Shown here one piece after another: positions 1-64,000 of a stretch of 64,000 nt of DNA. The notes beneath the pieces are model-generated. The model was given only the letters and a program-made list of their open reading frames with translations, made no database searches and was not told where the DNA came from. Source of the DNA: Bradyrhizobium macuxiense (GTDB lineage: Bacteria; Pseudomonadota; Alphaproteobacteria; Rhizobiales; Xanthobacteraceae). How positions within the stretch are numbered: the first letter of the stretch is position 1; the number at the start of each line of letters is the position of its first letter. The stretch covers positions 248,001 through 312,000 of the forward strand of contig NZ_VITY01000007.1 in the NCBI RefSeq assembly GCF_007993935.1, in the 5' to 3' direction. The translations under genes were made by a program, and so were the position numbers.

Positions 1-1
1 C

Positions 2-376
2 GGGCTTGAAATGATTCAAGCCGTGTGGCCCGGAGAAAATCCTTTCGCCGTCAGCCGTCATGAGATACTGCGCGCGGTGAAATACGAGTTGGGCTCGGCG
101 GGTCGCGAGCTGAACTTCAATGCCTACGCCGATAATCGCTCGATCTTCCGATATGATATGGAAGCGCTGCCTAATGAGGTGACCGGCTCGATCGGAACCT
201 CGACGGCCTTTGCAGCGTGGAATGCCGCGGTGTATGTCGCGCAGATCGAAGATGAGCGGTTGGTCGAAACGACCGAAAACGGACGAGCTCTCGAGGCCAC
301 ACGCGAAGTTCTCCGCAAACACAACGGGCTGTGGTTCTACGACGAATCCTACGTCATCTCACGGCGACGAGACTGA
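2..376 (+). CDS. hypothetical protein, 3' end only
   Basis: The frame is already open at the window edge (residues G-L-E precede the first in-window Met at position 11), so this is the C-terminal part of a longer protein; its true start lies outside. About 124 residues are visible. They are mixed polar and aromatic, with no signal peptide or membrane segment. The tail is basic (SRRRD). I do not recognise the family. A SAM-dependent methyltransferase C-terminus was considered because of the metK/ahcY neighbours, but no motif supports it. The stop lies 60 bases before metK on the same strand, so co-transcription is possible. Confidence 0.6.
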   Translation, partial: GLEMIQAVWPGENPFAVSRHEILRAVKYELGSAGRELNFNAYADNRSIFRYDMEALPNEVTGSIGTSTAFAAWNAAVYVAQIEDERLVETTENGRALEATREVLRKHNGLWFYDESYVISRRRD

Positions 377-436
377 CATGCCGGGGACATATTCACCAAC
401 CAACGTCGGACTTCGACGAAACAAGGGGTTTGCTTG

Positions 437-1633
<1,197 letters not shown>

Positions 1634-1642
1634 CACTCGTGC

Positions 1643-1734
1643 CATTCCGGGGCGCTCGCGGGAGCGAGCGAACCCGGAATCCTTAATCCTCACTTCCAGA
1701 TTCCGGGTTCGCCGCTGCGCGGCGCCCCGGAATG
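1643..1734. repeat. long palindromic intergenic repeat between metK and ahcY
   Basis: Two arms, CATTCCGGGGCGC and GCGCCCCGGAATG, bracket inner arms GATTCCGGGTTCG and its complement, so nearly the whole gap can fold into one cruciform or hairpin. It starts 9 bases after the metK stop. It resembles the dispersed REP-like palindromes of bradyrhizobial genomes (recalled, not searched). It could act as a processing or attenuating stem between the two genes. Confidence 0.8.
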
Positions 1735-1759
1735 ACCAGTTCAACAACAGGACGCTCAA

Positions 1760-3187
1760 ATGAACGCCCCCACGAAGCCCGGCTTCACCGACTACATCGT
1801 CAAGGACATTGCGCTCGCCGATTTCGGCCGCAAGGAAATCTCGCTGGCCGAGACCGAAATGCCCGGCCTGATGGCCACCCGCGAGGAGTTCGGCCCCAAG
1901 CAGCCGCTGAAGGGCGCGCGCATCGCGGGCTCGCTGCACATGACGATCCAGACCGCCGTGCTGATCGAGACGCTGGCCGCGCTCGGCGCCGACATCCGCT
2001 GGGTCTCCTGCAACATCTATTCGACCCAGGATCACGCCGCTGCGGCAATCGCCGCCGCCGGCATTCCGGTGTTCGCCGTGAAGGGCGAGACGCTGACCGA
2101 GTACTGGGACTACACCGCCAAGCTGTTCGACTGGCATGGCGGCGGCACCCCGAACATGATCCTCGATGACGGCGGCGACGCCACCATGCTGGTACATGCC
2201 GGCTACCGCGCCGAGCAGGGCGACACTGCCTTCCTCGACAAGCCGACCTCCGAGGAAGAGGAGATCTTCTACGCGCTGGTCAAGCGCCTCCTGAAGGAGA
2301 AGCCGAAGGGCTACTTCGCCGAGATCGCCAAGAACATCAAGGGCGTCTCGGAGGAGACCACCACGGGCGTGCATCGTCTCTACGAGATGGCCAACAAGGG
2401 CACGCTGCTGTTCCCGGCGATCAACGTCAACGACAGCGTCACCAAGTCGAAGTTCGACAACCTCTATGGCTGCCGCGAGTCGCTGGTCGACGGCATCCGC
2501 CGCGGCACCGACGTGATGCTGTCGGGCAAGGTCGCGATGGTCGCGGGCTTCGGCGACGTCGGCAAGGGCTCGGCTGCCTCGCTGCGCCAGGCCGGCTGCC
2601 GCGTCATGGTCTCCGAAGTCGATCCGATCTGCGCGCTGCAGGCGGCGATGGAAGGCTATGAGGTCGTGACGATGGAAGACGCGGCTCCCCGCGCCGACAT
2701 CTTCGTCACCGCCACCGGCAACAAGGACATCATCACCATCGACCACATGCGCGCGATGAAGGATCGCGCCATCGTCTGCAACATCGGTCACTTCGACAAC
2801 GAGATTCAGATCGCGAGCCTTCGCAATCTGAAGTGGACCAACATCAAGCCGCAGGTCGACGAGATCGAATTCCCCGACAAGCACCGCATCATCATGCTGT
2901 CGGAGGGCCGCCTCGTGAACCTCGGCAATGCGATGGGCCACCCGTCCTTCGTGATGTCGGCCTCGTTCACCAACCAGACGCTGGCGCAGATCGAACTCTG
3001 GGCCAACAACAAGGACGGCAAGTACGCCAAGAAGGTCTACGTGCTGCCGAAGACGCTCGACGAGAAGGTCGCCCGCCTGCATCTCGCCAAGATCGGCGTC
3101 AAGCTGACCGAGCTGCGCAAGGACCAGGCCGACTATATCGGCGTCAAGCAGGAAGGTCCGTACAAGTCGGATCACTACCGCTACTGA
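1760..3187 (+). CDS. ahcY: adenosylhomocysteinase (SAH hydrolase)
   Basis: It hydrolyses S-adenosylhomocysteine to adenosine and homocysteine, removing the inhibitory product of SAM-dependent methylation. The 475-residue length fits the bacterial form, which carries an extra segment around residues 150-190. The NAD-binding fingerprint GFGDVGKG is at 263-270, and the C-terminus ends in the family's typical K-x-D-H-Y-R-Y. AGGACG at about 1749-1754 serves as ribosome site. It follows metK on the same strand and is closed by a strong terminator 30 bases after the stop. Confidence 0.97.
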
Positions 3188-3216
3188 GCTGCGCTGACTG
3201 CGATCGATGAAATGAA

Positions 3217-3243
3217 GAGCCCCGGCATCGTCCGGGGCTTTTT
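3217..3243 (+). terminator. rho-independent terminator of metK-ahcY
   Basis: An eight-base-pair stem, AGCCCCGG (3218-3225) with CCGGGGCT (3232-3239), has a six-base loop and runs into TTTTT at 3239-3243. Confidence 0.88.
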
Positions 3244-3308
3244 GCTGGGCGACGCGCCCGCAACAGATCGGTTGTGGTCGACGCTCTTACGTCACCAAAT
3301 CCACCTCC

Positions 3309-3429
3309 GTCGTCCCTGCGAAAGCAGGGACCCATACGCCGCGGCGGATATTGTTGCAGGGACTCGTCGTTCCAACACCGCCAACAATGAGCGATTGTGG
3401 TTATGGGTCCCTGCTTTCGCAGGGACGAC
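3309..3429. repeat. inverted repeat with CTGCGAAAGCAGG arms
   Basis: A 28-base arm at 3309-3336 is repeated in reverse complement at 3402-3429. Each arm itself holds a small hairpin, CCCTGCGAAAGCAGGG. About 65 bases separate the arms. It occupies most of the roughly 300-base gap between ahcY and the IclR gene; otherwise I see no gene there. This is a second, sequence-distinct palindrome family in the window. Confidence 0.8.
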
Positions 3430-3543
3430 AGTGAGTTTGTTGCCCGGTCTGCGAGTCATACCGTCCGCATTCGTGCGACATGGTCTGCCCGAGCTGTGCT
3501 TGTCGTTCCGCCCTCTGATGAACAGAGGGCGCCGTAGTCCCCG

Positions 3544-4338
3544 TCACTCCGCCTTACGCGCCGTGCCGTGTCCGAGCTGCCGCGAGATCTCGCCGGCGCA
3601 ATCGCGCAGCGCGGCTGCGATCGCGCTGTCCCAGCCGGCGTCGAAGGTGCCTTCCGGGCCCATCGCTGTTATGACCAAAGCGACGTGGCCGGCGTGATCG
3701 AACACCGGGGCGGCGAAGGCGTTGACGCCTGGCAAGGGATCGCCGATCGCGCGCGCGAGACCGCGACTCTGGACCTCGGCAAGCATCTCCGTGTTCTTCG
3801 CGCTGATGGTCTCGCGCTTCGGATTGTAGCCGACGCCGAGCCGATCGAGGCCGCTCTCGAGCGCGGTCTTGACGGCGTTCGGCGGCATGAAGGCGGCGAA
3901 GGCGCGGCCGGTCGCGGTCTCGAGCAGCGCCACCACCGATCCGACGCGCATCGCGATATGCACGGGGTGGCTCGGCTCCTCGAGCCGCACCACGGTCGCG
4001 CCGTGGGTGCCCCACACCGACAGCGACACCGCATGATTGATACTGTCGGCGAGCGCGGCGATCTTGGGCGTCGCGATCCGCACCGCGGACTGCCGGCGCA
4101 GGCTGATCAGGCCGAGCTCGAGCGCCAGCGCCCCGATCTCGTAGCGGCCGGTGGTCTCGTCCTGCTCGATCAGGCCGATGCGCGAAAAGCTGACGAGATA
4201 GGGATGCGCCTTGGCCGGCGGCATGCCGGCCTCGCGCGCGAGATCGCGCAGCATCATCGGCTCGCCGCTGCGGGCGAGCGCGCGAAGCAGCTCTCCGCCG
4301 ACCTCGATCGATTGTATGCCGCGGCTTTCTCTCGTCAT
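3544..4338 (-). CDS. IclR-family transcriptional regulator
   Basis: A 264-residue protein with an N-terminal winged helix-turn-helix (about residues 8-65, including the LRDLAREAGMPPAKAHPYL recognition region) and a C-terminal GAF-like effector domain, as in IclR regulators of aromatic and organic-acid catabolism. An upstream in-frame TTG at 4368 would add ten residues, but the ATG at 4338 has AGGG just upstream and begins at a typical N-terminus. It lies directly downstream of the substrate-binding protein/flavoprotein unit on the same strand, which suggests it controls that unit. The effector is unknown. Confidence 0.85.
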   Translation of the reverse strand: MTRESRGIQSIEVGGELLRALARSGEPMMLRDLAREAGMPPAKAHPYLVSFSRIGLIEQDETTGRYEIGALALELGLISLRRQSAVRIATPKIAALADSINHAVSLSVWGTHGATVVRLEEPSHPVHIAMRVGSVVALLETATGRAFAAFMPPNAVKTALESGLDRLGVGYNPKRETISAKNTEMLAEVQSRGLARAIGDPLPGVNAFAAPVFDHAGHVALVITAMGPEGTFDAGWDSAIAAALRDCAGEISRQLGHGTARKAE

Positions 4339-4438
4339 GTGGCCCTGTTCGTGTTCGCGCTTTGGCAATTAGCAGGAAACCATGCGGACTGCGAGACACG
4401 GGGCGCGGGACGTTCTCGCAACCACATTCGTCCCCACT

Positions 4439-4570
4439 CCGTCATCCCCGCACAAAGGCGAAGCCTTTGTCGCTGGAGGTGCGAGCTCTTGCGAGCCTCG
4501 AAGGATGCACGGCCCGGCTGGTGGCCGTCGATCCTTCGAGACGCCGCTCCGCGGCTCCTCAGGATGACGG
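4439..4570. repeat. palindromic repeat overlapping the flavoprotein stop codon
   Basis: The outer arms are CCGTCATCC (4439-4447) and GGATGACGG (4562-4570). Inside, GAAGGAT-type and CGCCGCTCCGCGGC segments give additional stems. The right arm runs into the 3' end of the neighbouring flavoprotein gene and supplies its final codons and stop. Confidence 0.72.
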
Positions 4571-6277
4571 GACTTCCTGCGCCGAGCCGGCGATGTGCTT
4601 GCCCGCGATGTAGCCGAAGGTCAGCGCGGGGCCGAGCGTGATGCCGGCGCCGGGATAATTGCCGCCCATGATGCTCGCCATGTCGTTGCCGGCGGCATAG
4701 AGGCCGGCGATCGGCTGACCGTCGGCGTCGAGCGCGCGAGCATTGGCGTCGGTGCGGATGCCGGCATAGGTGCCGAGATCGCCGATCACCATCTTGATGG
4801 CGTAGAACGGCCCGTGCTGGATCGGCGCGATGCACGGATTGGGTCCGTGCAGCGCGTCGCCCTGATAGCGGTTATAGGCGCGCGAGCCCTTGCCGAAGGC
4901 GGGATCGCGCCCCTCGGCCGCGGTCGTGTTGAACTCGGCGACGGTCACCTCGAACGCCCCGGCGTCGATGCCGGCCTGCGCGGCGAGCTCTGCGAGCGTC
5001 GCGCCGCGCTTGAGATAGCCGGTCTTCAGATGATGGCCGAGCGGCATCGGGCGCGGCGGCACACAGCCGAGACCGTATTTGCGCAACGTCTCGTGATCGC
5101 AGACGAGATACGCCGCGATCTCCTCGCCGGGCGTCGCCGCCCTGATCATCGCCTGCACGAAGTCGTGATAGGAATTGCCCTCATTGGCAAAGCGCTTGCC
5201 GTCAGCCATGACAGCGATCACGCCCGGCTTGGCGCGATCGATGAAGTGCGGCATCACGCCCTTCGAGCCGTCCTTGCGCGTGGTGACCGAGACCGGCACC
5301 CAGGCCGCGGCATTCGGCAGCGAGTCCTCGACGCGGCCGCCGGCGGATTCCGCAAGCCGCAGCCCGTCGCCGGTGTTGCCGACAGGACCCGGCGAATAAT
5401 GTTCCTTGCCGGTCGGTGCATGCGGAAACATCTTCTGCCGCCGCGCGACGTCATGCGGGAAACCGCCGCAGGCGAGCACCACGCCGCGTTTGGCGTTGAC
5501 GCGGACGGCGCGGCCCTCGCGCACGACGATTGCGCCGCGCACCACGCCGTTCTCGACGATCAACTCGCGCACCGGCGAATTGAGCCAGAGCGGGATCTTG
5601 AGGTCGAACGCGGATTTCGCCAGCCGGCCGGCGAGCGCGTTGCCGTTGGTCAGCGTCATGCCGCGGCCGTTGCGCATCACGTCAATCGCGTGCTTCGACA
5701 GCCGCTTGGCGACATAGGCCGCCGAGGTCAGCGACCGCGTCGCGCGCATGAAGTGCACGATCTCCTTGCCGGAGCCGAGCATCATGCCGAACACGGTGAG
5801 CTCGGGCAGGGGGCTGCCGAGATTCTTCAGGGCGTCGCCGAGCTCGTGCGCGTCGAACGGCCGCGTCACCATCGAGCGGCCGCCCTGCGCGCCGCCGGGC
5901 GCCTCGGCATGATAGTCCGGGAAGGTCAGCGGCATGTCGAAACGAACCGCGGTCTTCGTCGTGAAGAAGTCGACCGCCTTCGGCCCCTCGGTCAGGAAGG
6001 CATCGACGCGTGCGGCATCGAAGCTGTTGCCGGCCTCGTGACGCAGATAGGTTTTTGCCTGGTCGGGGCTCTCCTCGATGCCCCAGGCCCTGGCCAGCGA
6101 GGTGCCGGGAATCCACAGCCAGCCGCCGGAGCGCGCCGTGGTGCCGCCGAACCGCGGCTCCTTCTCGACGACGAGGACCTTCAGGCCATGATGGCCCGCG
6201 GTGACGGCGGCCGACAGCCCGCCGCAGCCGGAGCCGACGACGAGCGCATCGCAGTCATAAGTTTCTTCGTTGGCCAC
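4559..6277 (-). CDS. FAD-dependent dehydrogenase, 3-ketosteroid delta-1-dehydrogenase-like
   Basis: A 572-residue flavoprotein of the fumarate-reductase/ketosteroid-dehydrogenase superfamily. The dinucleotide-binding GSGCGG is at 15-20, followed by an acidic strand end (VVEKE) and FGGTTARSGGWLWIPG. The C-terminal GGNYPGAGITLGPA holds Tyr541 and Gly545, equivalent by family pattern to catalytic Tyr and Gly of KstD, so a delta-1 dehydrogenase chemistry on a cyclic ketone is plausible. The substrate cannot be read from sequence. It starts 10 bases after the substrate-binding protein gene, hence one transcription unit. Its last codons lie in a dispersed palindrome. Confidence 0.85.
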   Translation of the reverse strand: MANEETYDCDALVVGSGCGGLSAAVTAGHHGLKVLVVEKEPRFGGTTARSGGWLWIPGTSLARAWGIEESPDQAKTYLRHEAGNSFDAARVDAFLTEGPKAVDFFTTKTAVRFDMPLTFPDYHAEAPGGAQGGRSMVTRPFDAHELGDALKNLGSPLPELTVFGMMLGSGKEIVHFMRATRSLTSAAYVAKRLSKHAIDVMRNGRGMTLTNGNALAGRLAKSAFDLKIPLWLNSPVRELIVENGVVRGAIVVREGRAVRVNAKRGVVLACGGFPHDVARRQKMFPHAPTGKEHYSPGPVGNTGDGLRLAESAGGRVEDSLPNAAAWVPVSVTTRKDGSKGVMPHFIDRAKPGVIAVMADGKRFANEGNSYHDFVQAMIRAATPGEEIAAYLVCDHETLRKYGLGCVPPRPMPLGHHLKTGYLKRGATLAELAAQAGIDAGAFEVTVAEFNTTAAEGRDPAFGKGSRAYNRYQGDALHGPNPCIAPIQHGPFYAIKMVIGDLGTYAGIRTDANARALDADGQPIAGLYAAGNDMASIMGGNYPGAGITLGPALTFGYIAGKHIAGSAQEVPSS

Positions 6278-6287
6278 GCGATCGATC

Positions 6288-7487
6288 CTATTTCTTGAGC
6301 AGCGGGCACTTGGATTCGGAGACCGGACGAAACGCGTCCTCGCCCTTCACCGTCTTGATGATGTCGAGATAATCCCACGGCTCCTTGGATTCCGAGGGCT
6401 TCTTCACTTTCGCCAGATACATGTCGCGGATGACGCGGCCATCCTCGCGCAATTTGCCACCATGCACGAAGGTGTCCTCGATCGGCAGCTCGCGCATCTT
6501 GGCCATCACCTTCTGCGGGTCGTCGGTGCCGGCGGCCTTGATCGCCTTCAGATAATGCAGCACCGAGCCGTAGACGCCGGTCTGGATCATGGTCGGCATT
6601 ACATTGGTGCGGGCGAAGAACTTCTTCGACCAGGCGCGGGTTTTCTCGTCCATGTTCCAGTACGACGCCGTCGTCATGTAGGTGCCCTGCGCGGCGTTCA
6701 GCCCGATCGCATGCACGTCGGTGTCGAACATCAGGAGGCCGACCAGCTTCTGGCCGCCCTGCACGAGGCCGAACTCGCCGGACTGCTTGATCGAATTGTC
6801 GGTGTCCTGGCCGGCATTGGCGAACGCCACCACATCCGCCTTCGAGCTCTGCGCCTGCAACGCAAACGAGGAGAAGTCGGCGGTGTTGGTCGGGTGCCGG
6901 ACGCCGCCGAGCACCTTGCCGCCCATCTCGTTGATGAAGCGGGTGGCGTCCTTCTCGAGCTGTTGGCCGAAGGCATAGTCCGCGGTGATGAAGTACCAGG
7001 ACTTGCCGCCTTCCGCGATCACCGCCGAGGCCGTCACTTTCGACAGCGCGTAGGTGTCGTAGGTGAAGTGCACGGTGTTGGGGCTGCACAGCTCATCGGT
7101 CAGCGAGCTCGCGCCGGGACCGGACAGCAGCGCGATCTTGTTGCGCTCGCGCACCATGTTGTGCACGGCGATCGCAATGCCGGAGTTGGGAATGTCGACG
7201 ACGGCGTCGACCTTGCCGTTGTCGAACCAGCCACGCACGATCTGCACGCCGACATCGGTCTTCATCTGGTGGTCGGCGGAGACGATCTCGATCGGCTTGC
7301 CGAGCACCGTGGGGCCGAATTCCTCGACCGCCATCTTGGCTGCTTCGACCGAGCCCGGGCCGGAATTGTCGCGGCCCCAGCTCGACAGGTCGGTCAGCAC
7401 CCCGATGCGCACGACGTCGTCGGAAACCTGGGCATGCGCGGCCGTCGTCATGACAGCGAGAATGGCTGCCGCCAAAATTTGTCTCAT
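6288..7487 (-). CDS. ABC transporter substrate-binding protein, branched-chain amino acid (LivK) type
   Basis: A 399-residue periplasmic binding protein. The N-terminal signal peptide ends AAHAQ about 20 residues in. The mature part begins IRIGVLTDLSS-like, as in Peripla_BP_6 proteins that bind amino acids, aromatic acids or related organic acids. The start at 7487 is set by a strong GAGGAGG site; in-frame codons further upstream lack one. It is the first gene of a unit with the flavoprotein. No permease or ATPase gene is adjacent, so transport must use components encoded elsewhere, or the protein acts as a sensor. A promoter and Crp-type site lie directly upstream. Confidence 0.9.
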   Translation of the reverse strand: MRQILAAAILAVMTTAAHAQVSDDVVRIGVLTDLSSWGRDNSGPGSVEAAKMAVEEFGPTVLGKPIEIVSADHQMKTDVGVQIVRGWFDNGKVDAVVDIPNSGIAIAVHNMVRERNKIALLSGPGASSLTDELCSPNTVHFTYDTYALSKVTASAVIAEGGKSWYFITADYAFGQQLEKDATRFINEMGGKVLGGVRHPTNTADFSSFALQAQSSKADVVAFANAGQDTDNSIKQSGEFGLVQGGQKLVGLLMFDTDVHAIGLNAAQGTYMTTASYWNMDEKTRAWSKKFFARTNVMPTMIQTGVYGSVLHYLKAIKAAGTDDPQKVMAKMRELPIEDTFVHGGKLREDGRVIRDMYLAKVKKPSESKEPWDYLDIIKTVKGEDAFRPVSESKCPLLKK

Positions 7488-7531
7488 CGTTCCTCCTCTG
7501 GATGTCCGCATTCTCTGGCGGTTCGACCCGG

Positions 7532-7560
7532 AATTAGGAATTATCAAATCTATTTGTCAA
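7532..7560 (-). promoter_or_regulatory. sigma70-type promoter of the substrate-binding protein operon
   Basis: On the minus strand TTGACA (7560-7555) is followed after 17 bases by CTAATT (7537-7532). This predicts a start near 7525 and a leader of about 38 bases. The local sequence is AT-rich compared with its surroundings. Confidence 0.55.
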
Positions 7561-7573
7561 TGGCGAATTTAGA

Positions 7574-7593
7574 TGTGTGAATGTTGTCACACA
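7574..7593. promoter_or_regulatory. Crp/Fnr-family operator candidate
   Basis: A perfect palindrome of two seven-base arms with a six-base spacer. Its core is TGTGA-N6-TCACA, the Crp consensus. Its centre is about 58 bases upstream of the predicted start at 7525, close to a class I activator position. Confidence 0.6.
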
Positions 7594-7840
7594 GTGGCCT
7601 CCTCGAATGAGGCGGCGCTTCACATTTGGTGAGCATACGCTTACATGGCTGATCCGGGATGGCACTGCGGGGCTTCCAGCTCACGCCAGAGCTTGCGGCA
7701 GTACCAAGTCACTATGAACAGGGGAATTTTCGCGGACGGCGGCGCGCTTCGCCGCCCGCGCGGAGCCAGCCTTCATCGGGATCGGCTCTTGCGGGGGCGG
7801 TGCACGAAGAGCGTCGGCGGGCTGCGATCATAGACGGAAC
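7594..7840. other. intergenic stretch, no gene recognised
   Basis: Between the regulatory palindrome and the lpxO-like gene there are only short overlapping frames without ribosome sites or family resemblance. I identify nothing else. Confidence 0.5.
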
Positions 7841-8770
7841 ATGTTGAGACAGCTCTTCGCGCCGCAGCTCGTTATTCTCTACGTGCTGGCGGCCTCTACA
7901 CTCTACGTCCACTTCCGCGGCAGGCAGCGGCTGCGCTTCGCCCGCCAGCTCGGCGATCACTCGACCTATCTCGCACCCTACAATGTGCTGATGTATGCGG
8001 GCTCCGCGGTGCCCAACACGCCGGTGATTCCGGTCGAGCAGTTTCCCGAGCTGAAGAAGCTCTCCGACAATTGGGAGACGATCCGCGACGAGGCGACGCG
8101 GCTGTTCGACGAGGGCTTCATCCGCGCCGCCGCCAAGAACAACGACTGGGGCTTCTATTCGTTCTTCAAGAGCGGCTGGAAGCGCTTCTATCTGAAATGG
8201 TACGACGACTTCCTGCCGTCGGCCCGCACGCTGTGCCCGCAGACGGTGGAGCTGCTCAACTCGATCCCGAACGTGCACGGCGCGATGTTCGCGATGCTGC
8301 CGCCCGGCGGCAAGCTAGGGGCGCATCGCGATCCTTTCGCGGGCTCCTTGCGCTATCACCTCGGCCTGGTGACGCCTAATTCGGACCAGTGCCGCATCCT
8401 CGTCGACGGCGTCGAATGCGTCTGGCGCGACGGCGAGGCCTTCATGTTCGACGAGACCTTCATCCACAGCGCCGAGAACAAGACCGACGTCAACCGCATC
8501 ATCCTGTTCTGCGACGTCGAACGGCCGATGAAGTACGGCTTCATGACCAGGATGAACCGCTGGGTCAGCCACAACATCGTCAAGGCGTCGGCGACCCAGA
8601 ATGTCGACGGCGAGCATGTCGGCGCGCTGAACAAGGTGTTCGGCAAGCTCTATGAGCTCCACCTCGGCAGCCGCAAGGTCAAGGAATGGAATCGGAACGT
8701 GTACTACACGCTCAAATATTCCGTGACCGCGCTGATCCTCGGTCTGATCGTGGTGTCGGCGCTGCGGTGA
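7841..8770 (+). CDS. aspartyl/asparaginyl beta-hydroxylase family protein, LpxO-like
   Basis: A 309-residue Fe(II)/2-oxoglutarate dioxygenase. The iron triad is visible as His162-x-Asp164 (GAHRDP) and His209 (ETFIHSAENKT), with Arg219 placed to bind 2-oxoglutarate. Hydrophobic segments at both ends (about 7-22 and 285-307) suggest membrane anchoring, as in LpxO enzymes that hydroxylate a lipid A acyl chain. A cell-envelope role fits the window's LPS and lipid A genes, although those lie over 10 kb away. Only a weak ribosome site (ACGGAAC) precedes the ATG. A general beta-hydroxylase on another substrate cannot be excluded. Confidence 0.82.
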   Translation: MLRQLFAPQLVILYVLAASTLYVHFRGRQRLRFARQLGDHSTYLAPYNVLMYAGSAVPNTPVIPVEQFPELKKLSDNWETIRDEATRLFDEGFIRAAAKNNDWGFYSFFKSGWKRFYLKWYDDFLPSARTLCPQTVELLNSIPNVHGAMFAMLPPGGKLGAHRDPFAGSLRYHLGLVTPNSDQCRILVDGVECVWRDGEAFMFDETFIHSAENKTDVNRIILFCDVERPMKYGFMTRMNRWVSHNIVKASATQNVDGEHVGALNKVFGKLYELHLGSRKVKEWNRNVYYTLKYSVTALILGLIVVSALR

Positions 8771-8779
8771 TGGGGATGC

Positions 8780-8860
8780 GTAGGGCGGATTAGCGAAGCG
8801 TAATCCGCCGTCGCGCCGCGGACGAGATGGCAGATTACGCCTTTCGGCTAATCCGCCTAC
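8780..8860. repeat. palindromic repeat with GGCGGATTAGC arms
   Basis: GTAGGCGGATTAGC-type arms at 8780-8790 and 8851-8860, with inner arms around TAATCCGCC and GGCAGATTACGC, form a hairpin starting 10 bases after the lpxO-like stop. Confidence 0.75.
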
Positions 8861-8875
8861 GATTCATGGACAAGC

Positions 8876-8907
8876 AAAAGCCTCGGAGCATGCTCCGAGG
8901 CTTTTTT
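8876..8907. terminator. bidirectional rho-independent terminator
   Basis: A perfect palindrome, AAAAGCCTCGGAGCA with its complement, flanked by an A run on one side and a six-T run on the other. It serves the lpxO-like gene on the plus strand and the small gene on the minus strand, whose stop is about 32 bases away. Confidence 0.88.
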
Positions 8908-8938
8908 GTCTGGGGATAAGCTGCGCGGCGTAGCAGCG

Positions 8939-9094
8939 TCAGTCGCGTTCGAAGACCTTGGCGCCGGGGTAGACCCGTCTCGCGTAGGCGACGACCCACT
9001 CCCGGTCCTGGGTTTCCAGGAACGGCGTTCGGATCTTGCACGACCCGACGATGAGGTGCCACAGGCCATCCAGCTTCTGAATGTTGACGATCAT
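8939..9094 (-). CDS. hypothetical small protein (51 residues)
   Basis: The frame extends further upstream, but the ATG at 9094 has GAGGA about nine bases before it and starts a compact, plausible protein (MIVNIQKLDGLWHLIVGS...). It has Trp and basic residues near the C-terminus, one Cys, no signal peptide and no membrane span. The family is unknown. Support for a real gene comes from the ribosome site, a terminator about 32 bases after the stop, and a Crp-type palindrome about 70 bases before the start. Confidence 0.6.
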   Translation of the reverse strand: MIVNIQKLDGLWHLIVGSCKIRTPFLETQDREWVVAYARRVYPGAKVFERD

Positions 9095-9156
9095 CTGAGT
9101 GTTCCTCGAGAACCCGCGTTCTTCCCGCAATAGTCGTGCGCTTCGCTCCCCGGAGC

Positions 9157-9172
9157 CGTGATCCCGATCACA
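9157..9172. promoter_or_regulatory. Crp/Fnr-family operator candidate
   Basis: CGTGA-N6-TCACA, one base from the Crp consensus. Its centre is 70 bases before the start of the 51-residue gene. A possible minus-strand -10 element lies near 9127-9132, which would put the site close to -42. Confidence 0.45.
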
Positions 9173-9530
9173 GATTTCGCAACACAGCTCGCGCCGGGCG
9201 AGGCTTGCTATCGTGTCGGCAGAGAGACACCGGGAACTGTGCATCCGATGAAGTAGCCGCGAGTATAAGAATCACGCGCCATCGCTCTACTGTACGAGCG
9301 TAAGCGCAGGGCACCACAAAGATTCAGCGAGGCTATACCAAGGTATGCTGATGTTTGTCCGGCGGTGTTGCAGCGGTGCATTGCCTGAGTGACTTTTCCA
9401 CGACGTCCATCGACCCAGCCGCGATGCCAGCTACCGTTCAACTTTGCGCGGCCCGGCAGCTTTCGTGCTCCGATCCGTTACATGAGGGTGATACAGTTCC
9501 ATCAGGCATTTCGTATTGAGGGACCTTGTC
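9173..9530. other. intergenic stretch before the malic enzyme
   Basis: About 360 bases without a supported gene. It presumably holds the malic enzyme promoter, but I cannot place convincing -35 and -10 boxes. Confidence 0.5.
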
Positions 9531-11228
9531 ATGTCGGGGACTGCAGGAGTTTTCGCCACCACCGCGCTCAGCGGCTACGAGCTGTTGGCCGATCCGCAGC
9601 TGAACAAGGGCACGGCGTTCTCCGAGGCGGAGCGCGAGGCGTTCGACCTGCACGGCCTGCTGCCGCCCAACATTTTGACGCTGGACGAGCAGGTCTCGCG
9701 CCGCCTCGAGGCGCTGCGCGGTTACGAGACCGACATCGAGCGCTATGCCTTCCTGCGCGAATTGCAGGACACCAACGAGACGCTGTTCTACGCGCTCCTG
9801 GTCAGCAATCTGGAAGAGCTGCTGCCGATCGTCTACACGCCGACCGTCGGCGAGGGCTGCCAGAAATTCAGCCGGCTGTTTCGCAAGCCGCGCGGTCTGT
9901 TCCTCAGCATCCCGCACCAGCACCGGATCGATCGCATCTTCGCCCATCCGCGCTTCGATCACGTCGAGGCGATCGTGGTCACCGACGGCGAGCGCATCCT
10001 CGGCCTCGGCGACCAGGGCGCCGGCGGCATGGGCATCCCGATCGGCAAGCTCGCGCTCTACACCGGCTGCGGCGGCCTGCATCCGGCGACCACGCTGCCG
10101 ATCATGCTCGACGTCGGCACGGACAATCCCGATTGCCTGGCTGATCCGCTCTATGTCGGCTGGCGCAATGAGCGCGTTCGCGGCCAGCAATATGACGACT
10201 TCATCGAGGCGTTCGTCTCGGCGGTGGTGAAGCGCTGGCCCCGCGTCCTGCTGCAATGGGAGGACTTCGCCAAGAACAATGCGACGCGGATGCTCGAGCG
10301 CTACCGCGACCGGCTCCTGACCTTCAACGACGATATCCAGGGCACTGCGGCGGTGGCGACCGGCGCCTTGCTCTCCGCCATCAACGTCACCGGCGTGCCG
10401 CTCACCGAGCAGCGCGTCGCCGTGCTTGGCGCCGGCTCCGCCGGCTGCGGCATCGCCAGCCTGATCCGCGCCGCGATGGTCGATGCCGGCCTGCCTGAGG
10501 GCGAGGCGGCAAAACGCTTCTACATGGTCGACCGCGACGGGCTGCTGCTCGAGGGCATGAGCGGGCTCGCACCGTTCCAGCTGCCGTTCGTGCAGAGCAA
10601 GCAGGCGATCGCCGGCTGGCAGCTCAGCCATCCCGACAAGATCGCGCTGCTCGACGTCGTGCGCAACGCACGGCCGACCGTGCTGATCGGCGTCTCCGGC
10701 CAGGCCGGCGCGTTCTCCGAGCCGATCGTCCGCGCGATGGCCGAGTGCAACAAGCGGCCGGTGATCTTCCCGCTGTCCAACCCGACCTCGCGCGAGGAAG
10801 CGACGCCGGTCGACATCGAGGCCTGGACCGAGGGGCGGGCGCTGATCGGCGTCGGCAGCCCGTTCCCGCCGATCATCCGCGACGGCGCGCGCTTCAAGGT
10901 CGACCAGACCAACAACTCCTACATCTTCCCGGGTGTCGGCGTCGGCGCGCTCGCAGTCGGCGCCAGCCGGGTCAGCGACGGTATGTTCATGGCCGCCGCC
11001 AAGGCGCTCGCCAGCGTCTCGCCCGCCCGCAACAACCCGAAGCACAATCTGCTGCCACCGGTCAGCGCGCTGCGCGAAGTGGCACTGACAGTTGCGCTGG
11101 CGGTGGCGCTGCAGGCGCACAAGGAAGGGCTCGCCAAGGATGTTCCGATCGACCAGGTCGAGGCGCGCATCCATGCCAAGGTCTGGACGCCGCGCTACGT
11201 TCCCTATCGGCGCAGCGATCGGTCCTAG
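9531..11228 (+). CDS. maeA: NAD-dependent malic enzyme (oxaloacetate-decarboxylating)
   Basis: It converts malate to pyruvate and CO2 with reduction of NAD. The 565-residue length equals that of the SfcA/MaeA single-domain class, without the phosphotransacetylase-like extension of rhizobial Dme/Tme. Seen are YTPTVGEGC (about 102-110), the malic signature RILGLGDQGAGGMGIPIGK (about 155-173), the metal/substrate segment FNDDIQGTAAV, and a second Rossmann motif VLGAGSAGCGIA. A TTG five codons earlier is in frame, but GAGGG at 9518-9522 points to the ATG at 9531. Its last four bases overlap the convergent MFS gene. Confidence 0.93.
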   Translation: MSGTAGVFATTALSGYELLADPQLNKGTAFSEAEREAFDLHGLLPPNILTLDEQVSRRLEALRGYETDIERYAFLRELQDTNETLFYALLVSNLEELLPIVYTPTVGEGCQKFSRLFRKPRGLFLSIPHQHRIDRIFAHPRFDHVEAIVVTDGERILGLGDQGAGGMGIPIGKLALYTGCGGLHPATTLPIMLDVGTDNPDCLADPLYVGWRNERVRGQQYDDFIEAFVSAVVKRWPRVLLQWEDFAKNNATRMLERYRDRLLTFNDDIQGTAAVATGALLSAINVTGVPLTEQRVAVLGAGSAGCGIASLIRAAMVDAGLPEGEAAKRFYMVDRDGLLLEGMSGLAPFQLPFVQSKQAIAGWQLSHPDKIALLDVVRNARPTVLIGVSGQAGAFSEPIVRAMAECNKRPVIFPLSNPTSREEATPVDIEAWTEGRALIGVGSPFPPIIRDGARFKVDQTNNSYIFPGVGVGALAVGASRVSDGMFMAAAKALASVSPARNNPKHNLLPPVSALREVALTVALAVALQAHKEGLAKDVPIDQVEARIHAKVWTPRYVPYRRSDRS

Positions 11229-12490
11229 AACCGGCTTTCGATTCGGCGCACGTCAGGGCGTGCGGGCGTCGCCTCGGCAGGCACGCCCGCGTCCCGCCGG
11301 ATGCGTTGTCGCGATGTGATCCAGCCAAGAGCGAGCGCGGCAAGGCCGAAGCCAACACAGAGCGCACAGACCGCCGCCCATCCGTCGTGCGTCCAGGCGA
11401 CGCCGGCCAGCGCGGAGCCAGCGGCTCCGCCGAGGAAGAACAACCCGGTATAGAGCCCGTTGAGGCGGCCGCGGATCTCCGGACGCAAGCTGTTGACCGC
11501 GTGCCGTCCGAGCGTCTGATCGCCGATCACGCCGAGATCGACGATGACCGCGGCCAGAACCAGCAGCAGCAACGCGGTGCCGCGGTGCATCGCCGGATCG
11601 AAGCCAAGCCGATCCGCACCGAAGATGAGGGCGAGGCCGGACCCGGCGATCACGCAGAGATGGGCAAGGCGCGTCGCGGTCTCGTCGAGACGCCGATCGG
11701 CGGCCCACCCGGCGACCGGCGCCACGATCGCCCCGCCGATACCGGCAAGGGCAAACGCGCCGATCCCGATCTGTCCCAGCCCGAACGGAGGCGCCGCGAG
11801 CAGCAGCGGCACGCCGGTCCAGAACGCGCCGAAGGCCCCCATGCACAACGCCTGGCAAGCCGCGCGCCGCTGCAGCACCGGCTCGCTGCGCAGCACGATC
11901 CAGAGCGACGAGACCAGTTCGAGAAAGCTCAAGCGGCTGGATTGCGAACGCGCAGGCACGATCAATGCACAGGCAAGGCAGACCACCGCGAGCGCCGCGG
12001 CGTCGGCGAGGTAGGCTCCGCGCCAGCCGAAAAGGCTGGCCGACAGGTTGGCGCTCGGTCGCGACAGCAGCACGCCGATCATCAGCCCGCTCATCACCTT
12101 GCCGATCACGCGGCCGCGCGCCGCTGGCTCCGCAAGACCGGCTGCAAGCGGCACGACCATTTGCGTGGCGCTGGTCGTCAGCCCCACGATGAACGCGCTG
12201 AGCAGGAAGAGCGTCGCCGAGGGCGAGTAGGCCGCGGCCGCCAGCGCAAGGGTCCCGGTCAGGAGCGTCGTCAACATGACGGAGCGCATCCGGAAGATAT
12301 CGATCAACGGGACGAGCAGCACGAGCCCGGCGGTGTAGCCAAGCATCGGCATCATGGCGATCAGGCCGGCGGCGCTTTCCGTCAACCCGAACGACGCGGC
12401 GATCGGGACCGAGAGAGACTGCGCGGCGAACAGCGGCAGCACGATCACTGCGATCGCCGCGCTCAGTGCGGCTGTGAGAGCACTCTGCAT
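11225..12490 (-). CDS. MFS transporter
   Basis: A 421-residue inner-membrane protein with about twelve hydrophobic segments. The N-terminal half resembles drug or sugar efflux MFS proteins (a cytoplasmic loop with an R-G-R-V-I-G-K motif near residue 130). An in-frame TTG at 12496 could also start it; neither has a strong ribosome site. It follows the cupin gene by 31 bases on the same strand, and the two are probably one unit facing the MocR regulator. The substrate is unknown. Its 3' end overlaps the malic enzyme stop. Confidence 0.85.
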   Translation of the reverse strand: MQSALTAALSAAIAVIVLPLFAAQSLSVPIAASFGLTESAAGLIAMMPMLGYTAGLVLLVPLIDIFRMRSVMLTTLLTGTLALAAAAYSPSATLFLLSAFIVGLTTSATQMVVPLAAGLAEPAARGRVIGKVMSGLMIGVLLSRPSANLSASLFGWRGAYLADAAALAVVCLACALIVPARSQSSRLSFLELVSSLWIVLRSEPVLQRRAACQALCMGAFGAFWTGVPLLLAAPPFGLGQIGIGAFALAGIGGAIVAPVAGWAADRRLDETATRLAHLCVIAGSGLALIFGADRLGFDPAMHRGTALLLLVLAAVIVDLGVIGDQTLGRHAVNSLRPEIRGRLNGLYTGLFFLGGAAGSALAGVAWTHDGWAAVCALCVGFGLAALALGWITSRQRIRRDAGVPAEATPARPDVRRIESRF

Positions 12491-12521
12491 CGTCAAGAGA
12501 TCCCGGGGCGTTGCATGACCA

Positions 12522-12980
12522 TTACAGCGGCTTCATCAGATCCGCGGCGGTTGCGTCGCGCGGAGCGATGTAGATCGCGAGCAGGGTCGCGGGCTCGGTC
12601 GAACTCGGGTTGTGCGAAACGCGATGAATGGCGCCGGCCGGCTCCCACCAGGCTTCGCCGGCGCTGTAGGTCCGTTCCGGGCCGTCGCCGACCTGCGATG
12701 CCACCATGCCCGACACGACATAGGCCATCACGCCGTTGGCATGGGCATGCACGGGCGATCCCGTTCCCGGAGGATACGTCACCTCCACGAGCGTGATGTC
12801 GCGCGCCGGATCGCCGGGCAGCGCCTGCTTGATCACGTCGCGCCGGGAGGACTGTTTCGTTCCCGCTGCAGAGTGTTGCGGCTGCGCATTGGCGTCCGAT
12901 CCTCGGGCAGCCGCGAGGGCCGCGAGCAGCGCGGCGATCGAGGCGCGATTGAAGTCGCGTCGAAGGATGGTGGATGTCAT
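12522..12980 (-). CDS. cupin-domain protein with Tat-type signal
   Basis: A 152-residue protein. The N-terminus RRDFNRAS followed by an Ala-rich hydrophobic stretch looks like a twin-arginine signal, so export is likely. The rest is a single cupin barrel (about residues 60-145) with HAHANG and a later GAIHRVSHNP; the histidines can bind a metal. It is the first gene of a unit with the MFS transporter and is divergent from the MocR regulator across a gap of about 90 bases, which suggests regulation by it. The reaction is unknown. Confidence 0.78.
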   Translation of the reverse strand: MTSTILRRDFNRASIAALLAALAAARGSDANAQPQHSAAGTKQSSRRDVIKQALPGDPARDITLVEVTYPPGTGSPVHAHANGVMAYVVSGMVASQVGDGPERTYSAGEAWWEPAGAIHRVSHNPSSTEPATLLAIYIAPRDATAADLMKPL

Positions 12981-13069
12981 GTCGTGGGCTCCTGCGTTGG
13001 TCCATGGCCACCATCTAGCGAGCGGATGGTCTATTCAGAAGAGCCAAGAGGCGCCATATTGACTAGGCC

Positions 13070-14518
13070 ATGATGAAACGCAGCAAGAGACGGGTGACCG
13101 GGTTGGTTCGCAGCGGCGGCATGCCGCTTTCGCGCCAGCTCTATGAGCGTTTCCGGCACGCGATCGCATCCGGGCAGCTACGGCCGGGCGACCGGCTGCC
13201 TTCGATCCGCGGTCTTGCCGCCGAGCTCGCCATGGCGCGCGGCACGGTGGATGCCGCCTATGCCATGCTGGCCGGGGAGGGCTATGTCGTCACGCGCGGT
13301 CAGGCGGGAACGATCGTGTCGCCGGAGCTGCGCGACGCCGCGGCGCTCGATGACGTCGCGACGTTTCCGGCCCGGTCCAGCAGCCAGCCGCGTGGCCGCG
13401 CCGATCCTCTGCTGCTGCAGATGGGGCTGCCTGCGATCGATCTCTTTCCGCGCAAGCTCTGGACCCATGTGATCGCGCGAGAGGCGCGGCGGAGCTCCGC
13501 TTCAGACATGATGTATCCGGATCCGGCCGGCTTCGAACCGTTAAGGCAGGTGATCGCGGCTTATCTGGTGTCCTCCCGCGGGATCGCGTGCGACTGGCGC
13601 CAGGTGCTGGTGACCAACGGGTTTCAGGGCGGCCTCGATCTGGCGCTCCGCATCCTGCTGCGGCGTGGCGACCGCGCCTGGATCGAAGACCCCTGCTTTC
13701 CGCCCGTGCGAAGCGCACTTGAACTGGCCCGCGCCGGACTGGTCGCCGTACCCGTCGATTCCGATGGGATGCGGGTCGGCGACGGCATCAGGCAGGCGCG
13801 GCGGGCAAGGCTCGCGGTCGTCACGCCCTCGCATCAGAGCCCGCTCGGCGTATCGCTTTCGCTGCCGCGCCGCATGGAGCTGCTTCGGTGGGCGAACCAG
13901 GCAGATGCCTATGTCATCGAGGACGACTATGACAGCGAGTTCCGGTTTGTCGGCCGGCCGCTGCCGGCATTGAAGAGCCTCGATCGCGGCCAGCGCGTGA
14001 TCTATTCGGGGACGTTCAGCAAGACGCTCTTTCCCGGCTTGCGGCTCGGCTATCTGGTTCTGCCGGATCGTCTGCTCGACAGCTTCATCGAGGTCAGCGC
14101 CAGCTATAGCGGCGGCTTCAATCCCTTCGCGCAGCGGGTCGTCGCGGGCTTCATGGCGGAAGGGCACTTCGCGCGCCATCTGAAGCGGATGCGGAAGCTG
14201 TACGCGGCGCGCCGCGCCGCCCTGGCTGCCGCGCTGACCGCCGAATTCGGCGAGCGCATCAGGATCGAGTTGCAGCCGGGCGGCATGCACCTGCTGCTTC
14301 GGTTCATCGGCCGCACGCAGGATGCACGGCTAGCGCAGCTTACCAGGGGCGATGGATTTGGTGCCGAGCCGCTGTCGAGCCGCAGCATTCGGCACGACTG
14401 CGGGCAGGGCCTGCTGGTCGGCTTTACCAATGCGGCCGAGGCCGATGCGCCTGCGATCGCGCGGCGGCTCAGGCGCGCAATCGAGCCCGTGGCCGAGCGG
14501 CGAGCGCGGACCGACTAA
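13070..14518 (+). CDS. MocR-type GntR-family regulator with aminotransferase domain
   Basis: A 482-residue fusion of a GntR winged helix (about residues 18-85) and a fold-type I aminotransferase-like domain. The PLP pocket is intact: Asp286 (VIEDDYDSE) and Lys318 (SGTFSKTLFPG). MocR regulators sense PLP or amino-compound aldimines and usually control a divergent gene, here the cupin/MFS unit. Two consecutive ATG codons at 13070 and 13073 could both start it. Autoregulation through the shared gap of about 90 bases is expected for the family but not seen directly. Confidence 0.9.
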   Translation: MMKRSKRRVTGLVRSGGMPLSRQLYERFRHAIASGQLRPGDRLPSIRGLAAELAMARGTVDAAYAMLAGEGYVVTRGQAGTIVSPELRDAAALDDVATFPARSSSQPRGRADPLLLQMGLPAIDLFPRKLWTHVIAREARRSSASDMMYPDPAGFEPLRQVIAAYLVSSRGIACDWRQVLVTNGFQGGLDLALRILLRRGDRAWIEDPCFPPVRSALELARAGLVAVPVDSDGMRVGDGIRQARRARLAVVTPSHQSPLGVSLSLPRRMELLRWANQADAYVIEDDYDSEFRFVGRPLPALKSLDRGQRVIYSGTFSKTLFPGLRLGYLVLPDRLLDSFIEVSASYSGGFNPFAQRVVAGFMAEGHFARHLKRMRKLYAARRAALAAALTAEFGERIRIELQPGGMHLLLRFIGRTQDARLAQLTRGDGFGAEPLSSRSIRHDCGQGLLVGFTNAAEADAPAIARRLRRAIEPVAERRARTD

Positions 14519-14566
14519 AGTTCTAGGCGCTGCGTTCCATCCCGTTGGAACCTTCGGTGCGGCCGT

Positions 14567-14586
14567 GTCGTTTGTACTCAAACGAC
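14567..14586. promoter_or_regulatory. perfect inverted repeat upstream of the MHS transporter
   Basis: GTCGTTTG and CAAACGAC separated by four bases, about 50-70 bases before the transporter start. It could be an operator or an RNA hairpin. It has no run of T after it, so it is not a terminator. Confidence 0.4.
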
Positions 14587-14634
14587 CCGAATACTCGACA
14601 TCCACCCGGGGGCTTGTCCGAGGGAGACGCTCCC

Positions 14635-15999
14635 ATGGTAACACTCAGCCCGACAACTGGCTCGACACTCGGCCTCGACGCCAACCAACTCACGTCAGCG
14701 GAGCATCAGCTCCAGCTGCGCCGTGCGGTGATCGCCTCCACGGTCGGGACCGCGATCGAATGGTACGACTTCTTCCTCTACAGCACCGTCACCGGCCTCG
14801 TTTTCGCAAAGCTGTTCTTTCCGCATTCCGATCCTTGGGTCGGCACGCTGGAAGCCTTCGCGATCTATGCGGTCGGCTTCATCGCGCGGCCGATCGGCGC
14901 TGCGATCTTCGGCCACTATGGCGACCGCATCGGCCGCAAGTCGACGCTGATCGCAACGCTGCTGTTGATGGGACTGGCCACCGCGGCGGTGGCGTTGGTG
15001 CCGACCTATTCCAGCATCGGCATCTGGGGCGCGGTGATCCTCACCGTGCTGCGCTTCATCCAGGGCGTCGGTGTCGGCGGTGAATGGGGCGGCTCGGTGC
15101 TGATGTCGATGGAATGGGCGCGCAACGATCGCTCGCGCGGACTGATCGCCTCCTGGCCGCAATTCGGCGTGCCCTGCGGGCTGTTCCTTGCCAATCTCGC
15201 CGTGCTGGCGTTCAGCCAGATGTCGGGCGAACATTTCCTGGCGTGGGGCTGGCGCATTCCGTTCGCGCTCAGCATCATCCTGGTCGGCGTCGGCCTCTAC
15301 ATCCGGCTCGGCATCCTGGAAACGCCTGTGTTCACCAAGCTGCTGGCCAAGCGTCAGGTCGATCGCACGCCGATGCTGACGGTCATCAGGGACCATCCGA
15401 GGGAGATCCTGCTGTCCGCCTTCGCGCGGATGTCTGAGCAGGCGCCGTTCTACATCTTTACCGCCTTCGTGTTCTCCTACGGCATCGGCACGCTGCATTT
15501 CTCGCGCGATTTCCTGCTGACCGCGGTGCTTTCGGCCTCGGTGCTGTCGTTCGTCTCCATCCCGGTATTCGGGCACGTTTCCGACCAGATCGGCCGCAAG
15601 AACATGTACATGATCGGCGCGTTGGTGACCGGCATCTTCGGCTTCATCTACTTCGCGATGCTCAACACCGGATCGGCGGCGATCGTCTTTCTCGCGATCG
15701 TGCTGTCGCTGATTCCGCACGACATGCAGTACGGCCCGCAGGCCGCGCTGATCGCCGAGAGCTTTACCGGACGGCTGCGATACAGCGGCGCCTCGCTCGG
15801 TTACCAGCTTGCATCCGTAATCGCGGGTGGCCCGGCGCCGTTGATTGCGACCTGGCTGTTCGGCCGATTCCATTCGGCAACGGCGATCGCGATCTATATC
15901 GCGGTCTGCGCCGTCATCACCCTGATCGCGACCGCGCTGATGACCGACTTCACCGGCAAGGACATCAATGCGCCGGATGCGCATCCGCAGCGAATTTGA
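14635..15999 (+). CDS. MFS transporter, metabolite:H+ symporter (MHS) family
   Basis: A 454-residue protein with twelve predicted membrane segments. The family-typical GTAIEWYDFFLYS in segment 1, the GHYGDRIGRK loop between segments 2 and 3, and GVGVGGEWGGSVLM in segment 4 place it with the shikimate/alpha-ketoglutarate/citrate proton symporters. The frame is open 90 bases further upstream, but AGGGAG eight bases before 14635 sets the start. Substrate is likely a small organic acid. The SPW gene follows after 19 bases and may be co-transcribed. Confidence 0.92.
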   Translation: MVTLSPTTGSTLGLDANQLTSAEHQLQLRRAVIASTVGTAIEWYDFFLYSTVTGLVFAKLFFPHSDPWVGTLEAFAIYAVGFIARPIGAAIFGHYGDRIGRKSTLIATLLLMGLATAAVALVPTYSSIGIWGAVILTVLRFIQGVGVGGEWGGSVLMSMEWARNDRSRGLIASWPQFGVPCGLFLANLAVLAFSQMSGEHFLAWGWRIPFALSIILVGVGLYIRLGILETPVFTKLLAKRQVDRTPMLTVIRDHPREILLSAFARMSEQAPFYIFTAFVFSYGIGTLHFSRDFLLTAVLSASVLSFVSIPVFGHVSDQIGRKNMYMIGALVTGIFGFIYFAMLNTGSAAIVFLAIVLSLIPHDMQYGPQAALIAESFTGRLRYSGASLGYQLASVIAGGPAPLIATWLFGRFHSATAIAIYIAVCAVITLIATALMTDFTGKDINAPDAHPQRI

Positions 16000-16018
16000 G
16001 GCAGCAAGGGAGCAATCG

Positions 16019-16396
16019 ATGAAGAACTGGCGAAAAGAATCCGCACTTGATCTCTACAATCTGGCCGCAGCGATCTTCCTGCTCGCGGCGCCATGGCTGT
16101 TCGTGCATGCCAATCCGACGGCAGCGATCGATCTCAGGATCAGTGGTGCCGCGATCGCGATTATGTCGCTGGCCGCGATCGCAGCGTTCGCGATCTGGGA
16201 GGAGTGGATCAATCTGTTCGTCGGATGCTGGCTGATCGTCTCGCCCTGGCTGCTCGGCTTCACCCACACCCGCGCGATGCATTTTGCCATCGCCGCGGGT
16301 GCGGTGGTCGCGTTCATGGCGCTGCTCGAACTGTGGCTCGAATACGAGAAGACGCATCTCGGTCCGGCCGCGCCCCAGGCCGCCGAAAGACATTAG
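16019..16396 (+). CDS. SPW-repeat membrane protein
   Basis: A 125-residue integral membrane protein with four hydrophobic segments. It has two copies of the SPW-type motif, LLAAPWLFVHA near residue 23 and LIVSPWLLGFT near residue 80, so it is an internal duplication of a two-helix unit. AAGGGAG precedes the ATG; an upstream in-frame ATG overlaps the previous gene and is less likely. Function of the family is unknown. Confidence 0.82.
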   Translation: MKNWRKESALDLYNLAAAIFLLAAPWLFVHANPTAAIDLRISGAAIAIMSLAAIAAFAIWEEWINLFVGCWLIVSPWLLGFTHTRAMHFAIAAGAVVAFMALLELWLEYEKTHLGPAAPQAAERH

Positions 16397-16436
16397 GAGC
16401 CGCCGCGGGCGCGATCGCGGATTGACCCTTTCTTTT

Positions 16437-16485
16437 GAGCATGATCTCTCCGGAAAACCGCTTCGCACTTTTCCGGATCATGCTC
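16437..16485. repeat. short dispersed palindrome (GAGCATGATC family)
   Basis: GAGCATGATC (16437-16446) and GATCATGCTC (16476-16485), with inner CCGGAAAA and TTTTCCGG arms. The same design recurs at 39350, 48413 and 60467. Its last base is the first base of the convergent gene's stop codon. Confidence 0.8.
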
Positions 16486-16757
16486 TAGCAGCCGCGGCAA
16501 ATGCCCCTGATCTTGCGGTCGACGATCGCATCCTCCTGATCGATGATCTGCTGCGACGCCGATGCCGCCGCCGGAATGTCGGCGGCGCGTGGCTGGCGAT
16601 GGCCAACCGGCGCCGACCACGGTCGCGTCGCGGTTTCGTTTGAAGCGTTGGCGTTGGGCTCCTGCACCGCCGATTGTGCGAAGGAGGAGGTCGCCATTGC
16701 CGCGGACAGGATTGCAGCGAGGCCAATCTGTTTGCCAAGTCGCCGAAGATCGCTCAT
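16485..16757 (-). CDS. hypothetical secreted protein (90 residues)
   Basis: It starts at the ATG at 16757, eight bases after GGAG. The N-terminus is basic then hydrophobic (LRRLGKQIGLAAILSAAMATSSFAQ), a clear signal peptide with cleavage near residue 28. The mature part is Ala/Asn-rich, then IDQEDAIVDRKIRGICRGC with two cysteines in the last five residues. No family recognised. The stop overlaps a dispersed palindrome. Confidence 0.62.
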   Translation of the reverse strand: MSDLRRLGKQIGLAAILSAAMATSSFAQSAVQEPNANASNETATRPWSAPVGHRQPRAADIPAAASASQQIIDQEDAIVDRKIRGICRGC

Positions 16758-16961
16758 GAGAAATCTCCATGTCGTCATCGCCGCGTTTGTGCGCGGCCCT
16801 GGTGAATGGAGTGCCTCTGTCGTTCCGGTATTCCCCCGCTCCATCTGATGTGATGCGACGATCGCGGTTCGGTGATCGCGCGTGAGGAAATATTTTCGAA
16901 CGTTGACGGTCTTGGGTCACAGGAGCCGAGCTTGGTCGGCTTCATCACGCGGAGAAATCCT

Positions 16962-17192
16962 ATGACCAAATTGACCTTCGCTGCGCTTGCGCTGGTTGCG
17001 GCAGCTGCGTATTCGGCTCAGGCGTCGGCCGCCGCCAACAACAATGCTGCGGCGCGGCGCGCCCATGCTTCGGTGACGACGACGACACCGGTCAGCAGCA
17101 AGACGACCGACTGCGTGCGCGCGCCGAACGTCGGATCGTTCGCGACCGCGCCCTTCACCGAACCGCCCTGCATGCCCGGCACGATGCGCTGA
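16962..17192 (+). CDS. hypothetical secreted protein (76 residues)
   Basis: The ATG at 16962 is preceded by GGAG. The N-terminal 22 residues (MTKLTFAALALVAAAAYSAQ) are a signal peptide with cleavage near QASA. The mature peptide of about 50 residues is rich in Ala, Thr and Pro with two Cys, consistent with a small periplasmic or exported protein. No family recognised. It is divergent from the other small secreted protein, with about 200 bases between them. Confidence 0.6.
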   Translation: MTKLTFAALALVAAAAYSAQASAAANNNAAARRAHASVTTTTPVSSKTTDCVRAPNVGSFATAPFTEPPCMPGTMR

Positions 17193-17268
17193 CCACACGC
17201 AGCGGAAAGCCCCGGACCTCCGGGGTTTCCCGGCCATGCGCGGTCGTCGGGATGCGACCGGGATTGAG

Positions 17269-17284
17269 CGTGACCCACGTCACA
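17269..17284. promoter_or_regulatory. Crp/Fnr-family operator candidate
   Basis: CGTGA-N6-TCACA, identical in its half-sites to the element at 9157-9172. Its centre is about 90 bases before the Gly/Ser-rich secreted protein. Confidence 0.45.
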
Positions 17285-17365
17285 GGCCGGCTGCTGCGAT
17301 CATGCGAACAGTGCGGCGTCGGAGCTGGCGCATGGTGCCCCGGCCCGAGTTCAAGGAGACGTCGC

Positions 17366-17668
17366 ATGACACGCAATTCGCTGATTGCTTTCGCCGCCGT
17401 TGTCGCGTTCGGCGTTACCGCGCTGGGCTCCGCACAGGCGGGTGGACTTCACATGGTGCCGCCGAAGAATGTCGGCGCGAAACTGCCCCCTGGCGGCTCA
17501 GGCGGCTCGAGCGGCTCGAGCGGCTCGGGCGGTTCGGGTGGCCCGCATCGCCAGCCGGTCGATCCGCCGCCTTACCTCGGAACGGGTTACAGCGGTGACA
17601 GTGCCGGTGGCAGCGGAGGCGGCGGATATTTCGGCGACCCCAATCATCCCGGCCACGAGCAGTTCTGA
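17366..17668 (+). CDS. hypothetical secreted Gly/Ser-rich protein (100 residues)
   Basis: AAGGAG lies before the ATG at 17366. The signal peptide spans about residues 1-24 (ends GSAQA). The mature part has a low-complexity run of GGS and GSS units near residues 45-60, then Pro-rich and Gly-rich segments ending HPGHEQF. Such composition suggests an unstructured exported peptide, perhaps wall or surface associated. No family recognised. A Crp-type palindrome lies upstream and a GC hairpin follows the stop. Confidence 0.6.
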   Translation: MTRNSLIAFAAVVAFGVTALGSAQAGGLHMVPPKNVGAKLPPGGSGGSSGSSGSGGSGGPHRQPVDPPPYLGTGYSGDSAGGSGGGGYFGDPNHPGHEQF

Positions 17669-17677
17669 AGACGCAAA

Positions 17678-17702
17678 CGGCCCCGAACCAGGTTCGGGGC
17701 CG
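17678..17702. terminator. GC-rich hairpin between convergent genes
   Basis: CGGCCCCGAACC with its complement and a one-base loop, between the secreted-protein stop and the convergent hydrolase stop. It lacks a good T run on either strand, so termination is only possible. Confidence 0.45.
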
Positions 17703-17730
17703 CGGTCTGCGGGCAGATTGGATCCGAAGT

Positions 17731-18432
17731 CTACTCGGGCTTGCCGATCGTCACGGCGAGCTTGCCGACGCCGTCGACGCCGCATTCGAGCTTGTCGCCG
17801 ACCTGCAACTGCGAGACGCCGGCGGGCGTGCCGGTCATGATGATGTCGCCGGCGGCGAGCTTCACTTGCTGCGAGAGCTGCCAGATGATCTCAGGCACGT
17901 TCCAGATCAATTCGTTGAGGTCGCCCTTCTGCGCTTCCTTGCCGTTGACGGTGAGCCAGATCTTGCCGCTCGATGGGTGGCCGATCTTCGAGGCCGGCTG
18001 GATCGCGGAGCAGGGCGCGGAATAGTCGAACGACTTGCCGATCTCCCAGGGCCGCTCCTTCTTGCGCGAGGCGATCTGCAGGTCGCGGCGGGTCAGGTCG
18101 ATGCCGACGGCATAGCCGTAGACATGCTCGAGCGCCTTGTCGGCGGGAATGTTGAGTCCGCCGCTCTTCATCGCCACCACCAGCTCGACCTCGTGATGCA
18201 GGTCCTTGGTCAGCGGCGGGTAGGGGATCGTCGCGCCATCAGGCACCAGCATGTCGGCATGCTTGCCGAAGAAGAACGGCGGCGCACGCTCGTCATTGCC
18301 CATCTCCCTGATATGCTCGAGATAGTTGCGGCCGACGCACCAGATGCGACGGACCGGATAGGTGCCGGATTCGCCGACGACGGGAAGCGAGGGCTGCGGA
18401 GGAAGCGGAATGACGGTGGAGGCGGCGTTCAT
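17731..18432 (-). CDS. fumarylacetoacetate hydrolase family protein
   Basis: A 233-residue single-domain FAH-fold enzyme. It shows CVGRNYLEH near residue 32, PFFFGKHAD, HHEVELVVAM (the metal-binding Glu pair, about 80-84) and IMTGTPAGVS near the C-terminus. This arrangement is that of fumarylpyruvate/acylpyruvate hydrolases, which cleave C-C bonds of ring-cleavage products. It is divergent from the dipeptidase, with no other catabolic genes beside it, so the exact substrate is open. Confidence 0.88.
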   Translation of the reverse strand: MNAASTVIPLPPQPSLPVVGESGTYPVRRIWCVGRNYLEHIREMGNDERAPPFFFGKHADMLVPDGATIPYPPLTKDLHHEVELVVAMKSGGLNIPADKALEHVYGYAVGIDLTRRDLQIASRKKERPWEIGKSFDYSAPCSAIQPASKIGHPSSGKIWLTVNGKEAQKGDLNELIWNVPEIIWQLSQQVKLAAGDIIMTGTPAGVSQLQVGDKLECGVDGVGKLAVTIGKPE

Positions 18433-18582
18433 GAACGGGTCCCGGAGGGTTGAAGGAGGGAGCGCGGGCGGTTTTTACGCGCTTAAGCCGCTCAGGGCTA
18501 GGGGCTGCGATTGCGTCAGGCGCAGAGGTGAGGCCAGCTTTCCGCCGAGCGCGGCCGGCTGCGGCCGGCGAGGGTGATGCCG

Positions 18583-19761
18583 ATGCGGAGGTGGCTTTCG
18601 ATCGGCCTTGCCCTGATCGCCGCGGTCCTGTTCGCCTCCGCCGTCCGGTTCTTTGTGGTGACCCCGGAACGGATCGACCGGGGCCAGAACAAGGTCCAGC
18701 GCGTGGCCGTGGACATCACGCCGGCCGCGCAAGCCTTGCAGGCGACGCTCGACCTCGCGGACATGCATGCAGACAGCCTGCTGTGGAAGCGTAACCTGAT
18801 CGCGCGATCGGATCGCGGCCATATCGACCTACCGCGCCTGATCGAAGGCCGCTACGCGCTGCAGGTGTTCTCGTCGGTCACCAAGTCGCCCAAGGGCCAG
18901 AATTATGATGCCAACGCCGGCGACACCGACACGATCACGAACCTCGCCATCATCGATCTGCAGCCACCGCGGACCTGGTTCTCGTTGCTACAGCGCTCGC
19001 TATGGCATGCCGAGAAATTGCACAGCTTCGCCGACAAGTCCGCCGGACGGCTGCGCGTGATCACGACCGCGGCCGACATCGATCGCCTGCTCGCGGACCG
19101 CAAGAACGGCATGACGGTGGTCGGCGGAATGCTCTCGATCGAGGGCCTGCACGATCTCGAGGGCAACATCGACAATCTCGACGTGCTCTACGCCGCCGGA
19201 TTCCGAATGGCCGGTCTCGCGCATTTCTTTGATAATGATATCGCAGGCTCGATGCACGGCGTGGCCAAGGGCGGGCTGACGCCGCTCGGCCGGCAGGTGG
19301 TGCAGCGGATGGAAGCGATGGGGATGATCGTCGACCTCGCCCACGCAAGCCACGCGGCGGTCGCCGACGTGCTGGCGATGGCGAGCCGCCCGGTGGTGTC
19401 GAGCCATGGCGGCGTTCAGGCGACCTGCAAGGTCAACCGCAATCTCACCGACGATGAGGTGAGAGGTGTCGCGCGCACCGGCGGCGTGGTCGGCATCGGC
19501 TTCTGGCAAGGCGCGGTCTGCTCGCTCGATCCGAACAACGTCGCACGCGCAATCGCCCATGTCCGCGACCTCGTCGGGATCGACCATGTCGGCCTCGGCT
19601 CGGATTTCGACGGCTCGACCACCACGGGCTTCGACGCGAGCGGGGTTGCCGTCGTAACCCAGGCCCTGATGTCGAGCGGGTTCTCCGAGGACGACATCCG
19701 CAAGGTCATGGGCGGCAACGTCCTGCGCGTATTGCGCGCAGGCATTGCCCCGAAGGGATGA
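18583..19761 (+). CDS. membrane dipeptidase, peptidase family M19
   Basis: About 392 residues. An N-terminal hydrophobic segment (residues 3-24) anchors or exports it. The zinc-site signatures of renal-dipeptidase-like M19 enzymes are present: DMHADSLLW, MLSIEGL, SSHGGV and GLGSDFDGSTTTG. It hydrolyses dipeptides, probably at the periplasmic face. Earlier in-frame GTG (18574) and ATG (18577) sit inside the GGCGAGGG ribosome site, so the ATG at 18583 is preferred. Confidence 0.9.
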   Translation: MRRWLSIGLALIAAVLFASAVRFFVVTPERIDRGQNKVQRVAVDITPAAQALQATLDLADMHADSLLWKRNLIARSDRGHIDLPRLIEGRYALQVFSSVTKSPKGQNYDANAGDTDTITNLAIIDLQPPRTWFSLLQRSLWHAEKLHSFADKSAGRLRVITTAADIDRLLADRKNGMTVVGGMLSIEGLHDLEGNIDNLDVLYAAGFRMAGLAHFFDNDIAGSMHGVAKGGLTPLGRQVVQRMEAMGMIVDLAHASHAAVADVLAMASRPVVSSHGGVQATCKVNRNLTDDEVRGVARTGGVVGIGFWQGAVCSLDPNNVARAIAHVRDLVGIDHVGLGSDFDGSTTTGFDASGVAVVTQALMSSGFSEDDIRKVMGGNVLRVLRAGIAPKG

Positions 19762-19791
19762 AGGCGACGAGCTGTAGATTCTCGTTCTGAC

Positions 19792-19835
19792 GCGTTTTCT
19801 TCACGCGAACCGGAATCCACTTCGCTGGAAAACGC
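19792..19835. repeat. short dispersed palindrome (GCGTTTTC arms)
   Basis: GCGTTTTC (19792-19799) and GAAAACGC (19828-19835), with inner GCGAACCGGAATCCACTTCGC folding back. It abuts the exporter stop codon at 19837. Confidence 0.7.
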
Positions 19836-19836
19836 T

Positions 19837-21648
19837 CTAACCCGTGGCGCTGATCGGCGCCAGCGCCAGCGGCGACGGGTCGTGATGGTGCTGCAGGCGG
19901 AAGAACGAGGCGTAGCGGCCGCCGCGGCGCAGCAGCTCCTCGTGACGCCCGCGCTCGACGATCTCGCCGCCCTCGACCACCAGGATCGCATCGGCATGCA
20001 TGATGGTGTGCAGGCGGTGCGCGATCACGATCGTGGTGCGACCTTGGCAGAGATGCTCGATCGCCTCCTGCACCTGCTTCTCCGATTCCGAGTCGAGCGC
20101 GGCGGTGGCCTCGTCGAGCAGGATGATCGGCGCGTTCTTGATCAGCGCGCGGGCGACCGCGATGCGCTGACGCTGTCCGCCGGACAGTTGCGTGCCGTGC
20201 TCGCCGACCGGCGTATCGTAGCCGAGCGGGAAGCTCATGATGAAGTCGTGCGCGCAGGCGGCCTTGGCGGCGTCGATGATCTCGGCCTCGCTGGCGCCTT
20301 GCTTGCCGAACGCGATGTTGGCGCGGATGGTGTCGCGGAACAGATAGACGTCCTGGCCGACATAGGCGGTCTGCTGGCGCAGCGACTTGCGGGAGACCTG
20401 GGAGATCGACTGTCCGTCGATCAGGATCTCGCCATCGCTCGTCTCGTAGAAGCGCAGCAGCAGGGCAAGCACCGTCGATTTGCCGCCGCCGGAGGGACCG
20501 ACCAGCGCGGTCACCTTGCCGGGCTCGGCCACGAAGCTCATGCGGTTCAGCACCGGCTCGCCGGGCCGATAGGCGAAGCTGACGTCGCGCAGTTCGATCC
20601 GCGCGTCGGAGAGCTTCAGCGCCGGCTTGTCGTCGTCGGCCTGTTCGCTCGCCGGGCTGTCGACGACCTCGAGCAGCATCCGCGCACCGACCAGCTGGCT
20701 GTTGAGGTCGATGTTGAGCCGCGCCAGCCGCTTGGCCGGCTCGGTCGCCATCAGGAAGGCGGTCAGGAAGGTGAAGAACTGGCCCGGCGTGGAACCGAGC
20801 GCAACCACGCTGTAGCCGCCATACATCAGGCAGCCGGCGACCGCGAAGCCGCCGAGCATCTCCATCAGCGGATTGGAGCGGTTGGCGACGCGCGCCATCT
20901 TGTTGGCGTTGCGCTCGACGATCGCAATGTTCTCGTCGATCCGCTGCTGCATGGTGCCTTCCAGCGTGAACGCCTTCACGGTGCGGATGCCCTGCAGCGA
21001 TTCCTGCATCGTCTCCATGATGTCGGCGGTGCCGGTGAACTGGTTGTGGGCAAGGCCCTTGATCCGCTTCACCAGCCTGCGCAGCATCAGCATCGCCGGC
21101 GGCACCGCCACCAGCCCGATGAACGACATCAGCGGGTCCTGCCAGACCATCACGGCGAGCATGCTGATCAGCATCAGGAAGTCGCGGCCGATCGCATTGA
21201 CCAGCATGTTGAGCACGTCGGTGATCGACTTGGCGCCGGCGGTGAGCCGCGCCAGGAATTCCGACGAGTGCCGCTGCGAGAAGAAGCCGATGCTTTCGCT
21301 CATCAGCTTGGCGAACAATTGGCGCTGGTTCCGCGCCAGGATCGCGTTGCTGATCTTCGACAGGATCACCATGTGGCCGTAGGTCGCCACGCCTTTGACG
21401 AACAGCAGCACCACCGTGACCCCGGCGAACATGGCGATGCCGGGGATGTTCTTGTCGACATAGGCCTGATTGATGACCTGGCCGAGCACATAGGTGGCGG
21501 CGGCGGTCGAGCCGGCCGCAACCGCCATCAGGGCGAACGCCGTCAGATAGCGCCGCCAGTAGGTGATCCCCTGTTCCGTGACCAGGCGGCGGATCAGGAT
21601 CGCCGCGCCGTAGGGATCGTCGGTAATTTTCTTTGGAAACTGAGCCAT
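19837..21648 (-). CDS. ABC exporter, MsbA-like (fused permease-ATPase)
   Basis: A 603-residue half-transporter. Six membrane segments span about residues 30-320, then a nucleotide-binding domain carries Walker A GPSGGGKST (about 390), signature LSGGQ, Walker B IILLDEAT and the H-loop IAHRL. This is the architecture of the lipid A flippase MsbA and of bacterial multidrug homologues. Position beside galE and the LPS-core genes supports a lipid or LPS substrate, but ATPase sequence alone does not prove it. It ends with a short His-rich tail. It is downstream of galE on the same strand. Confidence 0.88.
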   Translation of the reverse strand: MAQFPKKITDDPYGAAILIRRLVTEQGITYWRRYLTAFALMAVAAGSTAAATYVLGQVINQAYVDKNIPGIAMFAGVTVVLLFVKGVATYGHMVILSKISNAILARNQRQLFAKLMSESIGFFSQRHSSEFLARLTAGAKSITDVLNMLVNAIGRDFLMLISMLAVMVWQDPLMSFIGLVAVPPAMLMLRRLVKRIKGLAHNQFTGTADIMETMQESLQGIRTVKAFTLEGTMQQRIDENIAIVERNANKMARVANRSNPLMEMLGGFAVAGCLMYGGYSVVALGSTPGQFFTFLTAFLMATEPAKRLARLNIDLNSQLVGARMLLEVVDSPASEQADDDKPALKLSDARIELRDVSFAYRPGEPVLNRMSFVAEPGKVTALVGPSGGGKSTVLALLLRFYETSDGEILIDGQSISQVSRKSLRQQTAYVGQDVYLFRDTIRANIAFGKQGASEAEIIDAAKAACAHDFIMSFPLGYDTPVGEHGTQLSGGQRQRIAVARALIKNAPIILLDEATAALDSESEKQVQEAIEHLCQGRTTIVIAHRLHTIMHADAILVVEGGEIVERGRHEELLRRGGRYASFFRLQHHHDPSPLALAPISATG

Positions 21649-21756
21649 CCGCGTTCCATTGACGGCGGGCAGCGCCGGCCGTCAGGGTTGCGGACCTCCT
21701 TGCCCGCTTGGCGGGGCTTTTTCAAGCACAATAACGGCTTGATAACGGCTTGATTT

Positions 21757-22770
21757 TTAGGCCGATTCTGCCTGTCGCGCGGCGCCACCGCGCTCCCGGA
21801 ACAGCTTCTCCTCCCAGGCCAGCGCGTGGCTCGCGATGGTCTCGAGATCGTCGTAGCGCGGAGTCCAGTCGAGCAGCGAGCGGATCCTTCTCGTATCCGC
21901 CACCATGGTCATGATGTCGCCGGGCCGGCGCGCGGCATAGGCGACGGCAAAATTTCGCATCGAGACCCGGCGCACCGCCTCGATGGTCTCGAGCACCGAA
22001 TAGCCGCGGCCATAGCCGCAGTTCATCGTCACCGATTGACCGCCGGCGCGCAGATAGGCCAGCGCCGAGCGGTGCGCCTCGACGAGGTCGCTAACATGGA
22101 TGAAGTCGCGCACGCAGCTGCCGTCCTGGGTCGGATAGTCGGTGCCGAACACGTCGATCTTGGCGCGCTGGCCGGTCGCGGCCTCGACCGCGATCTTGAG
22201 CAGATGGGTGGCGCCGATGGTGGCAAGGCCGACCCGGCCCTTCGGGTCGGCGCCGGCGACGTTGAAGTAGCGCAGCACGACATAGTTCATGCCATGGGCG
22301 GAGGCGACATCGTGCAGCATGATCTCGGTCATCAGCTTCGACGAGCCGTAGGGCGACAGCGGACGGGTCGGCGCGATCTCCGGCACCGGTGCCTGGTCCG
22401 GATTGCCGTAGACTGCTGCGGTCGAGGAGAAGATGAAGCGGCTGACGCCGCCCTTCACGGCGGCGTTGAGCAGGCTGCGCGTCGTCATGGTGTTGTTGCG
22501 GTAATAGCCGAGCGGATCGCGCATCGAATCCGGCACCACGACCGAGCCGGCGAAATGGATGATGCTGTCGATGCCATGCTGTGCGATCACGCCCTCGACG
22601 AGGTTCTCGTCGCCGGCGTCGCCGATGAACAGCGGCACGCCTTCGGGCAGGAACGCGGAGAAGCCGGTGGAGAGATTGTCGACGACGACGACGCTCTCGC
22701 CGGCATCGACCAGCGCATGAACCATGTGACTTCCGATATAGCCGGCACCGCCGGTCACGAGCACGGTCAT
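21757..22770 (-). CDS. galE: UDP-glucose 4-epimerase
   Basis: A 337-residue extended short-chain dehydrogenase that interconverts UDP-glucose and UDP-galactose, supplying LPS or exopolysaccharide donors. NAD fingerprint TGGAGYIGSH is at residues 6-15, the catalytic Ser region FSSTAAVYG near 118, and the Tyr-x-x-x-Lys pair YGSSK near 148. RPGDIMTMVAD and the ending YDDLETI are typical of GalE. It starts 110 bases upstream of the exporter gene on the minus strand and is divergent from a glycosyltransferase. Confidence 0.93.
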   Translation of the reverse strand: MTVLVTGGAGYIGSHMVHALVDAGESVVVVDNLSTGFSAFLPEGVPLFIGDAGDENLVEGVIAQHGIDSIIHFAGSVVVPDSMRDPLGYYRNNTMTTRSLLNAAVKGGVSRFIFSSTAAVYGNPDQAPVPEIAPTRPLSPYGSSKLMTEIMLHDVASAHGMNYVVLRYFNVAGADPKGRVGLATIGATHLLKIAVEAATGQRAKIDVFGTDYPTQDGSCVRDFIHVSDLVEAHRSALAYLRAGGQSVTMNCGYGRGYSVLETIEAVRRVSMRNFAVAYAARRPGDIMTMVADTRRIRSLLDWTPRYDDLETIASHALAWEEKLFRERGGAARQAESA

Positions 22771-22901
22771 GGATAGAGCTCTCCCGATATCTTTAACCGG
22801 CGATGCTAGCGGCAGTGCGGTGAAGAGGGGGTTTCGCCGCGGCCGAACTGGCCACTATGCTTAATGTTGCGTATAGGAACTGGCGCGAAACGGAGACTTG
22901 C

Positions 22902-23948
22902 GTGCCGATCGAGAACACACCTGCCGGCGAGCTGCAGCTCATCGTGCCGAACCTGCACCGACGCTATTCGGGTGTCACCGCGACCAACCGCATGGTCGCG
23001 CCGAAGCTTGCAAAGATGTTTCGCGCGGGCTGGCTCGGCTCGCATCGGCCTGACGGCATCGACGCGATGGGATTTGCCGATCTGATGCGGCTGTGGCGGC
23101 GCGCGCAGCCGCTGATCTGGCACGCGCGGCGCAATGACGAGATGATTGCAGGGCTCGTGCTGCGCGCGCTCGGCTGGCCGCTGAAGCTGCTGTTCACTTC
23201 GGCCGCGCAGCGTCATCACACCTGGCTGACGCGCTGGCTGATCCGCAACATGGACGCGATCATCGCGACCAGCCCGCTGTCGGCCTCGTATCTCAAGCGC
23301 GAAGCCACCGTGGTGATGCATGGCGTCGACACCGACCGTTATGCGCCGCCGCCCGATCGCGCGAGCGCCTTCGTCGAGAGCGAATTGCCGGGGCGCTATG
23401 CGATCGGCTGCTTCGGGCGGGTGCGCGCGCAGAAGGGCAGCGACGTGTTCGTCGAGGCGATGTGCAGGCTGCTGCCGCGCTATCCCGATTTCACCGCCGT
23501 CATTGTCGGCGCCGTGGTGCCGGAGCAACTGGCTTTTGCCAATGAGCTGAAGCGCAAGATCGAGGCCGCCGGTCTGCAATCGCGCGTCATCATCACGGGT
23601 GAATTGCCGATCGAGGATGTCGTGCGCTGGTACCAGCGGCTGACGATCTACGCCTTCACCTCGCGCAATGAGGGCTTTGGCCTGACCCTGATCGAGGCGA
23701 TGTCGGCAGGCGCGGCGCTGGTCGCCGCGCGGGCGGGCGCAGCCGAGTTCGTCGTCGAAGACGGCGTCACCGGCGTGCTGACGCCGCCGGGCGATGCCGA
23801 CGCGCTGGCGGCCGCGCTCGAGCCGTTGATGCGTGATCCGGCATCGGCCGCGGCAATGGGGGCGCGGGCGCGGCAACGAGTTGTGGATAAGTTCAGCCTC
23901 GATGCCGAGGCCAATGCCATCGCCAAGGTCTATCGCGCGTTGATCTGA
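22902..23948 (+). CDS. LPS-core glycosyltransferase, GT4 family (LpcC-like)
   Basis: About 348 residues with a GT-B fold. The C-terminal half has CFGRVRAQKGSDVFVEAM and the donor-binding SRNEGFGLTLIEAM with the E-x7-E pattern. The N-terminal NLHRRYSGVTATNRM resembles rhizobial LpcC mannosyltransferases (from memory). CGGAG before the GTG at 22902 favours that start over the ATG at 22857, which has no ribosome site. The last 19 bases overlap the convergent waaF-like gene. Confidence 0.82.
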   Translation: MPIENTPAGELQLIVPNLHRRYSGVTATNRMVAPKLAKMFRAGWLGSHRPDGIDAMGFADLMRLWRRAQPLIWHARRNDEMIAGLVLRALGWPLKLLFTSAAQRHHTWLTRWLIRNMDAIIATSPLSASYLKREATVVMHGVDTDRYAPPPDRASAFVESELPGRYAIGCFGRVRAQKGSDVFVEAMCRLLPRYPDFTAVIVGAVVPEQLAFANELKRKIEAAGLQSRVIITGELPIEDVVRWYQRLTIYAFTSRNEGFGLTLIEAMSAGAALVAARAGAAEFVVEDGVTGVLTPPGDADALAAALEPLMRDPASAAAMGARARQRVVDKFSLDAEANAIAKVYRALI

Positions 23949-24994
23949 GCCAGCACGCGCTCGGCGATGTCGACGACCTCCTCGGCCGCGATGTCGCGCA
24001 TGCAGCGATGGTCGTTCATGGTGCAGACCGTGCGCTGGCACGGCTGGCACGGCAGCTTGCTCTTGGTCTGCCGCACGGTCGCGGCGAGGCCATTGAGGGG
24101 GGCCCAGAGATAGGGATCGGTCGGGCCGAAAATGCCCATGGTCGGGGTGCCGATCGCGGCCGCGATGTGCATCAGGCCGGAGTCGTTGGAGATGGCGACA
24201 CTGGCCGCGGCCATCGCCAGCACGCCGTTGCGCAGATCGGTGCCGGTGAGATCGCGGACCCGGGCGCCACCGGCAGCCACGATCTCCTGCGCCAGCGCCT
24301 TCTCGCCGGGCCCGCCGACCACCCAGACGTCGAAGCCGCGTTCGGCGAACAGCCGCGCAGCTTCCGGATAATAGGTCCAGCGCTTCGAGACCCCGACCGA
24401 GCCGGGTCCGAGCGCGATGGCCGGACCGCTGCCGAGGCCGTTGGCCTGCCGCCATCGGCTGACGTCGTCGGCGGGAACCCGGAGCTGCGGCACTGGCCAT
24501 TCCGGCGGGCGGGCGGCGCCATCGGGAAGCGCCAGGATGGCGTTCTTGTCGATGAAACGCGGCTGTTGCTTCTCGCCCCATCGCATCGCGTTGATCAGGC
24601 CGAACCGCGCCTCGCCGAAGAAGCCGACCCGCTCCGGGATGCCCGCCAGGGCCGGCGCGATGGCCGCCTTCCAGGTGCGCGGCAGCACCAGCGCGGTGGC
24701 ATAGTTCCGCTCCCGAAACTCGGCAGCCAGGGCCCGCTGCCGGGCCAGCGCCAGCCGGCTGCGCGGCAGGTCGAAGGCGATTCCGGCGCGAACCCCGGGC
24801 ATATAGTCGACCAGAGGGGCGCAAAGCCTTGATGTCAGAAGGTCGACCGGCCGGTTGGGCCAGCGCTTGCGGAGCACCCTGACCACGGTGTGGCCGCGCA
24901 CGAAGTCGCCGATCCATAAATAGGGCACGACGAGGATGGGTCTGGTATCCTCGGCATCCTGGGTTTCGACATCAGATATTGAATCGATATTCAT
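23930..24994 (-). CDS. lipopolysaccharide heptosyltransferase-like, GT9 family (WaaF-like)
   Basis: A 354-residue GT9 protein that would transfer heptose from ADP-heptose to the inner core. Seen are VVPYLWIGDFVRGHTVVRVL near the N-terminus, GPGSVGVSKRWTYYPEAA mid-protein, SNDSGLMHIAAAIGTPTMGIFGPTDP near residue 275, and a Cys-rich CQPCQRTVCTMNDHRCM loop. The frame is open another 38 residues upstream, but the ATG at 24994 begins a more typical N-terminus. It is divergent from hldD-hldE, which make its presumed donor. Confidence 0.9.
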   Translation of the reverse strand: MNIDSISDVETQDAEDTRPILVVPYLWIGDFVRGHTVVRVLRKRWPNRPVDLLTSRLCAPLVDYMPGVRAGIAFDLPRSRLALARQRALAAEFRERNYATALVLPRTWKAAIAPALAGIPERVGFFGEARFGLINAMRWGEKQQPRFIDKNAILALPDGAARPPEWPVPQLRVPADDVSRWRQANGLGSGPAIALGPGSVGVSKRWTYYPEAARLFAERGFDVWVVGGPGEKALAQEIVAAGGARVRDLTGTDLRNGVLAMAAASVAISNDSGLMHIAAAIGTPTMGIFGPTDPYLWAPLNGLAATVRQTKSKLPCQPCQRTVCTMNDHRCMRDIAAEEVVDIAERVLAQINAR

Positions 24995-25131
24995 TTCTAA
25001 ATGGGCCAAGGCCGAACCGGCGCAGCCAAGTCGGTAACCGGTTCGCGATAAGAGGTAAAGCCGTCGTTGCCTGTGGCGCGGGAGTGGGGCAAAGCTGGCG
25101 GCTGACAAAGGGAATCTGGCGGGATTTCATC

Positions 25132-26112
25132 ATGTTTCTGGTAACCGGGGGCGCCGGTTTTATCGGCTCGAACGTCGTGGCCGCGTTGAATGACGCCGGG
25201 CACAGCGACGTCGCGGTCTGTGACATTCTTGGGAGCGACGGCAAGTGGCGGAACCTGGCCAAACGGCAGCTGGCCGACGTTGTCCCCCCGGCCGAGCTCG
25301 GCGACTGGCTGAAGGGGCGGCGGCTTTCCGCCGTCATCCATCTCGGCGCCATCTCCGAGACCACCGCGACCGACGGCGATCTGGTGATCGAGACCAATTT
25401 TCGCCTCTCGATGCGGCTGCTCGACTGGTGCACCGCGAATGCAACCCCGTTCATCTATGCCTCGTCGGCGGCCACCTATGGCGACGGCGATCAGGGCTTT
25501 GACGACGACGCGTCGGTCGAGGCGCTGAAGCGGCTGCGGCCGATGAACCTGTACGGCTGGAGCAAGCAGCTGTTCGACCTTGCGGTCGCCGGGCGCGTCG
25601 CGAAGGGCGAGCCTCTGCCGCCGCAATGGGCCGGGCTGAAATTCTTCAACGTGTTCGGCCCGAATGAATATCACAAGGGCTCGATGATGAGCGTCTTGGC
25701 GCGCCGTTTCGACGACATCAGAGCGGGCCGCGTCGTGCAGCTGTTCAAGTCGCATCGCGAGGGGATCGCCGACGGCGACCAGCGCCGCGACTTCATCTAT
25801 GTCGACGACGTCGTGCGGGTGATGATGTGGCTGATCGCGACGCAGCGCGTCTCCGGGCTGTTCAATGTCGGCACCGGCAAGGCGCGCAGCTTCAAGGACC
25901 TGATCGTCTCGGCCTATGGCGCGCTCGGGCTTCCGCCGAACATCCAATATGTCGACATGCCCGAGCAGATTCGCGGCAGCTACCAATACTTCACCGAGAG
26001 CGTCGTCGATCGTCTCGCGCACGCCGGATACAATGGCGGATTCACCCGCCTGGAAGACGCGGTCGGGGCCTATGTGAATGGCTTCCTCGATCGCGCGGAT
26101 CGCTATCGCTAG
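25132..26112 (+). CDS. hldD: ADP-L-glycero-D-manno-heptose 6-epimerase
   Basis: A 326-residue extended SDR that performs the last step of ADP-heptose synthesis for the LPS core. NADP fingerprint TGGAGFIGSN is at 5-14, the catalytic Ser region ASSAATYGDG near 113, YGWSK near 141, and NVFGPNEYHKGSMMSV is highly typical of HldD. The open frame extends upstream, but the ATG at 25132 begins exactly at the family N-terminus with GGCGGGA before it. hldE follows 18 bases later. Confidence 0.94.
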   Translation: MFLVTGGAGFIGSNVVAALNDAGHSDVAVCDILGSDGKWRNLAKRQLADVVPPAELGDWLKGRRLSAVIHLGAISETTATDGDLVIETNFRLSMRLLDWCTANATPFIYASSAATYGDGDQGFDDDASVEALKRLRPMNLYGWSKQLFDLAVAGRVAKGEPLPPQWAGLKFFNVFGPNEYHKGSMMSVLARRFDDIRAGRVVQLFKSHREGIADGDQRRDFIYVDDVVRVMMWLIATQRVSGLFNVGTGKARSFKDLIVSAYGALGLPPNIQYVDMPEQIRGSYQYFTESVVDRLAHAGYNGGFTRLEDAVGAYVNGFLDRADRYR

Positions 26113-26130
26113 AGCGGATGACGGTGACTG

Positions 26131-27603
26131 ATGTTTGATTTTGAAGCGATCTCCCGTGCAATGTCCGGCCAGACCGTGCTCTGCGTCGGCGACCTCATGC
26201 TCGACGAGTTCGTGTATGGCGAGGTGTCGCGGATCTCGCCCGAGGCGCCGGCGCCGGTGATCGCGGTCAGGCGCAGCGAGATCAATATCGGCGGCGCCGG
26301 CAATGTCGCGCGCAATATCGCCTCGCTCGGCGGGCGCTGCATCTTCGTCGGCCTGATCGGCGAGGATGCCGCCGGCACGGTGCTATCGGAGGCGCTGGCA
26401 AAGGAGGCGGGCATCGAGACTGTGCTGGTGCGCGACGCCGCGCGGCCGACCACGCGCAAGGTGCGCTTCGTCTCCGAGCAGTTCTCGACCCACATGCTGC
26501 GCTCCGACTGGGAGCTCGCCGCGCCGGCTGCGCCGGCCGTCGAGCAGCAGCTGATCGACGCGATCCTGCCGCGCCTTGCGCAGGCCGACATCGTGCTGCT
26601 GTCCGACTACGCCAAGGGCGTGCTGACCGCGCGGGTGATCCGCAACGTGATCGACGCCGCGCGCCAGGCCAAAAAGCGCGTGATCGTCGATCCCAAGAGC
26701 GCCAACCTCGCGATCTATCGCGGCGCGACCGTCTTGACGCCGAACCGCAAGGAATTCGCCGAGGCGACCCGCAGCCGCGCCGACAGCCAGGACAGCATCG
26801 CGCAGGCCGCGCCCGATGCGATGTATCTCGCCGATTGCGAGGCGATGCTGGTGACGCAGGGCGAGCGCGGCATGACGCTGGTGACGCGAGAGGGCGGATC
26901 GATCCATGTGCCGGCGCTGCCGGTCAAGGTGCGCGACGTCTCCGGAGCCGGCGATACCGTTGCTGCGGCGCTGGCGCTCGCGCTCGCCGGCGGTGCCGAC
27001 TGGGAAGGCGCGCTGCGGATCGCGAGCGCGGCCGCGGCGGTTGCGGTCGGCAAGACCGGTACCGCGATCGTCAGGTCCGCCGAATTGCGGCGAAGGATCC
27101 TGCCGCACGCTTTGCTCGCGGCCGAGGAGAAGATCGTTCCGGCCGGCGGCGATGTCGATGCGTATCTCGAGGAATGGCGCCGGCAGGATCTGCGGATCGG
27201 CTTCACCAATGGCTGCTTCGACATCCTGCATCCCGGTCACGTCAAGGTGCTGACCGCCGCGCGCAGCGCCTGTGACCGCCTGATCGTCGGGTTGAACAGC
27301 GACGCCTCGGTGAAGCGGCTGAAGGGCGAGGGGCGTCCGGTGCAGAACGAGCGTGCCCGCGCCGAGGTGCTCGCGGCGCTGGAAGCCGTCGACCTCGTCG
27401 CGATCTTCGCGGAGGACACGCCGATCAACCTGATCACGAAGGTGCGGCCGAGCGTGCTGGTCAAGGGCGGCGACTACACCCGCGAGCAGGTGGTCGGCCA
27501 CGAGATCGTCGAGGCCGCCGGCGGCGAGGTGGTGCTGGTCGAGATCCTGCAGGGCCACAGCACCACGTCGCTGGTTGCCCGGGCCCGCGAGGGCAAGGCG
27601 TGA
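26131..27603 (+). CDS. hldE: bifunctional heptose-7-phosphate kinase / heptose-1-phosphate adenylyltransferase
   Basis: A 490-residue two-domain enzyme. Residues 1-320 form a PfkB/ribokinase-type kinase (GGAGNVARN near 52, [14 protein letters not shown] near 269). Residues 345-490 form the nucleotidyltransferase with [17 protein letters not shown] near 355. It catalyses two steps of ADP-heptose synthesis, around the phosphatase GmhB step, which is not encoded here. It follows hldD closely and overlaps the next gene by four bases, so it is operonic. Confidence 0.95.
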
Positions 27604-28892
27604 GCGCGAGCATGGCATCCCCGGCACGCGCCGCGGCGTGCCCGGCCTGGCGCGACCCCGCGCGCTGGCAGACCACGACCGACGTTGTCGCGGTCCTGAT
27701 CGCGCTGTCGCTGCCGTGGTCGACCTCGCTGGTCGGCATCTTCGGCGTGGTGCTGCTGATCGCGATTGCGCCGACCGTCGAGCTCCGGGCGTTCTGGACG
27801 CTGCTGAAGCGGCCGATCTGCGTGGCGCCGATCGCGCTGTTCTGCCTCGCGCTCCTCGGCACGCTCTGGTCGGACGCCGCCTGGGGCGCGCGGTTGTACG
27901 CGGTCGGGCCGACGGCGAAGCTCTTGGTGCTTCCGGTGCTGCTCTATCATTTCCAGCGCTCGACCCGCGGAACGTGGGTGTTCGTTGCCTTCCTCGTCTC
28001 CTGCACGCTGTTGATGCTGATGTCGTGGCTGGTGCTGGCCTATCCCCACCTCGCGTTGAGGGCGCCCGGCCCCGGCGAGCAGGGCGTGTTCGTCAAGAAC
28101 TACATCGACCAGAGCCAGGAATTCACGCTGTGCGCGGTTGGGCTGGCCTATCCGATCGTGATGCTGGTGCGGGACAAACGCATCTTGCCGGCCGTCCTTT
28201 TGACCGCGATCGCGCTCAGCCTGTTCGCCAACATGGCGCTCGTGGTGGTGTCGCGGACGGCGATCGTGACGGTTCCGATTATGTTCGCGGTGTTTGCGCT
28301 GCTGCATCTGCGCTGGCGCAGCATCGTCCTGATCCTTTGCGCGGCCGCCGCGTTGTCCGTGGTGGCGTGGTATGGATCGTCGCCACTGCGACGGACGGCC
28401 GAGTCATTCGGGCGTGACTACAAGCTCTACGTGGAGCGTAACGAGCCGACGTCGCTCGGCTTGCGGCTCGAATTCTGGCGCAAGTCGCTCGGCTTCTTCG
28501 CCGAGGCCCCGGTCATCGGCCACGGCACCGGTGCGACGCGGGGTCTGTTCGAGCGCGTCGCGACCGGCGGCATGAACCAGGCATCCGGGGAGGTGATCGG
28601 AAACCCCCACAATCAAACGTTGAACGTCGCCGTGCAGTGGGGCATTGTGGGTGTAGCGATACTGTACGCGATGTGGCTGCTGCACCTGTTGCTGTTCCGC
28701 GGCGACGGTCTCGTCAACTGGATCGGGCTTCTCGTCGTGGTACAGAATATTTCAAGTTCGTTGTTTAATTCACACATCTTCGACTTTCACGAAGGCTGGA
28801 TGTATGTGCTGGGCGTCGGGGTTGCGGGCGGCATGGCGTTGAAGGGGCGATTGGGGACCGATTTGGAACCCGAGCCTCCGATCCGCCCATGA
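27600..28892 (+). CDS. O-antigen ligase family protein (WaaL-like)
   Basis: A 430-residue membrane protein with about ten to twelve hydrophobic segments and a large periplasmic loop (about residues 255-340) holding the GHGTGATRG and [14 protein letters not shown] motifs typical of Wzy_C/WaaL proteins. It would join undecaprenyl-linked O-antigen to lipid A-core in the periplasm. The GTG at 27600 overlaps the hldE stop (GTGA), which suggests translational coupling. An ATG at 27612 is an alternative. A Wzy polymerase is the other possibility from sequence alone. Confidence 0.8.
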
Positions 28893-28975
28893 TCGCTGGC
28901 AAGGGCTCCGCAGATACGCTACAGCCTGCCAATGTCTTGTCGCCAACTCCCAGTTGCCAGCAACCCGTCTGCTAA

Positions 28976-30889
28976 ATGACGCGCCTTTCACAATTCACCC
29001 TGCGCAACTTCCTGATTCTGGCACATGACGCGCTCGCGACGACGTTTGCGTTGCTGGCGAGCTTCTATCTGCGTTTCGAGGGCAACCTCCTTACCGATCG
29101 ATTGCCGCATCTGCTGCGCATCCTGCCCTGGTTCGTGCTGTTCAGCATCGTGGTCAGCTATTTCTCCAATCTGACCACGGCGAAATGGCGCTTCACCTCG
29201 CTGCCGGACGCGGTGAACATCCTGCGGGTGGCAGCGGTGCTGACGCTGGCGCTGGTCGTGCTGGACTACGTCTACTTTTTCACGGGAGCGGCTTCGCTCA
29301 GTCCGGTGTTCCTCGGCCGGGTCACCATCATCCTGTTCTTCTTCCTTGAAGTGTTCGCGCTGAGCGCGTTGCGGCTGGGCTATCGCTACTTCCGCTATTC
29401 GCGCACGCGCCTGCATGCCCGGTCCGACAATGCCGCGCCGGCGCTGCTGGTCGGACGCACGGCCGACGCCGAAGTCGTGCTGCGCGGCATCGAGAACGGC
29501 GCCATCAAGCGGCTCTGGCCGGTCGGCGTGCTGTCGCCGTCGGTCGCGGACCGCGGCCAGATGATCCGCAACATTCCCGTGGTCGGCGGCGTCGATGACA
29601 TCGAGGCCGTGATTCGGGATTTCGAGAGCCGCCAGCGGCCGATCAAGCGCGTGGTCATGACGCCCTCGGCCTTCGAGCCGGACGCGCATCCGGAGAGCCT
29701 GCTGATGCGCGCCAAGCGGCTCGGCCTGATGGTCAGCCGCCTGCCGTCGCTGGAGGGCGGCGATGCGCCGCGGCTCACCAATGTCGCGGTCGAGGACCTG
29801 CTGCTGCGCCCGAGCCAGAAGATCGACTATGCCCGGCTCGAGACGCTGGTGAAGGGCAAGTCCGTCATCGTAACCGGCGGCGGCGGCTCGATCGGCGCGG
29901 AGATCTGCGACCGGGTGGCGACCTTCGGCGCCGCGCGCCTCTTGGTCGTGGAGAATTCGGAGCCGGCGCTCTATGCGGTCACCGAGGCGTTGTCCGCGCG
30001 CGACAGCGGTCCCGAGATCGAGGGCCGGATCGCGGACATCAGGGATCGCGAGCGCATCACGCGCCTGATGAGCGAGTTCAAGCCCGACATCGTGTTCCAT
30101 GCCGCGGCGCTCAAGCATGTGCCGATCCTCGAGCGCGACTGGAGCGAAGGGGTCAAGACCAACATCTTCGGGTCGGTGAACGTCGCCGATGCCGCGCGTG
30201 CCGCCGGCGCGAGCGCCATGGTGATGATCTCGACCGACAAGGCGATCGAGCCGGTGTCGATGCTGGGCCTGACCAAGCGGTTCGCCGAAATGTACTGTCA
30301 GGCGCTGGACCATGACCTGATGACCGAAGCCAAGGGCAGGTCGCACATGCGGCTGATCTCGGTGCGGTTCGGCAACGTGCTGGCGTCCAACGGATCCGTG
30401 GTGCCGAAGTTCAAGGCGCAGATCGAGGCCGGCGGGCCGATCACGGTGACCCATCCGGACATGGTTCGCTATTTCATGACGATCCGCGAAGCCTGCGATC
30501 TCGTGATCACGGCGGCCACGCACGCAGTGACCCCGGCGCGGCCCGACGTCTCGGTCTATGTGCTGAACATGGGGCAACCGGTGAAGATCGTCGATCTCGC
30601 CGAGCGGATGATCCGTCTGTCGGGCCTGCAGCCCGGCGTCGACATCGAGATCGTGTTCAGCGGCATCCGTGCCGGCGAGCGGCTGAACGAGATCCTGTTC
30701 GCGAGCCAGGAGCCGACGCTCGAAATCGGCGTCGCCGGCGTCATGGCCGCCAAGCCGAACCAGCCGCCGATGTCGACGCTGCGCAAGTGGCTCGCGGCGC
30801 TGGAGGATGCGATCGAGCGCGATGACCGCGTGACCATCCGCGCCGTCCTTCAGGACGCGGTGCCCGAGTTCGGATCGAATGCCGCCTGA
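28976..30889 (+). CDS. nucleotide-sugar 4,6-dehydratase, WbpM/CapD long form
   Basis: A 637-residue inner-membrane enzyme. Four hydrophobic helices occupy about residues 10-130, then a Rossmann region (FFLEV... VGRTADAEVV), then the catalytic SDR domain beginning VTGGGGSIGAEICDR near residue 300. The catalytic segment reads STDKAIEPVSMLGLTK (about 415-433), with Met where short FlaA1-type enzymes have Tyr, as in WbpM. Expected reaction: UDP-GlcNAc to UDP-4-keto-6-deoxy-GlcNAc, precursor of QuiNAc or FucNAc. It fits the downstream reductase and initiating transferase. Confidence 0.88.
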   Translation: MTRLSQFTLRNFLILAHDALATTFALLASFYLRFEGNLLTDRLPHLLRILPWFVLFSIVVSYFSNLTTAKWRFTSLPDAVNILRVAAVLTLALVVLDYVYFFTGAASLSPVFLGRVTIILFFFLEVFALSALRLGYRYFRYSRTRLHARSDNAAPALLVGRTADAEVVLRGIENGAIKRLWPVGVLSPSVADRGQMIRNIPVVGGVDDIEAVIRDFESRQRPIKRVVMTPSAFEPDAHPESLLMRAKRLGLMVSRLPSLEGGDAPRLTNVAVEDLLLRPSQKIDYARLETLVKGKSVIVTGGGGSIGAEICDRVATFGAARLLVVENSEPALYAVTEALSARDSGPEIEGRIADIRDRERITRLMSEFKPDIVFHAAALKHVPILERDWSEGVKTNIFGSVNVADAARAAGASAMVMISTDKAIEPVSMLGLTKRFAEMYCQALDHDLMTEAKGRSHMRLISVRFGNVLASNGSVVPKFKAQIEAGGPITVTHPDMVRYFMTIREACDLVITAATHAVTPARPDVSVYVLNMGQPVKIVDLAERMIRLSGLQPGVDIEIVFSGIRAGERLNEILFASQEPTLEIGVAGVMAAKPNQPPMSTLRKWLAALEDAIERDDRVTIRAVLQDAVPEFGSNAA

Positions 30890-30937
30890 CCGCGCCGTCC
30901 TGCGGACGACGAGGCAGGACCATTTCGAAAGCCATTG

Positions 30938-32152
30938 ATGCCCAGTTCTCGAAAAGTCGTGGTCGCCAGCCAGCACTATCCGCCGGACCACAGCACGACC
31001 GCCGCGATCATGTCCGCGATCGCCGAACGGATTGCGCAGGAGGCGGAGGTGGTGGTGGTCTCGGGGATGCCGGGCTCGGCGAGGGCGCCGGCGCCGGGGC
31101 GGCCCGCCGTCGTCGAGGTCAGGAACTGGCTGCCGGGAAAGGCGGCGCTGATCAAGCGCGCGCTGGCCGAGGCGCTGTTCACGGGCCGGATGTTCTTTGC
31201 ATTGTTGTCGCGGCTGAAGCGGGGTGACGTGGCACTGACGGTGACCGCACCCTTCGCGCTTCCCTATGCGGTTGCCGCCGCGGCGCGGTTGAAGGGCGCC
31301 AAGTCGGCGTTGATCATGCACGACCTGTTTCCGGATGTTCTCGTGATGGCCGGGCTGCTGCGGCCGTCCTCGCTGGTCGCGCGGGCGATGCGCGGCATCA
31401 ACACGCTGATGTTCCGTGCCCTGAACGCCGTCATCGTGATCGGCCGCGACGCCGAGAAGCTGCTGCTGCGCTATGGCGGAATGACGCCGGACAAGATCAG
31501 GTTCATCCCGAACTGGGCCACGCTCGTCCCCGGCAATCGTCCCGTCAGCCCCGATAATCCGTTTCGCAACGCCATTGCCGCCCGCTTCGTCGTCGGTCTG
31601 TCCGGCAATCTGGGCTTCACCCACGATCCGGACATCGTCTTCCAGGCCGCGCGGCTGTTGCGCGAAGAGCGCGATATCCATTTCCTGCTCTCGGGGTGGG
31701 GCATGGGCTTCGCGCGGCTGAAGGAGATGCAGGCCACGGCGCAACTCGCCAACGTCACGCTGGTCGACCGCGTCGCGGACGGCGAGCTGGATGCGCTGCT
31801 CTCCAGTGCAGACGTCTGGCTCATCCCCTATCGCAAGGACGTTGCCGGTGTATCGGTCCCAAGCCGGTTCTATAATCTGCTCGCGGCCGGCCGGCCGGTC
31901 ATCCTGGTCTCCGAGCCCGAGGCCGAGGCAGCCCTGACCGTCAGCGAGAACGGGCTGGGCTGGGTCGTCACACCGGGGCGGCCCGATCAACTCGCCGATG
32001 CCGTCAGGCTGGCGTCGCGATCGCAGGACGCGGGGATGGCCGAGCGCGCAGTCGCGACCGCACGGACCTTCAGTGCCGAGCGGGCCCTGTCGAGCTATGC
32101 TGCGCTGGTCGCGGAGCTGCTATCCAATCACGATATGGAGCGGACAGCATGA
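30938..32152 (+). CDS. glycosyltransferase, GT4 family (WcaI/WbuB-like)
   Basis: A 404-residue GT-B protein. VVASQHYPPDHSTTAAIM at the N-terminus is the pattern of colanic acid WcaI and WbuB-like transferases. Central HDLFPDVLVMAGLL, followed by GLSGNLGFTHDP and VPSRFYNLLAAGRPVILVSEPEAE, belongs to the nucleotide-sugar site. A hydrophobic patch around 85-110 may dock it to the membrane. A TTG one codon upstream is possible. It overlaps the following reductase gene by four bases (ATGA), so coupled translation. It probably adds an early O-antigen sugar. Confidence 0.84.
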   Translation: MPSSRKVVVASQHYPPDHSTTAAIMSAIAERIAQEAEVVVVSGMPGSARAPAPGRPAVVEVRNWLPGKAALIKRALAEALFTGRMFFALLSRLKRGDVALTVTAPFALPYAVAAAARLKGAKSALIMHDLFPDVLVMAGLLRPSSLVARAMRGINTLMFRALNAVIVIGRDAEKLLLRYGGMTPDKIRFIPNWATLVPGNRPVSPDNPFRNAIAARFVVGLSGNLGFTHDPDIVFQAARLLREERDIHFLLSGWGMGFARLKEMQATAQLANVTLVDRVADGELDALLSSADVWLIPYRKDVAGVSVPSRFYNLLAAGRPVILVSEPEAEAALTVSENGLGWVVTPGRPDQLADAVRLASRSQDAGMAERAVATARTFSAERALSSYAALVAELLSNHDMERTA

Positions 32153-33090
32153 CTGATCGCCGCCCGACGGTTCTGGTGACAGGTGCGAGCGGCTTTGTCG
32201 GTCGCCATGTGGTGCCCGAGCTGGCGCAGAACGGCTGGCTGGTGCGGCGCGCGGTGCGAACCGCGCCGCAGGATGCAAATGACGTGGCGATCGGCTCGCT
32301 CAGCCCCGCCACCGATTGGCGCGCCGCGCTCGAGGGCGTGGACGCCGTCGTTCATCTTGCGGCTCGCGTTCACCAGCAGTCCGACGAACAGGCGATCGAG
32401 CTCTACCGCAACGTCAATATCGAAGGCACGCTGCATCTGGCGCGTTCGGCGGTTGCGGCGGGCGTCCGGGATTTCGTCTTTGTCAGCACGATCCTGGTGC
32501 ACGGGCGCAGCAATTACGGGCGCCCTCCATTTCGCGAGGACGATGTCCTGACGCCCCGCGGGCTCTACGGAAACTCGAAGGCGGCTGCCGAAGTCGGCCT
32601 CAAGGAGATCGCGCCGGGCAGCGGCATGAGGGTGACCGTGATCAGGCCGCCGCTGATCTACGGCGCCGGTGCGAAGGGAAATTTCGCCTTGCTCAAGCGC
32701 GCGGTGCTCAATCGCATGCCGCTTCCGCTCGCTTATGTGAAGAATCGCCGCGCGTTCCTGTCGGCGGAAAACCTGGCGTCGTTCATCCTGTATCGCTTGT
32801 CGCAACCGGGAAACGATTTCGACGTGTTCCTGGTGGCCGACCGCGAGCAGGTCTCGACGCGGGAGTTCGTCGAGCGGCTGGCCCGCGCGGCAGAAACCTC
32901 GCCGCGCCTGTTCTGGCTGCCGCCGCCGCTCTTGAAGGTGTCGCTGACGATGGGCGGCCGCAAGGAAGCCTATGACAGCCTGTTTGCCTCGCTTGAGCTC
33001 GATCTGTCCAAGATCGCGAGCACCGGATGGCAACAGCCGATCAGCCTCGATGAGGGGCTGAGGCGCGCGCTGAGCCGAACCGATATCTGA
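32149..33090 (+). CDS. NAD-dependent epimerase/dehydratase, WbpV/WreQ-like 4-reductase
   Basis: A 313-residue extended SDR. The fingerprint TGASGFVGRH is at residues 10-19, the Ser region FVSTILVHG near 110, and YGNSK near 140. Neighbours (WbpM-type dehydratase upstream, WbpL-type phosphotransferase convergent downstream) match the set that makes and uses UDP-QuiNAc or UDP-FucNAc, so the likely job is reduction of the 4-keto-6-deoxy intermediate. This assignment is contextual; a 4-epimerase role remains possible. Confidence 0.72.
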   Translation: MTDRRPTVLVTGASGFVGRHVVPELAQNGWLVRRAVRTAPQDANDVAIGSLSPATDWRAALEGVDAVVHLAARVHQQSDEQAIELYRNVNIEGTLHLARSAVAAGVRDFVFVSTILVHGRSNYGRPPFREDDVLTPRGLYGNSKAAAEVGLKEIAPGSGMRVTVIRPPLIYGAGAKGNFALLKRAVLNRMPLPLAYVKNRRAFLSAENLASFILYRLSQPGNDFDVFLVADREQVSTREFVERLARAAETSPRLFWLPPPLLKVSLTMGGRKEAYDSLFASLELDLSKIASTGWQQPISLDEGLRRALSRTDI

Positions 33091-33095
33091 GGTGA

Positions 33096-34106
33096 TCAGA
33101 ACGTGCGCGAGAACCGGCGCAGCTGCCAGGCGACGGCGATCGCGCCGGCCAGCAGCAGGGCGAGGTCAGCAGCCAGCGAGTTGAGGGCGACCGAGGCGAA
33201 TGCGAGCAGCGCCAGCACCAAATTGAGCGCAAAGACCTCGCCGACCACGCGCCACACCGTGAATCCGTTGTCGGTCGCGCGCTGATAGAAGTGCGAGCGG
33301 TGCGCGGCCCAGAACGGCTCGCGCCGGATCATGCGGCGAAACAGCGTGACCGTCGCATCCGTCAAATAGTACAGCGGCAGCAGCAGCGCGGCGGCGAATT
33401 GCTGGCGCAGGGCGAGCTCAAGCAGGCACCAGCCGAGCAGCAGGCCGATCGGCAGGCTGCCGACATCGCCGAGGAATATCTTTGCCACCGGCCGGTTGAA
33501 CGGCGCGAAGCCGAGCAGCGCGCCGCAGAGCGCCGCCGCGACCAGCGCCGGAGCGACCGGGACATGGCCGAAGCTGCCGAGCAGGGCGACCGCCACGGTG
33601 ATCGGCACGGCCTCGGCCGCGGTCATCAAATCGAGCCCGTCCATGAAGTTGACGAGGTTCACGAACCAGAGGCCGGCGATCAGCAGCAGGCCGCGTTCGA
33701 GCCAGAGCGGGCAGGCCGGGACCAGCCTCAGCTCGCCCGGCACCGAGAACAGCACGGCCGCAACCGCGGCAGCCTGCAGCAGCAGCCGCGGGACCACGGG
33801 CAGGGAGCGGATGTCGTCGGCAAAGCCCACCACCGCGATGAACAGGCAGGCCGAGAAGACGGTGAATGGAATCGTCAGGAAGGGCGATCCGACCAGCGCG
33901 ATGACGATCCCGCCCGCGAGCAGCGTGGCTGCGGTGACCGCGATGCCGGCGCCCTGCGGAGTTGGAATGCGGTGCGACGAGCGCGCATTCGGCTTCGCCA
34001 GCGCCACGCGCAGCAATAGCGGCCGCGTCAGCTGGATCAGGACGGCCGAGATCGCTGCGGCAAGAACCGCGGCGATCAACAACAGGAGGGTTTCGAAAAC
34101 GCTCAT
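33096..34106 (-). CDS. undecaprenyl-phosphate sugar-1-phosphate transferase (WecA/WbpL family)
   Basis: A 336-residue polytopic membrane protein of the MraY/WecA family. Conserved cytoplasmic motifs are present: GFADDIRSLP (Mg site), NFMDGLDLM, FLGDVGSLPIG and the C-terminal loop AAHRSHFYQR. It would start O-antigen assembly by moving a HexNAc-1-phosphate to undecaprenyl phosphate. Context with WbpM- and WbpV-like enzymes suggests QuiNAc or FucNAc as first sugar, as for WbpL/WreU. It is convergent with the reductase gene, with only five bases between stops. Confidence 0.88.
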   Translation of the reverse strand: MSVFETLLLLIAAVLAAAISAVLIQLTRPLLLRVALAKPNARSSHRIPTPQGAGIAVTAATLLAGGIVIALVGSPFLTIPFTVFSACLFIAVVGFADDIRSLPVVPRLLLQAAAVAAVLFSVPGELRLVPACPLWLERGLLLIAGLWFVNLVNFMDGLDLMTAAEAVPITVAVALLGSFGHVPVAPALVAAALCGALLGFAPFNRPVAKIFLGDVGSLPIGLLLGWCLLELALRQQFAAALLLPLYYLTDATVTLFRRMIRREPFWAAHRSHFYQRATDNGFTVWRVVGEVFALNLVLALLAFASVALNSLAADLALLLAGAIAVAWQLRRFSRTF

Positions 34107-34123
34107 TCTGGTCCGGTCATTGC

Positions 34124-34178
34124 GATCCCGGGACTCACGCTTGTGATCCCGGGACTCACGATTGTGATCCCGGGACTT
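34124..34178. repeat. 21-bp tandem repeat, about 2.6 copies, containing a stop codon
   Basis: Units begin GATCCCGGGACTCACG at 34124 and 34145; a third, diverging copy starts at 34166. On the minus strand each unit reads through V-P-G-S-x-S and ends in TGA. The innermost copy supplies the real C-terminus and stop of the membrane protein gene, and the two outer copies lie just beyond it. Confidence 0.85.
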
Positions 34179-35124
34179 CGATCGGCTCTGCGCCCTTGGC
34201 GGCCTTTTCCGGGCTCAGGATCCACACCAGGCCGCCGAATACGCCGACCACGAACGACACCGCGCCGAACAGCAGCGAGATGTTGACGCCCTCATTAGCG
34301 ATCAATCCGGCATAGCCGAAGGCCAGCGCCATGGTGGCCTCGCGCACGCCCCAGCCGGCGATCGAGATCGGCATCATCGTGATCAGCATCACCGGTGGCA
34401 GCAGCTGGAAGATCTGGCCGAAGGTGACCGGGGCGGTGATCGACTTCACCACGCACCAGGCGATCACGACGGTCACAACGTGAATGGCGATCGAGAGGGT
34501 TGCCACCCGCAATCCGTGCTTGCGGCTGAACAGCACCCGGTTCGCGATGACCGCGCAGGCGTGGATGTGGTGGGTCGCCCACCACTGCTTCAGCCAGGCC
34601 CACGGCAACAGGCCGATCACCAGGAAGCCGAATCCGGCCGCAAGCGCCGCGAGGTCGAGCAGCAGCAATGCGGTCCAGCCGTTGGAATCGGAGATCAGCC
34701 GGTAGCTCCAGGGCAGGGTGGCCGCGATCACGACGGCGAGCGCGATCAGTCCGACCGCGCGGTCGACGAAGATCGAATAGGTGGCCGCGCGCCAGCCGGC
34801 ACCGGCGCGCGCGACGAGCCAGAGCCGCACGGCGTCGCCGCCGATCGAGGACGGCAGGGTCTGGTTGAAGAAGGTGCCGATCACGTTGAAGCGCATCGCC
34901 TGCGCGGTCTCCAGCGGCGCGCCGCACTCGACGCTGATCTCGCGCCAGCGCAGCACCCCGAGGAAGATCTGCAGGAAGGTGACCGCAATTGCGAGGCCGA
35001 GCCAGCCCAGGCTCTCAACCTGGATGCGGGAGGCCAGATCGTACAGATTGACCTTGCGCAACGAGAAATAGAGCAGCGCGGCCGAGATCAGGATCTTGAC
35101 GGTCGAGAGCAGGATTCGGCGCAT
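34156..35124 (-). CDS. flippase-like membrane protein, lysylphosphatidylglycerol synthase TM / AglD family
   Basis: A 322-residue protein with about eight hydrophobic segments, of the UPF0104/LPG_synthase_TM type. It has FFNQTLPSSIGGDAVRLWLVARAG near residue 85 and MPISIAGWGVREATMALAFG near 255, both hallmark stretches. Only the membrane domain is present; the soluble lysyl-transferase domain of MprF is absent. Such proteins occur in polysaccharide and lipid-linked sugar loci, perhaps moving lipid intermediates, but the activity is unproven. Its C-terminal codons form one unit of a tandem repeat. Confidence 0.82.
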   Translation of the reverse strand: MRRILLSTVKILISAALLYFSLRKVNLYDLASRIQVESLGWLGLAIAVTFLQIFLGVLRWREISVECGAPLETAQAMRFNVIGTFFNQTLPSSIGGDAVRLWLVARAGAGWRAATYSIFVDRAVGLIALAVVIAATLPWSYRLISDSNGWTALLLLDLAALAAGFGFLVIGLLPWAWLKQWWATHHIHACAVIANRVLFSRKHGLRVATLSIAIHVVTVVIAWCVVKSITAPVTFGQIFQLLPPVMLITMMPISIAGWGVREATMALAFGYAGLIANEGVNISLLFGAVSFVVGVFGGLVWILSPEKAAKGAEPIEVPGSQS

Positions 35125-35476
35125 TTCCGTTCGCGCTGCCAGGTTTCAGGATGTGTCAAAAACAGCGCAAAACGCTTTCGCGCGCCCAAATTCGCCGCCT
35201 TGGTATGGTTTCCGCACCGATCTGGCAATACCCGTACTGGTCCCTATTGCGGCAGGTGCGAAGGGGCGGCTAAAGAGGCCGGAGCGGGGACGCCCCGCCG
35301 CTCACCGGGGGTTTACGATACCGGTAAAATCCGACCAGACGCGTGGGGGCGCGTGACTGCTCGGGCAGTGCTTCCCAAGGTAAAAAGGGGCTGCCGGCCG
35401 CGGCGGCCCGGGCCAGTTTGGTATGCCGTCCGCGGACGGGTACCATTGGACCTGCACGACAGGACTTGAGGCATCG
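35125..35476. other. intergenic stretch between the divergent membrane protein and manC
   Basis: About 350 bases. It presumably holds both divergent promoters, but I cannot identify convincing boxes. No gene supported. Confidence 0.45.
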
Positions 35477-36889
35477 ATGGACCGACGAATTATTCCCCTG
35501 ATCATGTGTGGCGGCGCGGGCACGCGGCTCTGGCCGGCGTCACGCGAGGTGCATCCGAAGCAGTTCCTGTCGCTGTTCGGGGCGCGCTCGACCTTCCAGG
35601 AGACGCTGCTGCGGGTCTCCGATGCCGGCCTGTTCGAACGGCCGATCGTGATCACCAACGAGGCCTATCGCTTCATGGTGCTGGAGCAGCTGGCCGAGGT
35701 TGGCCGCGAGGCCGACGTGCTGCTCGAGCCGATGCGCCGCGACTCCGGGCCCGCCATTGCGGCCGGTGCAGCATTCGCGCAGAGCCGTGACGGCGAAGCG
35801 ATTGTGCTGGCGCTCGCCGCCGACCATCTGGTGCGCGACACGCCGGCCTTCGTTGCCGCGTGCCGCGGCGGATTGGTGGCTGCCGAAGCCGGCCGCATCG
35901 TGACCTTCGGCGTCAAGCCGGAACGGCCCGCCACCGAATACGGCTACATCAGCCCGGGTGAGGTGGTCGCCGGCGAGGTGCGCGCGGTGGCAAAATTCGT
36001 TGAGAAGCCGGATGCCGCGACAGCGGCAGGCTATATCGATGCGGGTTATCTCTGGAATAGCGGCAACTTCATGTTCCGCGCCAGCGTGCTGCTTGACGAG
36101 TATCGCAATGTCGATGCGGACAGCATTGCCTCGGTGGAGCAGTCGGTCGCGTCAGCTGCGCGCGATCTCGGCTTCGTCAAGCTCGATGCATCGGCATTCG
36201 CCGCGGCAAAGGCGACTTCGATCGACTACGCAGTGATGGAGAAGACCGCTCATGCCGCGGTGGTGCCGGTGGCGTGCGGCTGGTCCGACATCGGCTCGTG
36301 GCGTCAGGTCTGGGAGCTGTCCGACAAGGACACCCTCGGCAATGCGGCGCGCGGTGCGGCGGTGTTCGAGGACAGCCGCAATTGCAACGTCGCGACCGAT
36401 CGGGCGCTGGTCGCGCTCGAAGGCGTCGACGATCTCGTCGTGGTCGCGACACAGGACGCCGTGCTGGTGTCGCGCCAGAAGGACGCCAACGGGCTGAAGC
36501 GGCTGGTCGCGAAATTGAAGGTCGCCGCGCCCGAGGTGACCGAGAATCACATCAAGGTGCATCGCCCCTGGGGCTCCTATCAGTCGGTCGACAATGGCGA
36601 CCGCCACCAGGTCAAGCGCATCATCGTCAAGCCGGGCGGGCGGCTGTCCCTGCAGAAGCACCATCACCGCTCCGAGCACTGGATCGTGGTGCGCGGCACC
36701 GCGCAGGTCACCGTCAACGAGCTGATCAAGACGGTGCACGAGAACGAGTCGATCTACATCCCGATCGGCGCGGTGCACCGGCTGGAGAATCCCGGCAAGA
36801 TCCAGCTCGAGCTGATCGAGGTGCAGACCGGCAGCTATCTCGGCGAGGACGACATCATCCGCATCGAGGATGACTACCAGCGCAGCTGA
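35477..36889 (+). CDS. manC: mannose-1-phosphate guanylyltransferase / mannose-6-phosphate isomerase
   Basis: A 470-residue bifunctional protein of the XanB/AlgA/ManC type. The N-terminal pyrophosphorylase signature MCGGAGTRLWPASREVHPKQ spans about residues 11-30; FVEKPD near 178 and EKTAHAAVVPV near 255 follow. The C-terminal cupin (about 365-460) has GGRLSLQKHHHRSEHWIVV, the phosphomannose isomerase metal site. It makes GDP-mannose for LPS or exopolysaccharide. The upstream frame is open, but TTGAGG before the ATG at 35477 and the family N-terminus fix the start. Confidence 0.93.
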   Translation: MDRRIIPLIMCGGAGTRLWPASREVHPKQFLSLFGARSTFQETLLRVSDAGLFERPIVITNEAYRFMVLEQLAEVGREADVLLEPMRRDSGPAIAAGAAFAQSRDGEAIVLALAADHLVRDTPAFVAACRGGLVAAEAGRIVTFGVKPERPATEYGYISPGEVVAGEVRAVAKFVEKPDAATAAGYIDAGYLWNSGNFMFRASVLLDEYRNVDADSIASVEQSVASAARDLGFVKLDASAFAAAKATSIDYAVMEKTAHAAVVPVACGWSDIGSWRQVWELSDKDTLGNAARGAAVFEDSRNCNVATDRALVALEGVDDLVVVATQDAVLVSRQKDANGLKRLVAKLKVAAPEVTENHIKVHRPWGSYQSVDNGDRHQVKRIIVKPGGRLSLQKHHHRSEHWIVVRGTAQVTVNELIKTVHENESIYIPIGAVHRLENPGKIQLELIEVQTGSYLGEDDIIRIEDDYQRS

Positions 36890-37027
36890 GGGAGCCGGTT
36901 CCCGCGCGAATCTTCGGGCGCGGGGCGATGTAACTCTTTGAATCAAAACGTGTCCGGATTTCGCCCTTGGTAATCGCCACATTTGTGACGCCGTGCTATA
37001 GCGGCTGCCAACGAAGCGGGGTGATTT

Positions 37028-37137
37028 GCGCCGAAGGCGCAGATCGGGAAGAGGGCCTAGGTGCTGATTCCCTCGGAGCCGGTGTGGCTCCCTGAGGAGC
37101 CGGGACAACCGCCAGAACGTTACTTGGGGTCTACGAT
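37028..37137 (+). other. possible structured leader before the GnnA-like gene
   Basis: Two clear stems, GCGCC-GAA-GGCGC (37028-37040) and GGAGCC-N5-GGCTCC (about 37075-37091) with a further GAGGAGCC able to compete for pairing, lie in the last 110 bases before the start codon. They could be an mRNA leader element. No known riboswitch consensus matched by eye. Confidence 0.3.
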
Positions 37138-38154
37138 ATGAATGCAAAAGTGTCCGCAGCCGGCGCGAAGGCCGATATCGGCCGCGCCTTGCGCGTCGGC
37201 GTGATCGGCGCCGGGGTGATGGGCAGCAACCATGCCCGCGTGCTGGCCGGACTGCCCGGCGTCCTGCTGATCGGCATCGTCGATCCGCTGCCCGAACATC
37301 GCACGCGCGCCATCGACCTGGTCGGCTGCCGCGCCTTCGAGACCCTCGATCAGCTGCTCGCCGAGGGCATCGATGCGGTGACGATCGCAGCTCCCACCCA
37401 TCTGCATCACGAGATCGCGCTCGCCTGTATCGCGCGCAACATCCACATCCTGGTCGAGAAGCCGGTCGCATCCACGGTCGAAGAGGGCCGCGAGATCGTC
37501 GCCGCCGCCGAGCGGGCCGGCGTCACGCTGATGGTCGGCCATGTCGAGCGCTTCAATCCGGCGGTCGCCGCGATCAAGCAGGCGATCTCGGGTGAGGACA
37601 TCCTGTCGATCGGCATCACCCGGGTCGGCCCGTTCCCGCCGCGGATGTCCAATGTCGGCGTCGTGATCGATCTCGCCGTGCATGACATCGACCTGATCCG
37701 CTGGTTCACCGAGTCCGACATCGTCGAGGTGCAGCCGCAGCTCTCGAGCGCGGTCGCCGAGCGCGAGGACATCGCGCTGCTGCAATTCCGCACCGCGTCC
37801 GGCGTGCTCGCCCACATCAACACTAACTGGCTGACGCCGTTCAAGGCGCGCAACGTCACCGTCGCAACCCGCGGCAAGTATGTGATGGGCGACCTGCTGA
37901 CGCGCCAGGTCACCGAATGTTTCGGCTTCAAGCCGGACGGCAGCTATTCGATGCGGCACCTGCCGGTCGGACACGACGAGCCGCTCCGCGCCGAACTGAT
38001 CGCTTTCCTCGATGCCGTGCGCAGCGGCAAGCTGCCGGCGGTGTCCGGCGACGAAGGCGTCGCCAGCCTCGAGATCGCGATCCGCTGCCTGGAATCGCCC
38101 GCGCGGCCGGCCGCCACGACGATGCGCAAGGGACCGCGCCGCATCGCCGGCTGA
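37138..38154 (+). CDS. gnnA: Gfo/Idh/MocA oxidoreductase, probable UDP-GlcNAc 3-dehydrogenase (GnnA-like)
   Basis: A 338-residue NAD-dependent sugar oxidoreductase. Nucleotide motif GVIGAGVMGSNHARVL starts near residue 21, the Glu-Lys-Pro catalytic triplet (VEKPVA) is near 116, and VGHVERFNPAV near 137 is typical of enzymes acting on UDP-sugars (WlbA, GnnA). The next gene is a DegT-type aminotransferase. The pair would oxidise the 3-OH of UDP-GlcNAc and install an amino group, giving UDP-GlcNAc3N, needed for the 2,3-diaminoglucose lipid A backbone reported for Bradyrhizobium. Assignment is by family plus context. Confidence 0.78.
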   Translation: MNAKVSAAGAKADIGRALRVGVIGAGVMGSNHARVLAGLPGVLLIGIVDPLPEHRTRAIDLVGCRAFETLDQLLAEGIDAVTIAAPTHLHHEIALACIARNIHILVEKPVASTVEEGREIVAAAERAGVTLMVGHVERFNPAVAAIKQAISGEDILSIGITRVGPFPPRMSNVGVVIDLAVHDIDLIRWFTESDIVEVQPQLSSAVAEREDIALLQFRTASGVLAHINTNWLTPFKARNVTVATRGKYVMGDLLTRQVTECFGFKPDGSYSMRHLPVGHDEPLRAELIAFLDAVRSGKLPAVSGDEGVASLEIAIRCLESPARPAATTMRKGPRRIAG

Positions 38155-38204
38155 TTGTCTTCACCGGCTGATTGTCATCCATTCAACACGTGCAAAGAGC
38201 TTCC

Positions 38205-39356
38205 ATGAACCAGCATATGCAGCTTGAGCCCATTCCCTTCATCGATATTTCCGCGCAGCGCCGGCGGCTCGGCAAGTCGATCGATGACGCGGTCGCGCGC
38301 GTGCTCGACCATTGCCAGTTCATCAACGGGCCCGAGGTCACCGCGCTGGAGAAGGCGCTGGCCGACTATACCGGCGCCAAGCATGTGGTGAGCTGCGCCA
38401 GCGGCACCGACGCGCTGCTGATGGTCCTGATGGCGAAGAATGTCGGTCCGGGCGATGCGGTGCTGTGCCCGACCTTCACTTTCTGCGCGACCGGCGAAGT
38501 CGTGACGCTGACCGGCGCGACGCCGGTGTTCGTCGATGTCGACGAGGAGACCTTCAACATCGACATCAACTCGCTGAAGCGCGGCATTGCGACGGCGCGG
38601 GCGCGCGGGCTGAAGCCGGTGGCCGTGATCCCGGTCGATCTGTTCGGCCAGAGCGCCGATCACGATGCGATCAGCGCGGTCGCCGAGGCCGAGGGCCTTT
38701 TTGTGCTGGATGACGCCGCGCAGGGCTTTGGCGCGACCTACAAGAACCGCAGGCTCGGCACCTTCGGTCTCGCGACCGGGACCAGCTTCTTCCCGGCCAA
38801 GCCGCTCGGCTGCTTCGGCGACGGCGGCGCGATCTTCACCGACGACGAGGAACTCGCGCGCACGCTGCGCAGCATCCGCGTTCACGGCCAGGGCTCGGAC
38901 AAGTACGACAACGTCCGGCTCGGCCTCACGGCGCGGCTCGACACCATGCAGGCGGCGATCCTGCTCGAGAAGCTGAAGATCTTCGACGACGAGATTGCGG
39001 CGCGCAACAAGGTCGCGGAACGCTATTCGCGCGCGCTCGGCAACCTCGTCGCGGTGCCGCGCGTGGCTCCCGGCTGCACCTCGGTGTGGGCGCAGTACAC
39101 CATCCGCCTGTCCGAGGGCATCGATCGCGACGCCTTCGCGGCCGCGCTGAAGGCGCAGGGCGTCCCGACCATGATCTACTATCCGAAGTCGGTCCATCAG
39201 CAGACGGCCTACAGCCACTATCCGGTTGCCGACGGCGGCCTGCCGGTCAGCGAGCGGCTGTCGAAGGACGTCATCGCCCTGCCGATGCACCCCTATCTCG
39301 ACGAGGCAGCGCAGGACCGCGTCATCGCGGCTGTGCGCAGCGCGCTACAGGCATGA
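38205..39356 (+). CDS. gnnB: DegT/DnrJ/EryC1 aminotransferase, probable UDP-sugar 3-aminotransferase (GnnB-like)
   Basis: A 383-residue PLP aminotransferase of nucleotide-sugar type. It opens IPFIDISAQRRRLG, has CASGTDALLMVL near 60, DDAAQGFGA near 165 and the PLP-lysine segment SFFPAKPLGCFGDGG near 185-200. It follows the oxidoreductase by 50 bases and would aminate its 3-keto product. Perosamine- or WecE-type synthases are related alternatives; the pairing with a Gfo/Idh/MocA enzyme favours GnnB or WlbC-like chemistry. Another ATG at 38217 is possible. The stop codon lies inside a dispersed palindrome. Confidence 0.78.
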   Translation: MNQHMQLEPIPFIDISAQRRRLGKSIDDAVARVLDHCQFINGPEVTALEKALADYTGAKHVVSCASGTDALLMVLMAKNVGPGDAVLCPTFTFCATGEVVTLTGATPVFVDVDEETFNIDINSLKRGIATARARGLKPVAVIPVDLFGQSADHDAISAVAEAEGLFVLDDAAQGFGATYKNRRLGTFGLATGTSFFPAKPLGCFGDGGAIFTDDEELARTLRSIRVHGQGSDKYDNVRLGLTARLDTMQAAILLEKLKIFDDEIAARNKVAERYSRALGNLVAVPRVAPGCTSVWAQYTIRLSEGIDRDAFAAALKAQGVPTMIYYPKSVHQQTAYSHYPVADGGLPVSERLSKDVIALPMHPYLDEAAQDRVIAAVRSALQA

Positions 39357-39396
39357 TCCCGAAAAGTGGTTTCCGGTTTTCGGGCTCGATCATGCC
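39350..39396. repeat. short dispersed palindrome overlapping the gnnB stop
   Basis: GGCATGAT (39350-39357) and ATCATGCC (39389-39396), with inner CCCGAAAA and TTTTCGGG. The TGA of gnnB (39354-39356) is part of the left arm. Confidence 0.8.
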
Positions 39397-39458
39397 TAAA
39401 TCGTTAACGGCCTGATACGAAACTTTTTCGTAACGCAATCATGCGCTAGAAGCAGCGC

Positions 39459-40988
39459 ATGCTTGGGCGCATCTTCACCGTCGGCGGCTACACCCTGCTA
39501 TCGCGGGTCACCGGGTTCGCGCGCGACATCATGCTCGCGGCGATCCTCGGTGCCGGGCCGGTCGCCGACGCCTTCTTCGTGGCCCTGCGGCTGCCCAATC
39601 ATTTCCGTGCGATCTTCGCCGAAGGCGCCTTCAACGCCGCCTTCGTGCCGGCCTATGCCCATGTCCATGGCGAACGGGGCGAGGCCTCGGCGCGGCTGTT
39701 CGCCGACCGCATCTTCACGCTGCTGTTCGCCTCGCAGGTGATCCTGCTGGTTGTGGCGATGGCGTTCATGCCGCAGGCGATGAGCATTCTCGCGCCGGGC
39801 TTCACCGAGGATGCCGCCCAGCGCAAGCTCGCGATCGAGCTGACGCGGATCACATTCCCCTATCTGCTGCTGATCACGCTGGTGACGCTCTATGGCGGCA
39901 TGCTCAATGTGATGCATCGGTTCGCCAGCGCCGCCGCGGCGCCGATCTTCCTCAACCTTGCGATGATGATGACGCTGGCGCTTGCGGCGTTCTTCCCCAG
40001 CGCCGGTCATGCCGCGGCCTGGGGCGTCCTGATCTCGGGCTTCCTGCAATTTGCCCTGCTCGCCGGCGACCTCGCGCGTCACGGCGGCCTGCCGCGGTTC
40101 GCGCCCTTGAAGCTCGACGAGGACGTTCGCGCCTTCTTCCGCGCGTTGGGGCCGGCAACGCTGGGCTCGATGGGAACCCAGGTCGCCCTGTTCGCCGACA
40201 CCATCATCGCGACCTTCCTGCCCGCGGGCGCGCTGTCGGCGCTGTATTATGCCGACCGCCTCAACCAATTGCCGATCGGCGTGATCGGGATTGCGATCGG
40301 CACCGTGCTGCTGCCGGAGATGTCGCGGCGCCTGACCGCCGACGATCACGCCGGCGCCATGGCCGCGCAGCGCCGCGCCTTCGATTTCACGCTGCTGTTC
40401 TCGGTGCCGTTCGTGGCGGCGTTCCTGACGGTTGCCGATCCGATCATGCGCGCGATGTTCGCCCGCGGCGCGTTCTCGAAGGCCGATGCCGCAAGCGCGG
40501 GCGCGACGCTCGCGGCCTATGCGGTCGGGCTGATCCCGTTCGTGATGATCCGCAGCGCGGTTGCGACCTTCTACGCCCGCAAGGACACCGCAACCCCGGT
40601 GAAGGCGGCGCTGACCGGGGTCGCGGTCAACGTCGCGCTGAAGATCGCGCTGGTCGGCACGCTTGCGCAGGTCGGGCTGGCGCTGGCGACCGCGATCGGC
40701 GCTTGGGTCAACCTGCTGCTGGTGCTGATGTTCGCCGTGCGCCGCGGCTATCTCGCGCTCGATCGCGCGCTGATCCGCTCGTTCGGCACCTTTGCGCTGT
40801 GCGGCGTGCTGCTCGCGCTCGCGCTGTGGCTGACCTCGCATTTCGCCTATGTGTGGTTCGCGCCGATGCAGATCTTCCGCGACGAGATGATCCTGCTGCT
40901 GCTGATCGCGGTCGGCGTCTTCGTCTACGCCCTGCTGATCCTCACACTGTTCGGCCGCGGCTGGCTGTTCGCACTCCGGCGCGTATAG
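39459..40988 (+). CDS. murJ: lipid II flippase MurJ
   Basis: A 509-residue protein with about fourteen membrane segments, the usual MurJ/MviN length. The N-terminal GGYTLLSRVTGFARDIMLAAILGAG and the nearby RLPNHFRAIFAEGAFNAAFVPAY are the strongest MurJ signatures. It flips the peptidoglycan precursor lipid II across the inner membrane. It is the last gene of the envelope block. The ATG at 39459 lies within AGCAGCGCATG, with only a weak ribosome site. Confidence 0.95.
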   Translation: MLGRIFTVGGYTLLSRVTGFARDIMLAAILGAGPVADAFFVALRLPNHFRAIFAEGAFNAAFVPAYAHVHGERGEASARLFADRIFTLLFASQVILLVVAMAFMPQAMSILAPGFTEDAAQRKLAIELTRITFPYLLLITLVTLYGGMLNVMHRFASAAAAPIFLNLAMMMTLALAAFFPSAGHAAAWGVLISGFLQFALLAGDLARHGGLPRFAPLKLDEDVRAFFRALGPATLGSMGTQVALFADTIIATFLPAGALSALYYADRLNQLPIGVIGIAIGTVLLPEMSRRLTADDHAGAMAAQRRAFDFTLLFSVPFVAAFLTVADPIMRAMFARGAFSKADAASAGATLAAYAVGLIPFVMIRSAVATFYARKDTATPVKAALTGVAVNVALKIALVGTLAQVGLALATAIGAWVNLLLVLMFAVRRGYLALDRALIRSFGTFALCGVLLALALWLTSHFAYVWFAPMQIFRDEMILLLLIAVGVFVYALLILTLFGRGWLFALRRV

Positions 40989-41072
40989 ATTTCTTTAATC
41001 TTGTCAATTGCTTGGAATAATGCCCGAATGCGTTGGGGCAGGCGCGCCCGAACGCTTTTGGCTGCATCACAC

Positions 41073-42008
41073 ATGATTCCGTTTCTTGAGCGCATGGAGC
41101 AGGCCAGCAACGTCCTCATCGCAGGCTGTGGCGGGGGCTTCGACGTGTTCGCTGGTGTGCCCCTGGCGGAGCGCCTTTGGTCGCGCGGCAAGCAGGTGGT
41201 GTTCGGGAATTTTTCGTTCACCAATCTCTGGCTTTGCGGCGGCGAGCGCATCAATCCGACCACGTGGCGCGTCGATCGCAGCTCTGCCGAGATTCCATAT
41301 TTTCCGGAGAAGTGGCTGGCGGAATGGCTTGCGACGCGCGGTCGAGCGGTCCCGATCTATGCCTTTGCCAAGAGTGGCGTGCGGCCACTGGCTGCCAGCT
41401 ACCGCTCGATTATCGAGCAACACCGGATCGACCTGGTTGTGCTGATCGACGGCGGGACCGACAGTATTATTTTCGGCGACGAGCCGGGACTCGGCACCAT
41501 CATCGAGGATGCGGCATCGATCGTCGCTGCGCATGATGCCACCGCGGGGCGGGCGCTTCTCGCCGCGATCGGTTTCGGGATTGATCATTTCCATGGCGTC
41601 TCACACCACGCCTTCCTTGAGAACGTCGCGCAACTGACAGCTGATGGGGGATTTCTCGGTGCCTTTTCCCTGTCGTCGGGAACGGCGGAAGGGGCGGCGT
41701 TTCTCGATCTGGTCGACTATGCCAACCAACGCCAGCCCGCGCATCCGAGCATCGTCTGCAATTCGATCGCAAGCGCCGTGCGTGGTGAGTTCGGAAACTA
41801 TCATGCCACCAACCGCACCAGCGGCAGCGATCTGTTCATCAACCCGCTGATGTCTCAGTACTGGACCTTCGCGACGTCGCACCTCGTCCGACGAATGGCC
41901 TACGCAGACGGTCTCATGCAGACGGATCGGATGGAGGAGGCCAGGCGGGCGGTCGAGCAGTACCGGCAGACCATCGAGCCGAGGCCGCTCCGCCCGATCC
42001 CGCTATAG
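41073..42008 (+). CDS. DUF1152-domain protein
   Basis: About 311 residues. The N-terminal VLIAGCGGGFDVFAGVPLAERL is a glycine-rich nucleotide-binding-like start typical of DUF1152; LVVLIDGGTDSIIFGDEPGLGT near 120 is the second conserved stretch. No signal peptide or membrane segment. Function is unknown for the family. The frame opens at a TTG (41001) and another ATG occurs at 41028; none has a clear ribosome site, and 41073 was chosen because the domain begins just after it. The upstream DNA is noticeably less GC-rich than neighbours, a possible sign of transfer. Confidence 0.75.
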   Translation: MIPFLERMEQASNVLIAGCGGGFDVFAGVPLAERLWSRGKQVVFGNFSFTNLWLCGGERINPTTWRVDRSSAEIPYFPEKWLAEWLATRGRAVPIYAFAKSGVRPLAASYRSIIEQHRIDLVVLIDGGTDSIIFGDEPGLGTIIEDAASIVAAHDATAGRALLAAIGFGIDHFHGVSHHAFLENVAQLTADGGFLGAFSLSSGTAEGAAFLDLVDYANQRQPAHPSIVCNSIASAVRGEFGNYHATNRTSGSDLFINPLMSQYWTFATSHLVRRMAYADGLMQTDRMEEARRAVEQYRQTIEPRPLRPIPL

Positions 42009-42116
42009 TGATCGAGACCCGCTCCGCAAGGGGCAAAACGCCCCCAGAAAGCCGTTTGCGCTTCGCGGACAACCACGCCAATATGCGCAAAACACACCAA
42101 GGCAATTGGAGAGACG

Positions 42117-44426
42117 ATGGCAGCTCCCATCAAATTCGGCGTCGGACAGAGTGTGCGGCGCAAGGAGGATGACGCTCTGATTCGCGGCAAGGGCCGCTAC
42201 ACCGACGACGTCGCACCGTCTCCCGCATTGCACGCGCTGATGCTGCGCTCGCCGCATGCGCATGCCACCTACACGATCGATGCCGGCAAGGCCCGCGGCA
42301 TGCCCGGCGTGGCGCTGATTCTGACCGCGGCCGATGTCGCCGAGCTCGGCGGCCTGCCGTGCCTGTTCAACCTCGAGACCGATCCGTTCATCGCGCCGCC
42401 TTATCCGATCCTGGCCAAGGACGAGGTGCGCCATGTCGGCGACGCCATCGCCTTCGTGTTCGCCGATACCGTCGATCATGCCCGTGATGCGATCGAGGCG
42501 ATCGACGTCAAGTGGACGCCGCTGCCGGCGGTGGCCGGTCTCGTCAATGCGGTGAAGAAGGACGCGCCGCAGGTCTGGCCGGACAAGCCCGGCAATGTGC
42601 TGTTCGACGTCTCGATCGGCGACAAGGGCGCCGCCGAGGCCGCGTTCGCCAAGGCGCATGCGGTGGCCGAGATCACCATCGTCAATCCGCGCGTCATCAC
42701 CAATTTCATGGAGACGCGCGCAGCCGTCGCCGAATACGATGCCAAGAGGGATCACCTGACGCTGACGATCGGCAGCCAGGGCAGCCACCGCCTGCGTGAG
42801 ATCCTCTGCGACATGATCCTGAAGATGCCGAAGGAGAACATGCGGGTGATCTGCCCTGATGTCGGCGGCGGCTTCGGCACCAAACTGTTTCCCTATCGCG
42901 AATATGCGCTGATCTCGGTCGCGGCGCGCAAGCTCAAGAAGTCGGTCAAATGGACTGCCGAGCGCTCCGACCATTTCATGGGCGACGCGCAGGGCCGCGA
43001 CAATCTCACCACCGCGAAGATGGCGCTCGCCGAGGACGGCAAATTCCTCGGCATGGATGTCGATCTGATGGGCGACATGGGCGCCTATCTCTCGACCTTC
43101 GCGCCCTATATCCCGCATGGCGGCGCCGGCATGCTGCCAGGCCTCTATGATATCCAGGCTTTCCATTGCCGCGTCCGCACCGTGTTCACCAACACGGTGC
43201 CGGTCGATGCCTATCGCGGCGCCGGCCGCCCGGAGGCGGCCTATGTGATCGAGCGGCTGGTCGACGCGGCGGCGCGAAAGCTCGGCATGACGCCTGACGC
43301 CATCAGGCGGAAGAACTTCATTCCACCGAAGTCGCTGCCGTACACGACCGCGACCGGCAAGGTCTACGATTCCGGTGACTTCGTCGCGCATATGAAGCGC
43401 GCGATGGAGATCGCCAACTGGAAGGAGTTTGGCAAGCGCGCCAAGGCGGCCAAGAAGGACGGCCTGGTGCGGGGCATCGGCATGGCGAGCTATGTCGAGG
43501 TCTGCGGCACCATGGGCGAGGAGACCGCCAATGTGGCGCTCGATCCCAATGGCGACATCTCGATCCTGATCGGCACGCAGTCGAGCGGGCAGGGCCACCA
43601 GACCGCTTACGCGCAGATCGTCGCCGAGCAGTTCGGCGTGCCGCCCGAGCGCGTCCATGTGCTGCAGGGCGACACCGACAAGATCGCGACCGGCCTCGGC
43701 ACCGGCGGCTCGGCATCGATTCCGTCCGGCGGCGTCAGCGTGCAGCGGGCGACGCATGAGCTCGGCAACAAGCTGAAGGAGCTGGCGGCGCAGGCGCTGG
43801 AAGCCGGCACCGGCGACCTCGAGATCGCAGACGGCCGCATCCGCATCGCCGGCACCGACCGCTCGATCAGCTTTGCCGATCTCGCCAAGCGTCCCGGCGG
43901 CGACACATCGAAGATGAATGCGAGCGCGACCTTCGCCAGTGCCGACGGCACCTATCCGAACGGCACGCATCTCGCCGAGGTCGAGATCGATCCCTCAACC
44001 GGCATCATCAAGATCGTCAGCTACGTCATCGTCGACGATTTCGGCGTCACGCTCAATCCGCTGATGCTCGCGGGCCAGGTTCACGGCGGCGCGATGCAGG
44101 GCATCGGGCAGGCGCTGATGGAGCAGGCGGTCTACAGCCAGACCGACGGCCAACTCGTCACCGGCACCTTCATGGATTATGCGATGCCGCGTGCTTCGGA
44201 CGGACCGTCCTTCGTGTTCGAGACCCACAACGTTCCCTGCACGACCAATCCAATGGGCGTGAAGGGCGCGGGCGAGGCCGGCGCGATCGGCTCATGCCCG
44301 GCGGTCGTCAACGCGATCGTCGAGGGGCTGCATCGCGAGTTCGGGATCGACCACATCGACATGCCGGCGACGCCGGAGCGGGTCTGGGTCGCGATCCGCG
44401 AGGCGCAGCGCCGCCATACTCTCTGA
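42117..44426 (+). CDS. xanthine dehydrogenase-family molybdopterin-binding subunit (form II CoxL-like)
   Basis: A 769-residue large subunit of the molybdenum hydroxylase family. IKFGVGQSVRRKEDDALIRGKGRYTDD opens it, VICPDVGGGFGTKLFPYRE is near residue 245, and the active-site loop reads AYRGAGRPEA (about 365), the form II sequence and not the AYxCSFR of true CO dehydrogenase. GQGHQTAYAQ and GVKGAGEAG complete the Mo-site motifs. GGAGAG precedes the ATG. Usually the FAD and iron-sulfur subunits are adjacent; here neither is, so partners must be elsewhere. Substrate unknown. Confidence 0.9.
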   Translation: MAAPIKFGVGQSVRRKEDDALIRGKGRYTDDVAPSPALHALMLRSPHAHATYTIDAGKARGMPGVALILTAADVAELGGLPCLFNLETDPFIAPPYPILAKDEVRHVGDAIAFVFADTVDHARDAIEAIDVKWTPLPAVAGLVNAVKKDAPQVWPDKPGNVLFDVSIGDKGAAEAAFAKAHAVAEITIVNPRVITNFMETRAAVAEYDAKRDHLTLTIGSQGSHRLREILCDMILKMPKENMRVICPDVGGGFGTKLFPYREYALISVAARKLKKSVKWTAERSDHFMGDAQGRDNLTTAKMALAEDGKFLGMDVDLMGDMGAYLSTFAPYIPHGGAGMLPGLYDIQAFHCRVRTVFTNTVPVDAYRGAGRPEAAYVIERLVDAAARKLGMTPDAIRRKNFIPPKSLPYTTATGKVYDSGDFVAHMKRAMEIANWKEFGKRAKAAKKDGLVRGIGMASYVEVCGTMGEETANVALDPNGDISILIGTQSSGQGHQTAYAQIVAEQFGVPPERVHVLQGDTDKIATGLGTGGSASIPSGGVSVQRATHELGNKLKELAAQALEAGTGDLEIADGRIRIAGTDRSISFADLAKRPGGDTSKMNASATFASADGTYPNGTHLAEVEIDPSTGIIKIVSYVIVDDFGVTLNPLMLAGQVHGGAMQGIGQALMEQAVYSQTDGQLVTGTFMDYAMPRASDGPSFVFETHNVPCTTNPMGVKGAGEAGAIGSCPAVVNAIVEGLHREFGIDHIDMPATPERVWVAIREAQRRHTL

Positions 44427-44434
44427 TAAATTGT

Positions 44435-44462
44435 CGCAGGCGGAATGAAGATTCCGCCTGCG
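44435..44462 (+). terminator. hairpin after the CoxL-like gene
   Basis: CGCAGGCGGAAT (44435-44446) and ATTCCGCCTGCG (44451-44462) form a perfect 12-bp stem with a GAAG loop. It is followed only by GTGTTT, so termination is likely but not ideal. Confidence 0.55.
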
Positions 44463-44528
44463 GTGTTTGCAAACCAGACCGGCCGCGTACCTGCGGACCG
44501 GGACAGAACGAATTGAGGGGTTTTGCCG

Positions 44529-44975
44529 ATGAAGCGGATTATCGTCGTTGCTGCGATGCTTGCCTTGAGTGCCGGTGCTGTCGTGGCCGACCAGAACCAG
44601 GTCAAGCAGACCCAGGCCCAGATGAAGGAAACCGGCAAGAACGCCGGCGCCATCGCCGCCATGCTCAAGGGCGAGAAGCCCTACGACCAGGCAACCGTCG
44701 ATGCCGCGCTGGCAAGGTTCGAAGACACCGCCAAGAAGCTTCCGACGCTGTTCCCGGAGAGCAGCAAGGGTATCAAGCTGGAGGGCGACTACTCCACCTC
44801 GCCGAAGATCTGGGAAGACAAGGCCGGCTTCGAGCAGCACATCGCGAGCTACGCCAAGGCCGTCGCCGACACCAAGGGCAGGGTCAAGGATATCGATACG
44901 CTGAAGGCGGAAATGCCGCCGCTGTTCAAGCAATGCGGCGGCTGCCACGAGACCTATCGGCTCAAGAAGGGCTGA
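44529..44975 (+). CDS. class II c-type cytochrome (c'/c556-like)
   Basis: A 148-residue periplasmic cytochrome. A signal peptide covers residues 1-21 (ends VVADQ). The mature part is helical and charged, and the single haem motif CGGCH lies about ten residues from the C-terminus, the hallmark of class II four-helix-bundle cytochromes. GAGGGG about nine bases before the ATG at 44529 fixes the start. It may act as an electron carrier for a nearby redox enzyme such as the CoxL-like protein, but no direct evidence shows this. Confidence 0.9.
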   Translation: MKRIIVVAAMLALSAGAVVADQNQVKQTQAQMKETGKNAGAIAAMLKGEKPYDQATVDAALARFEDTAKKLPTLFPESSKGIKLEGDYSTSPKIWEDKAGFEQHIASYAKAVADTKGRVKDIDTLKAEMPPLFKQCGGCHETYRLKKG

Positions 44976-45006
44976 TCGCCGTCCGTCATCGTCGTTCGAT
45001 CAATGA

Positions 45007-45038
45007 AAAGGGCGGACGCCGTGAAGCGTCCGCCCTTT
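45007..45038. terminator. bidirectional terminator between cytochrome c and CHRD genes
   Basis: AAAGGGCGGACGC (45007-45019) and GCGTCCGCCCTTT (45026-45038) pair over 13 bases. T runs follow on the plus strand and, through the A run, on the minus strand. Confidence 0.8.
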
Positions 45039-45066
45039 GTTGTGTCGGCCGTTTCTTGTTGAGGTC

Positions 45067-45489
45067 TTACTTCGTCACCTGGCCGCGGATCTCACCGCCC
45101 GGGTTCGCCGCGGTGTGGACGTTGACATAGTACTTGCCGGCGAGCAGATCGGCGGCCTGCGCGTCGGTCAACGTCGCGCTGCCTTCGACCGGGCTCGATG
45201 TCGCGTTCGGGATCGCGACCGCGACGCCGGAATTCTTGCCGGCTTCGGCGGGGCCGTGGAAATGCGCTGCGGTGGCCGGGCCGGTGAGGCCGGAATAGGT
45301 CAGTTTCCAGCTCAGCTTCTTGGTGGCGGCATCGTAGTCGATGTCGGCAGTGCCGGTGCCGGCGCTGGTATTCGCAGGCACTTCGGACTTGGCGTCCAGC
45401 TTGGCGTGCAGCTTCTCGGCAAGGGCCGGGCCCGCGAATGCAATCGCGGCGCCGAGCGTCAGCGTGGCAAGCAAGGTCTTGTTCGACAT
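45067..45489 (-). CDS. secreted CHRD-domain protein
   Basis: A 140-residue exported protein. The start at 45489 follows AGGGGAGAG. The signal peptide ends near ALAEK (residue 24). The rest is one CHRD domain: LDAKSEVPANTSAGTGTAD, a central AAHFHGPAEAGKNSG, and the ending YYVNVHTAANPGGEIRGQV. CHRD domains occur in animal chordin and in many bacterial exported proteins; binding partner and role are unknown. Confidence 0.9.
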   Translation of the reverse strand: MSNKTLLATLTLGAAIAFAGPALAEKLHAKLDAKSEVPANTSAGTGTADIDYDAATKKLSWKLTYSGLTGPATAAHFHGPAEAGKNSGVAVAIPNATSSPVEGSATLTDAQAADLLAGKYYVNVHTAANPGGEIRGQVTK

Positions 45490-45654
45490 GGTTCTCTCCC
45501 CTTTGACGTCACACGATGGTTGCAATCTTCAAACCGCGGCTCACCGGATTTATTCCCAAAATGATCGTGAGTGCGGCAAATTTGATGCGAGCTTGTGCGA
45601 ACGGTTGCCATCATACTGGTTGATGAACTGACGCGACCAATGACGGATCGGTGA

Positions 45655-46593
45655 ATGTTGCGACGAATTCTCCTTCTGGCCGGCCTGGCCGGCCTCATCG
45701 GCTTCGGCGTGTTCTGGTGGCTGACGATCCCCGCGACCGTTGCCGCGAGCGCGCTGCCAGCCTACCAGCCTAACCTCGCCAACGGGCTCACAACGTTCAA
45801 TGCGGGGGGATGTTCCTCCTGCCATGCCGTGCCGAAGCAGGACGACCGCACGAAGCTCGGCGGCGGGCTCGCGATACCGTCGCCGTTCGGCACCTTCTAC
45901 GCGCCGAACATCTCGCCCGACCAGAACGACGGCATCGGGCGGTGGAGCGAGGCCGATTTCGTCACCGCTGTCATGAAGGGCACCTCGCCGTCGGGGACGC
46001 ATTACTTCCCGGCGTTTCCGTACACGTCCTATCAGCACGCCAGGGTCAATGACGTGCGCGACCTGTTCGCCTATCTGAAGACCTTGCCGCCGGTCGCCGG
46101 CAAGGTGCGCGATCACGATGTGCCGTTTCCTTTCAACATCAGGCGCGATGTCGGGGTCTGGAAATTTCTGTTCATGGACGGCAAGCCGTTCATCGCGGAT
46201 GCGAGCCGCTCGGCGCATTGGTATCGCGGCGCCTATCTCGTCAACAGCTTCGGCCATTGCGCCGAGTGTCACAGCCCGCGGAATTTCCTCGGCGGCATCG
46301 TCAGCTCGCAGCGTTTCGCCGGTGGGCCGAATCCGGAGGGCGAAGGTTGGGTGCCCAACATCACGCCGCGGGGGATCGCGGACTGGAGCGCGAAGGATAT
46401 CGCCTATTTCCTCGAAAGCGGACAGACGCCGGATGGCGATAGCGCCGGCGGCTCGATGGTGCGCGTGATCCGCAACACCTCGCAGCTTTCGCCTTCCGAT
46501 CGCGACGCGATCGCCGACTACGTCAAGTCGCTGCCGCCGGTCGACGGGCCGCCAAAGCCGACGCGCAAGGCGGAAAAGACGGATCCTTCCTGA
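45655..46593 (+). CDS. di-haem cytochrome c
   Basis: A 312-residue membrane-anchored cytochrome. An N-terminal hydrophobic helix (residues 4-22) is uncleaved or a signal. Two haem motifs, CSSCHAV near residue 53 and CAECHSP near 203, each head a cytochrome c domain with following Met ligands. This resembles the cytochrome subunits of alcohol or gluconate dehydrogenases (which often have three haems) but with two. No dehydrogenase lies beside it. It probably passes electrons from a periplasmic enzyme to the respiratory chain. Confidence 0.88.
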   Translation: MLRRILLLAGLAGLIGFGVFWWLTIPATVAASALPAYQPNLANGLTTFNAGGCSSCHAVPKQDDRTKLGGGLAIPSPFGTFYAPNISPDQNDGIGRWSEADFVTAVMKGTSPSGTHYFPAFPYTSYQHARVNDVRDLFAYLKTLPPVAGKVRDHDVPFPFNIRRDVGVWKFLFMDGKPFIADASRSAHWYRGAYLVNSFGHCAECHSPRNFLGGIVSSQRFAGGPNPEGEGWVPNITPRGIADWSAKDIAYFLESGQTPDGDSAGGSMVRVIRNTSQLSPSDRDAIADYVKSLPPVDGPPKPTRKAEKTDPS

Positions 46594-46633
46594 TTGCGCC
46601 GGGTGATGCTTGCTGTCCGCGCTGCTTGGCCTG

Positions 46634-46987
46634 CTATCCGCGCCACGCAGTGGCGGCAATGACCATCAAGCCACCGGCAAGCGCGAGGTCCTTGAAGAAT
46701 AGCGTTCGTTCCGCTTTGTCGGCGAGGTCGAGGTGAAAGCCGAATGCGGTCGCAAGGCAAAACAGCGCCAGCGCGCCGGCGGCAAACGACAACTGCCAGC
46801 CGATCAGCAATGCCAGGCCCGCACCAAGCTCGAGCGCGATGACCAGTGGCAACAGCACGCCGGGAATATGGTGTGCCGCCATGTGGTCGAGGAACGGCTT
46901 CGGGCCAGCGATTTTGGCTACGCCGGCAAGGATGAACAGCAATGCGAGCAGGCTTCGTCCGGCAATCGTGACCATCGAGATCGGCAT
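46634..46987 (-). CDS. DoxX-family membrane protein
   Basis: A 117-residue protein with four membrane helices. GRSLLALLFILAGVAKIAGP near the N-terminus and HHIPGVLLPLVIALELGAGLALLIG mid-protein match the DoxX family, small membrane proteins linked with redox or oxidative-stress functions. GGAGG eight bases before the ATG at 46987 sets the start; the open frame continues far upstream inside the neighbouring gene and is not used. It lies 20 bases downstream of the next membrane protein gene on the same strand. Confidence 0.88.
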   Translation of the reverse strand: MPISMVTIAGRSLLALLFILAGVAKIAGPKPFLDHMAAHHIPGVLLPLVIALELGAGLALLIGWQLSFAAGALALFCLATAFGFHLDLADKAERTLFFKDLALAGGLMVIAATAWRG

Positions 46988-47007
46988 GAGAGGACCCTCC
47001 GGGCTTG

Positions 47008-47682
47008 TTATTGGCTGTTGCGAGCGTGGTATCTCGCCTGTGAAGCGAACAGGACGGCGGACAGGATGAAGGCAAAGACGAAGAAGATCGTCCGTCCCAG
47101 CACCAGCGCCTTCGCCTGCTCCACCGGCGTCACCGAAATCAGGACCCCGAACGGGACGTAGCACCACAGCACCACCGCGATGGTTCTGCCGAGCCTGCCG
47201 AACTGCAGGAAGCCGAACGAGAACAGCAAGGCTGCGAGATAGCTGGCGTGAAACTTGACCTGGGAGGCGATCATCTGCAGCTCCCCGTCGGCCGGCGACA
47301 GCGGCAATCCGTTCTGGATCGCATGCACCATCGTCATGATGTGGTGGTTCTCGACGCAATCGAGCAAAACCGTGAGCATCATGGCGGCGAGCGCAATGCC
47401 CAGCAGATACGGGTCCATCATCGTGCGCAGCCGGGCGGCCAGCACGGTGAAAAATGCGCCGTAGAAGATCATGAAGAGATTATCGAGCCCGAGATTGAGC
47501 CGCAGACCGAACGGCACCAGAGGGGTCGCCAGATGCGCGCCATAGGCTTCGACGGAGCGAGCGGTCTGGAAGAAGTCCTGCGAACCCTTGGTGGTGAGGA
47601 TACCGATCACCATGGCGCCGACGGTCGCCGCCGCGAGCGTCGCCAGAATAGCGAGCGTACGGTCCATTGGACTGCTCTGCAT
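47008..47682 (-). CDS. hypothetical membrane protein
   Basis: A 224-residue protein with about five or six hydrophobic helices (near residues 8-28, 60-85, 93-110, 145-165, 168-185, 198-215). A conserved-looking VENHHIMTM segment between helices could bind metal or haem, but I recognise no family. An internal ATG at 47667 is an alternative start. It is first in a two-gene unit with the DoxX gene and divergent from a TetR regulator across an operator-like region, so it is likely the regulator's target. Confidence 0.72.
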   Translation of the reverse strand: MQSSPMDRTLAILATLAAATVGAMVIGILTTKGSQDFFQTARSVEAYGAHLATPLVPFGLRLNLGLDNLFMIFYGAFFTVLAARLRTMMDPYLLGIALAAMMLTVLLDCVENHHIMTMVHAIQNGLPLSPADGELQMIASQVKFHASYLAALLFSFGFLQFGRLGRTIAVVLWCYVPFGVLISVTPVEQAKALVLGRTIFFVFAFILSAVLFASQARYHARNSQ

Positions 47683-47724
47683 GATATAGCTACTCCGTGC
47701 GTGTCCAGCCGACTCGTCGAGTTA

Positions 47725-47787
47725 CAAATATCAACTGCTATCTGAAATAGATACCAGATGATATCTGAAAATCAATTGGTATTTGCA
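47725..47787. promoter_or_regulatory. operator region between the TetR gene and the membrane protein/DoxX unit
   Basis: An AT-rich island with several repeats: the palindrome TATCT-GAAAT-AGATA (47739-47753), a direct repeat TATCTGAAA at 47739 and 47762 (23 bases apart), and outer arms ATACCA and TGGTAT. This is the kind of site a TetR dimer pair binds, overlapping both divergent promoters. Confidence 0.6.
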
Positions 47788-47806
47788 CGTTCAGGAGCCC
47801 GATCCG

Positions 47807-48412
47807 TTGCCCAGGCTAAATCGCGAGGAAAGTCAGGCCCGTACGAAGAGTCTCCTGATCGAGGCGGCGCGCGAGGAGATCATCAAGAAGGGGTTTGCGC
47901 AGGCCTCCGTGCGCGACATCGCCGACGCCGCCGGATTTTCGCAGGGCGCGTTCTATTCGAATTTTCCCGACAAGGAGGCGATCCTCCTGGAACTGGTGCA
48001 ACAGCATCAATCCGAGGAGCGTGCAAAAATCGAAGGCGTATTGGGGCAGGCAGCGGGCGAGCCGGCGAAGCTGATGGCCGGCCTCGAAAAATGGGCCGCC
48101 ACCGCCAATTCGGATCCGGGGTTCGCCGTGCTGGCGATCGAGCTGCAATTGCAGGCGCTGCGCAGCCCGACTTTCGCGCAAGGCTATAACGAGCTCAACC
48201 GCAAGCACCGCCGGGCGCTGGGCGTGCTGGTGACGCGCCTGTTCGAGTTGCTTGGCAAGCAGCCGCCGGCCGATCCCGTGGAGATCGCCACCGGCTTCAT
48301 CGCATTGGGCCGCGGCATGGCGCTCTTGTCGAGGGCCGGCGAAGTGAGCCGCAGCGGCCGGATCGTCGTCACGTTCCTGAAGGCGCTGATCGACGCGGCG
48401 CCATCAGCCTAG
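47807..48412 (+). CDS. TetR/AcrR-family transcriptional regulator
   Basis: About 201 residues. The N-terminal helix-turn-helix (residues 10-55) reads ARTKSLLIEAAREEIIKKGF, then VRDIADAAGFSQGAFYSNFPDKEAIL, which is classic TetR. The C-terminal ligand domain is all-helical and of unknown specificity. The start is taken as TTG at 47807 because AGGAG lies eight bases before it; a TTG at 47783 would add eight residues but falls in the operator-like region. It probably represses the divergent membrane protein/DoxX unit and itself. Confidence 0.86.
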   Translation: MPRLNREESQARTKSLLIEAAREEIIKKGFAQASVRDIADAAGFSQGAFYSNFPDKEAILLELVQQHQSEERAKIEGVLGQAAGEPAKLMAGLEKWAATANSDPGFAVLAIELQLQALRSPTFAQGYNELNRKHRRALGVLVTRLFELLGKQPPADPVEIATGFIALGRGMALLSRAGEVSRSGRIVVTFLKALIDAAPSA

Positions 48413-48459
48413 AGCATGATCCGGAAAAGTGCGAAGCGGTTTTCCGAAAAGATCATGCT
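48413..48459. repeat. short dispersed palindrome after the TetR gene
   Basis: AGCATGATC (48413-48421) and GATCATGCT (48451-48459) with inner CCGGAAAAG and CTTTTCGG-like arms. It begins at the base after the TetR stop codon. Confidence 0.8.
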
Positions 48460-48470
48460 TAGACAGGAAT

Positions 48471-48512
48471 CTAAAGCGCGATGATGATTCAACTGATCTC
48501 ATCGCGCTTTAG
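48471..48512. repeat. second palindrome, CTAAAGCGCGATGA arms
   Basis: CTAAAGCGCGATGA (48471-48484) and TCATCGCGCTTTAG (48499-48512) pair perfectly over 14 bases. It stands directly beside the previous palindrome, making a two-hairpin block between the convergent TetR and Lrp-domain genes. Confidence 0.8.
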
Positions 48513-48552
48513 CGGCGCGCCTCGCCAAGCCGGCACGTGTGAAGATCGATCG

Positions 48553-48798
48553 CTACTTCGCGCCGAACGCCTTGAAGGTGATGATGGTGAGGGTGTCCTG
48601 GATGCCCGGGATCACCTGAACCTTCTCGTTGATGAAATGGCCAATGTCGGTGTCGTGGTCGACGTAGAACTTGACCAGGAGATCGTAATTGCCCGCGGTG
48701 GAATAGATCTCGGACGCAATCTCGGCTTCCGCCAGCGCATTGGCGACGGTGTAGGACTGGCCGAGCTTGCATTTGATCTGGACGAAGAAAGGAACCAT
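48553..48798 (-). CDS. stand-alone Lrp/AsnC ligand-binding domain protein
   Basis: An 81-residue protein consisting only of the alpha/beta RAM domain of Lrp/AsnC regulators: VPFFVQIKCKLGQSYTVANALAE, a central STAGNYDLLVKFYVDHDTDIGHFINEKVQVIPGIQDTLTIITFK. The DNA-binding half is absent, and the upstream sequence shows no remnant. Such single-domain proteins form decamer-like rings and bind amino acids; regulation of a partner Lrp or enzyme has been proposed. GGAGACGAC precedes the ATG at 48798. Confidence 0.88.
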   Translation of the reverse strand: MVPFFVQIKCKLGQSYTVANALAEAEIASEIYSTAGNYDLLVKFYVDHDTDIGHFINEKVQVIPGIQDTLTIITFKAFGAK

Positions 48799-49002
48799 CA
48801 AAGTCGTCTCCGGGGATTTGGCCGACTATAGGCCAAAAACCGGCGGCCAAGGCAAGGGGACAGAAGGGGGCAAGGCAGGGCCAACGCGCGGTAAAGTCAG
48901 GCGAACTTGCTGGCAATCGGCGGCCGGGCTAGGACAGGCGCAAGGACAGACGATGGTCTCATTCGTGATGGTCTCATTCCAATCAACCACCGGTGCCGCA
49001 AG

Positions 49003-49800
49003 ATGACGCCGGTCGCGCTCACCATTGCCGGCTCGGATTCCTCGGGCGGGGCGGGCATCCAGGCCGACCTCAAGAGCTTTGCCGCGCTCGGGGTCTATGG
49101 CGCCTCGGCGATCACGGCGCTGACCGCGCAGAACACCACGGGGGTCAGCGGCATCCATCCGGTGCCGGCGTCTTTCGTCACGGCCCAGATCGATGCCGTG
49201 TTCTCCGATCTCGACGTCGGCGCGGTGAAAATCGGCATGGTGGCGCAGGCCGAGACCATCGCGGCGATCGCCGATGGGCTGAAGCGCTGGGCGCCGCGCC
49301 ATATCGTGCTCGACCCGGTGATGGTCGCAACCTCGGGCGACCGCCTGCTTGCCGCCGAGGCGGTCGATGCGCTGAAGACCAAGCTGTTTCCGCTGGCCTC
49401 GCTGATCACGCCGAACCTGCCGGAAGCGGCGGCGCTGTTGAACGAGCCGGTTGCCTCAAGCGAGGCCGATGTCGAGCAACAGGGCAAGCGATTGCTGGCG
49501 ATGGGCTGTCGCGCGGTGCTGGTAAAGGGCGGTCACGGCCACGGCGCCGAGAGCATCGACTATCTGATCGAAGGCGCGCGCAGCATCGCGCTCGCGGCGC
49601 CGCGCATCGCGACATCAAACACCCACGGCACAGGCTGCTCGCTCTCGTCGGCGATCGCGGCAGGGCTCGCGAAGGGCGAAGCGATGGAGACCGCCGTGCG
49701 CAACGCCAAGGCCTGGATCTCTGATGCGATCGCCGCCGCCGATCGCTTCGCCGTCGGTCGCGGCCACGGACCGGTGCATCACTTCCACAAATATTATTGA
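49003..49800 (+). CDS. thiD: hydroxymethylpyrimidine/phosphomethylpyrimidine kinase
   Basis: A 265-residue ribokinase-fold enzyme that phosphorylates HMP and HMP-phosphate in thiamine synthesis. Seen are [20 protein letters not shown] at the N-terminus, [24 protein letters not shown] near 105, [11 protein letters not shown] near 135 and [18 protein letters not shown] (anion hole and catalytic Asp replaced by the family's Cys form). The frame is open upstream, but the ATG at 49003 begins at the normal family start. A 13-base direct repeat lies at 48952-48979. No thi operon or TPP riboswitch is adjacent. Confidence 0.94.
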
Positions 49801-49820
49801 AGCGGTGTGGCTCGTAGCTT

Positions 49821-49908
49821 CGTAGCCCGGATGCAGCGAAGCGAAATCCGGGAGCACTTTGTCCGCGCACGAAGGACCCGGATTACGCTTCGCTTCATCC
49901 GGGCTACG
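49821..49908. repeat. palindromic repeat with GTAGCCCGGATG arms
   Basis: CGTAGCCCGGATG (49821-49833) and CATCCGGGCTACG (49896-49908), with inner GCGAAGCG and CGCTTCGC arms. It lies 21 bases after thiD in a gap of about 317 bases that otherwise holds no recognisable gene. Confidence 0.85.
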
Positions 49909-50117
49909 CATTCGTCACGCCCACGTTGTTCCACTGCGATATGCAGCAACACCACGCCTGTTCCTCACAGCCGCGGCTGCCGATGTCGCCAGATTGTCGC
50001 ATGCGGCTGTTATCCGCAGGGCAGGGGCGCGCTGCTGATTCTCGTTAACTCTCTGTGGAGCCTCAGGTCGCGGGGATCGTCATCGCCTTGTCACAGGAAT
50101 CTGTTAGGTGCACAGGC

Positions 50118-50930
50118 ATGGGAAGTGACTCCTTGAGTGAAGAAAGCCCCGAGCGGCGCTTTCGCACTTTGTTTATCTCCGATGTCCATCTCGGAGCCCG
50201 CGGTTCGCAAGCCGACCGCCTGCTGGACTTCCTCCGCTCTCACGATGCCGACACGATCTACCTCGTTGGTGATATCGTCGACGGCTGGGCGCTGAAGTCG
50301 AACTGGTACTGGCCGCAGACCCACAACGATTTCGTGCAGAAGATGCTGCGCAAGGCGCGCAAAGGCGCCAAGGTGATCTACGTTCCGGGCAACCACGACG
50401 AGTTCCTGCGCAAATATTACGGCACGCATTTCGGCGGCATCGATGTGGTGGAGAACACCGTCCACACCGGCGCCGACGGCAAGCGCTACCTCATCATCCA
50501 CGGCGACATCTTCGATCTCGTGGTGCAGAACGCGCGCTGGCTCGCCCATCTCGGCGACAAGGCCTACGACTTTGCGATCCAGATGAATCGCTTCGTCAAC
50601 TTCTTCCGCAAGATGTTCGGCGTGCCCTACTGGTCGCTGTCGCAATGGGCCAAGCTGAAGGTCAAGAAGGCGGTGAACTATATCGGCGCGTTCGAGGCGA
50701 CGCTTGCCGGCGAGGCGCGGCGTCACGGCTGCGACGGCGTGATCTGCGGTCACATCCACTACGCGACGATTCATGACGAGCACGGCATCCGCTACATGAA
50801 TTGCGGCGACTGGGTGGAGAGCTGCACCGCGCTCGCCGAGCACGAGGACGGCCATTTCGAAATCATCACCTGGACCGACCCGGTGCGCCGGATCGCGCCA
50901 GTTCCGCGAGTGACGGCACGCGCTGCATGA
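50118..50930 (+). CDS. metallophosphoesterase, UDP-2,3-diacylglucosamine diphosphatase-like
   Basis: A 270-residue calcineurin-type phosphoesterase. All metal motifs are visible: ISDVHLGARG near residue 20, VGDIVDGW near 50, PGNHDEFLRK near 88, LIIHGDIFD near 125 and ICGHIHYATIH near 210. It is related to LpxH but belongs to a longer lineage usually next to a glycosyltransferase, as here, where the following ATG overlaps its stop. It may dephosphorylate a lipid or sugar-nucleotide intermediate for that transferase. Whether it is the lipid A pathway enzyme is unclear. Confidence 0.83.
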   Translation: MGSDSLSEESPERRFRTLFISDVHLGARGSQADRLLDFLRSHDADTIYLVGDIVDGWALKSNWYWPQTHNDFVQKMLRKARKGAKVIYVPGNHDEFLRKYYGTHFGGIDVVENTVHTGADGKRYLIIHGDIFDLVVQNARWLAHLGDKAYDFAIQMNRFVNFFRKMFGVPYWSLSQWAKLKVKKAVNYIGAFEATLAGEARRHGCDGVICGHIHYATIHDEHGIRYMNCGDWVESCTALAEHEDGHFEIITWTDPVRRIAPVPRVTARAA

Positions 50931-52018
50931 CGCATATCCTGGTCGCGACCGATGCGTGGCATCCCCAGGTCAACGGGGTTGTCCGCACGCTGACCATGAT
51001 GGCACAGGCGGCGAACACGCTCGGCGTCGAGGTCAGCTTCCTGACGCCGGACGAGTTCCGCACCTTCGCGATGCCGAGCTATCGCGATCTCCGGCTGGCG
51101 CTGCCGTACCGGGCCAAGGTCGCCAGCCTGATCGAAGCGGCCAAACCCGACAGCATCCACATCGCGACCGAAGGCCCGATCGGGCTTTCGGTCCGCCGCT
51201 ATTGCCGTAAGCGCGGCCTGCCGTTCACGACGAGCTTCCACACCCGCTTCCCCGAATATGTTTCGGCCCGGACGCCGGTTCCGGAAGCCTGGGTGTGGCG
51301 GGCGCTGCGCTGGTTCCACAAGCCGAGCCGGGCGGTGATGGCGGCAACCCCGGCGCTGGCCGCCGAGCTGCGTCAGCGCGGTTTCCGCAACGTGGTGCTG
51401 TGGTCGCGCGGCGTCGATACCGCGCTGTTCCATCCGCGCGACGTCGACCTCTGCCTGCCGCAGCCGGTCTATCTCAGCGTCGGCCGGGTGGCGGTGGAGA
51501 AGAATCTCGAGGCCTTCCTCGATCTCGATTTGCCCGGCACCAAGGTCGTGGTCGGCGACGGCCCGGCGCGGGCGGCGCTGGAGCGGAAATATCCGCAAGC
51601 CGTCTTCCTCGGCGCACGCCATGGGGAAGAATTGGCTGAGATCTATGCCGCCGCCGACGTGTTCGCTTTCCCCAGCCGCACCGATACGTTCGGTTTGGTG
51701 CTGCTCGAGGCATTGGCGAGCGGCCTGCCGGTTGCCGCTTTTCCGGTCACCGGTCCCCGTGACGTGATCGGCGCGGCGCCGGTCGGCGTGCTCGACGACG
51801 ATTTGCGGCATGCCTGCCTGGAGGCGCTCAGCATCCCGCGGCAGGCCTGCGTCGATTTTGCCGCGCTCCACACCTGGCAGGCGTCGGCCCGGGTGTTCAT
51901 CGAGCGCTGCATGAACGTTCGCCCCGCCGCGCCCGACGGCGAGGGGGAAGTGTTCGAATTCGGTGCCGAAGAGCACCATTTTGCAGCCCTGCCGGCCACA
52001 CACCCCACCTCACGCTAG
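50927..52018 (+). CDS. GT4-family glycosyltransferase
   Basis: A 363-residue GT-B enzyme. ILVATDAWHPQVNGVVRTL at the N-terminus and FTTSFHTRFPEYVSAR near 105 are typical of the group that includes mannosyl/glucosyl transferases acting on diacylglycerol-type lipids. WSRGVDTALFHP, VGRVAVEKNLEAFLDL and SRTDTFGLVLLEALASGLPVAAFPVTGP complete the nucleotide site. The ATGA overlap with the phosphoesterase indicates a coupled pair. The C-terminal 30 residues are low in family similarity. The likely product is a glycolipid of the envelope. Confidence 0.86.
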   Translation: MTHILVATDAWHPQVNGVVRTLTMMAQAANTLGVEVSFLTPDEFRTFAMPSYRDLRLALPYRAKVASLIEAAKPDSIHIATEGPIGLSVRRYCRKRGLPFTTSFHTRFPEYVSARTPVPEAWVWRALRWFHKPSRAVMAATPALAAELRQRGFRNVVLWSRGVDTALFHPRDVDLCLPQPVYLSVGRVAVEKNLEAFLDLDLPGTKVVVGDGPARAALERKYPQAVFLGARHGEELAEIYAAADVFAFPSRTDTFGLVLLEALASGLPVAAFPVTGPRDVIGAAPVGVLDDDLRHACLEALSIPRQACVDFAALHTWQASARVFIERCMNVRPAAPDGEGEVFEFGAEEHHFAALPATHPTSR

Positions 52019-52074
52019 ACGAGTCACGCTAAAGCGTCTTGCCGGGCCGTGGCCCGCCGCGATACAAATTGCGG

Positions 52075-53064
52075 ATGACGGACACCGTTTTAAATCCACC
52101 CGTCGCTGCCGCGGACATCGATGCCGCCGCAAGGGTGGTCGCGCCGTTCGCGGTGCGCACGCCGCTCCTGACCTTCCCTGTTCTCAACGAACGCGTCGGC
52201 AGCCGGGTCTTCCTCAAACCCGAAATGCTGCAGCGGACCGGATCGTTCAAGTTCCGCGGCGCCTTCAACAAGCTCGCCTCGATCCCGCAGGACAAGCGGA
52301 GCGGCGGCGTCGTCGCGTTCTCCTCGGGCAACCATGCCCAAGGCGTCGCCGCGGCGGCCAAGATTCTCAACATGCAGGCGACCATCGTGATGCCTGCGGA
52401 CTCCCCGCTCACCAAGCGTGAGCGGACCAAGTCGTATGGCGCCGAAGTCGTGCTCTACGATCGCGATCGCGACGACCGCGCGGCGATCGCGAGTGGCATC
52501 GCCAGCAAGCGTGGCGCGACCCTGGTGCCTCCCTATGACGATCCGCTCGTGATCGCGGGCCAGGGCACCGCCGGCCGCGAGATCGCCGAGGACATGGCGG
52601 CGCTCGGGCTGACGCCTGATATCGTCGTGGCGCCGGCTTCGGGCGGCGGACTGATCGCCGGCGTTGCGACCGCGGTGAAGGCGAAATATCCGCAGGCCCA
52701 GGTGGTCGTCGCCGAGCCCGCCGGCTATGACGATCACGCGCTATCGCTCAAGGTCGGGCATCGCGAGGCGCATGCGGTTGCGCCGCGCACAATCTGCGAT
52801 GCGCTGATGGCGATGATGCCGGGCGAGCTCACCTTTGCGATCAACAGCAAGTTGCTCGCAAACGGTGTCAACGCTTCCGACGAAGAGGTTGGTGCGGCTG
52901 TAGCTTTTGCCTATCGCGAGCTGAAGCTCGTGGTCGAACCCGGTGGCGCGATCGGGCTCGCCGCACTGCTTGCGGGGCGGATCGACGCCAGGGACAAGAA
53001 CGTCGTCATCGTGCTCTCGGGCGGCAATGTCGACGCCGACCTGTTCGCGAAGCTCGTCGCCTGA
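52075..53064 (+). CDS. threonine/serine dehydratase (PLP-dependent)
   Basis: A 329-residue fold-type II enzyme. The PLP lysine is in SFKFRGAFNKL near residue 60, SSGNHAQG near 85 and the phosphate-binding SGGGLIAG near 185. It lacks the C-terminal ACT-like regulatory domain of biosynthetic IlvA, so it belongs to the short catabolic or serine racemase-like group that deaminates threonine or serine. Only a weak site precedes the ATG at 52075. A GC-rich terminator follows. Confidence 0.9.
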   Translation: MTDTVLNPPVAAADIDAAARVVAPFAVRTPLLTFPVLNERVGSRVFLKPEMLQRTGSFKFRGAFNKLASIPQDKRSGGVVAFSSGNHAQGVAAAAKILNMQATIVMPADSPLTKRERTKSYGAEVVLYDRDRDDRAAIASGIASKRGATLVPPYDDPLVIAGQGTAGREIAEDMAALGLTPDIVVAPASGGGLIAGVATAVKAKYPQAQVVVAEPAGYDDHALSLKVGHREAHAVAPRTICDALMAMMPGELTFAINSKLLANGVNASDEEVGAAVAFAYRELKLVVEPGGAIGLAALLAGRIDARDKNVVIVLSGGNVDADLFAKLVA

Positions 53065-53087
53065 GATCGGCATTTTGAAAAGCAGCG

Positions 53088-53120
53088 GGGGGCAGGGCGA
53101 TGGTCGCTCTGCCCCCGTTT
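53088..53120 (+). terminator. terminator-like hairpin after threonine dehydratase
   Basis: GGGGGCAGGGCGA (53088-53100) pairs with TCGCTCTGCCCCC (53104-53116), then GTTTCGTTGT. Confidence 0.65.
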
Positions 53121-53139
53121 CGTTGTGCGGTGTGGCCGA

Positions 53140-54723
53140 TCAGTGCCTGAAGCCGCCATGATGGCCGCCGCCGATGCCGCCGACATGCGAGCCGGACGGA
53201 GTTGAGTGGACCGCTGCACGGTCACCGCCGCCTGATCGCGTCCGGTCGACTTGCATGCTCTGCCGTCCGGTGCGGAAGCGGTGCCGGTCGCTGTCTCTCA
53301 TGATCGGGCTTGATGTGGTCTTGCCGGCATTTGCAGCAGGAAGGCTCGCGATGTTGCCTTTGCCAATCGTGTTCGGCATCCCGGCCGGCTTCGCTCCGGG
53401 CGCGGGCATGTTGACGATCCTGCCGCCGCCGATCTGGCCATTGCCGCCGGCGCCCTGCAGGCCCGCATGGATCGGCTGCAAGGCCTGACGATTTGACAGC
53501 CGCGTGAATTGCATCAGCGGCACCGCCTTCGGCTGGGCCTGCAGCTTCAGGGCCTGCTGCGCGTAGGGGCCGCCGGCGAAATTGTCGTGGAAGGTCTTGT
53601 AGGCGAACGGCGTGTTGGCGAGCACCGCCTTGTGCCAGGCCGCGACCTGCAGCCAGTTGGTCAGCAGGGAGCGAATGCGGTCGCACAGCGGATCGCGCGG
53701 ATAGAGCCGGATGAATTCCTCGTAGTATTCCGGCCGGCCCTCCGACAGCACGAAATCATAGGCCTGGCGCACCGAGCGGTTCGGCAGGTTCGACGCCATC
53801 TGCACGACAGGGCCATTCGCCGGCGCGCGGGACGACGCGACAGCGGTGTCGCCGAAGAAATAGAAATCGGAGGTCAGCGACGAGCTCTCCCACGGCGTCT
53901 GCCGGCCGTCGGTCGTCGAGTTCACCTCGAGGCGAACGCGCTTGAACAACTGCTCGATCGGCAGATTGGGCTCGCGCGCCAGCCGCAGGAAGGCGTTGGT
54001 GTAGGGGCTGTGGCCGTAGTTGCCGTCCTGCGCCTCCATGCCGGGCGCGGTCGAATAGCCGACGATCGAGCCGTTCGGCGCATCGACGACGGCAAGGCCG
54101 CGGCCGGCATCGTTGACGTTGGGAAACGGGTTGTTGCGGCAGGCATCGAGCACCACGATCCGCGTCCGGCTCGGGATGTTCTCGAGCGTGCCCATCACGT
54201 CGACGAGGCGCACCGCATGGCCGTCGAGGTCGGACGGCGTTGCGATCTTCGCATCGACCGGAATCAGATAGTTCTCGCCGGCGAGCTGCACGCCATGCCC
54301 GGCATAGTAGATCATGGCGACCGTGCTCGGGCCCCGCGCCGCGACCTTGTCGGAGAAATCCCGCAACACCTTCACCATGTCGCCCTGCCTGAGGTCGGTC
54401 GCAGAGATCACCTCGAAGCCGGCCGCGTTCAACAGCTCGGCCATCGACTGCGCATCGTTGCCGGGATTGGCGAGTTTTGGCGCATTCTCGTAGTTCGCAT
54501 TGCCGATCACCAGCGCCACGCGCTGCTCGGGACCGCGTAGTGCAGCCGGTGTCGCTGCGGCTGATGTCGCCGGCGAAGCGGCCTGATCGAGGGATTGCAC
54601 AGTCGTCTGCGCTGCAGTGCCGACGGTGACGGCGCCGGTCTCGGCAAGCGCCGCGCCGGGCGCACAGAGGCTGAACAGGCCGAGCAATGCGGCCGATATC
54701 ATGATCGATGTCAGGCGGACCAT
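53140..54723 (-). CDS. secreted caspase-family (metacaspase-like) protein
   Basis: A 527-residue protein. The signal peptide covers residues 1-27 (ends ALAE). A peptidase C14 domain spans about 66-290: ALVIGNANYENAPKLANPGND, then the catalytic His143 in YYAGHGVQ and Cys195 in VLDACRNNPF. A helical segment (about 320-400) with RLYPRDPLCDRIRSLL follows, then a Gly/Pro-rich linker and a His/Gly tail. Bacterial homologues are Arg/Lys-specific proteases or inactive scaffolds; with both residues present, activity is plausible. Targets are unknown. A Crp-type palindrome lies about 80 bases upstream. Confidence 0.9.
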   Translation of the reverse strand: MVRLTSIMISAALLGLFSLCAPGAALAETGAVTVGTAAQTTVQSLDQAASPATSAAATPAALRGPEQRVALVIGNANYENAPKLANPGNDAQSMAELLNAAGFEVISATDLRQGDMVKVLRDFSDKVAARGPSTVAMIYYAGHGVQLAGENYLIPVDAKIATPSDLDGHAVRLVDVMGTLENIPSRTRIVVLDACRNNPFPNVNDAGRGLAVVDAPNGSIVGYSTAPGMEAQDGNYGHSPYTNAFLRLAREPNLPIEQLFKRVRLEVNSTTDGRQTPWESSSLTSDFYFFGDTAVASSRAPANGPVVQMASNLPNRSVRQAYDFVLSEGRPEYYEEFIRLYPRDPLCDRIRSLLTNWLQVAAWHKAVLANTPFAYKTFHDNFAGGPYAQQALKLQAQPKAVPLMQFTRLSNRQALQPIHAGLQGAGGNGQIGGGRIVNMPAPGAKPAGMPNTIGKGNIASLPAANAGKTTSSPIMRDSDRHRFRTGRQSMQVDRTRSGGGDRAAVHSTPSGSHVGGIGGGHHGGFRH

Positions 54724-54795
54724 CGCGCGCTCCCAAATGCTGATCCCGGTGCGAGACCGGTCGCGGGGACGCTAGACGCAGACGCGGCTGCGGTA

Positions 54796-54811
54796 CGTGA
54801 GCTGGGTCACG
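54796..54811. promoter_or_regulatory. Crp/Fnr-family operator candidate
   Basis: CGTGA-N6-TCACG, a perfect palindrome centred about 80 bases before the metacaspase start. A minus-strand TCTAGC at 54776-54771 could be the -10 box, placing the site near -40. Confidence 0.45.
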
Positions 54812-54862
54812 GAGCGTGGGTGGTCAATCGGAGGTGAACGCGTCGCGTGAACACGTCCGCGC

Positions 54863-56173
54863 CTACGAGAAGAACGCCATCTTCTCGGCCTGGCTCATGC
54901 GGCGGATCGGCGCGAGCGGATCGTTGGCGGCGACGTTCGGCTTTTTCAGGAGGCCGCTGGCGATGATGGTCGAGCCGAGCGAGACTTCTGCCGCAGGAGC
55001 GGGCGCAGCCTCGACGGTGGACGGGAGAGGCGGCGGCACGGCCGCAGGTGTTTCGGCAACCACCGTTGCAGCGACCAGTGCGGGTTCAACCTTGAGCTCG
55101 GCCTTCGGCTCGGGCACCGGTGCGGGCTCGGGCTGAATGGCCGGTGCATCCATTTCGGGCTCGGCGGCCATCGCCTCGGCGACACGCAGTTCCTCGGCGG
55201 CGCGCATTTCCTCGGCGATCGCCTCTTCGTCGATCGGATCGGGTGCGCCCATTTCCATCGCGATCAGGTCGAGCACCGCTTCGTCATGGGCGTCGGCGGC
55301 GGCCTCGTCGGAGACGCGGGCGAGTTCGGCAGCCTCGGCTTCGGCCAGAGCGGCTTCGGCCTTGAGCCAGGCTTCGCTCGGTTGCGGGATTGCCACTGCG
55401 GCAGCCTCGGCGGGCGGCGTTGCGGCGGGCATCGCGGCTTCGGCGTTCGGCGTCGCAACGGCTTCCTGAGGCGGCGCTGGCGGCGTGGCGGCTATCGTCG
55501 CATCGGGGGCCGCGCTCTCGGCGGCAGCGCTTTCGGCTGCCGGCGGCGATGACGGCGCTGCCGTGGCCGGTCCTGCAACCGGTGCTCCGGGCGCGGCCGG
55601 CTCGGCCGCAGGCGTCGCCGCCTTGTCCGGGTCGAACTCGCCGAGCCGGCGGGCCAGCGCCGCGAAGGCAGCGTCCAGCACGGCCTTGGCGTCGTCCATC
55701 GAAACCTGGGACGCACCGGCCTCGATCGCGCTGGCCTGCGAATCGATGATGTCGCAGATCCGGCCGTCATTGCCGATCTCGCGCAGCCGCCAGGAGATCT
55801 CCCGGATCACCCGCACGCCCTTGCGCACCGGCGCGAGATTCTGCTCGAAGCTGATGCCGTCGAGTGCTGACATGGCGGAGGCCTGGGCGGCCTCGATCGC
55901 GCCGCGCAGCGCGCCCAGCGCCTGCGCCAGCTGCTCGTCCCTGATCGCCGCTGCGGCGGCCTGCCGCTGCGCGCTGAGGCTGTCCTCGATCCGCGCCACC
56001 GCATCGAGCACCATGCGGGTGTCGGCGTTGCGGTTGCGCTTGGCGTATTCGCCGAGGAACCAGCGGCCCCGCGAGGTCTCCATGAAGGCCGCGCTGATCG
56101 CAGCATAGTCCTCCTCGCTCGGCAGGGCCGCGCGGGCGGATATCGGCGACAGGGCGAATGCTTCTTCGGCCAT
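54863..56173 (-). CDS. Ala/Pro-rich protein with CheZ-like N-terminal region
   Basis: A 436-residue cytoplasmic protein. Residues 20-185 are helical and well-formed (METSRGRWFLGEYAKRNRNADTRMVLDAVARIEDSL is a stretch I associate with rhizobial proteins annotated as CheZ-like; cited in part). The middle (about 190-400) is low-complexity Ala, Pro and Glu, probably disordered. A short conserved tail, DPLAPIRRMSQAEKMAFFS, closes it and looks like a docking motif. The ATG at 56173 is preferred over an upstream in-frame start. No chemotaxis genes are near, so phosphatase function is unproven. Confidence 0.72.
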   Translation of the reverse strand: MAEEAFALSPISARAALPSEEDYAAISAAFMETSRGRWFLGEYAKRNRNADTRMVLDAVARIEDSLSAQRQAAAAAIRDEQLAQALGALRGAIEAAQASAMSALDGISFEQNLAPVRKGVRVIREISWRLREIGNDGRICDIIDSQASAIEAGASQVSMDDAKAVLDAAFAALARRLGEFDPDKAATPAAEPAAPGAPVAGPATAAPSSPPAAESAAAESAAPDATIAATPPAPPQEAVATPNAEAAMPAATPPAEAAAVAIPQPSEAWLKAEAALAEAEAAELARVSDEAAADAHDEAVLDLIAMEMGAPDPIDEEAIAEEMRAAEELRVAEAMAAEPEMDAPAIQPEPAPVPEPKAELKVEPALVAATVVAETPAAVPPPLPSTVEAAPAPAAEVSLGSTIIASGLLKKPNVAANDPLAPIRRMSQAEKMAFFS

Positions 56174-56248
56174 CACAATCTCTTCGCGCAAATCACAGCG
56201 CGTTACGCTAACGATCACCACGATATCGCGCGAATCGCAATTGAATTG

Positions 56249-57451
56249 ATGTCTTCCGAATCACAAATCCCCATTGCAGCAAAAGTTGCATCGCGGCGAT
56301 TCGCGCGCAGCCTTGCGGCATTCTATGCCACGCTGTTCGGCATGACCGGGGTTCACCTGCCGTTTTTCACGGTGTGGATGAAAGCGATCGGCATCGATGC
56401 CACCTGGATCGGCATCATCACCGCGGTGCCGCCGGTAACGCGCTTCACCGTGCTGCCGCTGGTCACCGCGGCCGCGGAACGGCGCCAGATGCTGCGCGGC
56501 GCGATCATCGCCACTGGCTTTGCGACCGCGCTCGGCTTTGCCGTGATCGGCACCCAGCACCAGCCGTTCGTGCTGCTCGCGGTCTATGCGCTGACCTGCT
56601 GCGTGTGGACGCCGATGGTGCCGCTCACCGACGCCTATGCGCTGCGCGGCGTCAGGCAGTTCGGCCTCAGCTACGGACCACTGCGGCTGTGGGGCTCGGC
56701 CGCGTTCGCGGTCTGCGCGCTGATCAGCGGGTTCCTGCTGCGCTATGTCGCAGAGGTCGATCTGATCTGGATCATCACCGCCGTGACGGTGCTCGGTGCG
56801 CTGGTCGGGCTGACGTTGCGGCCGCTGGGCCGCCCGGTGGCCGCCGTCGCGCACGCGGCCGGCTCGCCGCGGCTGCTGCGCAATCCCACCTTCCTCGCCA
56901 TCATCGTGTCCTCGGCGCTGATCCAGGGCAGCCACGGCGCCTATTACATCTTCGCATCGATTGCCTGGCAGCAGGCCGGTTTCAGCGGCCTGACCATCGC
57001 GGTGCTCTGGGTGCTCGGCGTGATCGCCGAGATCGTGCTGTTTGCGGCCTCGCCGCGCTTCACGCTGCCGTCGGCGGTGCTGGTGATGATCGCGGCGGCC
57101 AGCGCCGTGGCGCGCTGGGCGATCACCGCGCAGGATCCGCCGCTTGCGGTGCTGGCCGTGGTCCAGCTCGGACACGGGCTAAGCTTCGGGCTGACCCAGG
57201 TCGGCATCATGGGGCTGATGGTGCATCACGTGCCGGTGCATGTGATGGCGCGCGCACAGGGCTATCTCACCGCCTGCGGCGGCATCGTCGCGAGCACCAC
57301 GGCGATCGTCAGCGGCTTGGTCTATGCGCGCTTCGGCCTCGGCGTCTACGACATGATGGCCGCGATGGCGGCCACCGGCGGGCTCGTGATGTGGCTGGCG
57401 CGTCGACGCCTAACCCACCATCATCCCCACAGCGCGGCCTCCGGCGGATAG
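56249..57451 (+). CDS. MFS transporter, phenylpropionate permease (HcaT)-like
   Basis: A 400-residue membrane protein with twelve hydrophobic segments. FYATLFGMTGVHLPFFTVWMKA in segment 1 and LRLWGSAAFAV, plus QGSHGAYYIFASIAWQ at the start of the second half, fit the MFS_1-like/HcaT group rather than sugar porters. Substrate unknown; an aromatic or other organic acid is a guess from the family. A TTG one codon upstream is possible. The last 31 bases overlap the convergent epimerase gene. Confidence 0.88.
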   Translation: MSSESQIPIAAKVASRRFARSLAAFYATLFGMTGVHLPFFTVWMKAIGIDATWIGIITAVPPVTRFTVLPLVTAAAERRQMLRGAIIATGFATALGFAVIGTQHQPFVLLAVYALTCCVWTPMVPLTDAYALRGVRQFGLSYGPLRLWGSAAFAVCALISGFLLRYVAEVDLIWIITAVTVLGALVGLTLRPLGRPVAAVAHAAGSPRLLRNPTFLAIIVSSALIQGSHGAYYIFASIAWQQAGFSGLTIAVLWVLGVIAEIVLFAASPRFTLPSAVLVMIAAASAVARWAITAQDPPLAVLAVVQLGHGLSFGLTQVGIMGLMVHHVPVHVMARAQGYLTACGGIVASTTAIVSGLVYARFGLGVYDMMAAMAATGGLVMWLARRRLTHHHPHSAASGG

Positions 57452-58422
57452 ACCAGGCTGCCCTCGTAGCGCAGGCCGTCGTCGCGGTCGCGCGCCAGCA
57501 GCAGCGGGCCGTCGAGATCGACGAAGCGCGCGGCTTGCGCGATCAGCATCGCCGGCGCCATCGCCAGCGAGGTCGCGACCATGCAGCCGATCATGATCTC
57601 GAAGCCGTGGGCGCGGGCGGCGTCCGCCATCGCGAGCGCTTCAGTCAGCCCGCCGGTCTTGTCGAGCTTGATGTTGACGGCGTCATAGCGCCCGCGCAGG
57701 CCCGCGAGCGAAGCGCGGTCATGCACGCTCTCGTCGGCGCAGACCGCAACCGGGCGCTTGATCCGCGCCAGCGCTTCGTCCTTGCCGGCCGGCAGCGGCT
57801 GCTCGATCAGCGTGACGCCGGCATCGGCGCAGGCTTTGAGGTTGGCGGCGAGGTTGTGCTCGGTCCAGGCTTCGTTGGCATCGACGATCAGTTCGGAGCG
57901 CGGTGCCGCCTTGCGCACGGCCGCGATCCGCGCGCCATCGCCATCGCCGCCGAGCTTGATCTTGAGCAGCGCACGATGCGCGGCCTTCGCGGTGGCCTCC
58001 GCCATCGCCTCTGATGTTCCGAGCGAGATCGTGTAGGCGGTTGTGCGCGGTTCGGGCGCAGGCCGGCCGAGCAGGTTCCAGATCCGCTGCCCGGCGCGTT
58101 TGGCCTCGAGGTCCGCCAGCGCGCAATCCAGCGCGTTGCGGGCGGCGCCAGCGGGCATCTTGGCCTGCAAGGCCGTGCGGTCCATGCCCTCGGCAAGGGG
58201 CTGTTGCATCGCCTGGATCGCCTTGAGCGTCGCCTCGGGCGTTTCGCCATAGCGGGGGTAGGGCACGCATTCGCCGCGGCCCACCAGATCTCCCTGGCTG
58301 ACCTCGGCCACCACCACGACCGCCTCGGTCTTGGCGCCGCGGCTGATCGTGAAGGTCCCGGCGATCGGCCAGCGCTCGATCCGAGCATTCAAGGAAATGG
58401 TCCGGGATGGGCTGGAAGTCAT
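57421..58422 (-). CDS. dipeptide epimerase, enolase superfamily (L-Ala-D/L-Glu epimerase-like)
   Basis: A 333-residue muconate-lactonizing-subgroup enzyme. Catalytic Lys residues are in LLKIKLGG near 155 and NIKLDKTGG near 255; the metal ligands are Asp in VDANEAW, Glu in IEQPLP and Asp in CADES. This matches YcjG-type enzymes that recycle murein peptides by epimerising L-Ala-D-Glu. It begins far from other murein genes; a different dipeptide specificity is possible. Convergent overlap with the MFS gene is 31 bases. Confidence 0.88.
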   Translation of the reverse strand: MTSSPSRTISLNARIERWPIAGTFTISRGAKTEAVVVVAEVSQGDLVGRGECVPYPRYGETPEATLKAIQAMQQPLAEGMDRTALQAKMPAGAARNALDCALADLEAKRAGQRIWNLLGRPAPEPRTTAYTISLGTSEAMAEATAKAAHRALLKIKLGGDGDGARIAAVRKAAPRSELIVDANEAWTEHNLAANLKACADAGVTLIEQPLPAGKDEALARIKRPVAVCADESVHDRASLAGLRGRYDAVNIKLDKTGGLTEALAMADAARAHGFEIMIGCMVATSLAMAPAMLIAQAARFVDLDGPLLLARDRDDGLRYEGSLVYPPEAALWG

Positions 58423-58557
58423 TTTAAAGTCTACTATTTCCTGAACCGTGGCTTGCGACGCGCAACCAACTATGGCTGGTTAGTGACAGATTCGACAAGC
58501 CGATCCGGCAAGCCACCGGAGATGCTACGGCCAGCCGGCTTGAGGGGTAGGCAAAAG

Positions 58558-59691
58558 GTGAGCGGCGACCCGACACTGGAGCGGATAGCCCAAGGCGAAG
58601 GACTGGCGTTGTGCGCGGCGGGCAACTGGACCGCCCGCTTTGCCCCTGCGCTCGAGCGGATCGTCTCCGACGCCGAGAAGCTGCGCGGCAGCCGTCCCCA
58701 CATCTTCATCGACGTGTCGCAGGTCGCAAGCCTCGACACCTTCGGCGCCTGGCTGATCGAGCGGCTGCGCCGCAGTCTGAGCGACGCCAGCGCGGAAGCC
58801 GAGATCGCGGGCCTCTCGGCCAATTACTCCAGCCTGGTCGACGAGGTCCGCCGCGTCGGCCCAGCGCCCAGGGTCGTGAACGACCGGCTGTCGATCACGG
58901 GCATGCTCGAGCAGATCGGCCGCACCGTGGCGGGGGTCAGCGGCACCATCATCGGCCTGGTCGACATGCTCGGCGCGGTGCTGGCCGCGGCCGGCAAGGT
59001 GCTGATCCATCCGCGCAGCTTCCGCCTGACCTCGACGGTGCATCATCTCGAGCAGGTGTGCTGGCGCGCGGTGCCGATCGTGGTGCTGATCACCTTCCTG
59101 ATCGGCTGCATCATCTCGCAGCAGGGCATCTTCCATTTCCGCAGGTTCGGCGCCGACATCTTCGTGGTCGACATGCTGGGCGTGCTGGTGTTGCGCGAGA
59201 TCGGCGTGCTGCTGGTCGCGATCATGGTCGCGGGCCGCTCCGGCTCGGCCTATACCGCCGAGCTCGGCTCGATGAAGATGCGCGAGGAGATCGACGCGCT
59301 GCGCACCATGGGCTTCGATCCGATCGAGGTCCTGATCCTGCCGCGCATGCTGGCGCTGGTGCTGGCGCTGCCGATCCTGGCCTTCCTCGGCGCCATGGCC
59401 GCGCTCTATGGCGGCGGCCTGGTGGCGTGGCTCTATGGCGGCGTCGATCCGGAGGCCTTCCTGCTCCGCCTTCGTGATGCCATATCGATCGACCATTTCA
59501 TCGTCGGCATGGTCAAGGCGCCGGTCATGGCGGCGGTGATCGGCATCGTCGCCTGCGTCGAGGGGCTGGCGGTGCAGGGATCGGCGGAATCGCTCGGTCA
59601 GCACACCACCGCGTCGGTGGTGAAAGGGATCTTCTTCGTGATCGTGATGGACGGCGTGTTCGCGATCTTCTTCGCCTCGATCGGGATGTGA
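58558..59691 (+). CDS. mlaE: lipid-transport ABC permease with N-terminal STAS domain (MlaE-type)
   Basis: About 377 residues. Residues 5-105 form a STAS domain (HIFIDVSQVASLDTFGAWLIERL), normally a separate protein (MlaB). The rest is MlaE: REIGVLLVAIMVAGRSGSAYTAELGSMKMREEIDALRTMG is the diagnostic stretch (shown in words: Arg-Ser-Gly-Ser-Ala near residue 228). Five membrane helices. Start GTG at 58558 has GAGGGG ten bases upstream; ATG at 58522 is an alternative but overlaps its own GGAG. With the next two genes it forms an outer-membrane lipid-asymmetry transporter. Confidence 0.9.
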   Translation: MSGDPTLERIAQGEGLALCAAGNWTARFAPALERIVSDAEKLRGSRPHIFIDVSQVASLDTFGAWLIERLRRSLSDASAEAEIAGLSANYSSLVDEVRRVGPAPRVVNDRLSITGMLEQIGRTVAGVSGTIIGLVDMLGAVLAAAGKVLIHPRSFRLTSTVHHLEQVCWRAVPIVVLITFLIGCIISQQGIFHFRRFGADIFVVDMLGVLVLREIGVLLVAIMVAGRSGSAYTAELGSMKMREEIDALRTMGFDPIEVLILPRMLALVLALPILAFLGAMAALYGGGLVAWLYGGVDPEAFLLRLRDAISIDHFIVGMVKAPVMAAVIGIVACVEGLAVQGSAESLGQHTTASVVKGIFFVIVMDGVFAIFFASIGM

Positions 59692-59693
59692 TC

Positions 59694-60464
59694 ATGGCGG
59701 AGCAGGACATCGACGCCATCATCCGGGTTCGCGACGTCACCGTGCAATTCGGCACCACGCGCGTGCTCGACGGCCTCGACCTCGACGTCAAGCGCGGTGA
59801 GATCCTCGGCTTTGTCGGCCCGTCGGGCGCCGGCAAGTCGGTGCTGACGCGCACCATCATCGGCCTCGTGCCGAAGGTCTCCGGCCGCATCGAAGTGTTC
59901 GGCGTCGATCTCGATGCCGCAAGCTCGTCGCAGCGCCGCGCCGTCGAGCGGCGCTGGGGCATCCTGTTCCAGCAGGGCGCGCTGTTCTCTTCGCTCACGG
60001 TGCGCCAGAACATCCAGTTTCCGGCGCGCGAATATCTGCGCGTCTCGCAGCGGCTGCTCGACGAGATCATGGTGGCGAAGCTGGTGATGGTCGGCCTCAA
60101 GCCCGAGGTCGCCGATCGCTATCCGTCGGAACTGTCCGGCGGCATGATCAAGCGCGTCGCGCTGGCGCGCGCACTCGCGCTCGATCCGGAGCTGGTGTTT
60201 CTCGACGAGCCGACCTCGGGCCTCGATCCGATCGGCGCCGGCGATTTCGACGAGCTGGTGCGGACCTTGCAGCGCACTTTGGGGCTGACCGTTTTCATGG
60301 TAACCCACGATCTCGACAGTCTTTACACCGCGTGCGACCGTATCGCCGTTTTAGGGAACGGTAAGATCATTGCTGCAGGATCGATCGCCGACATGAAGGC
60401 ATCGCAGCATCCATGGCTGCAGCAATATTTCAACGGCAAGCGCGCCCGAGCCGTTGTGGCCTAG
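59694..60464 (+). CDS. mlaF: lipid-transport ABC ATPase (MlaF-type)
   Basis: A 256-residue ATPase. Walker A GPSGAGKS is near residue 42, the Q-loop QQGALFSSLT near 95, signature LSGGMIKR near 145 (the M-x-K-R variant is typical of MlaF), Walker B LVFLDEPTSGLDP near 168 and the H-loop MVTHDLDS. It energises the MlaE permease. The ATG lies two bases beyond the MlaE stop, and a GTG overlapping that stop could also be used, so translation is coupled. Confidence 0.92.
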   Translation: MAEQDIDAIIRVRDVTVQFGTTRVLDGLDLDVKRGEILGFVGPSGAGKSVLTRTIIGLVPKVSGRIEVFGVDLDAASSSQRRAVERRWGILFQQGALFSSLTVRQNIQFPAREYLRVSQRLLDEIMVAKLVMVGLKPEVADRYPSELSGGMIKRVALARALALDPELVFLDEPTSGLDPIGAGDFDELVRTLQRTLGLTVFMVTHDLDSLYTACDRIAVLGNGKIIAAGSIADMKASQHPWLQQYFNGKRARAVVA

Positions 60465-60466
60465 CC

Positions 60467-60509
60467 CATGATCCCGAAACGAGAAGGCCGGTTTTCGGAC
60501 GAGATCATG
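60467..60509. repeat. short dispersed palindrome between mlaF and mlaD
   Basis: CATGATC (60467-60473) and GATCATG (60503-60509) with inner CCCGAAA and TTTTCGG arms. It starts three bases after the mlaF stop, inside an operon. Confidence 0.75.
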
Positions 60510-60596
60510 CGCCAACAGGGAATTCGACCGGCTCGAACGCAGGCTGCCTGCGCCGGAGCCCAAGAGTAATTCAAGAGTGATGAACGCGAGCAATTG

Positions 60597-61469
60597 ATGG
60601 AAACGCGGGCGAACTACGTCTTGATCGGGGCTTTCACGCTGGCGGTGATCGCCGCCGCGTTCGGCTTCGTGCTGTGGTTCCAGAGCCTGCACACCACCAA
60701 GCAGCGCAGCCCCTTGCGGGTGATCTTCGAGGGGCCGGCGTCGGGCCTCCGCAATGGCGGCAATGTCAATTTTAACGGTATCCGGATAGGGGAGGTGGTG
60801 TCGGTGAAGCTCGACAATCCGCGGCGCGTCGTGGCGCTGGCGATGATCGAGAACAACGCACCGCTGCGCAAGGACACCCTGGTCGGTCTCGAATTCCAGG
60901 GCCTCACCGGCGTCGCCGCGATCTCGCTGAAGGGCGGTGAGGAGGCCGCCCCGCCGGTGCCGCTGGATGAGGACGGCATCCCGGTTCTGACCGCCGACCC
61001 CAACGCATTGCAGGACGTCACCGAGGCGATCCGCGCCACCCTGCAAAACGTCAACCGCATCGTCGCCGACAATCAGCAGTCGGTGAAGAATTCGCTGAAG
61101 AACCTCGAAGTCTTCACCGAGGCGCTGGCGCGCAATTCCGAGAAGATCGACAACGTCATGCTCAAGGTCGACGGCGTGATGGGCAAAGCCGACAATCTGA
61201 TGCTGGGCCTCAATGCAATCGCCGGCGGCAACAATGGCAGCGAGCTGAACCTGATGGTGAAGTCGATCCGCGAGCTCGCCGACAATGTCGACAAGCGGAC
61301 CAATCTCCTGATCAACGACGGTCGCCGCACGCTCGCCGACATCAGCCGCGCCGTGAACAATTTCGACCGCAACCCGAGCCGGGTGATCTTCGGCGGCAGC
61401 AACAACGCCGCACCCGAGCCCGCACCCGCTCCCGCCGCAGCACCGGCAGGCCCGCGGCGCCGGCAGTGA
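60597..61469 (+). CDS. mlaD: MlaD-family (MCE-domain) lipid-binding protein
   Basis: A 290-residue periplasmic protein held by an N-terminal helix (residues 6-26). One MCE domain follows (about 38-118): PLRVIFEGPASGLRNGGNVNFNGIRIGEV. Then a long helix region (about 140-250) rich in Asn, Asp and Val, and a Pro/Ala tail. MCE rings carry phospholipid between membranes. A gap of about 130 bases with a palindrome separates it from mlaF. No MlaC or MlaA gene is in the window. Confidence 0.9.
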   Translation: METRANYVLIGAFTLAVIAAAFGFVLWFQSLHTTKQRSPLRVIFEGPASGLRNGGNVNFNGIRIGEVVSVKLDNPRRVVALAMIENNAPLRKDTLVGLEFQGLTGVAAISLKGGEEAAPPVPLDEDGIPVLTADPNALQDVTEAIRATLQNVNRIVADNQQSVKNSLKNLEVFTEALARNSEKIDNVMLKVDGVMGKADNLMLGLNAIAGGNNGSELNLMVKSIRELADNVDKRTNLLINDGRRTLADISRAVNNFDRNPSRVIFGGSNNAAPEPAPAPAAAPAGPRRRQ

Positions 61470-61520
61470 CGTAGCGGGCGAATGGTGAGTGGCGAATAGC
61501 GAGCTCGCTGCCAGCCCCGT

Positions 61521-61608
61521 CCGTCATTGCGAGGAGCGACGCGACGAAGCAATCCATCGCGCCGCGTACGCCGAGGGATGGATTGCTTCGCTTCGCTCGC
61601 AATGACGG
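61521..61608. repeat. palindromic repeat with CCGTCATTGCGAG arms
   Basis: CCGTCATTGCGAG (61521-61533) and CTCGCAATGACGG (61596-61608), with inner CGAAGCAATCCATC and GATGGATTGCTTCG arms. It lies between mlaD and the terminator. Confidence 0.88.
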
Positions 61609-61670
61609 TCGTTGACCTGCCATCGCGCCGTCGCAGATACCGGGTCTGCTGATCAGCTCGCCAAAACAAA

Positions 61671-61692
61671 ACGGAGGCCCTTCGGCCTCCGT
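61671..61692 (-). terminator. rho-independent terminator of the coiled-coil gene
   Basis: ACGGAGGCC and GGCCTCCGT pair over nine bases. Read on the minus strand it is followed by TTTTGTTTT. It lies 40 bases after the coiled-coil stop. Confidence 0.8.
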
Positions 61693-61732
61693 TCTTCATT
61701 CGCTATTCGCTACTCACTATTCGCCGATCAGC

Positions 61733-64000
61733 TTACCCCAGCCGTCCCGCGGCGTGCGCGAGCAGGGTGTAGACCAGCCCGGTCTCCGAGGTCAGGTGGC
61801 CAGCCAGCTCCTGCTGGCCGCGACCTTCGCGGGCGACCTCGTCGAGCAGGCGCTCGAACTCCGCGATGTAGCGGTCGACGGTCTGCTTGAAGCCGCGATC
61901 GGCGCGGTACTTGCGGGCCACCTCGTCGAAGGCCTTCTGGCCGGCCGGCGTGTAGAGGCGCTTGCTGAACGCCTTGTTCTCGCCGCGCTGGTAGCGATCC
62001 CACATCTCGGCCGCCAGGGTGCGATCCATCAACCGGCCGATGTCGAGCGACAGCGACTCCAGCGGATTGGCGGCCGGCTGCTGCGGACGCGGCCGCTGCT
62101 GGGCGTCGCGGCCCTGCGGGGCAGGCGGCGGCGCGTCGCTGCGGTTGAGCAGGTCGGACAGCCAGCCGTCACCGTTGTTGGAGCCGGCCGGGCTGACCGA
62201 CGGGGCCTCCGTGCGGCGCGAGCTCGTCATGCCGAGATCGGGCGGCGGCAGCGTCGAAGCGCTGTTACCATTGTCCCGCACGCTGTCCCGCATCCGCACG
62301 TCGGCACGGCCGCCGGCGGCGGCAGCCATCACCGGTTCCTCGTGGCGGACGCTGGCACGGTTGGTCGAGACCACGTCGAGCCCGCGGCCGTGATGGGCGA
62401 CGATGCGGTTCAGCTCGGCCAGCGCCTCGATCTGGTCGACGATCACCTTGCGCATCTGCGCGGTGTTTTCGGCGGCCTCCTGCGGCATTTCGAGCACGCC
62501 GCGGCGCAGCTCGTTGCGGGTGGCCTCGAGCTCGCTGTGCATCTCGCTCGCCATCTGCTTCATCGCCGTGACCATCGCGGAGAACTTCTCCGTCGATTCC
62601 TTGAACATCGCATCGGTCTCGGCGTTGCTCTGCTGGTAGAGCTCGTTCATGGCGTCGACGGTCTGCTGACGCTCGTTCTCGGCCGCCTGGCGCACCGCTT
62701 CGAACTGCCTGCTGATCGCAGCCGAACCGGCACCTGCGGTCTCCGCCACCACGCGGGCGATGTCGCGGGCGCGTTCCTCGGCCGCGCCGAGCGATTCATC
62801 GAGCAGCCCGGTGAAGCGCGACAGCCGCTGGTCGAGATCGGTGGTGCGCAGGTCGATGGTGGTGACCAGCGCTTCCAGCGCCTCCTTGCGCTCGCTGACG
62901 GACGCCGTCGTCGAGCGGTTGGCCTGCTCGACCACGGCAGCCGCATCGATCAGCGCCTTGCCATGGGTCTCGAACTGGCTCGACAGCGCGCCGAGATCTT
63001 CCAGCGCCTTGCCGGTCTTGCTGTTGAACACCGTGAGCTGGTCTTCCAGCGTCTGGGTCGCGACGCCGTTGCGCGAGGTGACGTCGTTCATGGCGGACAC
63101 GAAGTCGGCCACGCGGGTCACCAGCGCGCGCTCCAGCGAGTTGAGGTTGTCGTGGGCGCCGGTCAACACTTCCTGCAGCAGGATGTTGCCCTCGCGCAGC
63201 CGCTCGAACAGCGCCACCGTATCGGTGCGCAGGATCTTGCTGGTCTCCTGCATCTCCGTGACCGCCGAGATCGAGACCTGGCGCGACTGGTCGATCGCCG
63301 CGCGCGAGGCGTGCTCGAGCTCCTTGAGCGACTTCGCCACCGCGCCGGTCGCCTGATCGCCGGCCGAGGTGATGTTGCGCGCGACGTCGCCGCCATGCGC
63401 CGCCATCGACTGCGAGAAGGCGAGGCCGCGGGTTTCGATCGCCTTCAGCGCATCTGCCGTGGCGCGGTCCATGTCGCTCGAAAGCTGCGTGGTCTTGGCG
63501 GTCAGCGCCTCGATCAGCGAGCCGCGGCGGCCGTCGACCATCTGCGACAGACGCTCGGTCTGCTGCTGCACATAGGTGACGATCTCGTCGGTCTTGCCGG
63601 TCATCGCCGAGCCGAACGCGCTTGTTGCGGACAGCACCGAACGCTCGATGTCGGCCGAGGTCGTCTTGACCTTGGTCGAGACCTCGTTGGACATGGTGAT
63701 CAGTGCGGCCTGTGCGTTCTGCGCAGAGGTCTGGATGTTGTCGGTGGTCTTGGCCGTGACCGAACCCAGCGCGCGCTCGATATCGGTCGAGAGCGTGCGG
63801 ATCTGCGCGGCGGCATCGGCGGAGGTCGCCGCAAACGAGCTCTGGGCTTCGCGGGCGCTGCCCAGGATGGTCTGTGCGGTCTCCGCGCTGGCCGTGGTCA
63901 GCGTGCGCTCGATCTCGACGGAGATCGCGCGGATCTGGGTTGCGGCCTCGCTCGACGTTGCGACGAACGAGTTCTGGGCATCGCGGGCACTGCCGAGGAT
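61733..64000 (-). CDS. very long coiled-coil protein with 44-residue repeats (start outside window)
   Basis: The minus-strand frame is open from the window edge to the stop at 61733, 755 residues so far; the start lies beyond 64000. The first 130 visible residues form three units of a 44-residue repeat (ILGSAREAQSSFAATS..., then Q-I-R-x-x-S-x-D-I-E-R), starting at 64000, 63868 and 63736. The next 400 residues are helical and coiled-coil-like. A disordered Pro/Gln-rich stretch comes next, then a C-terminal domain ending LLAHAAGRLG with SLDIGRLMDRTLAAEMWDRY. I recall similar giant proteins in rhizobia with no known role; a methyl-accepting-like or scaffold function is a guess. Confidence 0.85.
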   Translation of the reverse strand: MLGSARDAQNSFVATSSEAATQIRAISVEIERTLTTASAETAQTILGSAREAQSSFAATSADAAAQIRTLSTDIERALGSVTAKTTDNIQTSAQNAQAALITMSNEVSTKVKTTSADIERSVLSATSAFGSAMTGKTDEIVTYVQQQTERLSQMVDGRRGSLIEALTAKTTQLSSDMDRATADALKAIETRGLAFSQSMAAHGGDVARNITSAGDQATGAVAKSLKELEHASRAAIDQSRQVSISAVTEMQETSKILRTDTVALFERLREGNILLQEVLTGAHDNLNSLERALVTRVADFVSAMNDVTSRNGVATQTLEDQLTVFNSKTGKALEDLGALSSQFETHGKALIDAAAVVEQANRSTTASVSERKEALEALVTTIDLRTTDLDQRLSRFTGLLDESLGAAEERARDIARVVAETAGAGSAAISRQFEAVRQAAENERQQTVDAMNELYQQSNAETDAMFKESTEKFSAMVTAMKQMASEMHSELEATRNELRRGVLEMPQEAAENTAQMRKVIVDQIEALAELNRIVAHHGRGLDVVSTNRASVRHEEPVMAAAAGGRADVRMRDSVRDNGNSASTLPPPDLGMTSSRRTEAPSVSPAGSNNGDGWLSDLLNRSDAPPPAPQGRDAQQRPRPQQPAANPLESLSLDIGRLMDRTLAAEMWDRYQRGENKAFSKRLYTPAGQKAFDEVARKYRADRGFKQTVDRYIAEFERLLDEVAREGRGQQELAGHLTSETGLVYTLLAHAAGRLG

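Follow-up and report, generated by a model that had tools for sequence, protein, structure and literature searches.

A Bradyrhizobium ortholog of GPR/RgsE with an array of 44-residue units and a rod whose length differs between species in steps of 11 and 44 residues

A 2,020-residue relative of the polar growth proteins GPR and RgsE

GPR reportedly made its first appearance in the paper of Zupan et al. 2019. GPR of Agrobacterium tumefaciens (Atu1348, 2,115 aa) is located at the growing pole (PMC8262873), and the same has been described for RgsE of Sinorhizobium meliloti (SMc00190, 2,089 aa), which is absent from the septum and is reported to be 42% identical to GPR (PMC7327166). For these relatives, a ring at the pole and shape defects have been published, and the C terminus is needed in Agrobacterium (PMC8262873, PMC7327166); furthermore, the homolog from B. 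abortus is found at the new pole (PMC9938171). GPR is said to resemble TipN of Caulobacter crescentus (882 aa; PMC8546619), which has been termed analogous (PMC13170164).

The window analyzed here is a stretch of 64,000 nucleotides of Bradyrhizobium macuxiense DNA. Its last minus-strand open frame (61733-64000) comprises 755 codons and is open at the edge, in agreement with the earlier note, which had described a coiled-coil frame with a repeat running off the window. Neither a stop nor a start follows just past the edge. The gene runs 1,265 residues further and has 2,020 codons in total (L007:4734-10796, minus strand; G000:C7), and the window holds the C-terminal 755 aa (residues 1266-2020).

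The encoded protein starts with MANTPKKVKDPTE, and the N-terminal motif MA-N/T/K-P-K/R-K is common to the genus-level frames examined, with five exceptions. Residues ~1-100, which are without clear structure, are followed by two predicted membrane segments (residues 106-124 and 138-156), recognized as hydropathy peaks. The rod shows repeat periods of 22, 33 and 11 at residues 170-790 and then contains the array of 44-residue units (residues 826-1397). Past the array lies a non-repeated helical rod (62486-63604, minus strand, the 62486 end being approximate), delineated by its fixed spacing in the genus and by similarity to PF01442, for which residues 1398-1587 are the best stretch. The end of the rod and a Pro/Gly/Ala-rich linker come next (together at approximately 62072-62485, minus strand; assigned by reading the sequence), and the linker is free to vary in length between species. 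The last ~112 residues form a conserved C-terminal domain with seven predicted helices (61736-62071, minus strand), defined by alignment, profile and an AlphaFold2 model.

In a Pfam search of all 2,020 residues (E <= 0.001), PF01442 was the sole match (four stretches; score 178.1 bits, cut-off 90), and a motor or ATPase domain was not found; the part of the protein within the window scores 71.8 bits alone, under the same cut-off, and has no match in NCBIfam. The AlphaFold2 model of residues 1311-1730 is all-helix, with three long helices predicted at a confidence too low for the model to be of use (mean pLDDT 59.6, pTM 0.29). On the other strand, there is an antisense open frame (61754-64000, plus strand; 749 codons within the window, 2,083 codons in L007), which most likely arises from codon usage at high G+C alone.

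When RgsE of S. meliloti is compared with the B. macuxiense genome, four matches are obtained, every one of which is in the 2,020-aa frame, the identity being 38% toward the C terminus and 31% toward the N terminus; BLASTP gives an E-value of 1e-62 and 26% identity over 850 columns. The similarity is confined to the N- and C-terminal parts and does not extend to the middle of the rod. Both ends match reciprocally, and the identity over the last 112 residues reaches 52%. GPR, compared through its published description and through RgsE, has the same general plan (a length of ~2,000 aa, a pair of membrane domains at the N terminus, a PF01442-type rod and a Pro-rich stretch near the C terminus). 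RgsE differs from the Bradyrhizobium protein in its rod repeats (periods of 106 and 29, versus 44 in B. macuxiense) and in its gene neighborhood (petABC downstream in S. meliloti, versus a Mla/Mpc-type cassette in B. macuxiense). The nearest named relatives come from Bradyrhizobium sp. CER78 and B. mercantei, with best segments 99% and 97% identical, respectively. Among plasmid records, the protein has matches in five, four from Sinorhizobium and one from Shinella. The homolog from S. meliloti Ak57 has 2,089 codons, the length of the published RgsE, and is annotated "kinesin". A record titled S. meliloti Ak57 plasmid pSymB (L031, CP090106.1), which is 3.72 Mb in size and encodes petABC as well as an rgsE homolog, looks like a mislabeled chromosome.

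On the evidence gathered here, the gene very probably encodes the GPR/RgsE of Bradyrhizobium, i.e., a cytoplasmic scaffold that is anchored in the membrane and serves unipolar growth, and by analogy with its relatives, it would have the same role in pole localization, ring formation and cell shape. The earlier note had suggested a giant polar scaffold not yet described; the kind of protein was correctly anticipated, whereas the protein itself is an ortholog of the already described GPR and RgsE.

The 44-residue array and the variation of rod length

The array consists of 13 units at an exact spacing of 44 residues, 3 of which are inside the window and 10 outside. Unit 11 of 13, composed of four hendecads, occupies 63869-64000, unit 12 occupies 63737-63868, and unit 13, which is degenerate and 32% identical to unit 12, occupies 63605-63736 (all on the minus strand). 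The three aligned units reported in the earlier note are found at these positions, and extension of the sequence followed by counting confirmed its expectation that the array is longer beyond the edge. The repeat had also been called exact, which is true of the period and not of the sequence, given that, within the window, each unit and the next share 57% and 32% of their residues, respectively (72% and 50% identity in DNA).

Each 44-mer can be divided into four 11-residue blocks (hendecads) that start mostly with I, L or V, and four positions are invariant in all 13 units, namely 5 (A), 8 (A), 9 (Q) and 16 (S). Identity at an offset of 44 across residues 826-1397 is 0.602, well above chance: in 1,000 shuffles, it averaged 0.114 and never rose above 0.161; Tandem Repeats Finder, when applied to the window, did not list the array of 44-residue units. 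Identity between neighbors is highest in units 5 to 8 (84-91% for protein, 86-92% for DNA), and the outer units are worn. Such a gradient would arise if units were gained and lost mainly in the central part of the array, as may be the case here. The hydrophobic period is 3.665 residues, that is, 11/3, both in the array and in the rod preceding it, and 3.595 in the rod that follows, which implies that not all of the rod is hendecad.

To compare rod length within the genus, we used 60 of the 146 other genus genomes, picked for spread and uncut frames, together with the best 80 of 270 named relatives and the B. macuxiense gene itself. Five loci for which no start was found (L114, L168, L177, L203 and L230) were dropped and identical proteins were removed, leaving 120 sequences, mostly from Bradyrhizobium, with a few named rows being MAGs labeled only to family, order or class. 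The spacings between several anchors are identical in all 120 (124 residues for A1-A2, 140 for A2-A3 and 96 for post-mid). The rod before the array (A3-pre) spans 243-375 residues, and modulo 11, the 119 rows form two classes, of 100 and 19 members. The spacing that includes the array (pre-post) ranges from 219 to 703 residues across 119 rows, L105 being excluded from these counts on account of a poor anchor; 118 of the 119 values belong to one class modulo 11 and 107 to one class modulo 44, although the rows are related and the counts are not independent events. Among the 20 distinct values, a count in which closely related rows weigh less, 19 fit 11 and 12 fit 44. The sole off-grid value, 570 in L171 (Bradyrhizobium pachyrhizi PAC 48), is off by one; this strain may truly have lost one residue, or the sequence may contain an error. 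The mid-ctd spacing, which holds the linker and served as a control, takes 26 distinct values with no preferred class.

The fixed anchors and the 11- and 44-residue classes together indicate that the length of the rod shifts by whole hendecads or whole units, with the rest of the protein being constant; presumably, such steps are tolerated because the helical phase is kept. These species-to-species differences in whole 11- or 44-residue steps are apparently an unreported pattern. The available text of the GPR and RgsE papers mentions neither the 44-residue array nor step-wise variation of length (PMC8262873, PMC7327166), and in the open-license papers searched, the growth pole ring and the hendecad do not appear together, which leaves room for mention in print elsewhere.

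At the level of the order, we examined 44 loci (40 of the 118 other matching genomes, the B. macuxiense gene and three Rhizobiaceae), a set that leans to long rods because longer, mostly uncut frames were picked. For 41 of the 44, the hydrophobic period lies at 3.655-3.67, the differing loci being L138, L139 (3.625) and L162 (3.65). At least two separate hydrophobic N-terminal segments are present in 41 of the 44 as well; L139 is cut, and L142 and L155 have one segment each. The best repeat periods depend on the lineage: in many of the 44 loci, these are multiples of 11 (22, 33, 44, 55, 66 and 88), and in others, periods of 29, 36, 40, 51, 62, 80, 94 or 106 were found. Thus, the 44-residue period is not universal, and the arrays are likely to have been rebuilt repeatedly on the same rod.

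Conserved ends, shorter relatives and the distribution of MreB

With the last 322 residues as the query (E <= 0.001), a match was detected in 119 of the 121 sampled genomes of the order, the two remaining genomes being 67% and 71% complete, and in all 147 genomes of the genus; in the B. macuxiense genome, the C-terminal domain is present in a single copy. A profile made from 33 C-terminal domain rows matches 93 of 241 alphaproteobacterial genomes, 4 of them from the same order, and the matching proteins are mostly shorter. Comparison of the 33 rows with Pfam gave no match below an E-value of 0.01, the 12 matches from a PDB sequence search with the profile (E-values up to 1, the best at 0.035) were not convincing, and Foldseek, applied to the domain as modeled by AlphaFold2 (mean pLDDT 69.1, pTM 0.56), gave no match at E <= 0.001.

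We took 20 further loci, 15 of which are from outside the order, and in all 15 of these, the hydrophobic period of the rod is 3.56-3.625. When 42 long proteins from within the order are compared with the 15 from outside it, the 75 residues past the second membrane segment align with a probability of 97.4 and an E-value of 1.5e-11 over 75 columns, versus probabilities of 0.2-0.5 for five column-shuffled controls. The matches in the juxtamembrane segment and in the C-terminal domain imply that both ends are common to the long and the shorter proteins, whereas the middle differs. Shorter proteins with these two ends are widespread in the class and include two frames of 881 and 886 aa from one family; some of these short proteins may be TipN. 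TipN and RgsE do not occur together in the open-license papers searched, and such a link could be in print elsewhere.

In the B. macuxiense genome, TIGR00904 has no match at 1e-60, and the matches for mreB are all weak, the best reaching 42 bits against a cut-off of 365.75. Across the order sample, mreB is above the cut-off in 15 of 121 genomes, all 15 of which have a match for the C-terminal domain; an mreB fragment under the cut-off in G009 was counted as absence. After 8 frames under 800 aa were left out (2 with MreB and 6 without), frames longer than 1,500 aa were found in 0 of 13 genomes with MreB versus 73 of 98 without it (P 1.4e-5, kinship ignored); counted by family (9 versus 42 families), P is 0.0034, again with kinship ignored. 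Two observations speak against a strict rule. The other 25 of the 98 frames from genomes lacking MreB are also <=1,500 aa, although contig ends have surely truncated some of these, and among domain-containing genomes from outside the order, 13 of 89 frames are longer than 1,500 aa even though MreB is present in 85 of the 89. RgsE-type and MreB proteins have been proposed to be mutually exclusive (PMC7327166). Under the looser criterion of the C-terminal domain, this exclusion fails, given that all 15 MreB-containing genomes of the order and 85 of the 89 outside have both.

Gene neighborhood, rival readings and a possible mechanism

Convergently to the gene, the window encodes a cassette on the plus strand that consists of a STAS-MlaE/MpcE-like permease (58204-59691, start putative; PF02405 above the Pfam cut-off, with a STAS_2 match of 21.0 bits below it), a MlaF/MpcF-like ABC ATPase (59688-60464; PF00005) and a MlaD/MpcD-like substrate-binding protein (60594-61469; PF02470), all of which were also identified at other loci. 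This cassette (58204-61469) resembles the Mpc system of Hyphomicrobiales; in Brucella, STAS is fused to MlaE in this system, MlaD is long and the operon order is E-F-D-A (PMC12436622). The MlaE/MlaF/MlaD trio is located near the gpr-type gene in 25 of the 44 selected loci, in 24 of them convergently downstream, and a fourth frame of ~215-230 codons between the cassette and the gpr-type gene, conserved in 23 of 43 loci, may be MpcA. Among the neighbors used for comparison, a pyridine-nucleotide-disulfide reductase (PyrRedox, flavoprotein-type) with no evident link is present in 19 of the 44 loci, and relatives of the window gene at 57421-58422 flank the gpr-type gene in 12 of 43 loci. The frequency of the reductase suggests that the neighborhood may simply be ancestral order; the linkage of the cassette is above random expectation, though it may be plain ancestral gene order. 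We did not accept the neighborhood as proof of function because this unrelated-looking reductase is nearly as frequent. RgsE and the growth pole are unmentioned in the Mpc paper (PMC12436622), and in the open-license papers searched, Mla, growth pole and lipid asymmetry do not occur together, although they could do so in print elsewhere.

The intergenic region between the convergent genes contains an inverted repeat at ~61540-61610 (cattgcgagcgaagcgaagcaatcca ... tggattgcttcg...cgctcctcgcaatg) with the appearance of a dispersed palindromic element. Two tandem repeats were also noted, one of 7 bases at 61698-61724 and one of 21 bases at 34119-34177 (2.8 copies, 92% matches).

Several other readings of the locus have to be weighed against a GPR/RgsE-type scaffold. 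Draft genomes can mis-assemble repeat arrays, and this genome consists of 48 contigs, so that the 44-residue array might be an assembly or low-complexity artifact with no bearing on the protein. However, the array lies within one contig of 449,538 bases, its units are not identical in sequence, and like arrays exist in 119 orthologs from many assemblies, some of them single-contig; accordingly, we give this reading almost no credence. A cell-division or chromosome-partition coiled-coil protein of the SMC or kinesin type, for which the annotation of the S. meliloti homolog and the coiled-coil homology to SMC mentioned in the available text of PMC7327166 might speak, is also very improbable: in 2,020 residues, Pfam shows PF01442 alone, membrane anchors are predicted, and RgsE/GPR is described at the growing pole with none at the septum (PMC7327166). 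The kinesin/SMC-type interpretation was dropped because the protein has no such domain, and the cell-division scaffold considered in the earlier note is less likely than a polar growth scaffold because the same paper places RgsE at the growing pole and finds none at the septum.

More weight is due to the proposal that the protein is primarily lipid-handling, i.e., an apolipoprotein-like or lipid-droplet/membrane-coating protein with helices lying flat on the membrane, which would act on growth via lipid supply rather than by scaffolding wall enzymes. The PF01442 score above the cut-off, the hydrophobic periodicity of exactly 11/3, the Mla/Mpc-type cassette convergently downstream in 24 of the 44 selected loci and the lipid role for GPR proposed by Zupan et al. 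(PMC8262873, available text) are all compatible with this proposal, but hendecads are found in coiled coils too, and the reductase adjoins 19 of the same 44 loci, where the gene order may be ancestral. Like apolipoproteins A-I/A-IV (PF01442), the protein has amphipathic helical repeats of 11/22 residues; unlike these, it is bacterial, membrane-anchored and five times longer, and a match to a repeat profile is not proof of common ancestry. On balance, we consider a primarily lipid-handling function possible though doubtful.

Under the preferred interpretation as a GPR/RgsE scaffold, the two predicted N-terminal membrane helices would anchor the protein in the inner membrane. The rod, ~1,600 residues of what is probably, for the most part, a hendecad (11/3) amphipathic helix, could contact lipid or partner proteins, and the disordered linker would bear the small helical C-terminal domain, whose functional need is suggested by the findings in Agrobacterium. 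By homology, copies of the protein may assemble into a ring at the new pole, so that in these cells, which lack MreB, the synthesis of peptidoglycan and membrane would be restricted to the tip. The array of 44-residue units would be a recently expanded stretch of the rod that gains or loses whole 44-residue, and sometimes 11-residue, units; because whole-unit gain and loss keep the helical phase, the flanking parts would stay in register. More speculatively, and with rather low probability, a shorter anchored polar ancestor with the same two ends might have been lengthened in Rhizobiales by repeated duplication of hendecads as MreB was lost. Rod length, in phase-preserving steps of 11 and 44, would then determine how large the polar growth zone is or how far it reaches, and the neighboring Mla/Mpc-type lipid transporter would be recruited to the tip by the rod.

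The end domain, which is outside Pfam and common to shorter proteins of the class, provides a way to trace the origin of the protein. Natural orthologs form a series in which the array spacing goes from 219 to 703 residues by 44s and the protein is otherwise fixed in its spacing, so that the importance of rod length can be tested on existing variants. GPR/RgsE is a leading candidate for a substitute of MreB in unipolar growers.
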